From Rhodospirillales bacterium (GTDB lineage: Bacteria > Pseudomonadota > Alphaproteobacteria > ATCC43930 > CGMCC-115725): a stretch of DNA of 45,743 nucleotides. The stretch covers positions 1 to 45,743 of the forward strand of contig DAHUYF010000030.1 of assembly GCA_027315365.1 (NCBI GenBank), written 5' to 3'. Below, one piece after another: positions 1 to 45,743 of the stretch. Below the pieces are notes generated by a model that ran no database searches, was not told the origin of the DNA, and saw nothing but the letters and a program-made list of their open reading frames with translations. Position numbers and translations under genes: made by a program. Position 1 is the first letter of the stretch. Every line of letters begins with the position of its first letter.

Positions 1-81
1 GATCGTTTTGAGCTTGGCGGGCTCCTTCCACAAATCGGACTGTACCAGCACGTCGATCTTGCAGGACGGCGTACGCGGCAT
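1..81 (-). CDS. ybeY: YbeY rRNA maturation endonuclease, N-terminal fragment (partial)
   Basis: Only the first 27 codons are inside the window; the gene runs off the left edge. The peptide begins MPRTPSCKIDVLVQSDLW, and the IDVLV..DLW start is typical of alphaproteobacterial YbeY, a zinc-dependent single-strand RNase used in 16S rRNA 3' maturation and ribosome quality control. The catalytic HxxxHxxxxxH motif lies outside the window, so the call rests on the N-terminus and on position: it follows phoH directly, its ATG abutting the phoH stop with no gap, and the miaB-phoH-ybeY order is widely conserved. Confidence 0.85.
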   Translation of the reverse strand, partial: MPRTPSCKIDVLVQSDLWKEPAKLKTI

Positions 82-1058
<977 letters not shown>

Positions 1059-1062
<4 letters not shown>

Positions 1063-2405
1063 GCGAGCGTCTCCGCGGCGGCCAACTCGCCGGCGAGGCT
1101 GTTGGCGAGCGCCGCGGTGAGGCGCACCGGCGCCAGCGCGCCGATGAGCCGCTCTGGCGCCGGCGCGTGCACCGCCTGGAGATAGGGGCTGCGGCCGACA
1201 AGCTGCCCCGCGTGGCGGCCGCGCTTCTCGAACAGCACATCGAGCGTGCGGCCGATGGCGGCGGCGTTGAAGGCGCGCTGCTGCTCGGCGATGAGCGCCT
1301 GCAGTTCGGCGAGCCGCTCGTTCTTGACCGCGTCGGGCACCTGGTCCGGCAGCAGCGCCGCCGGAGTGCCCGGCCGGGCGCTGTAGTTGAAGGAGAAGGC
1401 CTGGGCGAAGCCGGTCTCGCGCACTAGCGCCAGCGTCTGGGCGAAGTCGCGGTCGCTCTCGCCGGGAAAGCCGACGATGAAATCCGAGGAGAAGGCGATG
1501 TCCGGCCGCGCCCGGCGCAGCCGCTCGACGATGCGGCGGTAGTCGTCCGCAGTGTGCCGGCGGTTCATCGCGGCAAGCACGCGGTCGGCGCCCGACTGCA
1601 CCGGCAGGTGCAGAAAGGGCATGAGCTGCGGCACGTCGCGATGCGCCGCCACGAGCGCATCGTCGACGTCGAGCGGATGCGACGTGGTGTAGCGGATGCG
1701 CCGGAGTCCGTCGATCTCCGCCAGCGCGCCGATCAGCCGCGCCAGCCCCCAGCCGCCGTCGGGCGTATCGCCGCGGTAGGCGTTGACGTTCTGTCCCAGC
1801 AGCGTGATCTCGCGCGTGCCTTGCGCCGCCAGCCGCCGTGCCTCGGCGAGGATCGCCGCCGCCGGGCGCGAGAGCTCGGCGCCGCGGGTATAGGGCACGA
1901 CGCAGAAGGTGCAGAATTTGTCGCAGCCCTCCTGGACCGAGAGAAACGCCGAAACGCCCCGCGGCGCCGCCGCCTCGGGAAGAAAGTCGAACTTGTCCTC
2001 GGGCGGAAACTCGGTGTCGAGCACTTGGCCGCCGGCGCGCGCCACCTGCGCCACCATCTCGCCCAGGCGGTGGTAGGTCTGCGGCCCCAGGACGATGTCG
2101 ACGAACGGCGCGCGCGCCAGGATCTCGGCGCCTTCGGCCTGCGCCACGCAGCCGGCGACGGCGAGGATAAGGCGTTCGCCCGCCGCCGATTTCTGCGCCT
2201 TGAGCGGGCGCAGCCGGCCGAGCTCGGAGAACACCTTCTCGGCGGCTTTCTCGCGGATATGGCAGGTGTTGAGGATGACCATGTCGGCCTCTGCCGCCGC
2301 CGCGGCCGGCGCGTAGCCCAGCGGCGCCAGCACGTCCGCCATGCGCGCGGAATCGTAGACGTTCATCTGGCAGCCATAGGTCTTGATATAGAGCTTCTTC
2401 GCCAA
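1059..2405 (-). CDS. miaB: tRNA-2-methylthio-N6-dimethylallyladenosine synthase MiaB
   Basis: 448-residue radical-SAM methylthiotransferase that converts i6A37 to ms2i6A37 in tRNAs reading UNN codons. The N-terminal UPF0004 domain shows Cys12, Cys48 and Cys86, ligands of the auxiliary 4Fe-4S cluster. The radical-SAM motif CxxxCxxC is Cys161, Cys165 and Cys168. A C-terminal TRAM domain of about 65 residues is present. The start is a TTG: it gives the expected [15 protein letters not shown]-terminus and has AGGA seven bases upstream, and no ATG fits. It overlaps phoH by 4 bases. Confidence 0.96.
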
Positions 2406-2423
2406 GCGCCTATCCTGTTCCGC

Positions 2424-3254
2424 TCACTGCGCCGCGGTCGCCGCCGCCGGCTGCGGCTGCGGCGTCGGCCAGAGCTGCGGTCGCCCGGCGACCGCGCTCG
2501 CCACCCCCTCGGCCACCACCCGGTAGCAATGCTCCGCCAGCGCCTTGCGCGAGCCGAACTGCGCCAACGTCACCACCGGATGGAAGCCGACCTCGACCCC
2601 GGCGCGACCCAGGCCCAGCATGGTCCAGAGATGGGGAAGGAACTCCATGTCGCCGTACCAGGCGAAGAAGGGGCGATAGAATCGACCGATCGGCATGCCA
2701 TCAAGTCGGGTATAGGCGATCGACACCGGCTGCACCGGCAGCGGCCCGTGCGCGCCGGCGTAATCGGCGACGCTGAAGAGCGCGCTCTTGAACGGCAGCG
2801 CGCGGTTGCCGTCGCCGGTGGTGCCTTCCGGGAAGAGGATGAGGTTGTCGGCCTCGTCGAGCCGCGCGCGGATGGCATTGCGCTGATGGTGGGTGCTGCC
2901 GACGCGGCGGTCGACGAAGACCGTGCGCTGCAGCTTGGCGAGCCAGCCGAAGAGCGGCCAGCGCGCCACATCGGCCTTGGAGATGAAGCAGCCCTCGACC
3001 AGCGCGCCGAGGATCTCGATGTCGACGAAGGAGACATGGTTGGCGACGAAGAGGGTCGGCCGCAGGCTCGAGGGCTCGCCCGTCACCGTCACCCGGAAGC
3101 CCATCACCCGGATCACCCAGCGGTGATAGAGGCGCGGCAGACGGCGGCGCAACGGGCTGCGCATCGCCACCAGCGCCGCCTGCAGCGGCATCAGCGGCAG
3201 GGTGAGTGCGGCATAGAGGACGACCCGGACGAGCCGGAGCAGCGTGGCGCTCAT
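2424..3254 (-). CDS. olsA: Lyso-ornithine lipid O-acyltransferase (PlsC-type)
   Basis: 276-residue 1-acyl-sn-glycerol-3-phosphate acyltransferase-family protein. The catalytic HX4D motif is NHVSFVD with His73 and Asp78; the second motif FPEGT is at residues 141-145. A hydrophobic N-terminus (about 6-30) suggests membrane attachment. PlsC-family enzymes add an acyl chain to lysophosphatidate, but the ATGA overlap with olsB directly upstream makes the second acylation of ornithine lipid the more likely job. A dual OlsA/PlsC activity, as known for some homologues, cannot be excluded. Assignment to the family is firm; the substrate is inferred from the neighbour. Confidence 0.82.
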   Translation of the reverse strand: MSATLLRLVRVVLYAALTLPLMPLQAALVAMRSPLRRRLPRLYHRWVIRVMGFRVTVTGEPSSLRPTLFVANHVSFVDIEILGALVEGCFISKADVARWPLFGWLAKLQRTVFVDRRVGSTHHQRNAIRARLDEADNLILFPEGTTGDGNRALPFKSALFSVADYAGAHGPLPVQPVSIAYTRLDGMPIGRFYRPFFAWYGDMEFLPHLWTMLGLGRAGVEVGFHPVVTLAQFGSRKALAEHCYRVVAEGVASAVAGRPQLWPTPQPQPAAATAAQ

Positions 3255-4090
3255 GCGCTCGCGCCGCCATCCCGCGCTTGGCGTTCGTAGTGCCGATAGT
3301 ATTTATCGGTGACCAGGTCGGTCTTCACCACGACGCAGACATCGATGGTATTGAACTGTCGATCGATCACCGCGCCGTCGCCGACGAAACCGCCGAGGCG
3401 CAGGTAGCCCTTGATCAGTGGCGGCAGCTCGGCGAGCGCGCGGGCGGCGTCGAGGCCAGCGGCGTCGAGGCGGCGCATCTCGACATAGCGCTCCGGCAGC
3501 GCCCGCGGCCGCAGCGCCGCCGGCGCCAGGTGATGATGGTGCAGGTAGGAGAGCGGCGCGGCCAGCGCATCGGGGTCGGTGCCGGGCAGGCTGGCGCAGC
3601 CGAACATCAGCGCGATGTCGTAATGGAAGACGTAGGCGGCGAGGCCGCGCCAGAGCAGCTGCATGGTCGGCCGGTTGCGCGCCGCCGGGTCGACGCAGGA
3701 GCGGCCGAGCTCGAGGATCTCGCCGGGAGAGGCGGCAATGGCGCCGATGTCGTATTCGGCGGCGGAGTAGAACCCGCCATGCCGCGCCGCCGCCGGCCGG
3801 CGGATGAGGCGATAGGTGCCGACCACCGCCTCGGGGCCGCTGCCGCGGGCGTGATCGATCACCAGCAGATGGTCGCAGAAGCCGTCGAAATCGTCGAAAT
3901 CGCGCCGGTGGCGCGCCATCTCCGCCGATGGGATCGCACCCATCTCCTCGTAGAAGACGCGATAGCGCAGCGTCTGCGCCGCCTCGATGTCGCCCAACGT
4001 CTCGGCCAGTCGCACCTGCAGCCTCGCCGAACGGACATCGACCACGGCGATCGGCGCGGCCGGCGCGAGCGCCTGGCGTTGCGGCTCCAT
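3251..4090 (-). CDS. olsB: L-ornithine N-alpha-acyltransferase OlsB
   Basis: 279-residue GNAT-fold acyl-ACP-dependent acyltransferase of the OlsB/hemolysin-like family, which attaches a 3-hydroxyacyl chain to the alpha-amino group of ornithine, the first step of phosphorus-free ornithine lipid synthesis. Visible family features are LRYRVFYEEMGA near residue 40, the FDGFCDHLLVID stretch, the ILELGRSCV segment near 125 and a long HYDIALMFGCAS core. The start is ATG at 4090; a GTG three bases earlier would add one residue, and neither has a strong Shine-Dalgarno. It overlaps olsA by ATGA. Ornithine lipids often replace phospholipids under phosphate limitation, but no Pho box was identified here. 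Confidence 0.85.
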   Translation of the reverse strand: MEPQRQALAPAAPIAVVDVRSARLQVRLAETLGDIEAAQTLRYRVFYEEMGAIPSAEMARHRRDFDDFDGFCDHLLVIDHARGSGPEAVVGTYRLIRRPAAARHGGFYSAAEYDIGAIAASPGEILELGRSCVDPAARNRPTMQLLWRGLAAYVFHYDIALMFGCASLPGTDPDALAAPLSYLHHHHLAPAALRPRALPERYVEMRRLDAAGLDAARALAELPPLIKGYLRLGGFVGDGAVIDRQFNTIDVCVVVKTDLVTDKYYRHYERQARDGGASA

Positions 4091-4106
4091 CACGGTGTGT
4101 CCGGGG

Positions 4107-4532
4107 TCATTTGCGCTCGGCCTTCGGCGACAGCGCCACCGCGAACAGCTCGAGGCGGTGCCCCACCAGCTTGTAGCCCAGGCGCTCCGCCACCAGGCGC
4201 TGCAGCTTCTCGATCTCCTCGTTGTGGAACTCGATCACCCGGCCGGTCTGCACGTCGATGAGATGATCGTGATGGTCCGCAGTCGCTTCCTCGTAGCGCG
4301 CCCGTCCGTCGCCGAAATCGTGCCGCGCCAGGATGTTGGCTTCCTCGAACAGGCGCACGGTGCGGTAGACGGTGGCGATGCTGATCTTGGCGTCGATCTC
4401 GGTCGCCCGCCGATGCACGGCCTCGACATCGGGATGATCGGCGGAGTCGGAGAGCACCCGGGCGATGACGCGGCGCTGCTCCGTCATCTTCAGCCCTTTA
4501 TCGATGCAAAGTTGTTCAAGCCGGGAGGTCAT
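4107..4532 (-). CDS. fur: Fur-family metal-responsive transcriptional repressor
   Basis: 141-residue Fur superfamily protein. The winged helix contains the recognition helix ISIATVYRTVR at residues 50-60, and the dimerisation and metal site contains HHDHLID at 87-93. Candidate sensor-site ligands are His33, Glu81, His87-His90 and His125. No C-terminal CxxC structural-zinc motifs are present, as in many alphaproteobacterial Fur/Mur proteins. In some alphaproteobacteria the orthologue responds to manganese (Mur) and Irr handles iron, so the metal is not decided by sequence. The HHDHLID stretch without an Irr-type haem motif argues against Irr. It sits 16 bases upstream of olsB on the same strand. 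Confidence 0.88.
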   Translation of the reverse strand: MTSRLEQLCIDKGLKMTEQRRVIARVLSDSADHPDVEAVHRRATEIDAKISIATVYRTVRLFEEANILARHDFGDGRARYEEATADHHDHLIDVQTGRVIEFHNEEIEKLQRLVAERLGYKLVGHRLELFAVALSPKAERK

Positions 4533-4627
4533 CCCTACCTGTCACTGGCGCCATTGCGCGACCGAAACAGTATACCCTAAAGGCGAGGGCCAGCCTATAC
4601 CGCCGGACCAGCACTTATAAAGTGAAA

Positions 4628-5047
4628 TTAAGCCGCACTTATTCTTCGGCCGCGTGTGCCAAGCCCGATCTCCTTGGCGAGCTTGCTGCGCTGGCGGGCA
4701 TAATTGGGTGCCACCATGGGATAGTCGGGCTGCAGGTTCCAGCGCTCGCGATACTCGTCGGGGGTCATGTTGTAGGCGGTCTTGAGGTGGCGTTTCAGCA
4801 TTTTCAGCTTCTTGCCGTCCTCCAGACAGATAATGTAGTCGGGATGGACGGAGCGCTTGACGCTTACCGCCGGCTGCGGCCGCTCGGCCGTCGCCACCGG
4901 CGCCTTGCCGATTCCGGCGAGCGATTGATAAACCTGATTAATCAACTGCGGCAAGTCGCTGACTGCCACGGTATTGTTTGATACATGGGCCGCGACGATT
5001 TCGGTCGTCAGCGTGAGAAGGTCGCTTGAGTTGGCGGCGTCAGTCAT
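4628..5047 (-). CDS. mucR: MucR/Ros-family zinc-finger-like transcriptional regulator
   Basis: 139-residue MucR/Ros-type DNA-binding protein, a global, H-NS-like repressor family of AT-rich promoters in alphaproteobacteria. The C-terminal finger is YIICLEDGKKLKMLKRHL followed by MTPDEYRERW. At the four positions that bind zinc in Ros, this protein has Cys74, Asp77, His87 and Tyr92 instead of CCHH. Related Ros-type domains without full zinc ligation are known, so function is not ruled out. ATG at 5047 was chosen over an upstream TTG at 5056. The AT-rich run at about 5130-5140 lies upstream and would suit autorepression, but that is inference. Confidence 0.85.
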   Translation of the reverse strand: MTDAANSSDLLTLTTEIVAAHVSNNTVAVSDLPQLINQVYQSLAGIGKAPVATAERPQPAVSVKRSVHPDYIICLEDGKKLKMLKRHLKTAYNMTPDEYRERWNLQPDYPMVAPNYARQRSKLAKEIGLGTRGRRISAA

Positions 5048-5268
5048 TTCGCGCAATTCCTATGGGCATCCGAGTCATCGATATATGGACTTTGCTGGCG
5101 CGAAGCAATGCGCTTCTGGCTCGACAGCATTATTTTTTTCACGGGAAGGAAGGATCGCCGGCCAAATGATAAATCCCGGGTGCAGGACTGCCTTCCGACT
5201 TGCCCCTTAGGGGTGAAAGCAAGTCGACCGCCAGTGAAATCGGCGAAACGCCAAGTTGCCGCACGCCC

Positions 5269-5730
5269 TCAGGGAAGCAGCGCGCGGCGGAAAAGCAGCG
5301 CGTCGATTGTCGCGGCGCCGCGGCGATAGTAGGCGCGGCGCCGGCCGGTTCGGGCGAAGCCGCAGCTCTCGTAGAGCTGGCGCGCCGCCGGGTTGTCGGC
5401 CGCCACCTCGAGGCCAATGCCGCGGGCGCCCGCCTCCCGCGCCCGCTCGACGAGATCGGCGAGGAGCCGGCGGGCGATGCCCCGGCGCCGGCTGTCCGGC
5501 GCCACCGCCAGGGTCAGGATCTCGGCATCCCCGGCAAGGATGAGATCGAGGATGAAGCCCTGCACCCGATGCCCTGGCGCGTCTTCGATCAGATGCCCGC
5601 TCGCTCCCGCCATGCCCAGCAGCTCGGCGAGTGCCCGCACCTCCCAATGCTCCTCGGGGAAGCTCTGCGCGTGAAGCTGCGCCAGCGCCGCCAAGTCGCC
5701 GGCCTCGACCGGCCGCAGCCGCCAACTCAT
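5269..5730 (-). CDS. rimI: Ribosomal-protein-S18-alanine N-acetyltransferase RimI (GNAT)
   Basis: 153-residue GNAT acetyltransferase that begins MSWRLRPVEAGDLAALAQLH. The acetyl-CoA-binding motif A reads LAVAPDSRRRGIARRLL in the middle, followed by GLEVAADNPAARQLYESCGF, the usual RimI motif B. RimI acetylates the N-terminal Ala of ribosomal protein S18. The ATG overlaps the tsaB stop by ATGA, and a tsaB-rimI pair is a common arrangement, which supports the specific name over generic GNAT. Much of the 221 bases between this gene and mucR is unannotated. Confidence 0.9.
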   Translation of the reverse strand: MSWRLRPVEAGDLAALAQLHAQSFPEEHWEVRALAELLGMAGASGHLIEDAPGHRVQGFILDLILAGDAEILTLAVAPDSRRRGIARRLLADLVERAREAGARGIGLEVAADNPAARQLYESCGFARTGRRRAYYRRGAATIDALLFRRALLP

Positions 5731-6407
5731 CGGCCGGCCGCGGGACGGCGCGGCATGGTCGTGTCGGGAGCGCGCAGATAGAGCGGCCGCGGCGGCGGCG
5801 GCCGCAGCCCCGGCCGCCAGGTCGCGGCCGCGAGCCGCGCCACATCGGCGGCGTCGGCCAAGCCGGCCCCGCCGGCGAGATCCGGCGCGCGTCCTGCGAC
5901 GAGCCGCGCCAGCGTCGGCGCCGCGTCGCCGGCCAGTAGCAGCGGCCCCGGCGGCAGCCAGGCCGGAACCTCCTCCGGCGCCACCAGCGCGCCGTCGCCG
6001 AGCGCGCCGCCGCCGCCGAAGGCCTGAAGGTAGAATTCGCGCCGCTTGCTGTCGAGCGCCACCACGAGCGTGCGCCCGGCGGCGGCCTCCGGCGGGGTTT
6101 GCGCCGCGACCGCGGCGAAGCTGGTGACGCCGAGCAGCGGTCGGTCGGCGGCCAGCGCCAGGCCGCGCGCCGCCGCCAGGCCGATGCGCAGCCCGGTGAA
6201 GGCGCCGGGACCGACGGTCACGGCGAGCAGGTCGAGCGCCTCGATCGGCGTTTGCGCCTCGTCGAGCACGGCGGCGATCATCGGCATCAGCGCCTCTGCC
6301 TGGCCTCGCGCCATGGCCGCGAAGCGGTGCGCCTGCACCGTGCCGGCGCGCAGCACCGCCGCCGAGCAGGCGGATCCGGCGGTGTCGAAAGCGAGCACGC
6401 TCACCAC
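5727..6407 (-). CDS. tsaB: tRNA threonylcarbamoyladenosine biosynthesis protein TsaB
   Basis: 226-residue TsaB, the inactive Kae1-like scaffold that pairs with TsaD and TsaE to make t6A37 on ANN-decoding tRNAs. The start is VSVLAFDTAGSACSAAVL, and the VTVGPGAFTGLRIGLAAARGLA stretch near residues 65-90 is the family hallmark. The start is GTG at 6407 or the adjacent GTG at 6404; neither has a clear Shine-Dalgarno. The gene diverges from the dipeptidase gene at 6470, leaving only 62 bases for both promoters. Confidence 0.93.
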   Translation of the reverse strand: MVSVLAFDTAGSACSAAVLRAGTVQAHRFAAMARGQAEALMPMIAAVLDEAQTPIEALDLLAVTVGPGAFTGLRIGLAAARGLALAADRPLLGVTSFAAVAAQTPPEAAAGRTLVVALDSKRREFYLQAFGGGGALGDGALVAPEEVPAWLPPGPLLLAGDAAPTLARLVAGRAPDLAGGAGLADAADVARLAAATWRPGLRPPPPRPLYLRAPDTTMPRRPAAGR

Positions 6408-6469
6408 GCTCGCCGCCCGCGCCGCCGCGTGCTAGGAGAGGGGCCCGTTCCTGCGCGGTCCTGCTGCCC

Positions 6470-7021
6470 ATGGCGCTCGTCGAGATCACGCCCGAAAGCC
6501 ACGATGTCGTCCTCACGCTCGCCTATGCGACGGCCGAGAATCTGACGGGAAAGCCGCTCTATCGCCAGGCCCGGTGCTATCTCCATCCCGAGGCCGAGGC
6601 GCGGCTTGCCCGCGCCGTCGCCCTGGCGCGGCCGCTCGGCCTCAGGCTCAAGCTGTTCGACGCCTTCCGCCCGTCGGAGGCGCAGTGGCTGCTGTGGAAC
6701 GCCTGCCCCGATCCGGCCTTCCTGGCCGATCCCCGGCGCGGCTCGCCGCACTCGCGCGGCGCCGCCATCGACCTCACCCTGATCGACGGCGCCGGCGCCG
6801 AGCTGGAGATGGGCACCCCGTTCGACGCCTTCACCCCGCTGTCGCACCATGCCAGCACCGGGATCCCGCCGGCGGCGCAGCGCAATCGCTTCCTGCTGCT
6901 CGGCCTCATGACCGCGGCGGGATGGGATTTCTATGGCAATGAGTGGTGGCATTATCAGCTCTTCGATGCCCGGCAGTATCCCGTGTTGAGCGACGCGGAG
7001 GCGCCGGCGCCGATGATGTAG
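6470..7021 (+). CDS. ddpX: D-alanyl-D-alanine dipeptidase (VanX/DdpX family)
   Basis: 183-residue zinc dipeptidase of the VanX/DdpX family, which hydrolyses D-Ala-D-Ala. The ligands and catalytic residues are all present: Arg67 in DAFRP, the SPHSRGAAID motif with His94 and Asp101, and the NEWWH motif with Glu158 and His161. Spacing matches VanX. No signal peptide is seen, so it should be cytosolic, like DdpX, and serve D-Ala recycling more than vancomycin resistance; no vanH/vanA partners are present. An AGGAGAGG sits about 30 bases upstream of the ATG, too far to be its ribosome site, so the start is a little uncertain. Confidence 0.9.
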   Translation: MALVEITPESHDVVLTLAYATAENLTGKPLYRQARCYLHPEAEARLARAVALARPLGLRLKLFDAFRPSEAQWLLWNACPDPAFLADPRRGSPHSRGAAIDLTLIDGAGAELEMGTPFDAFTPLSHHASTGIPPAAQRNRFLLLGLMTAAGWDFYGNEWWHYQLFDARQYPVLSDAEAPAPMM

Positions 7022-7075
7022 CGGCCGGGCCGGCGCAATTCTATCGTGGTGGCGACCGGCAAAGGAGGGCGAACC

Positions 7076-7717
7076 TTGTACCTGCCCGCGAGTTTCCGCG
7101 AAGATCGCGTCGACGCGCTGCACGAGGCGATCCGCCGGATCGCGCTCGGCACCCTGGTCACGCTGGGCGAGGATGGGCTCGTCGCCAGCCATGTGCCCGT
7201 GCTTGTCTATCCCGAGCCGGCGCCCTTCGGCACGCTCGTCGGTCATGTCGCGCGCGCCAATCCGCAATGGCGCAGCCTGAAGCCGGAGGTCGACGCGCTC
7301 GCCGTCTTCACCGGGCCGCACGCCTACGTCTCGCCCGGCTGGTATGCGACCAAGCGGCAGACCGGCAAGGTGGTGCCGACCTGGAACTATGTCGCGGTGC
7401 ATGCCAGCGGCAGGCTGCGCTTCTTCGACGATGCCGAGCGGCTGCGCGGCATCGTCACCCGGCTCACCGACTTCCACGAGCAAGGCCGCGCCGAGCCGTG
7501 GAAAGTGACCGACGCGCCGGCCGACTACATCGCCGGCATGCTGAAGGCGATCGTGGGCTTCGAACTCACCATCGCCCGGCTCGAGGGCAAGTGGAAGATG
7601 AGCCAGAACCGCCCGGCCGGGGACCATGCCGGCATCGTCGAGGGCCTTGCCGGCGAGGGCGCCGCGCCGGCGGTGGCGGCGATCGTCAGGGCGAAGACGT
7701 CGGGGACCGAGAGTTAG
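7076..7717 (+). CDS. PaiB-like FMN-binding split-barrel protein
   Basis: 213-residue member of the PaiB family (FMN-binding negative transcriptional regulator / protease-synthase repressor). Family signatures are YLPASFREDR at the start, the FTGPHAYVSPGWY stretch and the KVVPTWNYVAVHA stretch. The start is TTG at 7076: it gives the canonical xYLPxxF N-terminus and has AAAGGAGG at 7061-7068, seven bases upstream. The GTG at 7046 would add ten atypical residues. In Bacillus PaiB was named as a regulator, but most homologues have no proven role; an FMN or haem-like cofactor function is plausible. No partner gene is obvious. Confidence 0.88.
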   Translation: MYLPASFREDRVDALHEAIRRIALGTLVTLGEDGLVASHVPVLVYPEPAPFGTLVGHVARANPQWRSLKPEVDALAVFTGPHAYVSPGWYATKRQTGKVVPTWNYVAVHASGRLRFFDDAERLRGIVTRLTDFHEQGRAEPWKVTDAPADYIAGMLKAIVGFELTIARLEGKWKMSQNRPAGDHAGIVEGLAGEGAAPAVAAIVRAKTSGTES

Positions 7718-7786
7718 GCGAATACCCGCCGGCCTGACCTTGCTTCTCCTTGCCCCTGGGGCGGAGAGGGGCGGACAGCGCAGCGT

Positions 7787-8335
7787 TCAGACCGCGCGTA
7801 CCTCGACCACCTCCGGCACGTAATGGCGCAGCATGTTCTCGATGCCGGCCTTGAGCGTCGCGGTCGAGCTCGGGCAGCCCGAGCACGAGCCCTGCATGTG
7901 CAGGTAGACGACCCCGTCCTCGTAGCGGTCGAAGATGATGTCGCCGCCATCCTGGGCCACTGCCGGTCGGACGCGCGTCTCCAGCAGCTCCTTGATCTGC
8001 AGTACTACCTCGTTGCCTTCCTCTTCCGCCTCGGCCACCGCCGCCCCGGCATCGGTGATCACCGGCTGGCCCGCGGTGAAGTGCTCCATGATCAGGCCGA
8101 GCACCGAGGGCTTGAGCTGGTACCAGTCGGTGCTGTCGTCCTTGCTGACGGTGATGAAATCGGTGCCGAGGAAGACCCCGGTGACCCCCGGCAGCGTGAA
8201 CAGGCGCTGCGCCAGCGGCGACCGCCCGGCCGCGGCGGGATCGGTGAAATTGGCGGTGCCTTGCTCCATCACCGCCCGTCCCGGCAGGAATTTCAGCGTG
8301 GCGGGGTTGGGCGTCGGCTCGGTCTGGATGAACAT
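7787..8335 (-). CDS. NifU-like Fe-S cluster scaffold protein (Nfu)
   Basis: 182-residue Nfu protein with an N-terminal Nfu_N domain (MFIQTEPTPNPATLKFLPG) and a C-terminal NifU domain carrying the cluster-binding CSGC at Cys151 and Cys154. It carries 4Fe-4S clusters to client enzymes in the cytosol. The architecture matches mitochondrial NFU1 and alphaproteobacterial homologues. Start ATG 8335 was chosen because it gives the canonical N-terminus and follows AGAGGA; an upstream start at 8383 lacks support. It stands alone, convergent with the PaiB-like gene. Confidence 0.93.
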   Translation of the reverse strand: MFIQTEPTPNPATLKFLPGRAVMEQGTANFTDPAAAGRSPLAQRLFTLPGVTGVFLGTDFITVSKDDSTDWYQLKPSVLGLIMEHFTAGQPVITDAGAAVAEAEEEGNEVVLQIKELLETRVRPAVAQDGGDIIFDRYEDGVVYLHMQGSCSGCPSSTATLKAGIENMLRHYVPEVVEVRAV

Positions 8336-8422
8336 GTCGTCCTCTGGCGCTGAGGCGTGCAGTTGCGCAGTACCTTGGATCAAACCCGCCCCAAGTCAAC
8401 CCTTCGGCGGGTAGGGTTAAGG

Positions 8423-8444
8423 CGAACGCGCGCTTACGCGTTCG
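8423..8444. terminator. Stem-loop downstream of the universal stress protein gene
   Basis: Perfect 8-bp inverted repeat CGAACGCG / CGCGTTCG with a six-base loop, 38 bases past the Usp stop codon on the minus strand. It has no U-tract, so it may act as an RNA-end stabiliser or a factor-dependent terminator. Confidence 0.4.
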
Positions 8445-8481
8445 TCCGTGCCGCCCGCCGGCGACAACGCCTCGCGTTGCG

Positions 8482-8961
8482 CTACGCCAGCGCCGCGATC
8501 TGGGCATCGCTGAGGCTGCCGGGGACCACGGTGACCGGCACCCGCATCTTGCCCGACATCTTGCCGACGAGATGGGTGACCAGCGGTCCCGGGCCTTCCG
8601 CGCCGGTGCCGGCGGCGAGCACCAGGACGGAGATGTCCGGCTCCTCCTCGAGCAGCGCCAGCAGCTCGTCGCGCCGCCGTCCCTCGCGGATGTGAAGGAT
8701 CGGCAGGCTGCCGCAGAGATCGGCGACCTCGCTCGACAGCTTCAGCAACAGCGCTTCCGCCGCCTCGCGCCGCTCCTCGCGCATCAGCGTCTCGATCGCG
8801 ATCCATTGCTGCAGGTCCGAGGGTTCGATGACGTAGAGCAGCGCCAGCCTGCCGCCGGTGTGGCGCGCGCGCAGCGCCGCATAGCGCAATGCCACGCGCA
8901 TCTCCTCGCTGTCGTCGACCACCACCAGGAAGATGCGCGGCCGGGCGGACGGATCGCTCAT
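8482..8961 (-). CDS. Universal stress protein, UspA family
   Basis: 159-residue single Usp domain, with the strand-helix start RIFLVVVDDSEEMRVALRYA and the C-terminal half TGAEGPGPLVTHLVGKMSGKMRVPVTVVP. The usual ATP-loop GxxGxxxxxxGS is degenerate (G..G.GPLVTHLVGKMSG), so ATP binding is uncertain. ATG 8961 has GGGAGG upstream. Thirteen bases separate it from the TIGR02186 gene upstream, so it is probably the last gene of the TauE-TIGR02186-Usp operon and may respond to envelope or sulfur stress handled by that membrane pair. Confidence 0.85.
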   Translation of the reverse strand: MSDPSARPRIFLVVVDDSEEMRVALRYAALRARHTGGRLALLYVIEPSDLQQWIAIETLMREERREAAEALLLKLSSEVADLCGSLPILHIREGRRRDELLALLEEEPDISVLVLAAGTGAEGPGPLVTHLVGKMSGKMRVPVTVVPGSLSDAQIAALA

Positions 8962-8974
8962 CGCAGGCCTCCCT

Positions 8975-9715
8975 TCACGCGTGACGGAACGGCAGGCTGG
9001 AGAGCCAGCCCACCAGCGCCGCACCCGCCACTGCGAGCAGGCCGTAGCTCAGCGCGCGGCGTTCGGCGAAATCGTCGACCTCGGCATCGATGCCGGCTTG
9101 CGAGATGTAGAGCGGCGAGGTCTGCCCGCCGACCACCCGCTTGTCCCGTACCAGGAAGATCTGAACGGTGTAGTTGCCGGTCGGCACTGCGGCAGGGAAG
9201 CCCAGCGCCAGATGGAACAGCTCGCCGCCGAGAAAGTTGAACCCGCCCACCGCCTCGGCATAGAGCGCCGCCTGGCGTCGCTGACGGATGAGGGCGTCGC
9301 GGAACTCGGCGATCTCCTGCGGCGAACGGTCCTTTTCCGCGGCGGCGAGGCGCAGATCGGCGATGCCGATGTCGTTCAGCAGGCGCATCGCTGGAGGCAT
9401 GATCTCGTCGAGCGGCCGGGTGCTGTAGACCGCGTAGTAGCTGGGCGCGCCGGCGAACGTCACCTGCCGGGTGTTCATCCAGACGCCGGCGACGCGGCTC
9501 TTGCGCCATACCACTGCGTCGCGGCCGGGGCCGCGCACGACGACGACGACATCGCCGGGTCCGTCGGTGGCGCCGAACAGCACGACATCGGCGCCGGTGA
9601 AGCCGGTGGTGATGGCGACGAAATGGCTGGTGAGATCGGCGACCAGCGGCTCGGCGGCGCCGGCCGGCGCGCTCCACAACAGCAGCAGTAGCAGCAGCGG
9701 CAGCGCGCGCCTCAT
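8975..9715 (-). CDS. TIGR02186/Alph_Pro_TM family membrane-anchored periplasmic protein
   Basis: 246-residue exported protein. A Leu-rich signal peptide (about 1-20) ends in APAGA-AEPLVADL. The large central part should be periplasmic, and a single transmembrane helix lies near residues 222-240 (LLAVAGAALVGWLSSLPF). This pattern and sequence match the alphaproteobacterial family TIGR02186/PF09608, whose role is unknown. The ATG overlaps the TauE/SafE stop by ATGA. Its close coupling to a TauE/SafE permease suggests a periplasmic partner of that exporter. No catalytic motif is visible. Confidence 0.85.
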   Translation of the reverse strand: MRRALPLLLLLLLWSAPAGAAEPLVADLTSHFVAITTGFTGADVVLFGATDGPGDVVVVVRGPGRDAVVWRKSRVAGVWMNTRQVTFAGAPSYYAVYSTRPLDEIMPPAMRLLNDIGIADLRLAAAEKDRSPQEIAEFRDALIRQRRQAALYAEAVGGFNFLGGELFHLALGFPAAVPTGNYTVQIFLVRDKRVVGGQTSPLYISQAGIDAEVDDFAERRALSYGLLAVAGAALVGWLSSLPFRHA

Positions 9716-10629
9716 TCGCCGAGCGTCTCCAAGGTGAAAGGGTCGGCCGGCCTCACCGTCAGGTCGAAGGCGAGCTTCGCCGCCACCGCCAGCACCAGCA
9801 GCGCCAGGAGCGCCCGCAGCTGCTCGCCGCGCAGCCGCGCGCCGAAGCGCGTGCCGAGCTGGGCGCCGAGAACGCCGCCCACCAGCAGCACCAGCGCCAG
9901 CACGGCGTCGAGCGCGCCGTTCTCCACCGCCTGCAGCACGGTGACGCTGGCGGAGACGAAGATGATCTGGAACAGCGAGGTGCCCGGCACCGTAGCGGTC
10001 GGCATGCCGAGAAGGTAGATCATTGCCGGCACCATGACGAAGCCGCCGCCCAGCCCCATCGCTCCCGACAGCAGGCCAACGACGAAGCCCAGCGACAGCG
10101 GCAGCAGGGCGCTGATATAGAGCTTGGAGCGGCGGAAGCGCATCTTGAGCGGCAGGCCGTGCAGCCAGGTGTGCTGGTGCAGCTTGCGCCGGCCGGCGCC
10201 CGGCCGGCGCAGCCGCAGCATGGCGCGCGTGCTCTCCGCCAGCATCAGCGTGCCGAGCGTTCCCAGCAGCAGCGCATAGGCCAAGCTGATGGCGAGGTCG
10301 ATCTGCCCCATCCGCCGCAGCATCGCGAACAGCCACACGCCGGCGGCCGAGCCGGCGAATCCGCCCGCCAGCAGCACGATCCCCATCTGAAAATCGATGT
10401 TGCCGCGCCGCCAATGGGCGAGCGCGCCGGAGACCGAGGCGCCGACCACCTGATTGGCCGAGGAGGCCACGGCGACGGTGTGCGGCACGCCGATGACGAT
10501 GAGCAGCGGCGTCAGCAGGAAGCCGCCGCCGACGCCGAACACGCCCGAGAGGAATCCCACCGCTCCGCCAAGCGCCAGCAGGACGAAGACATCTTGCGAC
10601 ATGGCGGCGATGGGCAGGTAGATGTCCAT
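9712..10629 (-). CDS. TauE/SafE-family anion (sulfite/sulfonate) exporter
   Basis: 305-residue polytopic membrane protein with two homologous halves. The family motif is seen twice, as GFLSGVFGVGGGFLLTPLL near residue 25 and GLLSGAMGLGGGFVMVPAM near 185. About eight membrane helices are expected. TauE/SafE proteins move sulfite, sulfoacetate or related organosulfur anions; the substrate here is unknown. It heads a probable three-gene operon with the TIGR02186 protein and a Usp. A basic loop (about 140-165) joins the two halves. Confidence 0.88.
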   Translation of the reverse strand: MDIYLPIAAMSQDVFVLLALGGAVGFLSGVFGVGGGFLLTPLLIVIGVPHTVAVASSANQVVGASVSGALAHWRRGNIDFQMGIVLLAGGFAGSAAGVWLFAMLRRMGQIDLAISLAYALLLGTLGTLMLAESTRAMLRLRRPGAGRRKLHQHTWLHGLPLKMRFRRSKLYISALLPLSLGFVVGLLSGAMGLGGGFVMVPAMIYLLGMPTATVPGTSLFQIIFVSASVTVLQAVENGALDAVLALVLLVGGVLGAQLGTRFGARLRGEQLRALLALLVLAVAAKLAFDLTVRPADPFTLETLGE

Positions 10630-10649
10630 GCAGGGCCGGCTTGATCGTT

Positions 10650-10730
10650 GTCAGTCGTCAGTTACCAGTTACCAGTTTGAGGGCGCTGCGGAAAGCGCCA
10701 TACTGAAAACTGATCACCGACAACCGACAC
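10650..10730. repeat. Mirrored heptad-repeat palindrome
   Basis: Four consecutive 7-mers at 10650-10677 (GTCAGTC, GTCAGTT, ACCAGTT, ACCAGTT) are followed by a small hairpin, GGCGCT/AGCGCC, at 10682-10699. Four further 7-mers of opposite polarity then follow at 10703-10730 (CTGAAAA, CTGATCA, CCGACAA, CCGACAC). The whole fills the gap between the divergent TauE and SDR genes, ending six bases before the SDR start codon. Confidence 0.6.
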
Positions 10731-10736
10731 CTCCCC

Positions 10737-11555
10737 ATGCCCAACCCCTTCGATTTCACCGGCAAATCGGTCTTCGTCGCCGGCGGCAGCAGCGGCATCA
10801 ATCTCGGCATCGCCGAGGCCTTCGCCGCCGCCGGCGCCAGCCTCGCCATCGCCAGCCGTTCGCAGGAGCGCGTCGACCAGGCATGCGAGCGGCTGCGCCG
10901 CCACGGCGGCAAGGTGCTGGGACGCAGCGCCGACGTCCGCGATTTCGCCGCCATCTCCGCCGCGCTCAAAGCGGCCTATGACGTCTTCGGCGAGATCGAC
11001 GTGCTGGTCTCCGGCGCCGCCGGCAATTTCCCGGCGCCGGCGCTCGGCATGTCGGCCAATGCCTTCAAGAGCGTGATCGACATCGATCTTCTCGGCACCT
11101 TCAACGTGCTGCGCGCCGGGCACCAATATCTGCGCAAGCCCGGCGCCGCGGTGATCAACATCTCGGCGCCGCAATCCTTCAACCCGATGCCGCTGCAGGT
11201 CCATGCCTGCGCCGCCAAGGCAGGGGTCGATCAGGTGATGCGCGTGCTCGCCATGGAATGGGGCGGCGATGGCATCCGCGTCAACTCGATCGCGCCCGGC
11301 CCGATCGAAGGCACCGAGGGCTTCAGGCGCCTCAGCGGCAGCGCCGAGGTGCGGCAGAAAATGGAAAGCCGCATTCCGCTCCGCCGCGTCGGAACGCTTG
11401 CCGATTGCGCCGATCTCGCCTTGTTCCTGGCCTCGCCGCGGGCTTCCTGGATCACCGGCGCGCTCATCCCGGTGGATGGCGGCTGGTCGCTCTACGGCGG
11501 CGGCTTGAGCTCCGCCCAGATGGCGCTCGAGGCGGGCGCGGCGCCGGGGCGGTAG
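10737..11555 (+). CDS. SDR oxidoreductase, peroxisomal-type 2,4-dienoyl-CoA reductase family
   Basis: 272-residue short-chain dehydrogenase. The nucleotide-binding loop is AGGSSGIN at about residues 15-22, and the NADP-type IASRS end of strand 2 follows. Residues 150-200 (LQVHACAAKAG, then VNSIAPGPIEGTEG) closely follow the 2,4-dienoyl-CoA reductase (DECR2/SPS19) pattern. The usual SDR YxxxK has Ala157 in place of Tyr, with Lys161 kept, as in those reductases. It would remove double bonds at even positions of unsaturated acyl-CoAs during beta-oxidation, using NADPH. No beta-oxidation genes are adjacent. No strong Shine-Dalgarno precedes ATG 10737. Confidence 0.85.
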   Translation: MPNPFDFTGKSVFVAGGSSGINLGIAEAFAAAGASLAIASRSQERVDQACERLRRHGGKVLGRSADVRDFAAISAALKAAYDVFGEIDVLVSGAAGNFPAPALGMSANAFKSVIDIDLLGTFNVLRAGHQYLRKPGAAVINISAPQSFNPMPLQVHACAAKAGVDQVMRVLAMEWGGDGIRVNSIAPGPIEGTEGFRRLSGSAEVRQKMESRIPLRRVGTLADCADLALFLASPRASWITGALIPVDGGWSLYGGGLSSAQMALEAGAAPGR

Positions 11556-11593
11556 GTGCGAACTTTGGCGGCGGAGGGGGCTCGCTGCCCATC

Positions 11594-11620
11594 GGTCCCG
11601 CGCCGGTTTCCGGCGCGACC
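11594..11620. terminator. Hairpin between convergent SDR and trpS genes
   Basis: Perfect 8-bp stem CGCGCCGG / CCGGCGCG with a TTT loop, extended by GGT/ACC outside a two-base bulge. It lies midway between the convergent stops, so a bidirectional terminator is likely although a clear U-tract is missing. Confidence 0.5.
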
Positions 11621-11652
11621 TACGCCGTCGGCGCAGAGCGAATGGTACTCCG

Positions 11653-12651
11653 CTAAGGCCGCAGCAGCCCCATGATGTCGAACACCTGGCGCAGATGCGG
11701 CGCGGCGAGCGCGTTGGCGCGCTCGGCGCCGCGGCGCAGCACGGCGTCGATATAGCCGGGATCGGCGGTCAGCCGGCGCATCTCGCCGCCGATCCTGCCC
11801 AGCACCTCGGCGGCGAGATCGGCGAGCTGCTGCTTGAACTCGGAGAAGTTCCTGCCGGCGAACAGCGCCACCGTCTGCTCGCGATCGAGGCCGGCCAGCG
11901 CCGCGTAGATGCCGAGCAAATTGTCCGCCTCGGGCCGTGCCTCGGCCTCGGCGATGGTGGCGGGCAGCGGCTGCGGATCGGTCTTGGCCTTGCGGATCTT
12001 GAGCGCGATCGTGTCGGCGTCATCGGTCATATTGATGCGCGAATAGTCCGAGGTGTCGGATTTCGACATCTTCTTGGTGCCGTCGCGCAGGCTCATCACC
12101 CGCGCCGCGGTGCCGAGGATCTGCGGCTCCGGCAGCGGGAAGAACTCGGTGCCGTAGCGCCGGTTGAAGGCGCCGGCGAGGTCGCGCGCCAGCTCCAGAT
12201 GCTGCTTCTGGTCCTCGCCCACCGGCACATGCGTCGCTTTGTAGAGCAGGATGTCGGCGGCCATCAGCACGGGATAGCCGTAGAGCCCGAGACCGGCCTC
12301 CTCGCGGTGCTTGCCCGCCTTCTCCTTGAACTGGGTCATGCGGTTGAGCCAGCCCAGCGGCGTCAGGCAGCCGAGCAGCCAGGCGAGCTCGGCATGGGCC
12401 GGCACCGTGCTCTGGTTGAAGATGACGCAGCGCTCGGGATCGATGCCAGCGGCGATATAGGCGGCCGTCACCTCGCGCGTCTGGGCACGCAGCTGCTCGG
12501 GATCCTGCGGCAGGGTCAGCGCGTGCAGATCGACGATGCAGAAGATGCAATGGTATTCCTGCTGCAAGGCCACCCAGTTGCGGATCGCGCCGAGATAGTT
12601 GCCGAGATGCAGATTGCCGGTGGGCTGGACGCCCGAGAAGATACGGTTCAT
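11653..12651 (-). CDS. trpS: Tryptophanyl-tRNA synthetase
   Basis: 332-residue class I aminoacyl-tRNA synthetase that charges tRNA-Trp. The HIGH-type motif is GNLHLGN (residues 12-18), following the FSGVQPTG signature. The KMSKS motif is present exactly, as GTKKMSKSD, near residue 195. The length is typical of bacterial TrpS I. It is transcribed from the same strand as murJ, 31 bases downstream of murJ. Confidence 0.97.
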
Positions 12652-12682
12652 GCGCCGGTTATCGCGGCGGCGGCGCGGCTGG

Positions 12683-14224
12683 TCAAGCCGCCCGGCGCCG
12701 CAGCCGCTGCCGGAGCTCGCCGAGATCGGCGATGCCGAGCAGCAGCGCCAGCACGGCGAAGGCGCCGAGGCCGCCGCCGATCAACCCCGCCAGCGCCGCC
12801 AGCTTCGCCGGCAAGCGCCCGGCCAGCGCGCCCGCCAGAACGCTTTCCAGCGCCACCAGCAACGCGCCCATGCCGAGGGCCGCCAGCAGGATGCGCGGCA
12901 GAACGCGCTTCAGCCGCGCATCGAGCGCGAAATGGTCGCGCCGGCGCAACCCCGCGATCAGTAGCAGCGCGTTGGCCCAGCCGGCAATGGACAGCGCCAT
13001 GGCGATGCCGGTCTGCGCCAGCAACCGGCCCAGCAGCAGGGTCAGCATCACGTTCACGATCATGGTGAGGGCCGCGATCTTGACCGGCGTCCTGGTGTCC
13101 TGGCGCGCGAAATATCCCGGCGCCATCACCTTGACGATGACGAACGCGGGCAGGCCGGCGGCATAGGCGCCGAGCGCCGGCGCGGTGGCGGCGGTGTCGG
13201 CGGCGGTGAATTTGCCGTGCTGGAACAGCACCGCCAGAATCGGCTCGGCGGCGATGGCGAGGCCGATCGCCGCCGGTACGGTCAGCAGCAGCGCCAGCTC
13301 GAGGCCGCGATTCTGCGTCGTGTTGGCGGCGGCGGCGTCGCCCAGCCGCACCTGTCGCGATAGCGGCGGCAGGATCGCGGTACCGACCGCGATGCCGAGC
13401 ACGGCGAGCGGCAGCTGGTTCAGGCGGTCGGCATAGTTAAGATAGGAGACGGCGCCGGTCGGCAGCAGCGAGGCCATCGCGGTCGAGACCACCAGGTTGA
13501 TCTGCATCACGCCGGCGCCGAACACGCCGGGCAGCATGATGCGCAGCAGCTTGCGGACCTCGGGGGTGAGGCGCGGCAACGGCAGCGCCAGCGGCAGCCC
13601 CGTCTGCCAACAGGAGAACATCAGCCACAGGAACTGCGACAGCCCCGCCGCCGCCACCGCCCAGGCGAGCGCCTGGCCGGTCAGCGGCCGCGCCGCCAGC
13701 AGCACGGCGATGAGGAAGAGGTTGAGCAGCACCGGCGTGACGGCGGTGGCGGCGAAGCGCTCCAGCGAGTTGAGCACGCCGCCCTGCAGCGCGGTCAGCG
13801 AGATGAAGACGAGATAGGGAAACATGATCCGCGTCAGCTCGACCGCCAGCGTGAATTTCGCCGGCTCGGCGCGGAATCCCGGCGCGATGAGATCGAGGAT
13901 GAAGGGCGCCGCCACCTCGCCCGCCAGCAGGAACAGCAGCAGCGCCAGCAGCAGCACGGCGAGCGCATCCTCGGCGAAGCGGCGTGCCGCCTCGCGTCCA
14001 TCCTCGGCGATCTTGCCGGCGAAGAGCGGCACGAAGGCGGCGCTGAAGGCGCCCTCGGCGAACAGGCTGCGGAACATGTTGGGCAGCCGCAGCGCCACGA
14101 AGAAGGCGTCGGAGACCGGGCTCGCGCCGAGGTACGCCGCCACCAGCATCTCGCGCACGAAGCCCAGGATGCGGCTCACCATGGTGTAGCCGCCGACGGT
14201 CGCGACGGAGCGCAACAGGGCCAT
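12683..14224 (-). CDS. murJ: Lipid II flippase MurJ
   Basis: 513-residue MOP-superfamily membrane protein with about 14 helices. The N-terminus, [22 protein letters not shown], is the diagnostic MurJ start, and [21 protein letters not shown] and the LYQHGKF-like [13 protein letters not shown] follow. It flips lipid II across the inner membrane for peptidoglycan synthesis. The ATG at 14224 was selected over an earlier start at 14257 because it gives the family N-terminus [10 protein letters not shown]. It diverges from dapB, another cell-wall-linked gene, over a 113-base gap. Confidence 0.95.
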
Positions 14225-14337
14225 GGGGCGAAGGGTGTAAAGGAATTCGCCCGGCAACGAAAGGGGCGGGACGCGCTTGTGTTTTGCGCTGCGCGCGGCT
14301 AACCGTCGCCCGGGCGAGGGTCGAGCAGGAGAGGGCC

Positions 14338-15150
14338 ATGGCCGAGAGGCGCGTCGGCATCGCCGGATGTGGCGGCCGCATGGGACGGATGCTGGTGGCG
14401 GAGGTGCATGGTACGCCGGGCCTGGTCCTCGCCGGCGGCAGCGAGGCGCCGGGCAGTCCGCTGCTCGGCCGCGACATCGGCGAACTCGCCGGGATCGGCG
14501 CCGTCGGGCTCGCGGCGACGCCGGATGCGGCGGCGCTGATCGGCGGCGCCGAGGTGGTGATCGACTTCACCGCGCCGGCCGCCGCGGCGGAGCATGCGCG
14601 GCTCTGCGGCCGGCACGGCACCGCGCTGGTGCTCGGCACTACCGGCCTCGATGCGGCGCAGGAACGGACGCTGGCCGAAGCCGCGTCGCGCGCGCCCGTC
14701 GTCTGGGCGCCCAATATGAGCCCGGTGGTCACGCTGCTGCTGGGGCTGGTCGCCCAGGCGGCTCGGCTTCTGGGCGAAGAATACGACATCGAGGTGCTGG
14801 AAATGCACCACCGGCACAAGGTCGACGCTCCCTCCGGCACCGCCCTGGCGCTCGGCCGCGCGGCGGCGGAAGGCCGCGGCATCGATCTCGCCGGCCACAG
14901 CCAGCGCGCGCGCGACGGCCACACCGGGCCGCGCCGGGCGGGCGATATCGGCTTTGCCACGCTGCGCGGCGGCGATGTCGTCGGCGACCACAGCGTCATC
15001 TTCGCCGGCGAGGGCGAGCGACTGGAACTCACCCATCGTGCCGGCAGCCGGCGGCTCTTCGCCCGCGGCGCGGTGCGCGCGGCGCTCTGGGTCGCCGGGC
15101 GCCAGCCCGGCCTCTACGGCATGAAGGACGTGTTGGGGCTGTCCGGCTGA
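14338..15150 (+). CDS. dapB: 4-hydroxy-tetrahydrodipicolinate reductase DapB
   Basis: 270-residue NAD(P)H-dependent reductase of the diaminopimelate/lysine pathway. The Rossmann glycine loop GCGGRMGRM is at residues 10-18, and the catalytic EMHHRHKVDAPSGTA has His157/His158, His160 and Lys161. GDHSVIFAGEGERLELTHRAGSR near the C-terminus is also typical. ATG 14338 follows AGGAGAGG. It supplies diaminopimelate for peptidoglycan, in keeping with the divergent murJ. The last 37 bases overlap the 3' end of the DUF2244 gene on the opposite strand. Confidence 0.97.
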   Translation: MAERRVGIAGCGGRMGRMLVAEVHGTPGLVLAGGSEAPGSPLLGRDIGELAGIGAVGLAATPDAAALIGGAEVVIDFTAPAAAAEHARLCGRHGTALVLGTTGLDAAQERTLAEAASRAPVVWAPNMSPVVTLLLGLVAQAARLLGEEYDIEVLEMHHRHKVDAPSGTALALGRAAAEGRGIDLAGHSQRARDGHTGPRRAGDIGFATLRGGDVVGDHSVIFAGEGERLELTHRAGSRRLFARGAVRAALWVAGRQPGLYGMKDVLGLSG

Positions 15151-15644
15151 GGCGAGAAGCGCCGGCGCCAGCGGCCGAGGGCGTCGGTCAGCCCGCGCGC
15201 CACGCCGCGGCGCTCCTCGGGGCCGAGGAAGCTTCCCACCACTAGCGAGCGGCCATGTGAGGACAGCACCAGGCGGTTGGTGTGCTCGTCCTGCTCCTCG
15301 AAGCGGATGCGCAGCCAGAAGGGCTGGAACTGCCAGCGGCGGCGCTCGCCCTGGATGCTGATGCGGTCGACGGTGAGGCTGTCGTCGCCGAGCCGCAGCT
15401 CTTCGCGCTGGCGCGCCTGGCGATAGTTGAGGCGGAAGGCGAGATAGACCAGCGCCACGTCGAGGCCGAAGAACGGCGTGACCGGCCAGGCGCCGCGCAG
15501 CACCAGGGCCAAGCTGACGACGAAGCTCACCCCCGCCATGCCCAGCATCAGCACGGCAAATCCCCGCGGCGGCAGGCTGCGGTGCGGCTTGAGCACGGCC
15601 GTGTAGTGGAACGCGCTGTCGGTGTCGGCGCCTTGCTCGCTCAT
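15114..15644 (-). CDS. DUF2244 family integral membrane protein
   Basis: 176-residue protein of the DUF2244 family, common in alphaproteobacteria and of unknown function. Two transmembrane helices at about residues 30-50 and 55-75 form a hairpin. The conserved soluble part then follows, with RWQFQPFWLRI, NRLVLSSHGRSLVVGSFLGPEER and a final R/S-rich tail. The ATG at 15644 was chosen because MSEQGADTDSAFHYTAVLKPHRSL is a typical start. The gene converges on dapB with a 37-base antisense overlap. Confidence 0.85.
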   Translation of the reverse strand: MSEQGADTDSAFHYTAVLKPHRSLPPRGFAVLMLGMAGVSFVVSLALVLRGAWPVTPFFGLDVALVYLAFRLNYRQARQREELRLGDDSLTVDRISIQGERRRWQFQPFWLRIRFEEQDEHTNRLVLSSHGRSLVVGSFLGPEERRGVARGLTDALGRWRRRFSPQPDSPNTSFMP

Positions 15645-15754
15645 CGCCTTACGATAGGTCAGTACCCGTGGCGGGTAAACGCCCGGCCGCGGGAAGTCGC
15701 GCCGGCGCCGCATCGGCTTTTTTCGCCGCCGCCGCGCGGCTAAGATCGCGGCCC

Positions 15755-16471
15755 ATGACCCCGCAGGACGTCGACGAATTCTTCCGCCGCCTCGCCAAGG
15801 CGCGACCCGACCCCCGCACCGAGCTGCATTTCGTCAATCCCTATACCTTGCTGGTCGCGGTCGTGCTGTCGGCCCAGGCGACCGATGCCGGCGTCAACAA
15901 GGCGACGGCGGCGCTGTTCCCGGTGGCGGACACGCCGCAGAAGATGCTGGCGTTGGGCGAGGCGGGCGTGCGCGAGCGCATCAAGACCATCGGCCTCTTC
16001 AACACCAAGGCCAAGAACGTCATCGCCTTGAGCCGGCGGCTCATCGCCGAGCATGGCGGCGCCGTGCCGCACACGCGCGAGGCGCTGGAGGCGCTGCCCG
16101 GCGTCGGCCGCAAGACAGCGAATGTGGTGATGAACGTCGCCTTCGGCCACGCCACCATCGCCGTCGACACGCATATCTTCCGCGTCGCCAACCGCACCGG
16201 CCTGGCGCCGGGCAAGACGCCGCTGCTGGTCGAACTGGAGCTCGAGCGCGTCGTCTCGGAGAGATGGAAGCGCAACGCCCATCACTGGCTGATCCTGCAT
16301 GGCCGCTACACCTGCATCGCCCGCAAGCCGCGCTGCGAGGCCTGCATCGTCGCCGATCTCTGCGCCTACCCCGCCAAGACGACGGCCGAGCCGCCCTCCC
16401 AGCCGAAGGCGCCGGCGCGGACAGCGCCGCCGCGGCGGCCCAAGCCGCGTCGCGCCGGGCGCCGCCGATAG
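15755..16471 (+). CDS. nth: Endonuclease III (Nth)
   Basis: 238-residue base-excision-repair DNA glycosylase/AP lyase for oxidised pyrimidines. The helix-hairpin-helix LPGVGRKTANVV contains the catalytic Lys120, and Asp138 lies in VDTHIFR. The 4Fe-4S ligands Cys187, Cys194, Cys197 and Cys203 have exactly the E. coli spacing and numbering. A Pro/Ala/Arg-rich extension of about 30 residues follows the cluster and is not needed for the fold. ATG 15755 begins the conserved part (MTPQDVDEFFRRL); an in-frame upstream extension from 15668 is low-complexity and is rejected. Confidence 0.97.
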   Translation: MTPQDVDEFFRRLAKARPDPRTELHFVNPYTLLVAVVLSAQATDAGVNKATAALFPVADTPQKMLALGEAGVRERIKTIGLFNTKAKNVIALSRRLIAEHGGAVPHTREALEALPGVGRKTANVVMNVAFGHATIAVDTHIFRVANRTGLAPGKTPLLVELELERVVSERWKRNAHHWLILHGRYTCIARKPRCEACIVADLCAYPAKTTAEPPSQPKAPARTAPPRRPKPRRAGRRR

Positions 16472-16480
16472 CGCCGCCGC

Positions 16481-16591
16481 TCACCGCCAGTAGTGATGAT
16501 CGTAGCCGCCGTGTTCGTCATAAATGACGCAGCCGCCCAGCGAGGCCAGCAGCGGCAGGGCGGCGAGCGTGACCAATAGCACGCGTTTCAT
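16481..16591 (-). CDS. Very small lipoprotein (36 residues)
   Basis: A short reading frame starts at ATG 16591 and encodes MKRVLLVTLAALPLLASLGG followed by C and 15 residues ending HHYWR. It has a perfect lipoprotein signal (KR, hydrophobic core, lipobox SLGGC with Cys21) and GGAG about seven bases before the start. The mature lipopeptide would be only 16 residues, rich in His, Tyr, Gly and Asp. Similar tiny lipoproteins are common but rarely annotated; the function is unknown. It converges on nth, nine bases past the nth stop. Confidence 0.7.
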   Translation of the reverse strand: MKRVLLVTLAALPLLASLGGCVIYDEHGGYDHHYWR

Positions 16592-16713
16592 GAGGTTCTC
16601 CGAGGCGCGTGATGCGCCTGCCTCGTGATAGCGGCGCCAGGCCGTGCCTGCGCCCGCGGGTTACGGCGATTTAACTTCGGGATGGCCCCGCCGCCTCGCG
16701 CGGTGTCGCGGGT

Positions 16714-17172
16714 TCAGAGCCGGCTCTGGAGCGTGCGCAGGACGCGTGGGTCGGCGGCGGCGCAGCGGCCGGCACCCGATTGGACGAGGCTGCGATCGCG
16801 CGTCTCGCTGCGCACGACATGCATGCCCGCGGTGTCGCTGTAGAGGAAGAGGTCGAGCACGCAGTCGGCGGTGCGGTATTGCCAAAGCTCGGCCGGCGGC
16901 TCGTCACGGCGGAAATCGGGCTCGCCGAACAGCGCCACCACCTCCTTGGCGCTGAGCCCGGCGAGGGTCGGCCCCGCCGCCGGGCGCAGCGTTGCCGGCT
17001 GGGCCGCGATCGACCGTGGCAGCGTTGCGGCCGGCGATTCGGGCGTCGCGGCGCTGCAGGCGCCGAGCAGCACCAGCGCCGCAGCGATATAAAAGAAACG
17101 GCAAGGAAGACCGCGCCGCTGCTCGATCTCCTTGCCGTTTGCCGCCGCGGCCGCACGGAGCGACCCGATCAT
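16714..17172 (-). CDS. Putative lipoprotein, conserved hypothetical
   Basis: 152-residue protein with a lipobox LLGAC (Cys39) after a hydrophobic stretch FFYIAAALVLLG. The mature part includes LSAKEVVALFGEPDFRRDEPPAELWQYRTADCVLDLFLY, a pattern resembling BamE/SmpA-like small lipoproteins, though I do not claim that family. ATG 17172 has GGGAGA upstream but gives a long 24-residue n-region before the hydrophobic core; no better internal start was found. Two Cys in the mature part (in TADCVLD and GRCAAAD) could form a disulfide. It is next to the bactofilin gene on the same strand. Confidence 0.75.
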   Translation of the reverse strand: MIGSLRAAAAANGKEIEQRRGLPCRFFYIAAALVLLGACSAATPESPAATLPRSIAAQPATLRPAAGPTLAGLSAKEVVALFGEPDFRRDEPPAELWQYRTADCVLDLFLYSDTAGMHVVRSETRDRSLVQSGAGRCAAADPRVLRTLQSRL

Positions 17173-17210
17173 CGCGACATTCTCCCGAGGCGCCGGAGCG
17201 CCCCGACGCG

Positions 17211-17864
17211 TTAGCTCGCCTTCGCCTCTTCCGCCAGCGACAGGATGGTCGGGCGCGATACCGTCAAAGGCGCATCGCCGGCATCGGTCATGGGCTGGGC
17301 CTGGATATCGCCCGAGATCTGCCCGCCGCACTCGATTTCGATCTGACCGTAGCGGACGGTGCCGATGACCCGGCCTGAAGCGCGGATCAGTAGACGCCGG
17401 CGAACGTTAAGAGTTCCTTCAAACCGCCCGCGAATCTCGGCGTCGTCGATCGAGGCCGAGCCCTTGAAGAGGCCGGTTTCCGCGATGTCGATATCGCGGC
17501 AATTGGCGAGATTGGCCTCGACGCTGCCTTCGACCACCAGGCGGTCGCAGGCGGTGATCTCGCCGGACAGCGAGATCTCGCGGCCGACGATGAGCTTGCG
17601 CGTCTCGGCATCGCGCTTCACCGGCGTCGGCACCATGGGTGTCGGCCGCGGCGTCTCGCCTTGCGCCGCCGGCTTCGAGGTCTCGACCGGTTTGAGCGGC
17701 TCGGCGTTCAGCGGCCGCGGTGCGGCCGCTACGGGCGGGCGGAAGGGCGCGGGGGTGGGGACTGCGCCCGACGGGCGCGGACCCGGCTTTGCCGGGATGC
17801 CCAGCTCGTCGCCGAGCTCCGGCTGGAGCTTGTCGTCATCGGTGTGCTTTTTGCGGCCGAACAT
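17211..17864 (-). CDS. Bactofilin (polymer-forming cytoskeletal protein)
   Basis: 217-residue bactofilin. A disordered Pro-rich N-terminal part (about 1-95) precedes the right-handed beta-helix domain from LIVGREISLSGEITACDRLVVEG through GQIEIECGGQISGDIQ, with the repeated short strand-turn pattern of the family. Bactofilins polymerise without nucleotide into membrane-associated scaffolds for cell-wall enzymes, stalks or polarity. The start at ATG 17864 gives MFGRKKH, a typical short basic or membrane-targeting N-terminus. A lipoprotein gene lies directly downstream and an EI24-like membrane gene directly upstream, on the same strand. Confidence 0.92.
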   Translation of the reverse strand: MFGRKKHTDDDKLQPELGDELGIPAKPGPRPSGAVPTPAPFRPPVAAAPRPLNAEPLKPVETSKPAAQGETPRPTPMVPTPVKRDAETRKLIVGREISLSGEITACDRLVVEGSVEANLANCRDIDIAETGLFKGSASIDDAEIRGRFEGTLNVRRRLLIRASGRVIGTVRYGQIEIECGGQISGDIQAQPMTDAGDAPLTVSRPTILSLAEEAKAS

Positions 17865-17917
17865 GGCGGTAACACCTGAGAGGGTTTTCGGACGGGGCTC
17901 AGACTCGCGCCGACAGA

Positions 17918-18628
17918 TTAATCTTTTATTAACCCTATGCGACGCCAAACGGCGAACGTTTCAGCCGGCTCGTCCCGTCGCAACCCTTCGAAGAGGTGCA
18001 GCATGAAGATTGCCGCCATCACCGGGGTTATCAGGTTGACGAGCGGCAGCGACAGCAGAAAGACAACGATCACGCCGGCCAGAATCAACCGCACGCGGTC
18101 CCGTCGCCACATCGCCCGTGCCATCCCTCGATCAACCCGACGAAGCGCGATCAGCTCAAAATATTCGCGTCCGACAAGATATCCGTTCAACAGGTAGTAG
18201 ATAAAGAGGTTTATTGGCGGAATGAGATAAAGCGGCAGCGCCACCAGGTTGAGCAGCAGCGCCAGCCCCAGGAGCCGCAGCGTGGCGGCGAGCCCGCCGA
18301 CGGCGCCGCGGCCGCGGATCGGCCCAAGCCCCGGATATCTGCGGTTTTCCACCGCGGCGACGATGCCGTCGAGAAAAAATCCCAGGATCAGCACGGTCAT
18401 CGCCGGAAACAGCAGCCAGACGAGCAGCGGCGTCGCGACCTCCCCGGCGAGATCGACCAGCATATCGAGCCACCAAATCCCCGCGACTCGGCTGTCGGCG
18501 AGCGCCAGGTCGATGCCGGCCCAGAGCAGCACCAGCAGCAGCGCCGCCAGCGCCAGGCTGAGGCCGATGGCGCGGCGCTGCTCCGGCGCAAGCGTGTCCT
18601 CGAGCGCAAGGCGCAGGGCGGTGAGCAT
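17918..18628 (-). CDS. EI24/CysZ-like integral membrane protein
   Basis: 236-residue polytopic membrane protein with hydrophobic stretches near residues 22-42, 55-85, 110-140, 175-195 and 200-215. The central PPINLFIYYLLNGYLVGREYFELIALRR is the signature of the EI24 domain (CysZ family). CysZ imports sulfate for cysteine synthesis in enterobacteria, but no cysteine genes are here, so the transported substrate is unassigned. ATG 18628 was chosen; AAGGAGG sits 14 bases upstream, slightly distant. Upstream the frame runs into low-quality Arg-rich sequence. Confidence 0.8.
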   Translation of the reverse strand: MLTALRLALEDTLAPEQRRAIGLSLALAALLLVLLWAGIDLALADSRVAGIWWLDMLVDLAGEVATPLLVWLLFPAMTVLILGFFLDGIVAAVENRRYPGLGPIRGRGAVGGLAATLRLLGLALLLNLVALPLYLIPPINLFIYYLLNGYLVGREYFELIALRRVDRGMARAMWRRDRVRLILAGVIVVFLLSLPLVNLITPVMAAIFMLHLFEGLRRDEPAETFAVWRRIGLIKD

Positions 18629-18739
18629 GCGATCGATACCGGCCTCCTTGTCGGACAAGCGCCGCGACCTGCGGCAGCCTCGCGCCAGGCGCCGGGCGAG
18701 GCAAGCAACTTCGCCCGGCAATTGCCCGGTCTTTCGCTC

Positions 18740-18773
18740 AAGGTCTTCCGCGCGACAAGGTCTTCCGCGCGAC
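18740..18773. repeat. Tandem 17-bp duplication
   Basis: The 17-mer AAGGTCTTCCGCGCGAC occurs twice head to tail (18740-18756 and 18757-18773). A degenerate, partly inverted copy of its end (GCGCGACCTTG) follows at about 18778. It lies between the start of the EI24-like gene and the kinase promoter. Confidence 0.65.
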
Positions 18774-18786
18774 CTGTCGCGCGACC

Positions 18787-18814
18787 TTGCCGGGGCGCCA
18801 AAGCCTTCTATACT
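18787..18814 (+). promoter_or_regulatory. Sigma-70-type promoter of the PfkB kinase gene
   Basis: TTGCCG at 18787-18792 and TATACT at 18809-18814 are separated by 16 bases, matching the housekeeping -35/-10 pattern. The predicted start site near 18821 would leave a short leader of roughly 25 bases before the ATG. Confidence 0.55.
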
Positions 18815-18846
18815 CCGCGCCGCTTTTCGCGGCACGGATGAGGGTC

Positions 18847-19842
18847 ATGGCGGCTTCTTCTCTCGATGTGGTCGGCATCGGCAATGCCATCGTCGATGTC
18901 ATCGCCCAGGCCGACGACGCTTTTCTCGCGCGTCAGGGGCTGGTCAAGGGCTCGATGCAGCTCATCGACGCGGCGCGTGCCGAGGCGCTCTATGCCGAGA
19001 TGGGCGCGGCGCTGGAGATGTCCGGCGGGTCCGCCGGCAACACCCTCGCCGGGGTCGCCTCGCTGGGCGGCGCCGGGGCCTATATCGGCAAGGTCCGCGA
19101 GGACGAGCTGGGTCATGTCTTCGCTCACGACATGCGCGCCGTCGGCGTGCGCTTCGACACCCCGCCGCTGGCCTCGGGCCCGCCCACCGCGCGCTCGCTC
19201 ATCCTGGTGACACCGGACGCGCAGCGCACCATGAACACGTTTCTCGGCGCCTGCGTCGAGCTCGGCCCCGAGGATATCGCGCCGGCGCTCATCGCCTCGG
19301 CGCAGGTCACCTACCTGGAGGGCTATCTCTTCGACCCGCCGCGTGCCAAGGAGGCGTTCCGCAAGGCCGCCGAGCTTGCCCATGCCGCCAGCCGCAAGGT
19401 GAGCCTGACGCTCTCCGACGCCTTCTGCGTCGAGCGCTACCGCGCCGAATTCCTGGCGCTCATCGAGGGACATGTCGACATCCTCTTCGCCAACGAGGCG
19501 GAGATCACCGCGCTCTATCGCACCGCGTCCTTCGACGCGGCGCTCGCCGCCGTGCGCGGCCATTGCGAGGTCGCCGCGCTGACCCGCAGCGCCAAGGGCT
19601 CGGTGCTGGTCAGCCGCGGCGCGACGGAGTCCGTCCCGCCGGTCCGCGTCGACCGGGTGGTGGACACCACCGGCGCCGGCGATCTCTATGCGTCGGGGGT
19701 GCTCTACGGCCTTACTCACGGCTTCGATCTCGCCGCGGCCGGCCGTCTCGGCAGCCTCGCCGCGGCCGAGGTGATCGGCCATTACGGTGCTCGGCCGGAG
19801 ACCTCGCTCAAGGCGCTGGCGCAAAAGGCCGGGCTGCTCTGA
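18847..19842 (+). CDS. PfkB-family sugar/nucleoside kinase (adenosine kinase-like)
   Basis: 331-residue ribokinase-fold kinase. GGSAGNTLAGVASLGG (near residue 60) is PfkB signature 1, and DTTGAGD at 273-279 is signature 2 with the catalytic Asp279. Sequence features such as VVGIGNAIVDVIAQADD and MNTFLGACVELGPEDI match the group usually annotated adenosine kinase in alphaproteobacteria, although the substrate could be another nucleoside or sugar. The start is ATG 18847 or ATG 18838 nine bases earlier; the first has AGGG just upstream. A promoter lies at 18787-18814. Confidence 0.9.
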   Translation: MAASSLDVVGIGNAIVDVIAQADDAFLARQGLVKGSMQLIDAARAEALYAEMGAALEMSGGSAGNTLAGVASLGGAGAYIGKVREDELGHVFAHDMRAVGVRFDTPPLASGPPTARSLILVTPDAQRTMNTFLGACVELGPEDIAPALIASAQVTYLEGYLFDPPRAKEAFRKAAELAHAASRKVSLTLSDAFCVERYRAEFLALIEGHVDILFANEAEITALYRTASFDAALAAVRGHCEVAALTRSAKGSVLVSRGATESVPPVRVDRVVDTTGAGDLYASGVLYGLTHGFDLAAAGRLGSLAAAEVIGHYGARPETSLKALAQKAGLL

Positions 19843-19858
19843 GCCGCGCCGGCGCGGC
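19843..19858. terminator. GC palindrome after the kinase gene
   Basis: Perfect 16-bp palindrome GCCGCGCC/GGCGCGGC starting at the last base of the kinase stop region. It could fold as a short 5-bp stem but lacks a U-tract, so it is only a weak terminator candidate. Confidence 0.3.
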
Positions 19859-19897
19859 ACCCTCGCGACAACGGTCGACCGGCGGCGCGATCTCGGC

Positions 19898-19903
19898 TAT
19901 ACC
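19898..19903 (+). promoter_or_regulatory. Candidate -10 element for typA
   Basis: TATACC preceded by TCGACC (19875-19880) at a 17-base spacing. The -10 hexamer is embedded in ATCTCGGCTAT, an 11-mer repeated upstream of the exported cyclophilin at 21824-21834. Confidence 0.4.
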
Positions 19904-19988
19904 AGCGCCGCCCTTGCCCTCGGGCATGGTCGTCCCCATCTGACCCTGTCATTCGATTTTAACCTTCCCAACGCATCCTCCCGCGCCC

Positions 19989-21812
19989 ATGGACATACGC
20001 AACATCGCCATCATCGCGCATGTCGACCACGGCAAGACCACCCTGGTCGACCAGCTGCTGCGCCAGAGCGGCACCTTCCGAGCCAACCAGCAGGTGATGG
20101 AGCGGGCGCTCGACAGCAACGACCTCGAGCGCGAGCGCGGCATCACCATTCTCGCCAAATGCACCTCGGTGCTGTGGCAGGGTACCCGCATCAACATCGT
20201 CGACACCCCCGGCCACGCCGATTTCGGCGGCGAGGTCGAGCGCATCCTGAGCATGGTCGACGGCGTCGTCGTGCTGGTGGATGCCGCCGAAGGCCCGATG
20301 CCGCAGACCAAATTCGTCGTCGGCAAGGCGCTGCGCCAGGGCTTGCGGCCGATTGTCGTCATCAACAAGGTCGACCGGCCCGACGCCCGCGTCCAGCAGG
20401 TGCATAACGAGATTTTCGATCTCTTTGCCGCGCTCGACGCCACCGACGAGCAGCTCGACTTTCCGACGCTCTACGCCTCCGGCCGCGCCGGCTGGGCGGT
20501 GGCCGATCTCGCCGAGCCGCGCCAGGATCTGCACGCGCTCTTCGACCTCGTCATCCGTCACGTGCCGCCGCCGGCGGCCGATCCCGGCCAGCCCTTCGCC
20601 ATGCTCGTCACCACGCTGGAGAGCGATCCCTATCTCGGCCGCGTATTGACCGGGCTCATCCACAGCGGCACGGCGCGGGTGAACATGCCGGTGAAGGCGC
20701 TGTCGCATGACGGCAGGGTGATCGAGGAGACGCGCCTGACCAAGCTGCTCGCCTTCCGCGGCCTGGAGCGCAAGCCGACCGACGAGGCGGAGGCCGGCGA
20801 CATCGTCGCCATCGCCGGGTTTGCCGAGGCGACGGTCGCCGACACGCTCTGCGCGCCGGAGGTGACCGAGGCGCTGCCCTCGACGCCGATCGACCCGCCG
20901 ACCCTCGCCATGACCTTCGCGGTCAATGACAGCCCGCTCGCCGGGCGCGAGGGCAGCAAGGTCACCTCGCGCATGATCGTCGAGCGCCTGCGCCGCGAGG
21001 CCGAGGGCAATGTCGCGATCCGGGTGCGCGAGAGCGAGGAGAAGGACGCGGTCGAAGTCGCCGGGCGCGGCGAGCTGCAGCTCGGCGTGCTGATCGAGAC
21101 CATGCGCCGCGAGGGCTACGAACTCGCCATCTCGCGGCCGCGCGTGCTGCTCAAGACCGATCCCGCCACCGGCCAGCGGCAGGAGCCGATCGAAGAGGTG
21201 CAGATCGACGTCGACGAGGAGTTCGCCGGCGTCGTGGTCGAGAAGATGGCCGGGCGCAAGGGCGAGATGATCGACATGCGCCCGTCCGGCGGCGGCAAGC
21301 AGCGCCTCACCTTCTACGCCCCGACGCGCGGCCTGATCGGCTACCAGGGCGAGTTCCTGACCGACACGCGCGGCACCGGCATCATGAGCCGGCTGTTTCA
21401 CGGCTACGCGCCGTGGAAGGGCTCGATCGACGGTCGCCGCAACGGCGTGCTGATCTCGACCGGCGACGGCGCCGCGGTCGCCTATGCGCTGTGGAATCTC
21501 GAGGATCGCGGCCCGATGTTCATCACGCCGGGAACCCTGGTCTATCAGGGCATGATCGTCGGCGCCCATACCCGCGACAACGATCTCGACGTCAACCCGC
21601 TGAAGGGCAAGCAGCTCACCAACATCCGCACCACCGCCAAGGACGAGGCGGTGCGGCTGACGCCGCCGATCCTGATGACGCTGGAGCAGGCGATCGCCTA
21701 TATCGCCGATGACGAGCTGGTCGAGGTGACGCCGAAATCGATCCGCCTGCGCAAGCGCTTCCTCGATCCCAACGAGCGCAAGCGCCATGCGCGCGCCGCG
21801 GTGGCGGGCTGA
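19989..21812 (+). CDS. typA: Ribosome-associated GTPase TypA/BipA
   Basis: 607-residue translational GTPase. G1 is HVDHGKTT at residues 11-18. RERGITI marks switch [15 protein letters not shown] is G3, and [15 protein letters not shown] is G4. The C-terminal TypA-specific domain contains [21 protein letters not shown]. It binds the ribosome as an EF-G-like factor and helps 50S assembly and growth under cold or stress. Length and domain order are standard. The 146-base gap upstream carries the candidate promoter at 19898. Confidence 0.97.
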
Positions 21813-21874
21813 CAGCGGCCCGCATCTCGGCTATCGTCGGCGCCCTTGTCGCCACCTTGCAGCGGATCGCCACG

Positions 21875-22432
21875 ATGCGTTTGACAGCTCTCGCCTTCGC
21901 CACCGGTCTCCTTGCGCTCGCGCTGGCCCCGGCGCGCGCCGCCGACCCGGAGAACACCATCTACTTGGACGTGCCGACCGGGCGCGTCGTCATCGAGCTC
22001 AGACCCGATCTTGCGCCGCTGACCGTCGCGCATATCAAGGATCTGACCCGGCGCGGCTTCTATGACGGCCTCGCCTTCCACCGGGTCGTCGACGGCTTCA
22101 TGGCGCAGACCGGCGATCCCAAGGGCAATGGCAGCGGCGGCTCCGGCCACAACGTCAAGGCTGAGTTCAGCCAGGCGCATTTCGTGCGCGGCACCGTTGG
22201 CCTCGCCCGCGCCAACGACCCCGACAGCGGCGACAGCCAGTTCTTCATCTGCTTCGCGCCGGCGCCCAACCTCGATGGCAAATACGCCATCTTCGGTCAG
22301 GTGGTGTCGGGGATGGAACATATCGACGCGATCAAGAAGGGCGATCCCGCCCAGAACGGCGCGGTGGTCAATCCCGACCACATCGTGCGCATGCAGATCG
22401 CGGCCGACGCCGATCGCCAGAAAAAGAGCTGA
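21875..22432 (+). CDS. Exported cyclophilin-type peptidyl-prolyl isomerase
   Basis: 185-residue cyclophilin with a clear signal peptide (MRLTALAFATGLLALALAPA, cut near ARA-AD at about residue 22). The isomerase core includes FYDGLAFHRVVDGFMAQTGDP, GTVGLARANDPDSGDSQFFICF and GKYAIFGQVVSGMEHIDAIKKG, with the catalytic Arg in FHRVV and the Phe in QFFICF. It would catalyse proline isomerisation during folding in the periplasm. The ATG at 21875 gives a normal signal peptide; a TTG at 21857 is possible. It is paired with a cytosolic paralogue 63 bases downstream. Confidence 0.93.
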   Translation: MRLTALAFATGLLALALAPARAADPENTIYLDVPTGRVVIELRPDLAPLTVAHIKDLTRRGFYDGLAFHRVVDGFMAQTGDPKGNGSGGSGHNVKAEFSQAHFVRGTVGLARANDPDSGDSQFFICFAPAPNLDGKYAIFGQVVSGMEHIDAIKKGDPAQNGAVVNPDHIVRMQIAADADRQKKS

Positions 22433-22495
22433 GCCCGCCTTGCCGCTGCCGGGCGGGTGTGAGATAACCCGCCCGTCCCTCAGCGGAGATGTGGC

Positions 22496-22984
22496 ATGGG
22501 CGCGGCGGATCTGGAGAACACGCTTTATCTCGACGTGCCGGCCGGCCGGGTCGTCATCGAGCTCAAGCCCGATCTCGCGCCCGGTCATGTCGCTCGCATC
22601 AAGGAGCTGGCGCGCGAGGGCTTCTATGACGGCATCGTCTTCCACCGCGTCATCGACGGCTTCATGGCGCAGACCGGCGACCCCCGCGGCGACGGCACCG
22701 GCGGCTCCGGCCGGAAGCTCAAGGCCGAGTTCAACGCCGCCAAGCATCTGCGCGGCACCTGCTCGATGGCGCGCGCGCAGAGCCCCGATAGCGCCGACAG
22801 CCAGTTCTTCATCTGCTTCGCGCCGGCGCCCTTTCTCGACGGCAAATACACCGTCTGGGGCCAGGTGGTGTCCGGGATGGAGCATATCGACGCGGTCAAG
22901 AAAGGTGATGACGGCGACAACGGCGCGGTCGACGATCCCGACAGCATCATCCGCCTGCAGGTCGCCGCCGACGCGGAAGAATAG
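22496..22984 (+). CDS. Cytosolic cyclophilin-type peptidyl-prolyl isomerase
   Basis: 162-residue cyclophilin without a signal peptide, a close paralogue of the preceding gene: both share ENTxYLDVPxGRVVIEL, FHRVxDGFMAQTGDP and DSQFFICFAPAP. Catalytic Arg and Phe positions are intact. ATG 22496 follows GGAG. The two most likely arose by tandem duplication, with one copy keeping or gaining an export signal so that periplasm and cytosol are both served. Confidence 0.93.
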   Translation: MGAADLENTLYLDVPAGRVVIELKPDLAPGHVARIKELAREGFYDGIVFHRVIDGFMAQTGDPRGDGTGGSGRKLKAEFNAAKHLRGTCSMARAQSPDSADSQFFICFAPAPFLDGKYTVWGQVVSGMEHIDAVKKGDDGDNGAVDDPDSIIRLQVAADAEE

Positions 22985-23019
22985 CGCCGCCGCCGCGCGG
23001 CTGCGATGAAACCCCGGCG

Positions 23020-24327
23020 ATGACCTCCTGGCGCCAGGCGCTCGCGGTCTATCGCAACCGCCGCATGCTGGCGGTACTGTGCATGGGCTTCTCCAGCGGG
23101 CTGCCGCTGCCGCTCACCTTCGGCACGCTCTCCTATTGGCTCTCCGAGGCCGGGGTATCGCGCACCGCGATCGGCCTCTTCGTGCTGGTGGGCTTTTCCT
23201 ACAACTACAAATTCCTCTGGTCGCCGTTCATCGACCGTCTGCCGATACCGTTTCTGACGCGGCTGATGGGGCGGCGGCGCAGCTGGGCGCTGGCGATCCA
23301 GCTGCTGCTGATGGCGGCGATCGCCGCGCTGGGGCGCGGCGATCCCCAAACCGATCTCACCGCCACGGCGCTGCTGGCGGTGGTCGTCGCCTTCCTCTCG
23401 GCGAGCCAGGACATCGTCATCGACGCCTATCGTATCGAGCTGCTGCGGCCGGAAGAGCAGGGGGCCGGCGCTGCGGCGACGCAATGGGGCTATCGCATCG
23501 GCCTGCTTGCCGCCACCGCCGGCGCGTTCGACGCCGCCGCTTTCGGCGGCTGGCGCCTCGCCTATGGGATGATGGCGGCGCTGATGCTGGTGGGGATCGT
23601 CACCGTGCTGCTGACGCGCGAGCCGGCGATGCCGCGGGCGGCGCTGGCGCAGGCCCGGGGTGGCGACCGCCTCGAGCGGCTCGCCGCCTGGTCGCGCGAG
23701 GCGATCGTCATGCCGTTCGGCGATTTCACGCGTCGGCGCGGCTGGCTGCTGGTGCTCGTCTTCATCGTCACCTACAAATTCGGCGAGGCGCTGGCCGGGA
23801 CGATGTCGAATCCGCTCTATCAGGAGCTGGGATTCACCAAGCTCGAGGTCGGCAACATCGGCAAGATCGTCAGCTTCGCCGCCTCGCTCTCGGGCGTGGC
23901 GCTCGGCGGCGCCATGGTCGCCCGGCTCGGCGTGTTCGGCGCGCTGCTGCTCGGCGGCGTGCTGCAGATGCTGTCGAACCTGCTCTACGTCGCGCTGCTG
24001 CTCGGCGGCCACAGCAATCTCATGCTGGCCGTCTCGATCTTCGGCGAGAACTTTACCGGCGGCATGGCGTCGGCCGCCTTCGTGGCCTATCTCTCGGGCC
24101 TATGCAGCGCGGCCTTCACCGCCACGCAATACGCGCTCTTCTCTTCGCTCGCGGCGGTGCCGACGCGGTTTCTCGCGGCGCCCGCCGGCTGGCTGGTCGA
24201 TCGTCTCGACTGGATTCCGTTCTTCCTCCTCGCCACCGCCGCCTGCCTGCCCAGCCTCGTCCTGCTGCTGTGGCTGCGGCGCCGGCTCGACGCCGAACCG
24301 CCGGGCGATGCGCTGCCCGCGGCATGA
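23020..24327 (+). CDS. ampG: AmpG-like MFS permease (muropeptide transporter family)
   Basis: 435-residue major facilitator with about 12 helices. The N-terminal GFSSGLPLPLTFGTLSYWL and KFLWSPFIDRLPIP, and SASQDIVIDAYRIELL near residue 130, are AmpG signatures; the Asp-rich helix 4 is intact. AmpG imports GlcNAc-anhydroMurNAc peptides for cell-wall recycling and can affect beta-lactamase induction. No ampD or nagZ is nearby. The gene follows the cytosolic cyclophilin by 35 bases. Confidence 0.9.
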   Translation: MTSWRQALAVYRNRRMLAVLCMGFSSGLPLPLTFGTLSYWLSEAGVSRTAIGLFVLVGFSYNYKFLWSPFIDRLPIPFLTRLMGRRRSWALAIQLLLMAAIAALGRGDPQTDLTATALLAVVVAFLSASQDIVIDAYRIELLRPEEQGAGAAATQWGYRIGLLAATAGAFDAAAFGGWRLAYGMMAALMLVGIVTVLLTREPAMPRAALAQARGGDRLERLAAWSREAIVMPFGDFTRRRGWLLVLVFIVTYKFGEALAGTMSNPLYQELGFTKLEVGNIGKIVSFAASLSGVALGGAMVARLGVFGALLLGGVLQMLSNLLYVALLLGGHSNLMLAVSIFGENFTGGMASAAFVAYLSGLCSAAFTATQYALFSSLAAVPTRFLAAPAGWLVDRLDWIPFFLLATAACLPSLVLLLWLRRRLDAEPPGDALPAA

Positions 24328-25029
24328 TCAGCCGATGCGCAGCAGCCAGGCGCGGTTGTCGTTGAGCCAGTCGCGGTGGCGGTCGACGCCGGGCACGAGC
24401 CGATCGACCAGCTTCCAGAAGCGCGGTCCGTGGTTCATCTCGACGAGATGCGCCACCTCATGCGCCACGACGTAATGCAGCACGGCTTCGGGCGCCATGA
24501 CCAGCCGCCAGGAGAACGCCATGTTGCCATTCGCCGAACAGCTGCCCCAGCGCGTCGTGGTGTCGCGCACGCTGATGCGGCCCACGGCGCGGCCGATCTG
24601 CAGCGCGAGGCGCCGGGCGCGGCGGCCGAATTCCTGGCGCGCCCGCTCCTTGAGGAAATCGCGCACCCGGCGAGCGATATGCGCCTTGTCGCCGCTGACG
24701 CGGATCTCGCCCGCCTCGATCCAGACCGGCCCCTGGCCGCTGCGGCGGGGCACGTGGCGGATGCGGTGCGGCACGCCCAGCACCGGTATCCGCTGGCCAT
24801 CGGCAAAGGTGATGCGTGGCGGCAGAGCCGCCAGCCGCCGTTCAACCCATTCGCGATTGGATTTAAGGAAATTCAACGCGCGCGGGAGGGATGTCCGCGG
24901 CGGCAGCACCAGCTCCACCGCATCGCCGACCGCGTCGATCTTGAGCGCCAGGCGTCGGGCGCGACGGCTCACCCGCACCCGCACCGGAACCCGGCCCGCA
25001 TGCGGCGCGAGCTGGTTCGGCAGGGTCAT
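24328..25029 (-). CDS. YgjP/SprT-like zinc metallopeptidase (DUF45)
   Basis: 233-residue protein of the YgjP-type M48-related metallopeptidase family. The zinc motif is HEVAH (His190, Glu191, His194) with a third His200 in EMNHGPRFW, and the RWGSC signature is at 160-164. Substrates of the family are not established. The start is set at ATG 25029, giving MTLPNQLAPHAG before the conserved VRVRVSRRARRLALKID; no strong Shine-Dalgarno is seen and a GTG about 24 bases earlier is possible. The open frame continues further upstream through the oxyR end, but that extension has no family similarity. Confidence 0.88.
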   Translation of the reverse strand: MTLPNQLAPHAGRVPVRVRVSRRARRLALKIDAVGDAVELVLPPRTSLPRALNFLKSNREWVERRLAALPPRITFADGQRIPVLGVPHRIRHVPRRSGQGPVWIEAGEIRVSGDKAHIARRVRDFLKERARQEFGRRARRLALQIGRAVGRISVRDTTTRWGSCSANGNMAFSWRLVMAPEAVLHYVVAHEVAHLVEMNHGPRFWKLVDRLVPGVDRHRDWLNDNRAWLLRIG

Positions 25030-25127
25030 CCGGAAGGGCGCGGTGGTGTTCACGACTTCGTAAATACCTGTCCCCCGGGCTTCCCGCAAGTGGGCAACAA
25101 GCTTAACAAAATAATCGCCGCTCAAAG

Positions 25128-25139
25128 TAATCTTGATTA
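25128..25139. promoter_or_regulatory. Small inverted repeat upstream of the YgjP-like gene
   Basis: TAATC-TT-GATTA in an AT-rich island (about 25105-25142) inside the 143-base gap between oxyR and the YgjP-like gene. It is a candidate operator for that gene. Nothing else is visible in the gap. Confidence 0.3.
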
Positions 25140-25172
25140 ATTTCGGGCGTCCTTTTCGGCTCTCGCCGGCGC

Positions 25173-26081
25173 TCAGCGCCGCGGCACCGGCAGCACGGTC
25201 TTGAGATAGAGGCCGAGCGCACGGAACTCGGCCTTGCGCGCCGATGTCCGCCGCCATGCCAGCGCGATGGTGCGGATGGGATCGTCTTCGAGCGGCCGCG
25301 CCACCAGCCCTGAGGCCGGGGTGATCTCGCTCGCCACCGCCATCTCCGGCATCAACGTGATGCCGATGCCTCCCGCCGTCATGTGCAGGAGCGTGCGCAG
25401 GCTGGTGCCCTGGAAGACCTCGTTGCGGTCGGGGCCGGCGAGCTGGCAGGCCTGCAGCGCGTGGCTGCGCAGGCAGTGCCCATCCTCCATCAGCAGCAGC
25501 TCCTCGCCGGCAAGCTCCGCCCGGTCGATCTTTTGCGCCGTCGCCAGCCGGTGCTCCTTGGGCAGCGCCACCAGGATGCGGTCGGATCCGAGTGCCATGG
25601 TCTCGAGCGCGCCGATATCGTAGGGCAGTGCGACCAGCGCCAGGTCGAGTTCGCCCCTTTCCAGTTTCGCCAGCAGCGCGGCGGTCTGCTCCTCGCGCAG
25701 ATAGAGCCTGAGCTTGGGGAATTTCCGGGCAAGGCCGCGCAGCGCCGCCGGCAAGGCATAGGCGCCGATGGTCGGGATGACGCCGAGCCGCAGCGGCCCC
25801 GACAGCGGCTCGCGTCCGGCCTTCGCCGTCTCGGCCAGGTCCTCGGCGTCGCGCAGCAGGCGCCGGCCGCGCTCGACGACCTCCTGGCCGAGCGGCGTCA
25901 GCATGACATGGCGGCGCGTGCGCTCGACCAGGCTCACGCCCAGCCGATCCTCCAGCTCCTTGATGCCGGCGCTGAGGGTGGATTGGGTGACGGCGCAGGC
26001 CTCGGCGGCGTGGCCGAAATGCCGCTCCTCGGCGAGCGCCGCGAGAAACCGAAGCTGTTGCAGGCTGGGCAAGGGAATCAT
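25173..26081 (-). CDS. oxyR: Hydrogen-peroxide sensor OxyR (LysR family)
   Basis: 302-residue LysR-type regulator. The winged HTH at the N-terminus includes FLAALAEERHFGHAAEACAVTQSTLSAGI. The redox pair lies in the MEDGHCLRSHALQAC stretch, with Cys203 and Cys212 separated by eight residues exactly as Cys199/Cys208 of E. coli OxyR, and the flanking LLMEDGHCLR is conserved. Peroxide oxidation to the disulfide switches on peroxide-defence genes. It diverges from ahpC-ahpD-dps, its expected targets, and an ATC-N9-GAT box lies in the 110-base shared promoter. Confidence 0.95.
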   Translation of the reverse strand: MIPLPSLQQLRFLAALAEERHFGHAAEACAVTQSTLSAGIKELEDRLGVSLVERTRRHVMLTPLGQEVVERGRRLLRDAEDLAETAKAGREPLSGPLRLGVIPTIGAYALPAALRGLARKFPKLRLYLREEQTAALLAKLERGELDLALVALPYDIGALETMALGSDRILVALPKEHRLATAQKIDRAELAGEELLLMEDGHCLRSHALQACQLAGPDRNEVFQGTSLRTLLHMTAGGIGITLMPEMAVASEITPASGLVARPLEDDPIRTIALAWRRTSARKAEFRALGLYLKTVLPVPRR

Positions 26082-26108
26082 CGAATTTTCCGATCTTCAG
26101 GTTCGTAA

Positions 26109-26127
26109 TTATCCATTGGATCGATAA
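26109..26127. promoter_or_regulatory. LysR-type operator (TTATC-N9-GATAA) between oxyR and ahpC
   Basis: Inverted repeat TTATC (26109-26113) and GATAA (26123-26127) with nine bases between, fitting the general LysR-type ATC-N9-GAT recognition pattern. It is 27 bases from the oxyR start codon and 64 bases upstream of ahpC, well placed for autorepression and ahpC activation by OxyR. Confidence 0.55.
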
Positions 26128-26191
26128 GTCATGTAGGGGCATTTATCTCCCATCGCAACCCCCAACAACCCCGACGCAGGAGCTTCCCGAC

Positions 26192-26731
<540 letters not shown>

Positions 26732-26762
26732 TCCCCGTCTTCCCCGCACCAGGAGACATGCC

Positions 26763-27296
26763 ATGACCATCGATGCCATCCGCGACGCGCTTCCCGACTA
26801 CGCCAAGGATCTGAAGCTCAACCTGTCCTCGCTGCTCGCCGATACCGTGCTGACGGAGCAGCAGCGCTGGGGCGTCCTGCTCGCGACGGCGCTGGCGGCG
26901 CGCAACGCGCCGCTCGTCGCTGCCGTCTCGGCCGAGGCGGTGCAGCGCCTCTCGCCGGCGGCCGTCGCCGCGGCGAAGGCGGCAGCCTCGATCATGGCGA
27001 TGAACAACATCTATTACCGCTTCACGCATCTCGCCTCCGATCCCGACTACACCACCATGCCGGCGCGGCTGCGCATGAACGTCATTGCCAATCCCGGCGT
27101 CGACAAGGTGGATTTCGAACTGTGGTCGCTCGCCGTCTCGGCGATCAACGGCTGCGGCAAATGCATCGACGCCCATGACCAGGTGCTGCGCAAGGCCGGC
27201 GTCTCGCGCGAGGCCGTTCAACAGGCCGTGCGCATCGCCTCGGTGATCCATGCCGTGGCGGCCACCCTCGACGGCGAGGCAAGTCTCGCCGCCTGA
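26763..27296 (+). CDS. ahpD: Alkylhydroperoxidase AhpD
   Basis: 177-residue AhpD with the catalytic [10 protein letters not shown] motif: Cys131, Cys134 and His138, with Glu119 as the upstream proton-relay residue. AhpD accepts electrons from a dihydrolipoyl carrier and reduces AhpC, so the pair needs no AhpF. Length is standard. ATG 26763 follows AGGAG. It stands between ahpC and dps in one probable transcription unit. Confidence 0.95.
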
Positions 27297-27314
27297 CGTG
27301 AAAAGGAGCAACCC

Positions 27315-27788
27315 ATGTCGAATGCTTATCGCAACGACCAGGCCGCGCGGCAGACGATCGCCGCCGCTCTGAGCCGGCTTCTGGCCGACACCTACACGCT
27401 CTATCTGAAGACGCAGGGCTTCCACTGGAACGTGGCCGGTCCGCGCTTCTACGACCTGCACAAGCTGTTCGAGGCGCAGTATGGCGAGCTCGCCGCCGCC
27501 AATGACGAGATCGCCGAGCGCATCCGCGCGCTGGGCGCCAAGGCGCCGGCAAGCTATGGCGAGTTCAAGCAGCTCGCCTCGATCGTCGAGGAGGCGGGGG
27601 CGCCGGCCGCGGTGGAGATGGTGCGCCAGCTCCTCGCCGACAATCGCGGCGCGGTGCGCAGCGCGCAGGCGGCGGTCGAAACGGCCGAGGCGCATGACGA
27701 TGTCGGCACCGCCGACCTCGCCACCCAACGCATCCGCGCCCATGAGAAAGCCGCCTGGATGCTGGAAAGCCTGTTGGCGCGGGAATAG
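27315..27788 (+). CDS. dps: Dps-family ferritin-like DNA/iron protection protein
   Basis: 157-residue Dps. The intersubunit ferroxidase ligands are all present with canonical spacing: His37 in GFHWNV, His49, Asp64 and Glu68. It oxidises Fe(II) with H2O2 and stores the ferric core, removing Fenton reactants. The N-terminus is short (about 13 residues before helix A) and not Lys-rich, so DNA binding is uncertain. AAAAGGAG precedes ATG 27315. It closes the oxyR-linked peroxide-defence cluster. Confidence 0.95.
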   Translation: MSNAYRNDQAARQTIAAALSRLLADTYTLYLKTQGFHWNVAGPRFYDLHKLFEAQYGELAAANDEIAERIRALGAKAPASYGEFKQLASIVEEAGAPAAVEMVRQLLADNRGAVRSAQAAVETAEAHDDVGTADLATQRIRAHEKAAWMLESLLARE

Positions 27789-27803
27789 CGCAAACGGTGC
27801 CGT

Positions 27804-27833
27804 CCGTTCCCCGTCGCGTCGGGCGGAGAACGG
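27804..27833. terminator. Hairpin between convergent dps and ada
   Basis: Composite stem CCGTTC/GAACGG with an inner CCCG/CGGG, four unpaired bases on one side and a TCGCGT loop. It sits in the 53-base gap between the convergent stops, so bidirectional termination is plausible; no U-tract. Confidence 0.4.
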
Positions 27834-27841
27834 CGGCTCTT

Positions 27842-28903
27842 TCAGCTCCGTCGCCGCCGCTCCGCCGCGAGCAGCTTCGCCTTGCGCTCGACGCCCCAGC
27901 GATAACCCCCCAGCGCGCCGTCGCCGCGCACCACGCGGTGGCAGGGGACGACCAGCGCCGTGCGGTTATCGGCACAGGCTCTCGCCACCGCGCGCGCGGC
28001 GCGCGGCTCGCCGATGCGCCGCGCGATGGCGGCGTAGCTCGCGGTCTCGCCATAGGGAATCTTCTGCAGCTCGCGCCAGACGCGCCATTGGAACGCCGTC
28101 GCCTGAAGATCGAGCGGCAAGGCCAGATCGGGCGCCGCACCGTCGAGATGGGCGAGGATTGCGCTCACCCACCGGCCCAGCGCCGCATCGTCGCGCCGGA
28201 TCTCGGCGGCGGCATATTCCGCCTGGAGCGCCGCCTCGAGCGCCCGGTCGCTCGCGCCGAGACTCACCGCCGAGATGCCGCGCGCCGTGGCCGCGACCAG
28301 CAGGCGGCCCAAGGGGCAGGTGACGATGGTGAAGCCGATCGCCATGCCCTCTCCGCGCTTGCGATACGTGGCGGGGGTCATGCCGAGCTGCGCGTCGGAG
28401 CGCTCGTAGAGCCGCGACGAGGAGCCGTAGCCGGCCTCGTAGAGCGCGCCGGCGACGCCCGAGCCCTGGCGCAGCCGCGCCTTGACGCGCGCGAGGCGCC
28501 GGGCGGCGGCAAAATCACGCGGGCTGATGCCGAGCTCGCGCTTGAACAGGCGCTGCAGCTGATGCGCGCTGGCGCCGACCGCGGCGCCCAGCCGCGCGAG
28601 GCTCGGCGCGCCGCTCTCGCCGTCCTCCAGCGCCGCATCGATCAGGCGGCAGACCTGGCGCACCCGCTCCGCCGCCGGGTCGCTCGCCGGAAGCTGCTGC
28701 GGATGGCAGCGCCGGCAGGGGCGATAGCCTGCGGTCTCTGCCGCTTCGGGCAATGGAAAAAACCGCACATGCTCGCGCCGCGGCCGGCGGCTCGGGCAGG
28801 AGGGGCGGCAATAGACGCCGGTGGTGGTGACGGCGTAGACGAACGTGCCGTCGGCGTGGCGCGAGCGGGCGGCGACGGCATTCCAGTATTGCTGCTCGAC
28901 CAT
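27842..28903 (-). CDS. ada: Bifunctional Ada: methylphosphotriester sensor, AraC activator and O6-methylguanine methyltransferase
   Basis: 353-residue full-length Ada. The N-terminal zinc site has Cys32, Cys36, Cys63 and Cys66 (GVYCRPSC and YRPCRRC), and Cys32 is the methyl acceptor from phosphotriesters. An AraC-type HTH follows at about residues 85-180, and the C-terminal methyltransferase has VVPCHRVVR with acceptor Cys321. Methylated Ada activates the adaptive response to alkylation. ATG 28903 was preferred to ATG 28909 because AAGGA is eight bases from it but only two from the other. No alkB or alkA is adjacent. Confidence 0.95.
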   Translation of the reverse strand: MVEQQYWNAVAARSRHADGTFVYAVTTTGVYCRPSCPSRRPRREHVRFFPLPEAAETAGYRPCRRCHPQQLPASDPAAERVRQVCRLIDAALEDGESGAPSLARLGAAVGASAHQLQRLFKRELGISPRDFAAARRLARVKARLRQGSGVAGALYEAGYGSSSRLYERSDAQLGMTPATYRKRGEGMAIGFTIVTCPLGRLLVAATARGISAVSLGASDRALEAALQAEYAAAEIRRDDAALGRWVSAILAHLDGAAPDLALPLDLQATAFQWRVWRELQKIPYGETASYAAIARRIGEPRAARAVARACADNRTALVVPCHRVVRGDGALGGYRWGVERKAKLLAAERRRRS

Positions 28904-28990
28904 GGACATGATCCTTCGCTGCGACGATGGGATGTCATATCGCCCTTCCGCCCGCTCCTGCTATCCGCTCCCAGCGGCGAATTGTAATTG

Positions 28991-29045
28991 TCTAGTGTTC
29001 CGACACGGACGTTTGCTTCTCGAGCGTCCGTGTCGGAACACTGGA
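28991..29045. repeat. Long perfect hairpin 1 (18-bp stem, extendable to 21)
   Basis: Arms at 28994-29011 and 29025-29042 are perfect complements: the left arm AGTGTTCCGACACGGACG pairs base for base with the right. Outside, two more pairs and one wobble extend it to 28991-29045. The 13-base loop can pair further, leaving only five loop bases. It has no U-tract. It is 88 bases upstream of the ada start codon. Confidence 0.85.
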
Positions 29046-29059
29046 AAACTCAAAGGACT

Positions 29060-29110
29060 GCGTTGCGGCTTCGACACTTGATCGGGGGGCAAGTGTCGAA
29101 GCCGCAACGC
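29060..29110. repeat. Long perfect hairpin 2 (21-bp stem)
   Basis: Arms at 29060-29080 and 29090-29110 are perfect complements; the arm starts GCGTTGCGGCTTCGACACTT. The nine-base loop contains six G. The right arm touches the first base of the cobB stop codon (29110-29112), so this is the immediate 3' end of the cobB transcript. No U-tract follows. Confidence 0.85.
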
Positions 29111-30423
29111 TAGGCGCGGTCGACCAGATGCAGGAAGGAGCCCATCACGCGGCCCTTGACGCGGCCGGCGGCGCCGAGATCGTTGCCGTCGGCATCGGCC
29201 GTGGCGAAGAGCGGCGCGCCGCCGCCCTCGTCGAGAATGGTGGCGTAATGATATTCGTGGCCGCGGAACGACGCGCCCGTCTTTCCCAGCGGTCCTGCCG
29301 ACAGGAGCCGTGCCCGGCGATAGCCCAATTGCCGGCGCCGCTCGGCGAAGCTGGTCTCCAGCGGCAGCAGACCGGCCATGGCATGGCGCGCTCCCGACGC
29401 ATCGACCAGACCGCTTCCCAGCACCATGTAGCCGCCGCATTCGCCATAGATCGTCGCCTCGCGCGCCGCGGCGGCGGCGAGCCCCGCGAGAAAGCGGCGA
29501 TTGCCGGCAAGCGTGCCGGCGTGCAGCTCGGGATAGCCGCCCGGCAGGAACACCGCATCGGCGTCCGGCGCCGGCGCCTCGTCGGCAAGCGGCGAGAACA
29601 GCGTGAGTTCGGCGCCGGCGCTGCGCCAGCCTTCGAGCATGGCGGGATAGGCGAAGGCGAAGGCGACGTCGCGCGCCACGGCGATGCGCCGGCCCAGCAG
29701 CGGCACCGGCAGCGCGGCGGGCAAGGCGGCAAGGCTGCTGGAGCGGGCGAGGCGGGTCAGCCGGTCGAGATCGACCGCCGCGCTCACCCGCGACGCGGCG
29801 CGGTCGAGAAAGCCGTCGAGGTCGGGATGCTCGGCCGCCTGCACCAATCCCAGATGTCGTTCGGGCAGCGCCAGCTCGGCATGGCGCGGCACCTGCCCGA
29901 GGATGGTCAGGTCCGGCAGCGCGGTGCGCACCGAATTCTCCAGCATCGCGGCGTGCCGGGGTCCGCCGACGCGGTTGAAGATGACGCCCACCACCGGCAC
30001 GTCGGGGCGGTGGCTGATGAAACCGCGCAGCAGCGCGGCCGCCGAGCCTGCCTGGCCCGCGACATCCACCACCAACACCACCGGCCAGCCGGTGAGCGCC
30101 GCGAGGTCGCCGGTCGAGCCGCTGCCCGATCGGCCGGCGCCGTCGAAAAGGCCCATCGCCCCCTCGCACAGCACCAGCGCCGCCCGGCGCTCCAGCGAGG
30201 CGACCAGCGCCGCGATGGTCTCGCGGCGCATCGCCCAGGCATCGAGATTGAGGCAGGGCGAGCCGGAGGCGGCGCCATGGAAGGCGGGATCGATGTAATC
30301 GGGGCCGGCCTTGGCCGAGGCGATGGCCATGCCGCCACGGCGGAAATGGCGCAGCAGTGCGAGCGTGAGCGTCGTCTTGCCGCTGGCCGAGGCCGGCGCA
30401 GCGAGGATGAGGCCGCCGCTCAT
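29110..30423 (-). CDS. cobB: Cobyrinate a,c-diamide synthase CobB
   Basis: 437-residue ATP- and glutamine-dependent amidase that makes cobyrinic acid a,c-diamide in B12 synthesis. The N-terminal synthetase has a P-loop-like PASASGKTTLT at residues 10-20 and AGPDYIDPAFH. The C-terminal class I glutaminase domain has the nucleophile Cys329 in YGECGGYM and a late HEYHY. Length is normal for CobB/CbiA. No other cob genes are in the window and no cobalamin riboswitch was recognised upstream, so it is either the edge of a scattered pathway or a lone gene. A 32-codon frame overlaps its start. Confidence 0.95.
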   Translation of the reverse strand: MSGGLILAAPASASGKTTLTLALLRHFRRGGMAIASAKAGPDYIDPAFHGAASGSPCLNLDAWAMRRETIAALVASLERRAALVLCEGAMGLFDGAGRSGSGSTGDLAALTGWPVVLVVDVAGQAGSAAALLRGFISHRPDVPVVGVIFNRVGGPRHAAMLENSVRTALPDLTILGQVPRHAELALPERHLGLVQAAEHPDLDGFLDRAASRVSAAVDLDRLTRLARSSSLAALPAALPVPLLGRRIAVARDVAFAFAYPAMLEGWRSAGAELTLFSPLADEAPAPDADAVFLPGGYPELHAGTLAGNRRFLAGLAAAAAREATIYGECGGYMVLGSGLVDASGARHAMAGLLPLETSFAERRRQLGYRRARLLSAGPLGKTGASFRGHEYHYATILDEGGGAPLFATADADGNDLGAAGRVKGRVMGSFLHLVDRA

Positions 30424-30518
30424 CGGCGCACCTTCGGGCGGGCGGGTGCGATCGCCCCGGCGATCAAGGCGGGGTCGGGACGGAAGACGGGCAGCCCGCG
30501 GCCGAAGGCGGAGAGCAT
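30420..30518 (-). CDS. Short reading frame overlapping the cobB start (32 codons)
   Basis: ATG 30518 opens a 32-codon frame beginning MLSAFGRGLPVFRPDPALIA and ending at TGA 30422-30420, which overlaps the cobB ATG as ATGA. A stop sits three codons before its ATG. It could be the remnant C-terminus of an upstream gene, or a leader peptide coupling translation into cobB. I do not recognise it, and coding status is doubtful. Confidence 0.25.
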   Translation of the reverse strand: MLSAFGRGLPVFRPDPALIAGAIAPARPKVRR

Positions 30519-30655
30519 GGCGGCTCAGGCGCCAGGGCGGGGGCTGCCGGCGACCCGGGTCGTCGGATGCGACCGGTCGTGTGGCATTGCCGATTTCGGC
30601 GCCCCGGCCCCGGCCATGGCGGCATCCCGATCTGCGTGTCGCTTACACCACAACA

Positions 30656-30700
30656 GCGGCGATCCCGCTGGCGCGGTCTCGCGCCGCGGGATCGAGCCGC
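30656..30700 (-). terminator. Strong hairpin downstream of the small exported protein gene
   Basis: Imperfect long stem: GCGGC/GCCGC outside, GATCCCGC with its complement in the middle, and GGCGCG/CGCGCC inside closing a four-base GTCT loop, with one- and two-base bulges. On the minus strand it starts seven bases past the stop at 30707 and is followed by TGTTGTGGTGT, a weak T-rich tail. Between it and cobB (30519-30655) nothing else is recognisable. Confidence 0.6.
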
Positions 30701-30706
30701 ACGGAC

Positions 30707-30931
30707 TCAGGACTTCTTCATGTCCTTCATGGCGCCGGTGCTCTTCTTCTTGTGATGCGCCTTGTGCATCGGCATCGCCTTCATCTTCTCGGGATGGGCG
30801 AGGCAGTCCTTCATATCCTGCGACTGCCAGGCGTAGTCGTAACAGCTGAATTTGTGCTTCGCCGAGGCCGGCGTAGCGACGAACGCGGCCATGGCCGCAA
30901 CGACGGCGATCAAACATGCGGATTTGAACAT
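30707..30931 (-). CDS. Small exported Met/His/Lys-rich protein
   Basis: 74-residue protein. A signal peptide (MFKSACLIAVVAAMAAFVAT, cut after PASA at about residue 24) leads to a mature part of about 50 residues. That contains CYDYAWQSQDMKDCLAHPEKM with two Cys spaced 13 apart, then a tail rich in Lys, His and Met (MPMHKAHHKKKSTGAMKDMKKS). A single disulfide and transition-metal binding (copper or similar) are plausible from composition. No family is recognised. It has its own downstream hairpin and is probably monocistronic. Confidence 0.7.
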   Translation of the reverse strand: MFKSACLIAVVAAMAAFVATPASAKHKFSCYDYAWQSQDMKDCLAHPEKMKAMPMHKAHHKKKSTGAMKDMKKS

Positions 30932-30993
30932 CGGTCACCCCTCGTCGGAAAAGGCGCGCCCACTATAGCGCGTCTCCGCCGCGGGCCGCCAGT

Positions 30994-32634
<1,641 letters not shown>

Positions 32635-32921
32635 AGGTTAAGGTCTCTCGTACTTTTCAGGTGTGTCCGGCAGGGCCCTTCTGGAGCCCCACGGGTCAAA
32701 TCAGACCGCAGGAATATGGTCGGTTCTGTGTCCCTTGGGAAGCCCGAAATATGTTAACGATGCCGGCGCCGGTACTTTCCGGCCGAAGCCGGGAAATCTC
32801 CTTCTCTTAGGGGGCAGGCCCCAGCCGGTCTGCCCGAGGCCCGGGGAGGGCGGCTGGCATGGCGGGTGGCCGGAGTCGGGATGGGCATGACCGGACATCA
32901 TAGAAGTCGCCCGGATCAGGA
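32635..32921. other. 287-base gap between sigma-factor and HTH-regulator genes
   Basis: No convincing reading frame is present. It holds short GC hairpins (for example CCGG-TACTTT-CCGG near 32771 and GGCAG/CTGCC near 32815). It also holds a lower-GC stretch at about 32695-32760, which is the most likely place for the sigma-gene promoter. No -35/-10 pair could be assigned with confidence. Confidence 0.4.
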
Positions 32922-33815
32922 TCAGGCATTGTAGCGCACCGTCCCGGTTTCGGCGACGACATAGCCGCCCAGCGCCGCCGCCTGACGGGCAAAAGCCTCG
33001 CCGCGAGCGAACTGCAGCAGGCACTGCAGCGGGGGCTCGAAATAGTCGCGGCGCCGAAGCGCCAGGTCGAAGCGCTCCCAGCACAGCGGCACGAAGTCGA
33101 GCCGTGCCTGCCGCGCCACGGAGCGCGGTGCGATCCCGGCCTCCGCCCTGCCCTCGGCAACCGCCGCGGCAACCTCATTGTCGGTCAGCGCCAGTGGCGC
33201 GATGACGGCGATACTGTCGATGCGAAGCTTCGCCTGATAGAGCAGGTGATGCAGCAGGATTTGGCCAGGGTCGCCCTCCTCGCGGCGCACCAGCCGCACC
33301 CCCGGACGGGCGAGGTCGGTCGGTGCGGCGATGCCCTGCGGATTGCCCGGGGCGACGATGAAGCCCTGCTCGCGCCGGGCCCATTCGACCAGGGCGACAT
33401 CCGCCAAGCCATGCATGGCGCGCAGGGCTGAAACATTGTAGGTGCCGCTCTCGGGATCAAGAACATGCAGCGCGGCTGCGGCCGCCTGCTGTCCGGCAAG
33501 GCGCACCAGCCCATCCTCGCTGCCGCCGGTCAGCAGCGCCAGCCCGCAGCCGGAGACGCGCACCGCCCATTCCAGCAACTGGTCATGGCTTCCGGCGATC
33601 ACCGCCGGCGCGCTGACCAACTCATCGCCGGCGTAGTCGAGGCCGCGGGTCACCCAGAGGTCGATCAGCCGCCGCGGGAACAGCAGCTTCCCGGTGACGC
33701 GCGAGCACGGGATCCGTCGGGTACGGACCAGCTCGTAGATGGTGCGCTCCTTGAGGCGCAGATAATCCGCGACCTCTTCGGTCGTAAGGAATTCGCGCCG
33801 GCCATCTTGTTGCAT
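32922..33815 (-). CDS. HTH (excisionase-type) regulator fused to a periplasmic-binding-like domain
   Basis: 297-residue one-component regulator. A MerR/excisionase-type winged HTH spans residues 9-55 (LTTEEVADYLRLKERTIYELVRTRRIP). The rest (about 70-290) is a type-2 periplasmic-binding-protein-like ligand domain with HDQLLEWAVRVSGCGLALLTGGSEDG, similar to the PBP domain of molybdate/tungstate-responsive or oxalate-linked regulators. It diverges from the oxlT-like gene, which it probably controls with a small anion as ligand. ATG 33815 has no Shine-Dalgarno and lies within phased TGCA repeats, so leaderless translation is possible. Confidence 0.8.
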   Translation of the reverse strand: MQQDGRREFLTTEEVADYLRLKERTIYELVRTRRIPCSRVTGKLLFPRRLIDLWVTRGLDYAGDELVSAPAVIAGSHDQLLEWAVRVSGCGLALLTGGSEDGLVRLAGQQAAAAALHVLDPESGTYNVSALRAMHGLADVALVEWARREQGFIVAPGNPQGIAAPTDLARPGVRLVRREEGDPGQILLHHLLYQAKLRIDSIAVIAPLALTDNEVAAAVAEGRAEAGIAPRSVARQARLDFVPLCWERFDLALRRRDYFEPPLQCLLQFARGEAFARQAAALGGYVVAETGTVRYNA

Positions 33816-33840
33816 ATTAATGCATATAATTGCAAAATTT
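33811..33840. promoter_or_regulatory. Three phased 10-bp TGCA direct repeats
   Basis: TGCATATTAA, TGCATATAAT and TGCAAAATTT follow one another head to tail with an exact 10-base period, in an AT-rich island of a GC-rich region. The first overlaps the ATG of the HTH regulator gene. TATAAT at 33825-33830 could serve as a -10 toward the oxlT-like gene, although no good -35 is paired with it. Confidence 0.6.
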
Positions 33841-33970
33841 ACATGTTGCCGCTATCCCGAATTTCTCTCCATAGTTCCGTGCAAATCGGTTGGTCGAGGC
33901 AAATCAAGAACCGCGGGCGCGGCGCTTTGACCGGGAACAGCCAAGAACCTTGGCTTTGCGGAGGGAGACG

Positions 33971-35347
33971 ATGGCGAATACGTCCTATTTCAGCCGAGAT
34001 AGAATTGTCGCGCCGCCCGGCTACAGCCGCTGGCTGATCCCGCCGGCCGCGCTCTGCGTGCATCTCTGCATCGGGCAGGCCTATGCCTTCAGCGTCTTCA
34101 ACCTGCCGATGACCAAGCTCATCGGCATCACCAAATCGGCGCCGGGCGACTGGGCGCTGACCGATCTCGGTTGGATCTTCAGCCTGGGCATCTTCTTTCT
34201 CGGCGTCTCCGCGGCCTTGCTCGGCCGCTGGGTTGAAGAGGGCGGCCCGCGTCTGGCGATGTTTACCGCCGCGCTATGCTTCGGCGGCGGTTTCGTCATA
34301 TCGGCGATCGGTGTTTACGTTCACAATTTGTGGGTGATCTACTTCGGTTATGGCGTTCTCGGCGGGTTCGGCCTCGGCATCGGCTACATATCGCCGGTCT
34401 CCACCCTGATCAAATGGTTCCCCGATCGGCCGGGCATGGCGACGGGCATGGCGATCATGGGGTTCGGCGGCGGCGCCTTCATCGCCTCGCCGCTCTCGGT
34501 CTGGCTGATGCGCCAATTCTCGAGCCCCACCCATGTCGGCGTCGCCGAGACCTTTCTGGTCATGGGCGCGATCTATTTCTGCTTCATGACGGTAGGCTCG
34601 GTGATCGTGCGCGTGCCGGCGCCAGGCTGGAAGCCCGAGGGCTACGTCGCGCCGGCGACGCCGAAAAAGCTCGTCACCACCAAGGACGTCTATGTCTATG
34701 ACGCGCTGAAGACGCCGCAATTCTGGCTGATCTGGTGGGTGCTCTGTCTCAACGTCACCGCCGGCATCGGCGTGCTCGGACAGGCTTCGGCGATGAGCCA
34801 GGAGATGTTCCCGGGTCAAGTCACCGCCATCGCCGCGTCGGGCTTCGTCGGGCTGATGAGCCTGTTCAACATGGGCGGCCGCTTCTTCTGGGCCTCGATG
34901 TCCGATCTGCTCGGGCGCAAGAACACCTACTTCGTGTTCTTCGCGCTGGGCGCGGCGCTCTATGCCGCGGTGCCCTATACCGGCGAGATCGGCAGCGTCG
35001 CGCTGTTCGTCCTCGCCTATGGCATCATCTTCAGCATGTATGGCGGCGGCTTCGCCACCGTGCCGGCCTATCTCAAGGACATGTTCGGCACGCGCTATGT
35101 CGGCGCCATCCACGGCATGCTGATCACCGCCTGGTCGGCCGCCGGCATCTTCGGGCCGGTGCTGGTGAACTACATCCGCGCCTACAATGTCGCCCATGGC
35201 GTCGCCAAGGCGCAGGCCTACAACGTCACCATGTACCTGATGGCGGGGCTGTTGGTGATCGGCTTCATCTGCAACTTCTTCATCACTGCCGTGCATGAGC
35301 GGCACCACATGAAAGTTCAGAAGGCCGGGGCCGAGGCGTCGGCATGA
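33971..35347 (+). CDS. oxlT: OxlT-like MFS carrier (oxalate:formate antiporter family)
   Basis: 458-residue 12-helix MFS protein of the oxalate/formate antiporter family. Signatures include QAYAFSVFNLPMTKLIG in helix 1, GGFGLGIGYISPVSTLIKWFPDRPGMATGMAIMGFGGGA, and FFWASMSDLLGRKNTY in the second half. Conserved Arg/Lys residues that bind dicarboxylate in OxlT were not individually verified, so the substrate may be another carboxylate. ATG 33971 follows GGAGGGAGACG. The stop overlaps the start region of a 43-residue partner gene. No frc/oxc oxalate genes are here. Confidence 0.85.
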   Translation: MANTSYFSRDRIVAPPGYSRWLIPPAALCVHLCIGQAYAFSVFNLPMTKLIGITKSAPGDWALTDLGWIFSLGIFFLGVSAALLGRWVEEGGPRLAMFTAALCFGGGFVISAIGVYVHNLWVIYFGYGVLGGFGLGIGYISPVSTLIKWFPDRPGMATGMAIMGFGGGAFIASPLSVWLMRQFSSPTHVGVAETFLVMGAIYFCFMTVGSVIVRVPAPGWKPEGYVAPATPKKLVTTKDVYVYDALKTPQFWLIWWVLCLNVTAGIGVLGQASAMSQEMFPGQVTAIAASGFVGLMSLFNMGGRFFWASMSDLLGRKNTYFVFFALGAALYAAVPYTGEIGSVALFVLAYGIIFSMYGGGFATVPAYLKDMFGTRYVGAIHGMLITAWSAAGIFGPVLVNYIRAYNVAHGVAKAQAYNVTMYLMAGLLVIGFICNFFITAVHERHHMKVQKAGAEASA

Positions 35348-35364
35348 GCGGGAGGGAGAAAGGC

Positions 35365-35496
35365 ATGGCATCGAACGTATCGCACCAAGGCGCCGGCAAC
35401 GGGCTGAAGCTCGTCCTTGCCTGGGGCTTTGTCGGCATTCCGCTGGCCTGGGGGATTATCGAGACCGTCACCAACGCGCTCAAGCTGTTCCACTAG
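35365..35496 (+). CDS. Small single-helix membrane protein, MFS small subunit
   Basis: A 43-residue protein, MASNVSHQGAGNGLKLVLAW followed by a hydrophobic helix (GFVGIPLAWGIIETV) and TNALKLFH. It starts 18 bases after the OxlT-like stop, with GGGAGGGAG just upstream; an in-frame ATG at 35344 would overlap that stop. Small proteins of this kind are annotated as MFS transporter small subunits beside OxlT-like carriers. It may bind or stabilise the carrier; this is inferred from position and the single helix. Confidence 0.75.
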   Translation: MASNVSHQGAGNGLKLVLAWGFVGIPLAWGIIETVTNALKLFH

Positions 35497-35574
35497 CCGG
35501 ATCGCCTGCCGCGACCCCGCCGGCGGGTTTACCGCACGGTGATGGTTTTCTTCGCCGCCGCAGGGACACCGCCC

Positions 35575-35877
35575 ATGTCGCTCGACAACATCACCCAGGC
35601 GATCCGCACCAAGGCCGGCGGCAGCCCCTCCCTCGGCTATCGCGTCCAGTTCGATCTCGGCGATGACGGCGTCGTCTTCTGGGACGGCACGCAAACGCCC
35701 CCGACGATCGACAACGAGGCGCGCGACGCCGACACGGTCATGCGCCTCAGCCTCGCCAACCTCGAGGCTCTGGTCGCCGGCGAGCTCAACCCGACCATGG
35801 CTTATATGACGGGCAAGCTCAAAATCCAGGGCTCGATGGGGGTCGCGCTCAAGATCGGTCAGCTGCTTGAGGAATAG
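35575..35877 (+). CDS. SCP2 sterol-carrier-domain protein
   Basis: 100-residue stand-alone SCP2 domain. Typical positions are ADTVMRLSLANLEALVAGELNP and the closing YMTGKLKIQGSMGVALKIGQLLE, which match SCP-2/YhbT-type lipid carriers. It should bind hydrophobic ligands such as fatty acyl groups in the cytosol. ATG 35575 (MSLDNITQAIR) was chosen over a start at 35539; AGGGA lies ten bases before it. It is flanked by two transporter units and its link to either is unproven. Confidence 0.9.
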   Translation: MSLDNITQAIRTKAGGSPSLGYRVQFDLGDDGVVFWDGTQTPPTIDNEARDADTVMRLSLANLEALVAGELNPTMAYMTGKLKIQGSMGVALKIGQLLEE

Positions 35878-36047
35878 ACGAACTCCATAGCGGGTTCGTC
35901 CGCGGCGGCGGCGGTTGCGCCGGCAACTGCGAGAGCCTTGCCGATCCGACGAGCCAGGTTGCGGCAGTCTTCGCCGCCGCCTTTTATCTGCCACAGGTTT
36001 TCGCTACACCTGCGGCGATACCATCTCATCATCGCGGCAGGGGAGCG

Positions 36048-37787
36048 ATGCAACAGCGCTGGGGGCTGCCCATCGTCGCCTGGCCGTCGCGGCTTCGGCC
36101 GACCTATTGGGACGGCATCGCGCTGCCGCTGGTGCTGGGCACGCTGGTGCTGATCGGCTGGGCGAGCCGGCAGATGAGCGTGCCCTATCGGCTGGGCCAG
36201 ACGCTGCCGCTGTCGCTCGATCCCTGGCACCTGCCGGAATACGGCCTGCGCACCGTGTTGCGCATGGCGCTGGCGCTCCTCGCCTCGCTGGTCTTCAGCC
36301 TCGCCTATGCCGCGCTCGCCGCCAAGAGCAAGCGCGCCGAGAAGCTGCTGATCCCGGTCCTCGACATCCTCCAATCCGTCCCGATCCTGGGCTTCCTGTC
36401 GATCACCGTGACCGGCTTCATCGCGCTCTTCCCCGGCAGCCTGATGGGCTACGAATGCGCGGCGATCTTCGCCATCTTCACCTCGCAGGCGTGGAACATG
36501 ACGTTCAGCCTGTACCAATCCTTCCTCGGCGTGCCGCAGGACCTGCGCGAGGCGGCGCGGATGTACCACCTGTCGTCCTGGCAGAGCTTCTGGCAGCTCG
36601 AAGTCCCCTATGCGCTGCCGAACCTGGTCTGGAACATGATGATGTCGGTCTCCGGCGGCTGGTTCTTCGTCGTCGCCTCCGAGGCGATCAGCGTCGCCGG
36701 CCAGGACGTGAAGCTGCCGGGCATCGGTTCCTACATCGCGCTAGCCATCGACCGGCGCGATCTGGCGGCGGTGGGGTGGGCGATCTTGGCCATGCTCGCC
36801 TTCATCCTGATCTACGATCAACTGCTGTTCCGCCCGCTGCTTGCCTGGGGACAGCGCTTCAAGGTCGAGGCGATCGGCCAGGACGAAATTGAGCCGCCCT
36901 GGTTCCTCACCATGCTGCAGCGGGCGCGCCTCTTCGATCTGCTGCGGCTGCTGTTCGAGGGGATGGCGGCGCTGGCCAGCCGCGCCGCCAAGCGTGCCGC
37001 GGCGCCGCGCGCGGTCCGGCGGCGGCGGCCACGTGGGCGTGCGCCCTGGATTGACGCCGCCTGGAACGCGGCGCTGCTCGCCGGCGCCCTCTATGCCGTG
37101 GTCGAGGGCGTCCTTTTCGTGCGCGGCGAGGTCGGCTGGCACGAGGTGCTGCATGTCCTTCTTCTCGGCCTGGCGACGCTGCTGCGCGTCATCGTCCTGA
37201 TCGCGCTCGCGGCGCTGGTATGGGTCCCGATCGGCGTCTGGATCGGCCTGCGCCCGCGGCTCGCCCGGCGCGTCCAGCCGGTGGTCCAGTTCCTCTCTGC
37301 CTTCCCGGCCAACCTGTTCTTTCCGGTCGCCGTGATCGCCATCCTGCGCTTCCATCTCAACGTCGAGATCTGGGTCAGTCCGCTGATGATCCTGGGGACG
37401 CAGTGGTACATCCTGTTCAACGTCATCGCCGGCACGCTGGCGCTGCCGACGGATTATCAGTTCGTCGCCAGCAATCTCGGCGTGTCGCGCTGGCTGTGGT
37501 GGCGGCGGCTGGTGCTGCCCGGCATCTTTCCCGCCTTCGTCACCGGCGCGGTGACCGCCTCGGGCGGCTCGTGGAATGCCAGCATCGTCTCCGAAGTGGT
37601 GCGCTGGGGCAACGACACCCTGGTCGCCACCGGCATCGGCGCCTATATCGCCGAGGAGACGGAGAAGGGCGATTTCCCGCGCATCGCACTGGGCATCGGC
37701 GTGCTCTGCCTTTATGTTCTGCTGTTCAATCGCCTGCTCTGGCGGCGTCTCTACAATCTCGCCGAAGAGCGGCTGCGCCTGGACTGA
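36048..37787 (+). CDS. ABC transporter permease, two fused NitT/TauT-type domains
   Basis: 579-residue protein holding two binding-protein-dependent permease domains in one chain. The first EAA loop is near residue 170 (AARMYHLSSWQSFWQLEVPYALP). The second is near residue 480 (NLGVSRWLWWRRLVLPGIFPAFV). A basic linker of about 30 residues at 315-345 joins them. Each half has about five or six helices. The EAA sequences are of the nitrate/sulfonate/taurine class. No substrate-binding protein is encoded nearby. GGGGAG precedes ATG 36048. The ATPase gene follows by 29 bases. Confidence 0.9.
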   Translation: MQQRWGLPIVAWPSRLRPTYWDGIALPLVLGTLVLIGWASRQMSVPYRLGQTLPLSLDPWHLPEYGLRTVLRMALALLASLVFSLAYAALAAKSKRAEKLLIPVLDILQSVPILGFLSITVTGFIALFPGSLMGYECAAIFAIFTSQAWNMTFSLYQSFLGVPQDLREAARMYHLSSWQSFWQLEVPYALPNLVWNMMMSVSGGWFFVVASEAISVAGQDVKLPGIGSYIALAIDRRDLAAVGWAILAMLAFILIYDQLLFRPLLAWGQRFKVEAIGQDEIEPPWFLTMLQRARLFDLLRLLFEGMAALASRAAKRAAAPRAVRRRRPRGRAPWIDAAWNAALLAGALYAVVEGVLFVRGEVGWHEVLHVLLLGLATLLRVIVLIALAALVWVPIGVWIGLRPRLARRVQPVVQFLSAFPANLFFPVAVIAILRFHLNVEIWVSPLMILGTQWYILFNVIAGTLALPTDYQFVASNLGVSRWLWWRRLVLPGIFPAFVTGAVTASGGSWNASIVSEVVRWGNDTLVATGIGAYIAEETEKGDFPRIALGIGVLCLYVLLFNRLLWRRLYNLAEERLRLD

Positions 37788-37816
37788 CGCCCCCGGAGAG
37801 ATCATCAAGCCGGACC

Positions 37817-39124
37817 ATGCCCGACGACAGCCGCCTGATCTGCGCCGAAAAGGTCTGCAAGACCTATCAGACCGCCGAGACCCCCGGCCGCCTGGTGCTC
37901 GACCATGTCGATTTCTCGCTGCATGAAGGCGAGATCGTCGCCATCCTGGGCAAGTCGGGGTCGGGCAAATCCACCTTCCTGCGCGTGCTGGCGGGGCTGA
38001 CGCCGCCGAGCGCGGGATACGTGGCCTATCGCGGCCGGGCCGTCGACGGTCCGGCGCACGGCATCGCCATGGTGTTCCAGACCTTCGCGCTCTTCCCGTG
38101 GCTCACCGTGCTCGGCAACGTCGAACTCGGCCTCGAGGCGCAGGGCGTGGCGCGCGCCGAACGGCGCCAGCGCGCGCTCAAGGCGATCGATCTCATCGGC
38201 CTCGACGGCTTCGAATCCGCCTATCCCAAGGAACTTTCCGGCGGCATGCGCCAGCGCGTGGGCTTCGCCCGCGCCCTGGTGGTCAATCCCGACGTGTTGC
38301 TGCTCGACGAGCCGTTCTCGGCGCTCGATGTGCTGACGGCGGAGACCTTGCGCGGCGACCTTATGGATCTCTGGCTCGACCGGCGGGTGCCGACCAAGGG
38401 CATCATCCTGGTCTCGCACAACATCGAGGAGGCGGTGGAGATCGCCGACCGGATCATCATCTTCGGCAGCGATCCCGGCCACATCCGCGCCGAGATCCCG
38501 GTGCCGCTGGCGCGGCCGCGCGACGTCACCAGCCCGCGCTTCCAGCAGCTTGTCGACGAGGTCTACGCCATCCTCACCACCGTGCCCGGACGCGAGCCGG
38601 GGCGGCGCGGCGCGCGCGGCGCCGAGCCGGTCGGCATCGGCTACCGCCTGCCCGCCGCCTCGATCCAGCAGCTGGTGGGGCTGCTCGACGCCATCTGCGC
38701 GCCGCCCTATTCCGGCCGCGCCGACCTGCCGCATCTGGCCGAGACCGAGCACATCGAGGACGAGGAGCTGTTCGTGCTGATCGAAGCACTGCAGCTTCTG
38801 GGCTTCGCGCAGGTGGCCGGCGGCGACATCTGGGCGGCGCCGGCCGGCCGCGCCTTCGTCGAGGCCGATCTGCAGCAGCGCAAGCAGATTTTCGCTGATC
38901 AGCTGCGCCGCTCGATACCGCTGGCCGCGCATATCCGCAAGGTGCTCGACGAGCGGCCCGGCCACAGCGCCCCCGAGGGGCGCTTCCTCGCCGAGCTCGA
39001 AGATCATCTCTCCGAGGAAGAGGCGCATGAGGTGCTGGAGACGATGATCAATTGGGGCCGCTATGCCGAGCTCTTCGCCTATGATTACGACCGCGGCGTG
39101 CTGAGCCTCGAGAATCCGAGCTGA
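37817..39124 (+). CDS. ABC ATPase with C-terminal AAA-associated domain
   Basis: 435-residue protein. The N-terminal ABC domain (about 1-260) has Walker A GKSGSGKST at 45-53, Q-loop in MVFQTFALFPWLTVL, signature LSGGMRQR at 140-147, Walker B LLLDEP at 161-166 and H-loop LVSHN. A second, roughly 150-residue C-terminal domain (about 285-435) matches the AAA-associated C domain (PF09821) found on some NitT/TauT-type ATPases and probably regulates them. It should pair with the fused permease; the substrate is unknown. ATG 37817 was selected. A Bcr/CflA gene follows by 14 bases. Confidence 0.92.
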   Translation: MPDDSRLICAEKVCKTYQTAETPGRLVLDHVDFSLHEGEIVAILGKSGSGKSTFLRVLAGLTPPSAGYVAYRGRAVDGPAHGIAMVFQTFALFPWLTVLGNVELGLEAQGVARAERRQRALKAIDLIGLDGFESAYPKELSGGMRQRVGFARALVVNPDVLLLDEPFSALDVLTAETLRGDLMDLWLDRRVPTKGIILVSHNIEEAVEIADRIIIFGSDPGHIRAEIPVPLARPRDVTSPRFQQLVDEVYAILTTVPGREPGRRGARGAEPVGIGYRLPAASIQQLVGLLDAICAPPYSGRADLPHLAETEHIEDEELFVLIEALQLLGFAQVAGGDIWAAPAGRAFVEADLQQRKQIFADQLRRSIPLAAHIRKVLDERPGHSAPEGRFLAELEDHLSEEEAHEVLETMINWGRYAELFAYDYDRGVLSLENPS

Positions 39125-39138
39125 GCTCGCGGCGCTCG

Positions 39139-40341
39139 ATGCTGAAGCCGGGCTCGCTGGCCTTCACCGCGCTGCTCGGCGCGCTGACCGCCATGACCGC
39201 CTTTGCCACCGATATGAGCCTGCCGGCGCTGCCGGCGCTGGCGCGCGCTTTTGCCGCTCCGCCCGAACACGTGCAGCTCACCTTGAGCCTGTTCGTGCTG
39301 GGCTATGGCGGCGGCCAGCTGTTCTACGGGCCGCTGTCCGACCGCTTCGGCCGACGGCCGATGCTGCTCGCCGGGCTGGTCGTCTATACGCTCTCCGGCT
39401 TTGCCTGCGCTTTCGCGCCCGACATCGAGACGCTGGTGCTGGCGCGGCTGGTGCAGGGGCTCGGCGGTTGCGTCGGCCCGATCCTCGGCCGCGCCATCGT
39501 GCGCGACCATTGGAGCGGCGTGCGCGCGGCGCAGACGCTGTCCTACGTCACCTTCGTCTTCGCCCTGGCGCCGATGGTGGCGCCGCTGCTCGGCGGCGCG
39601 CTGCTCGAGCGCTTCGGCTGGCAGGCGATCTTCGTCGCTTTCGGCGTCTTCGGCTCGCTGCTGCTGGGCTGGACCTGGCTGGGATTCGCCGAATCGCTCG
39701 CCGCGCCCGATGTCCGCGCGCTCGAGCTAGGCCGCTTGCTGTCGAATGCGCGGCGCTTCTTCGCCGACCGGCGCTGCGTCGGCAACATGCTGGTCAACAG
39801 CTTCGTCTTCGCCGGGACCTTCGCCTACATCTCGGGCTCGCCCTTCGTGTTCATCGAGGTCTATGGCGTAGCGCCGGGCCGTTTCGGGATTTATTTTGCC
39901 ATGGGCGCGCTCGGCATCATGGCCGGTGCCCTGGCCAATGCCCGGCTGGTGCGCCGGGTGCCGCCGGAGCGCGTGCTGCGCCTCGGCCTCGTGCTGCTCG
40001 CGCTTGCCGGCGCCGCGCTGCCTGCGATGGCCTGGACCGGCCTGGGCGGCCCGTTTCCTTTTGCTCTCGCGATGACCGTCTATGTCCTCGCCCAGGGGCT
40101 GGTCATGCCCAACGCGATCGCGGCGGCGATGGAGCCGTTGCTGGACATGGCCGGGATGGGCGCATCCTTCCTCGGCGCGATGCAGATGCTGGCCGGCAGC
40201 ATCGCCGGCTACGCCGTCAACGCGCTCTATGACCGCACGCCGCTGCCGATGACCATGACGATCGCCGCCATGGGGCTGGGGGCGCTGCTGTCCTACCGGC
40301 TCGCCTTGCCCAAAAATGCCCCGCGCCGCGGCGGGCGTTAG
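39139..40341 (+). CDS. Bcr/CflA-family MFS drug efflux transporter
   Basis: 400-residue 12-helix MFS protein. Motif A is visible as GPLSDRFGRRPMLLAGL, and LVQGLGGCVGPILGRAIVRD is a typical Bcr/CflA helix 4 motif C-like stretch. The first helix carries TDMSLPALPALARAF, the conserved Bcr/CflA opening with Asp. It exports small drugs or metabolites by proton antiport; the substrate is unknown. ATG 39139 has no strong Shine-Dalgarno and is 14 bases after the ABC ATPase stop, so it may be read through from that operon. Confidence 0.88.
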   Translation: MLKPGSLAFTALLGALTAMTAFATDMSLPALPALARAFAAPPEHVQLTLSLFVLGYGGGQLFYGPLSDRFGRRPMLLAGLVVYTLSGFACAFAPDIETLVLARLVQGLGGCVGPILGRAIVRDHWSGVRAAQTLSYVTFVFALAPMVAPLLGGALLERFGWQAIFVAFGVFGSLLLGWTWLGFAESLAAPDVRALELGRLLSNARRFFADRRCVGNMLVNSFVFAGTFAYISGSPFVFIEVYGVAPGRFGIYFAMGALGIMAGALANARLVRRVPPERVLRLGLVLLALAGAALPAMAWTGLGGPFPFALAMTVYVLAQGLVMPNAIAAAMEPLLDMAGMGASFLGAMQMLAGSIAGYAVNALYDRTPLPMTMTIAAMGLGALLSYRLALPKNAPRRGGR

Positions 40342-40400
40342 CCTGTACGAAGGCCGGGGATGACTTGACGGCAGGTGGCCCATAATAATGGGGCTGCTAG

Positions 40401-40452
40401 GAGCCTGTCTGGGACAGGGGACGCAAACCCGTCCCATGTCCCAGACAGGCTC
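40401..40452. repeat. Near-perfect 23-bp hairpin upstream of the Spy-like gene
   Basis: Arms at 40401-40423 and 40430-40452 pair over 23 positions with one mismatch; the left arm begins GAGCCTGTCTGGGACAG. The loop is CAAACC. It ends 35 bases before the start codon at 40488. A TTGACG at 40365-40370 upstream could be a -35, which would place the hairpin at the very 5' end of the transcript. Confidence 0.85.
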
Positions 40453-40487
40453 GAAGCTCCCCCCGACAAATCATGAGGCCAGGTCCC

Positions 40488-41018
40488 ATGCATCAGCTCA
40501 CCAGTCCCACCGCGCGCGGTATCGCCGCGGCCACTTTCGTCGGCGTGCTCGTGCTGGCGAGCCCGCTGCGCGCCGCCACCATCGGCCAGCCTGCCGCCGC
40601 GCCCGCGGCGCAGCTGGCGCAGGCCTCGCCGCCGACGTCGCCGCCGCCGGCCGCCGCGCCCGCCAAGCCGCGGCGCTCGCCGGCCGAACGTGTCGAACAG
40701 CGCATCAAGATGCTGCATGACAATCTCAAGATCACGGCGGCGCAGGAACCGGTCTGGGCGCCGGTCGCCCAGGCGATGCGCGATCAGGCGGCGGCGATGC
40801 AGCAGGCGATCCAGCAGCGCCGGCAGAACCCCTCGATGAATGCGGTCGACGATCTCAAGGCCTACGAAGCCATCGCCGACGCCCACGCCCAGGGACTGCA
40901 GAAGCTGGTGCCGGCCTTCGGGGCGCTCTACGCCGCGCTGTCGGACGACCAGAAGAAGGAGGCCGATACCCTGTTCAGCCGCAGCCGCCATATGCGCGGC
41001 AAGCAACAAAAGGGCTGA
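40488..41018 (+). CDS. Spy/CpxP-like LTxxQ-type periplasmic protein
   Basis: 176-residue exported protein. A signal peptide (about 1-30, cleaved near LRA-ATIGQ) is followed by a Pro/Ala-rich linker and an all-helical domain with ERVEQRIKMLHDNLKITAAQEPVWAPVAQAM, which is an LTxxQ-type motif in ITAAQ; a second, related stretch is ALSDDQKKEADTLF. Spy-family proteins are ATP-independent periplasmic chaperones or metal-stress sensors. ATG 40488 was chosen over ATG 40473, which gives a charged start. The upstream region carries a 23-bp hairpin. Confidence 0.82.
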   Translation: MHQLTSPTARGIAAATFVGVLVLASPLRAATIGQPAAAPAAQLAQASPPTSPPPAAAPAKPRRSPAERVEQRIKMLHDNLKITAAQEPVWAPVAQAMRDQAAAMQQAIQQRRQNPSMNAVDDLKAYEAIADAHAQGLQKLVPAFGALYAALSDDQKKEADTLFSRSRHMRGKQQKG

Positions 41019-41061
41019 CCGGCCGGCCAGCCCGACCATCCTTCGGCAGCGTGAGGGCAGT

Positions 41062-41337
41062 ATGAGCCGCTTGCAATCTCTCCGTTCCGCTTTGATCCCG
41101 GCGACGCTGGCGCTGGCCTGCCTCCTGGGCGGGCACGCCGATCCGGCGCGGGCTGACGATCACGGCTGGGATCGTGGCCCGCCGCGGTACTGGCATCATG
41201 ATCGGGATTGGCGTCGCGGCCGGTATCCCGGCTACTATGTCGCGCCACAGCCGATCTATGCGCCGCCGCCGGTGGTCTATGCGCCGCCGCCGCCGCCGCT
41301 GGCCCTCAATCTGGTCATCCCGTTCAACTTCCGCTGA
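41062..41337 (+). CDS. Small exported Pro/Tyr-rich protein
   Basis: 91-residue protein with a signal peptide (MSRLQSLRSALIPATLALAC, cut near ARA-DDH). The mature part has an acidic/basic-aromatic stretch DHGWDRGPPRYWHHDRDW, then PGYYVAPQPIYAPPPVVYAPPPPPL repeats and a conserved-looking LVIPFNFR end. Similar short proteins are common in alphaproteobacterial envelopes; the role is unknown. GAGGG lies just upstream of ATG 41062. It probably shares a transcript with the Spy-like gene 43 bases upstream; a strong terminator follows. Confidence 0.75.
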   Translation: MSRLQSLRSALIPATLALACLLGGHADPARADDHGWDRGPPRYWHHDRDWRRGRYPGYYVAPQPIYAPPPVVYAPPPPPLALNLVIPFNFR

Positions 41338-41356
41338 CGCCCGCCGCTCGCACCGA

Positions 41357-41392
41357 AGGGGCCCCGCCGGCGACGGCGGGGCCTTTGCTTTG
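41357..41392 (+). terminator. Rho-independent terminator after the small Pro/Tyr-rich gene
   Basis: 10-bp GC stem GGCCCCGCCG/CGGCGGGGCC closed by a GCGA tetraloop, extended by A-T and G-T pairs and followed by TTTGCTTTG. It separates the Spy-like unit from the AraC regulator gene. Confidence 0.8.
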
Positions 41393-41424
41393 CCGTCGTC
41401 GCGGCGCCGTGATAGGCAAGCAGC

Positions 41425-42534
41425 ATGGACACGGGCAGCCTCCTGCCGCTGATCGATGCCGGCCTGCGCGGCGGCGCGCTGGCGCTGCTGCTACTGCTGT
41501 CGCTGGTCTTCCTGCGCCAGGCGCGCCGCTCGCCCGCGGCGCTCTACGGCGGGCTGCTCTGTCTCGGCGTCGCCGCCTATGTCTTCAATTCCTGGCCGGG
41601 CGCGCGGGCGCTGCACGCGTCGGCCTGGTTCGTGCCGGTCGCCATCCTCAGCATGGGCGTCCCGGCGCTGTTCCTGCTCCATGCCCGCGCCAATTTCGAC
41701 GATGATTTCGGGCCGTCCTGGCGCGACGCCCTACCGTGGCTTGCCACCGTCGCGCTTGGCCTGCTGTGCGCGATCGCCCATCTGCGGCTCGCCTGTCGTG
41801 TTTTCCCGGTGGTGGAGCTGCTGTGGATCGCCCTTGCCATCCGCGTCGCACTGGTCGGCCGCCCCGCCGATCTGCTCGAGGAGCGCAGGCGCTACCGGCT
41901 TGTCCTGGTGGTCGCCGGGGCAAGCTACTCGGCGGCGATCATCCTCCTGGAGTCCGGCCTGGGCGGTCCGGTCCTCGCAGCACCGCTCGGCACCGCCGCC
42001 GCCGCCGGCCTTTTTGTCCTCCTTCTCGCCTTCGCGCTATGGAGCCTGTCGCCGGCCGGCGGCCGGTTTTCGCCCGCGGCAGCAGCGCGCCGCATCGCCG
42101 TCCCGGAGACGACCGAGCCCATGGCGGAGGAGCCGGCGCTGCTGGCGCGCCTGCGCCAGGTGATGGAGGCCGACAGGGCCTATCGCGAGCCGGGGCTCGC
42201 CATTGCCGGCCTCGCGGCCCGGCTCGAGGTTCCGGAATACCGCCTGCGCCGGCTCATCAACCAGCGCCTCGGCCATCGCAATTTCAGCAGCTTCGTCAAC
42301 GGCTACCGCTTGGCCGAGGCGTTCGCGGCGCTGGCCGATCCGGCGCAGGCGGAGGTGCCGGTGATCACCATCGCGCTCGATGCCGGGTTCCAATCGCTCG
42401 GCCCCTTCAACCGCGCCTTCAAGGCGCGGACCGGCACCACCCCCAGCGACTACCGGCGCCAGCGGCTCGAGCAGGCGGAAGGCGGCCGCCCGGGCTCGCC
42501 GATTTCCGAAATCGGCAAGCCGATTCCCGGCTGA
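41425..42534 (+). CDS. Membrane-anchored AraC-family transcriptional regulator
   Basis: 369-residue protein with an N-terminal sensor of about seven membrane helices (residues 10-225) and a C-terminal AraC DNA-binding domain (about 240-355). The two HTHs are LAIAGLAARLEVPEYRLRRLIN and VITIALDAGFQSLGPFNRAFKARTGTTPSDYRR. Such regulators sense a membrane or periplasmic cue directly. It reads toward the fatty-acid hydroxylase and PQQ dehydrogenase genes, which are candidate targets by position. Confidence 0.88.
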   Translation: MDTGSLLPLIDAGLRGGALALLLLLSLVFLRQARRSPAALYGGLLCLGVAAYVFNSWPGARALHASAWFVPVAILSMGVPALFLLHARANFDDDFGPSWRDALPWLATVALGLLCAIAHLRLACRVFPVVELLWIALAIRVALVGRPADLLEERRRYRLVLVVAGASYSAAIILLESGLGGPVLAAPLGTAAAAGLFVLLLAFALWSLSPAGGRFSPAAAARRIAVPETTEPMAEEPALLARLRQVMEADRAYREPGLAIAGLAARLEVPEYRLRRLINQRLGHRNFSSFVNGYRLAEAFAALADPAQAEVPVITIALDAGFQSLGPFNRAFKARTGTTPSDYRRQRLEQAEGGRPGSPISEIGKPIPG

Positions 42535-42606
42535 CCGCGGGATCCGGCGAGTGGGCGCGCCGCCCGCGTCCGTATCATTGCCGATGCTTCAAGACGGGAG
42601 ACGGCA

Positions 42607-43509
42607 ATGCCGCGATTTTTCACCGGGCTCTATCATGCCCAGTTCTTCTTCCTGCCGGCGGTAATCGCGCTGGCGGCGCTCGAGGCGGCGCTGCTCGCCT
42701 TCTGGCGCAAGGAGGCTTACGACTGGCGCTCGGCGCTGGCCTCGCTCGCCGACGCGCTCGGCCGCGACTATGTCGTCTACCGCTTCCTGCCGCTGAGCCT
42801 CGCCGCGCCGGTGATCGGCTTCGCCTGGAGCCATCGCCTGACGACGCTGCCGCTTCATGGCGTCGCGGCCTTGAGCCTGCTCTTCCTCGGCCAGGAGTTC
42901 TGCTACTACTGGTTCCACCGCGCCTCGCACCGCATCCGCTGGTTCTGGGCGACGCATGCCATCCATCACTCGTCCAACCAGATCAACCTCGCCGCCGCCT
43001 ATCGCTTCGGCTGGACCGGGCGGCTTTCCGGCAGCGGCGTCTTCTATGCGCCGCTGATCTGGCTGGGCTTCCCGCCCGCTGCCGTATTCGGCGTGCTGTC
43101 GCTCAACCTGCTCTATCAGTTCTGGTTGCACACGACCTGGGTCCCCAAGCTCGGCTGGCTGGAATACGTCCTCAACACGCCCTCGCACCACCGCGTCCAT
43201 CACGCCGCCAATATCGACTATCTCGACGCCAATTACGGCGGCGTGCTGATCGTGTTCGACCGGCTGTTCGGCACCTGCATCGTCGAGCGCGAGGATCTGC
43301 CCTGCCGCTACGGCCTGGTGAAGCCGCTGCGCTCCAACAACCCGTTCGTCTTCAACTTTCACGAATGGCGAGCGCTTGGCCGCGACCTGCGGCAGGGGCG
43401 GAGCTGGCGCGAGCGCTGCGGCTATCTCTTCGGCCCGCCGGGCTGGCGAGCCGACGGGCAGGGCGCGACCACCGAGGATCTGCGTCACGCCGTTGCCGCC
43501 GCGGAGTAA
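42607..43509 (+). CDS. Sterol desaturase / fatty acid hydroxylase-family di-iron protein
   Basis: 300-residue membrane protein with about four helices and the three histidine clusters of the di-iron family: HRASH (His104, His108), HAIHH (His117, His120, His121) and HHRVHH (His194/195, His198/199). Such enzymes hydroxylate or desaturate lipids and other hydrophobic substrates using O2. The substrate is not predictable from sequence. GACGGGAGACGGC precedes ATG 42607. It sits between the AraC regulator and the PQQ dehydrogenase, 25 bases before the latter. Confidence 0.9.
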   Translation: MPRFFTGLYHAQFFFLPAVIALAALEAALLAFWRKEAYDWRSALASLADALGRDYVVYRFLPLSLAAPVIGFAWSHRLTTLPLHGVAALSLLFLGQEFCYYWFHRASHRIRWFWATHAIHHSSNQINLAAAYRFGWTGRLSGSGVFYAPLIWLGFPPAAVFGVLSLNLLYQFWLHTTWVPKLGWLEYVLNTPSHHRVHHAANIDYLDANYGGVLIVFDRLFGTCIVEREDLPCRYGLVKPLRSNNPFVFNFHEWRALGRDLRQGRSWRERCGYLFGPPGWRADGQGATTEDLRHAVAAAE

Positions 43510-43534
43510 GCTCATGCAAGACGGGGAGGGGGCG

Positions 43535-45448
43535 ATGCGCTACGCGGTTGACGCCATGGCAACGGTGCTCGCCGCCGCGCTTTTCGCCGCGCCGGCGCCG
43601 GCGCAGGATTGGCCGGCCTATGGCGGCGACGCCGGCGGCATGCGCTATTCGGCGGTGGGTCAGATCACCCGCGCGAACGTTCACGAACTGGCGCCGGCGT
43701 GGACCTACCATACCGGCGACATGACGCGGCATGCCGAGGCGATGCAGCGCAGCGCCACCGAGGTCACGCCGATCCTCGCAGACGGCAGGCTCGTCTTCTG
43801 CACGCCCTTCGATCGCGTCGTGGCGCTCGACCCCGCCACCGGACGCGAGCTCTGGAGCTTCGATCCCGAGCTGCCGCCCATCCTCAGGCCGGCGGAAGGC
43901 TTCCTCTGCCGCGGCGTCGCCCTCTGGCACGACGGCGCGGCGCCGGCCGATGCGCTTTGCGCCGCGCGCATCTTTCTCGCCACCGTCGATGCCCGCCTGA
44001 TCGCGCTCGACCTCGCGACCGGCCGGCGTTGCGCCGGCTTCGGCCACGACGGCGTCGTGGCGCTGCCGCCGGACATCCCGCCGGCATATCCCGGCGAGCT
44101 GATGTTCGACTCCGCGCCGGTCCTGGTCAACGATACTCTCGTCATCGGCTCCGCCGTCGACGACATGTCGCGCGCCCGTGCGCCGAGCGGGACGGTCTGG
44201 GGCATCGATGCGCTGAGCGGCGCGGTGCGCTGGAGCTTCGATCCCGTGCCGCGCCACGCCGAAGATCCCGCCGCTGCTTCCTGGGGGAAGGCGAGCTATG
44301 CGAGCGCTGCCGGCGGCAGCGTCTGGGCGCCGATCTCCGCCGATCCCGCGCGCGATCTGGTCTTCCTGCCGACGGCGAGCCCGACCGCCGCCTTCTATGG
44401 CGGGCAGCGTCCGGGCGACGATCTATACACCTCTTCCGTCGTGGCCTTGCGCGCGTCGACCGGCGCCGTGGTCTGGCATTTCCAGACGACGCATCACGAC
44501 ATCTGGGACTACGACGTGGCGGCGCAGCCCAGCCTCGTGACGCTGCATCGCGGCGGAAAAGCGCTCGACGCGGTGGTGGTCGCGACCAAGATGGGCTTTC
44601 TCTTCGTCCTCGACCGCGATACCGGCGCGCCGCTCTTTCCCGTAGAGGAGCGGCCGTTTCCCGCCAGCGACGTTCCCGGCGAAGCGGCCTCGCCGACCCA
44701 GCCGGTGCCGCTGGCGCCGCCGAGCCTGGTGCCGCAGCACCTGACGCCGGACGATGCCTGGGGCCTCGTCTACTTCGACAAGCTTGCTTGCCGGCGGCGC
44801 CTCGCCGCGCTCGACACGCGCGGCCTCTATGCGCCGCCCAGCCTCAAAGGCGCGGTGGTGTTCCCCTTCACCGGCGGCGGCGCCAATTGGGGCGGCGGCG
44901 CCGTCGATCCCGGGCGCGGCCTCTTCGTCATCAACACCACGCGCGTCGCGCACACCATCCGGCTCATCCCGCGGGCCGAGGAGGCTGCGACGCGCGCCGC
45001 GGAGCCCGGGACCGAGATCGGCCGCGCCATCGGCACACCTTACGCCGCCGAGCGCGAACTGCTGCTGTCGCCGCTCGGCATTCCCTGCAACGCGCCGCCT
45101 TGGAGCACGCTCGCCGCCGTCGATCTCGACGCCGGCACCATCCGCTGGCAGGTGCCGTTGGGCGCCAGGGCGCTCGGTCTCATCCGCGGCCTGCCGGCGC
45201 TCGGCGGCCCGATCGTCACCGCCGGCGGCCTGGTGTTCATCGCCGCCGCCATGGACCAGTATCTGCGCGCCTTTGACATCGATACCGGCGCCGAGCTGTG
45301 GCGGGCGAAGCTGCCGGCGGGCGGGCAGGCGACGCCGATGACCTACATGGTGCAAGGCCGGCAATTCGTCGTCATCGCCGCCGGCGGCAACGCGCGCATG
45401 AAGACCGCGCTTGGCGACGCGGTGGTCGCCTACGCCTTGCCGGAATAG
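43535..45448 (+). CDS. PQQ-dependent dehydrogenase, glucose/quinate-dehydrogenase type, exported and without membrane domain
   Basis: 637-residue quinoprotein. A signal peptide (cut near APAQ-DWPAYG) leads into an eight-bladed propeller. Signatures are WPAYGGDAGGMRYSAVGQIT, FQTTHHDIWDYDVAAQPSLV and GGPIVTAGGLVFIAAAMDQYLRAFD, which match the glucose/quinate dehydrogenase branch rather than methanol-type enzymes. The N-terminal membrane anchor of membrane GDH is missing, so it should be soluble in the periplasm. Start ATG 43535 was chosen for its strong GGGGAGGGGG; ATG 43514 is possible. No PQQ synthesis genes or cytochrome partner are adjacent. Confidence 0.9.
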   Translation: MRYAVDAMATVLAAALFAAPAPAQDWPAYGGDAGGMRYSAVGQITRANVHELAPAWTYHTGDMTRHAEAMQRSATEVTPILADGRLVFCTPFDRVVALDPATGRELWSFDPELPPILRPAEGFLCRGVALWHDGAAPADALCAARIFLATVDARLIALDLATGRRCAGFGHDGVVALPPDIPPAYPGELMFDSAPVLVNDTLVIGSAVDDMSRARAPSGTVWGIDALSGAVRWSFDPVPRHAEDPAAASWGKASYASAAGGSVWAPISADPARDLVFLPTASPTAAFYGGQRPGDDLYTSSVVALRASTGAVVWHFQTTHHDIWDYDVAAQPSLVTLHRGGKALDAVVVATKMGFLFVLDRDTGAPLFPVEERPFPASDVPGEAASPTQPVPLAPPSLVPQHLTPDDAWGLVYFDKLACRRRLAALDTRGLYAPPSLKGAVVFPFTGGGANWGGGAVDPGRGLFVINTTRVAHTIRLIPRAEEAATRAAEPGTEIGRAIGTPYAAERELLLSPLGIPCNAPPWSTLAAVDLDAGTIRWQVPLGARALGLIRGLPALGGPIVTAGGLVFIAAAMDQYLRAFDIDTGAELWRAKLPAGGQATPMTYMVQGRQFVVIAAGGNARMKTALGDAVVAYALPE

Positions 45449-45451
45449 GCC

Positions 45452-45743
<292 letters not shown>

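Follow-up and report, generated by a model that had tools for sequence, protein, structure and literature searches.

Two long hairpins stand in tandem between ada and cobB of a Rhodospirillales bacterium, and the question that they raise is whether they belong to the ends of the neighbouring transcripts or have arrived as a piece of mobile DNA. The window, i.e. the whole stretch of DNA that was analysed, comprises 45,743 nucleotides. Within it, hairpin 1 (28991-29045, plus strand) has arms at 28991-29015 and 29021-29045 with a run of 18 Watson-Crick pairs, or 21 with one G-T wobble, and hairpin 2 (29060-29110, plus strand) has arms at 29060-29080 and 29090-29110, which pair at 21 of 21 positions around a loop of 9 bases. 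The 14 bases between them (29046-29059, plus strand) form a spacer that by eye resembles the spacers of diverged elements in other genomes. These stems and their spacing are as given in a preliminary description of the locus, as is the position of hairpin 2 at the end of cobB: the stop codon of cobB occupies 29110-29112 on the minus strand, and base 29110 is common to stop and hairpin.

Together the two hairpins make up one copy of a small mobile element, and this element has spread within its own genome. The whole element (28992-29113, plus strand) is one 122-bp unit consisting of a left CTAG, hairpin 1, the spacer, hairpin 2 and a right CTAG, with boundaries taken from an alignment of 11 copies and from loci that lack the element. 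The left CTAG (28992-28995) and the right CTAG (29110-29113) have no strand of their own; the former presumably contains a TA derived from the target, and the latter, when read on the minus strand, contains the TAG stop of cobB. With TA as the target duplication, the mobile unit proper would be 28995-29110, or 116 bp. The gene cobB (29110-30423, minus strand; CbiA and GATase_3 domains) thus has its stop codon inside the element end, and ada (27842-28909, minus strand; Ada_Zn_binding, HTH_18 and DNA_binding_1 domains) lies 81 bp away from the element on the other side.

No gene was recognised in the element. Its predicted fold is very stable, with a minimum free energy of -95.4 kcal/mol against a mean of -54.2 +/- 4.3 kcal/mol for shuffled sequences (z -9.6; 0 of 200 shuffles as stable). 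No terminator-like site was found within the element and its hairpins carry no T-tract, so that they do not qualify as intrinsic terminators, in agreement with the preliminary description. None of the Rfam matches reached its gathering score; the best match at the element scored 32 bits against a cut-off of 79, those at the element were all sub-threshold and mostly to microRNA families, and six other loci yielded none.

A total of 25 copies was counted in the draft genome of 4.97 Mb (G000; 4,966,495 bases in 215 contigs, 99.25% complete), made up of 12 near-full copies, 8 partial ones, 4 single hairpins and 1 isolated end. BLAST of the region against this genome gave 39 matches on 19 places, the window included, many of which were the palindrome aligned to its own opposite strand. 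Six further places came from a covariance model, R1, which was built from 11 full copies and has rough E-values, and from an end pattern. The single hairpins (C12, C6, C215 and C128) and the isolated end (C34) were accepted by eye; their R1 E-values were 7e-4 for C12 and 0.08 to 0.8 for C6, C128 and C215. With one mismatch allowed, the end pattern matched 41+32 times in the genome against 84+78 for the reversed control, and most of these matches are therefore chance. Three were inspected (C34, C46 and C57) and C34 alone was retained; C46 was excluded from the count, as it had an exact 13-base end match and nothing beyond. Length is near-constant and boundaries are fixed across the copies (123-127 bp in 11 aligned copies, 124 bp in 8 of them), as is expected of a MITE that occurs in many copies.

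Loci without the element indicate that it was inserted. In two of the three other genomes of the genus (G003 and G002), cobB and ada are adjacent with no element between them, and cobB, read by eye, ends at the same codon (TAA in G003, TGA in G002); in the third, G001, nothing matches this locus well. Most simply, the element inserted at the cobB-ada junction of the window, loss in the relatives being formally possible. The joined flanks of 7 of the 25 copies were also queried in the same-genus genomes, and for four of them both flanks were found at a locus without the element (C190 and C163 in G003, C77 and C59 in G001). The flanks of C59 are 172 bp apart in G002, with unrelated sequence between them, those of C191 are about 1.5 kb apart in G003, and no match across both flanks was obtained for C170 or C25. 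R1 matched nothing in ten same-genus loci, among them the window-junction loci of G003 and G002. An insertion documented by empty sites is a further mark of a MITE. CTAG is present at both element ends, and the intergenic stretches at the empty sites are too diverged for a base-precise reading of a target duplication. The cobB-ada gap of G002 (L107, about 2273-2301) holds a different small hairpin, AGGAGCCT...AGGCTCCT.

The perfect palindromes had been taken to suggest recent arrival or selection. The insertion at this locus looks lineage-specific; the arms, however, differ by 16-17% per site between copies, so that the burst of copies cannot have been very recent. Over both hairpins together, 13 pairs have changed on both sides within the genome, a number reached in 0 of 500 shuffles. 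In an arm-swap test, non-Watson-Crick pairs amounted to 9.5% within copies against 16.7% across copies for hairpin 1 (0 of 2000 swaps as good). Paired changes thus keep hairpin 1, whereas upkeep of pairing was not detected by this test for hairpin 2 (15.7% within against 17.0% across copies, 376 of 2000 swaps). A perfect hairpin 2, as in the window, is itself atypical, 1 to 7 of 22 pairs being non-Watson-Crick there in the 11 aligned copies. For the kept pairing, two explanations are inseparable here: selection for the structure during movement of the elements, and repair of palindromes towards perfect pairing by replication. Copies also decay by deletion, which accounts for the partial ones. 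In all four single hairpins, hairpin 1 contributes the left arm and hairpin 2 the right arm, and the outer ends are thus the part that is retained.

When 385 genomes of the host's class were searched with R1, two-hairpin elements were matched in 10, namely the own genome and, in diverged form, nine others. The weakest of these, G083, reaches an R1 E-value of no better than 8e-4, and G004, which belongs to the same family as the host, was found by R1 though BLAST had missed it. A BLAST search of 60 relatives with the element yielded no copy apart from one 36-bp match in G043, which was rejected as it had no covariance-model match. The relatives that were inspected share one plan: outer ends of the CTAGTGG type (often CTAGTGGTSCGA), two hairpins, a spacer of 10-15 bases and a total length of about 108-125 bp, with a 3-base bulge in some. 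Their stem sequences differ strongly from genome to genome, and yet eight of the elements, folded singly, are much more stable than their shuffles (z -8.3 to -13.6). One genome (G120) carries a single-hairpin copy of the type seen in the own genome, with both outer ends kept. Multiple copies in the genome, empty sites within the genus and diverged relatives elsewhere bear out the earlier proposal of mobile intergenic palindromes; the copy search that went with it, for which a single copy absent from all relatives was the unfavourable outcome, gave 25 copies and a family in nine other genomes.

The exact end pattern exceeded its control in G120 (12 vs 4), G318 (24 vs 2) and G395 (18 vs 0) and slightly in G255 (3 vs 2), did not exceed it in G004 (8 vs 8), G068 (3 vs 9) and G364 (1 vs 14), and had no match in G000 and G106; end patterns alone are weak evidence. 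A spacer scan of genome contigs, which may leave out near relatives, gave one match, apparently in an ABC-transporter gene as judged by eye, and this was taken as chance. Three whole elements had no blastn match among plasmids. Viral contigs gave 0 matches to the spacer pattern, and the 15-base end pattern occurred in 39 of them, none of which the model matched at E 0.01. One viral contig (L280) resembles a two-end element by eye, with E 0.013 when searched together with two other loci.

The outer ends have a counterpart on plasmids. A 35-base end of one relative matched, at E 0.02, a 104-bp element on pMNOD03 of Methylobacterium nodulans. With the end of this element, matches were obtained in 19 plasmid records, every one from a rhizobial or related genus; a variant of the end gave 30 records, 28 of them from such genera. 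The E limit was 10, and the weakest matches may be chance. The resulting Rhizobiales plasmid repeat is about 30 bp long, CTAGTGGTSNAAAYCTGACGCTTGGTACCC, and had 0 matches in the viral contigs. Twenty places were scanned on the plasmids. In 7, inverted copies of the repeat flank one or a few genes, in 2 they flank a gene-less unit of about 100 bp (L315 and L337), and in 11 the repeat was seen once or not at all. The bracketed genes encode an NTF2-like protein (L318, 2503-3336), an ankyrin protein (L319, 2501-3437), the same hypothetical protein in two places (L320, 2503-3242; L334, 4002-4741), a hypothetical protein (L327, 2356-3031) and a HAD hydrolase (L332, 4002-4871), and one pair of repeats encloses a 4.9-kb stretch (L336, 1078-5962). 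No transposase gene is annotated or evident between the paired repeats, and the bracketed non-transposase genes look like mobile gene cassettes without a transposase. These plasmid relatives of the ends, together with a sigma-factor search that gave 514 matches, all below 60% identity and the ten best of them alphaproteobacterial, point to Alphaproteobacteria as the class of the host.

In an ungapped comparison, the left end of the window's element (28992-29021, plus strand) shares 21 of 30 positions with the plasmid repeat, which is the best score in the window, followed by the inner arm of hairpin 1 with 19. The right end (29084-29113, minus strand) is identical to the inverted repeat at 18 of 30, a score that two unrelated places in the window reach as well. 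Across the 12 near-full copies the left end scores 18-24 and the right end 10-21 of 30, the latter being weak (10-11 of 30) in three copies. Terminal inverted repeats, as a MITE should have, are thus present over the 12 near-full copies, though the right end of the window's copy, taken alone, is no better than two chance places. From this likeness we take the element ends to be homologous to the plasmid repeat, the right end less surely than the left.

CTAG is the usual border of the element. In the own genome it was present at 18 of the 32 ends of 16 intact-ended copies (13-14 bases were considered around each end), and 13 of the 14 other ends carry near-variants such as CTGG. In eight other genomes, 55 copies have it at 85 of their 110 ends, with near-variants at 22 of the remaining 25; opposite-strand duplicates and two places (G083 C13 and G318 C105) were left out of the 55. 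Outside the elements CTAG is depleted: 72 occurrences against about 801 expected from base composition in 277 kb examined of the own genome, i.e. about 11-fold rarer, and 59 against about 586 in 182 kb of the other genomes.

As at cobB, a simple GC3-based gene caller places the stop codon of a flanking gene in the terminal CTAG (or CTAA, TTAG, ATAG) of 14 of the 25 own-genome copies. All 14 genes have Pfam domains, e.g. arginase, RsmB, radical-SAM with BATS and AI-2E transporter. Of the 55 copies in the other genomes, 25 have a gene stop in their terminal CTAG or in a one-base variant of it. The caller had flagged 27, two of which (G318 C91 and G255 C18) were dropped with the stop beside the CTAG; a stricter automatic check keeps 21. 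For comparison, 23 of 131 CTAG sites outside elements are gene stops, or 23 of 69 when sites inside genes are set aside. Against the first null, the 39 of 80 copies at stops give p = 2e-6, against the second p = 0.04. Targeting of CTAG together with the loss of gene-breaking insertions thus explains most of the placement at stop codons, and an additional preference for stops is at best weakly supported.

The element is, in our judgement, probably non-autonomous and of the MITE kind, 116-122 bp long, with ends that are inverted repeats recognised by a transposase encoded elsewhere and with insertion at the TA of CTAG. The outer ends would be inverted repeats of about 25-30 bp on which a transposase acts in trans, and each end would be followed by its own reverse complement, so that each folds into a hairpin. 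Such hairpin-shaped ends are unusual for transposons of this sort. The enzyme would cut at the TA boundaries and insert the element at the TA within CTAG, probably with a target-site duplication, by a cut-and-paste reaction of a DDE transposase that might be IS630- or IS5-like, with TA or CTAG as target. IS630 of Shigella sonnei reportedly inserts at TA with a preference for 5'-CTAG-3' (Tenzen and Ohtsubo 1991). For IS630-type elements, use of TA is described in a report on ISY100 (PMC2170065), and a precedent is the 107-bp RUP, for which mobilisation by IS630-Spn1 has been proposed (PMC2229807). Since the repeat begins with G, an element that enters a TAG or TAA stop at its TA would recreate TAG and leave the length of the gene unchanged, and the stop of cobB would be one such rebuilt stop.

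A partner transposase gene would be bracketed by repeats of the type CTAGTGGTSNRAWYCTGACGCTTGGTWCC. No autonomous element or transposase with matching ends was found in the own genome, where the enzyme may now be absent or unassembled. Four places with a DDE_3 (IS630-type) domain were found there; two have plausible end repeats, both unlike those of the element, and two have no convincing end repeats within the 2.2 kb examined. The own-genome IS630-type elements were rejected as partners, since the readable end repeats (2 of 4) differ. One of them (L090, 138-1644) is an apparently intact element of 1507 bp with ends CTAGTACCTCTGCACAGAG, and it lies on the same contig as the isolated end C34. 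In G106, the CTAG of a two-hairpin element (L116, 1501-1792, on C95) also forms the end of an IS5-type transposase gene. The IS was rejected as a partner as well and read as a nested insertion sharing the target, six other copies of the IS that were inspected having unrelated flanks after the same CTA; the IS and the two-hairpin element seem to use the same target.

The preliminary description had likened the hairpins to REP/BIME sequences, i.e. dimers of extragenic palindromes that owe their spread to a RAYT (Y1) transposase. The element is indeed extragenic, palindromic, paired and multicopy, and REP dimers, some with conserved spacers, have been described (PMC3733652). In the strict sense we find this reading very unlikely, as the search for a REP-associated transposase proposed at the time gave no PF01797 (Y1/RAYT) match in the own genome at E 0.001, although the same search was positive in 5 of 14 control genomes. 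Moreover, the hairpins measure 51-55 bases rather than 20-40 bp, with longer stems, and they form a fixed pair whose outer ends both carry CTAG, instead of each unit having a GTAG or CGTC tag at one of its ends. The same want of a Y1 match weighs against descent from IS200/IS605 elements, whose two end hairpins are handled as single strands and leave no target duplication. Two long end hairpins, and the 3-base bulge in some relatives, would suit such an origin. CTAG is symmetric at the two ends, however, and both ends resemble inverted copies of one repeat, which IS200/605 ends are not known to do; we regard this origin as improbable.

That spread was incidental, and that the element is kept as a bidirectional transcription terminator or as a stabiliser of mRNA ends, is likewise improbable. 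Very stable hairpins directly after stop codons, and the paired changes that maintain hairpin 1, point in this direction; against it stand the missing T-tract, the decay of copies by deletion, and the fact that CTAG targeting mostly explains the placement at stops. Beyond the non-autonomous element with terminal inverted repeats, a wider picture may tentatively be drawn, which we consider possible but rather doubtful as a whole: a class-wide family of double-hairpin transposons for which CTAG-type stops are safe landing sites. A depleted target and an end that begins with G and rebuilds TAG would spare genes while the element multiplies, the transposase would require hairpin ends, hence the differing stems would stay paired, and the same ends would move single genes as rhizobial cassettes. 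No description of the element, of insertion into stop codons or of such a family was found in the open-access literature searched. The locus offers a concrete, testable case of a mobile element whose target and end sequences jointly spare the host gene, as it sits in a stop codon that it rebuilds. It also ties small hairpins between genes, which occur in several families of one class and which annotators might otherwise take for terminators or REPs, to one kind of terminal repeat, so that finding the transposase responsible becomes a defined problem.

Several known systems are comparable. IS630 of Shigella sonnei differs in being an autonomous IS, and the IS630-type elements of the own genome with readable repeats have other ends. 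RIME (Rhizobium-specific intergenic mosaic elements) are about 108 bp long with two large palindromes. They are described as short intergenic repeats of rhizobia (PMC2573895), and it is by description that we liken the element to them. RUP of Streptococcus pneumoniae is also non-autonomous, with 107 bp, a TA target and ends like those of an IS630-type element, but the part of the source consulted (PMC2229807) describes no fixed pair of full hairpins and no stop-codon sites for it. A partner IS has been proposed for RUP (IS630-Spn1), whereas none was matched to the window's element. In mobile insertion cassettes (MICs), repeats bracket genes other than transposase genes, as the related repeats of about 30 bp do with one or few genes on Rhizobiales plasmids, whereas the window's element has no recognised gene. 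On a plasmid of Mesorhizobium sp. AR02 (L331, 4002-4005), the CTAG of the plasmid repeat is the stop of an annotated PLP-dependent aminotransferase gene.
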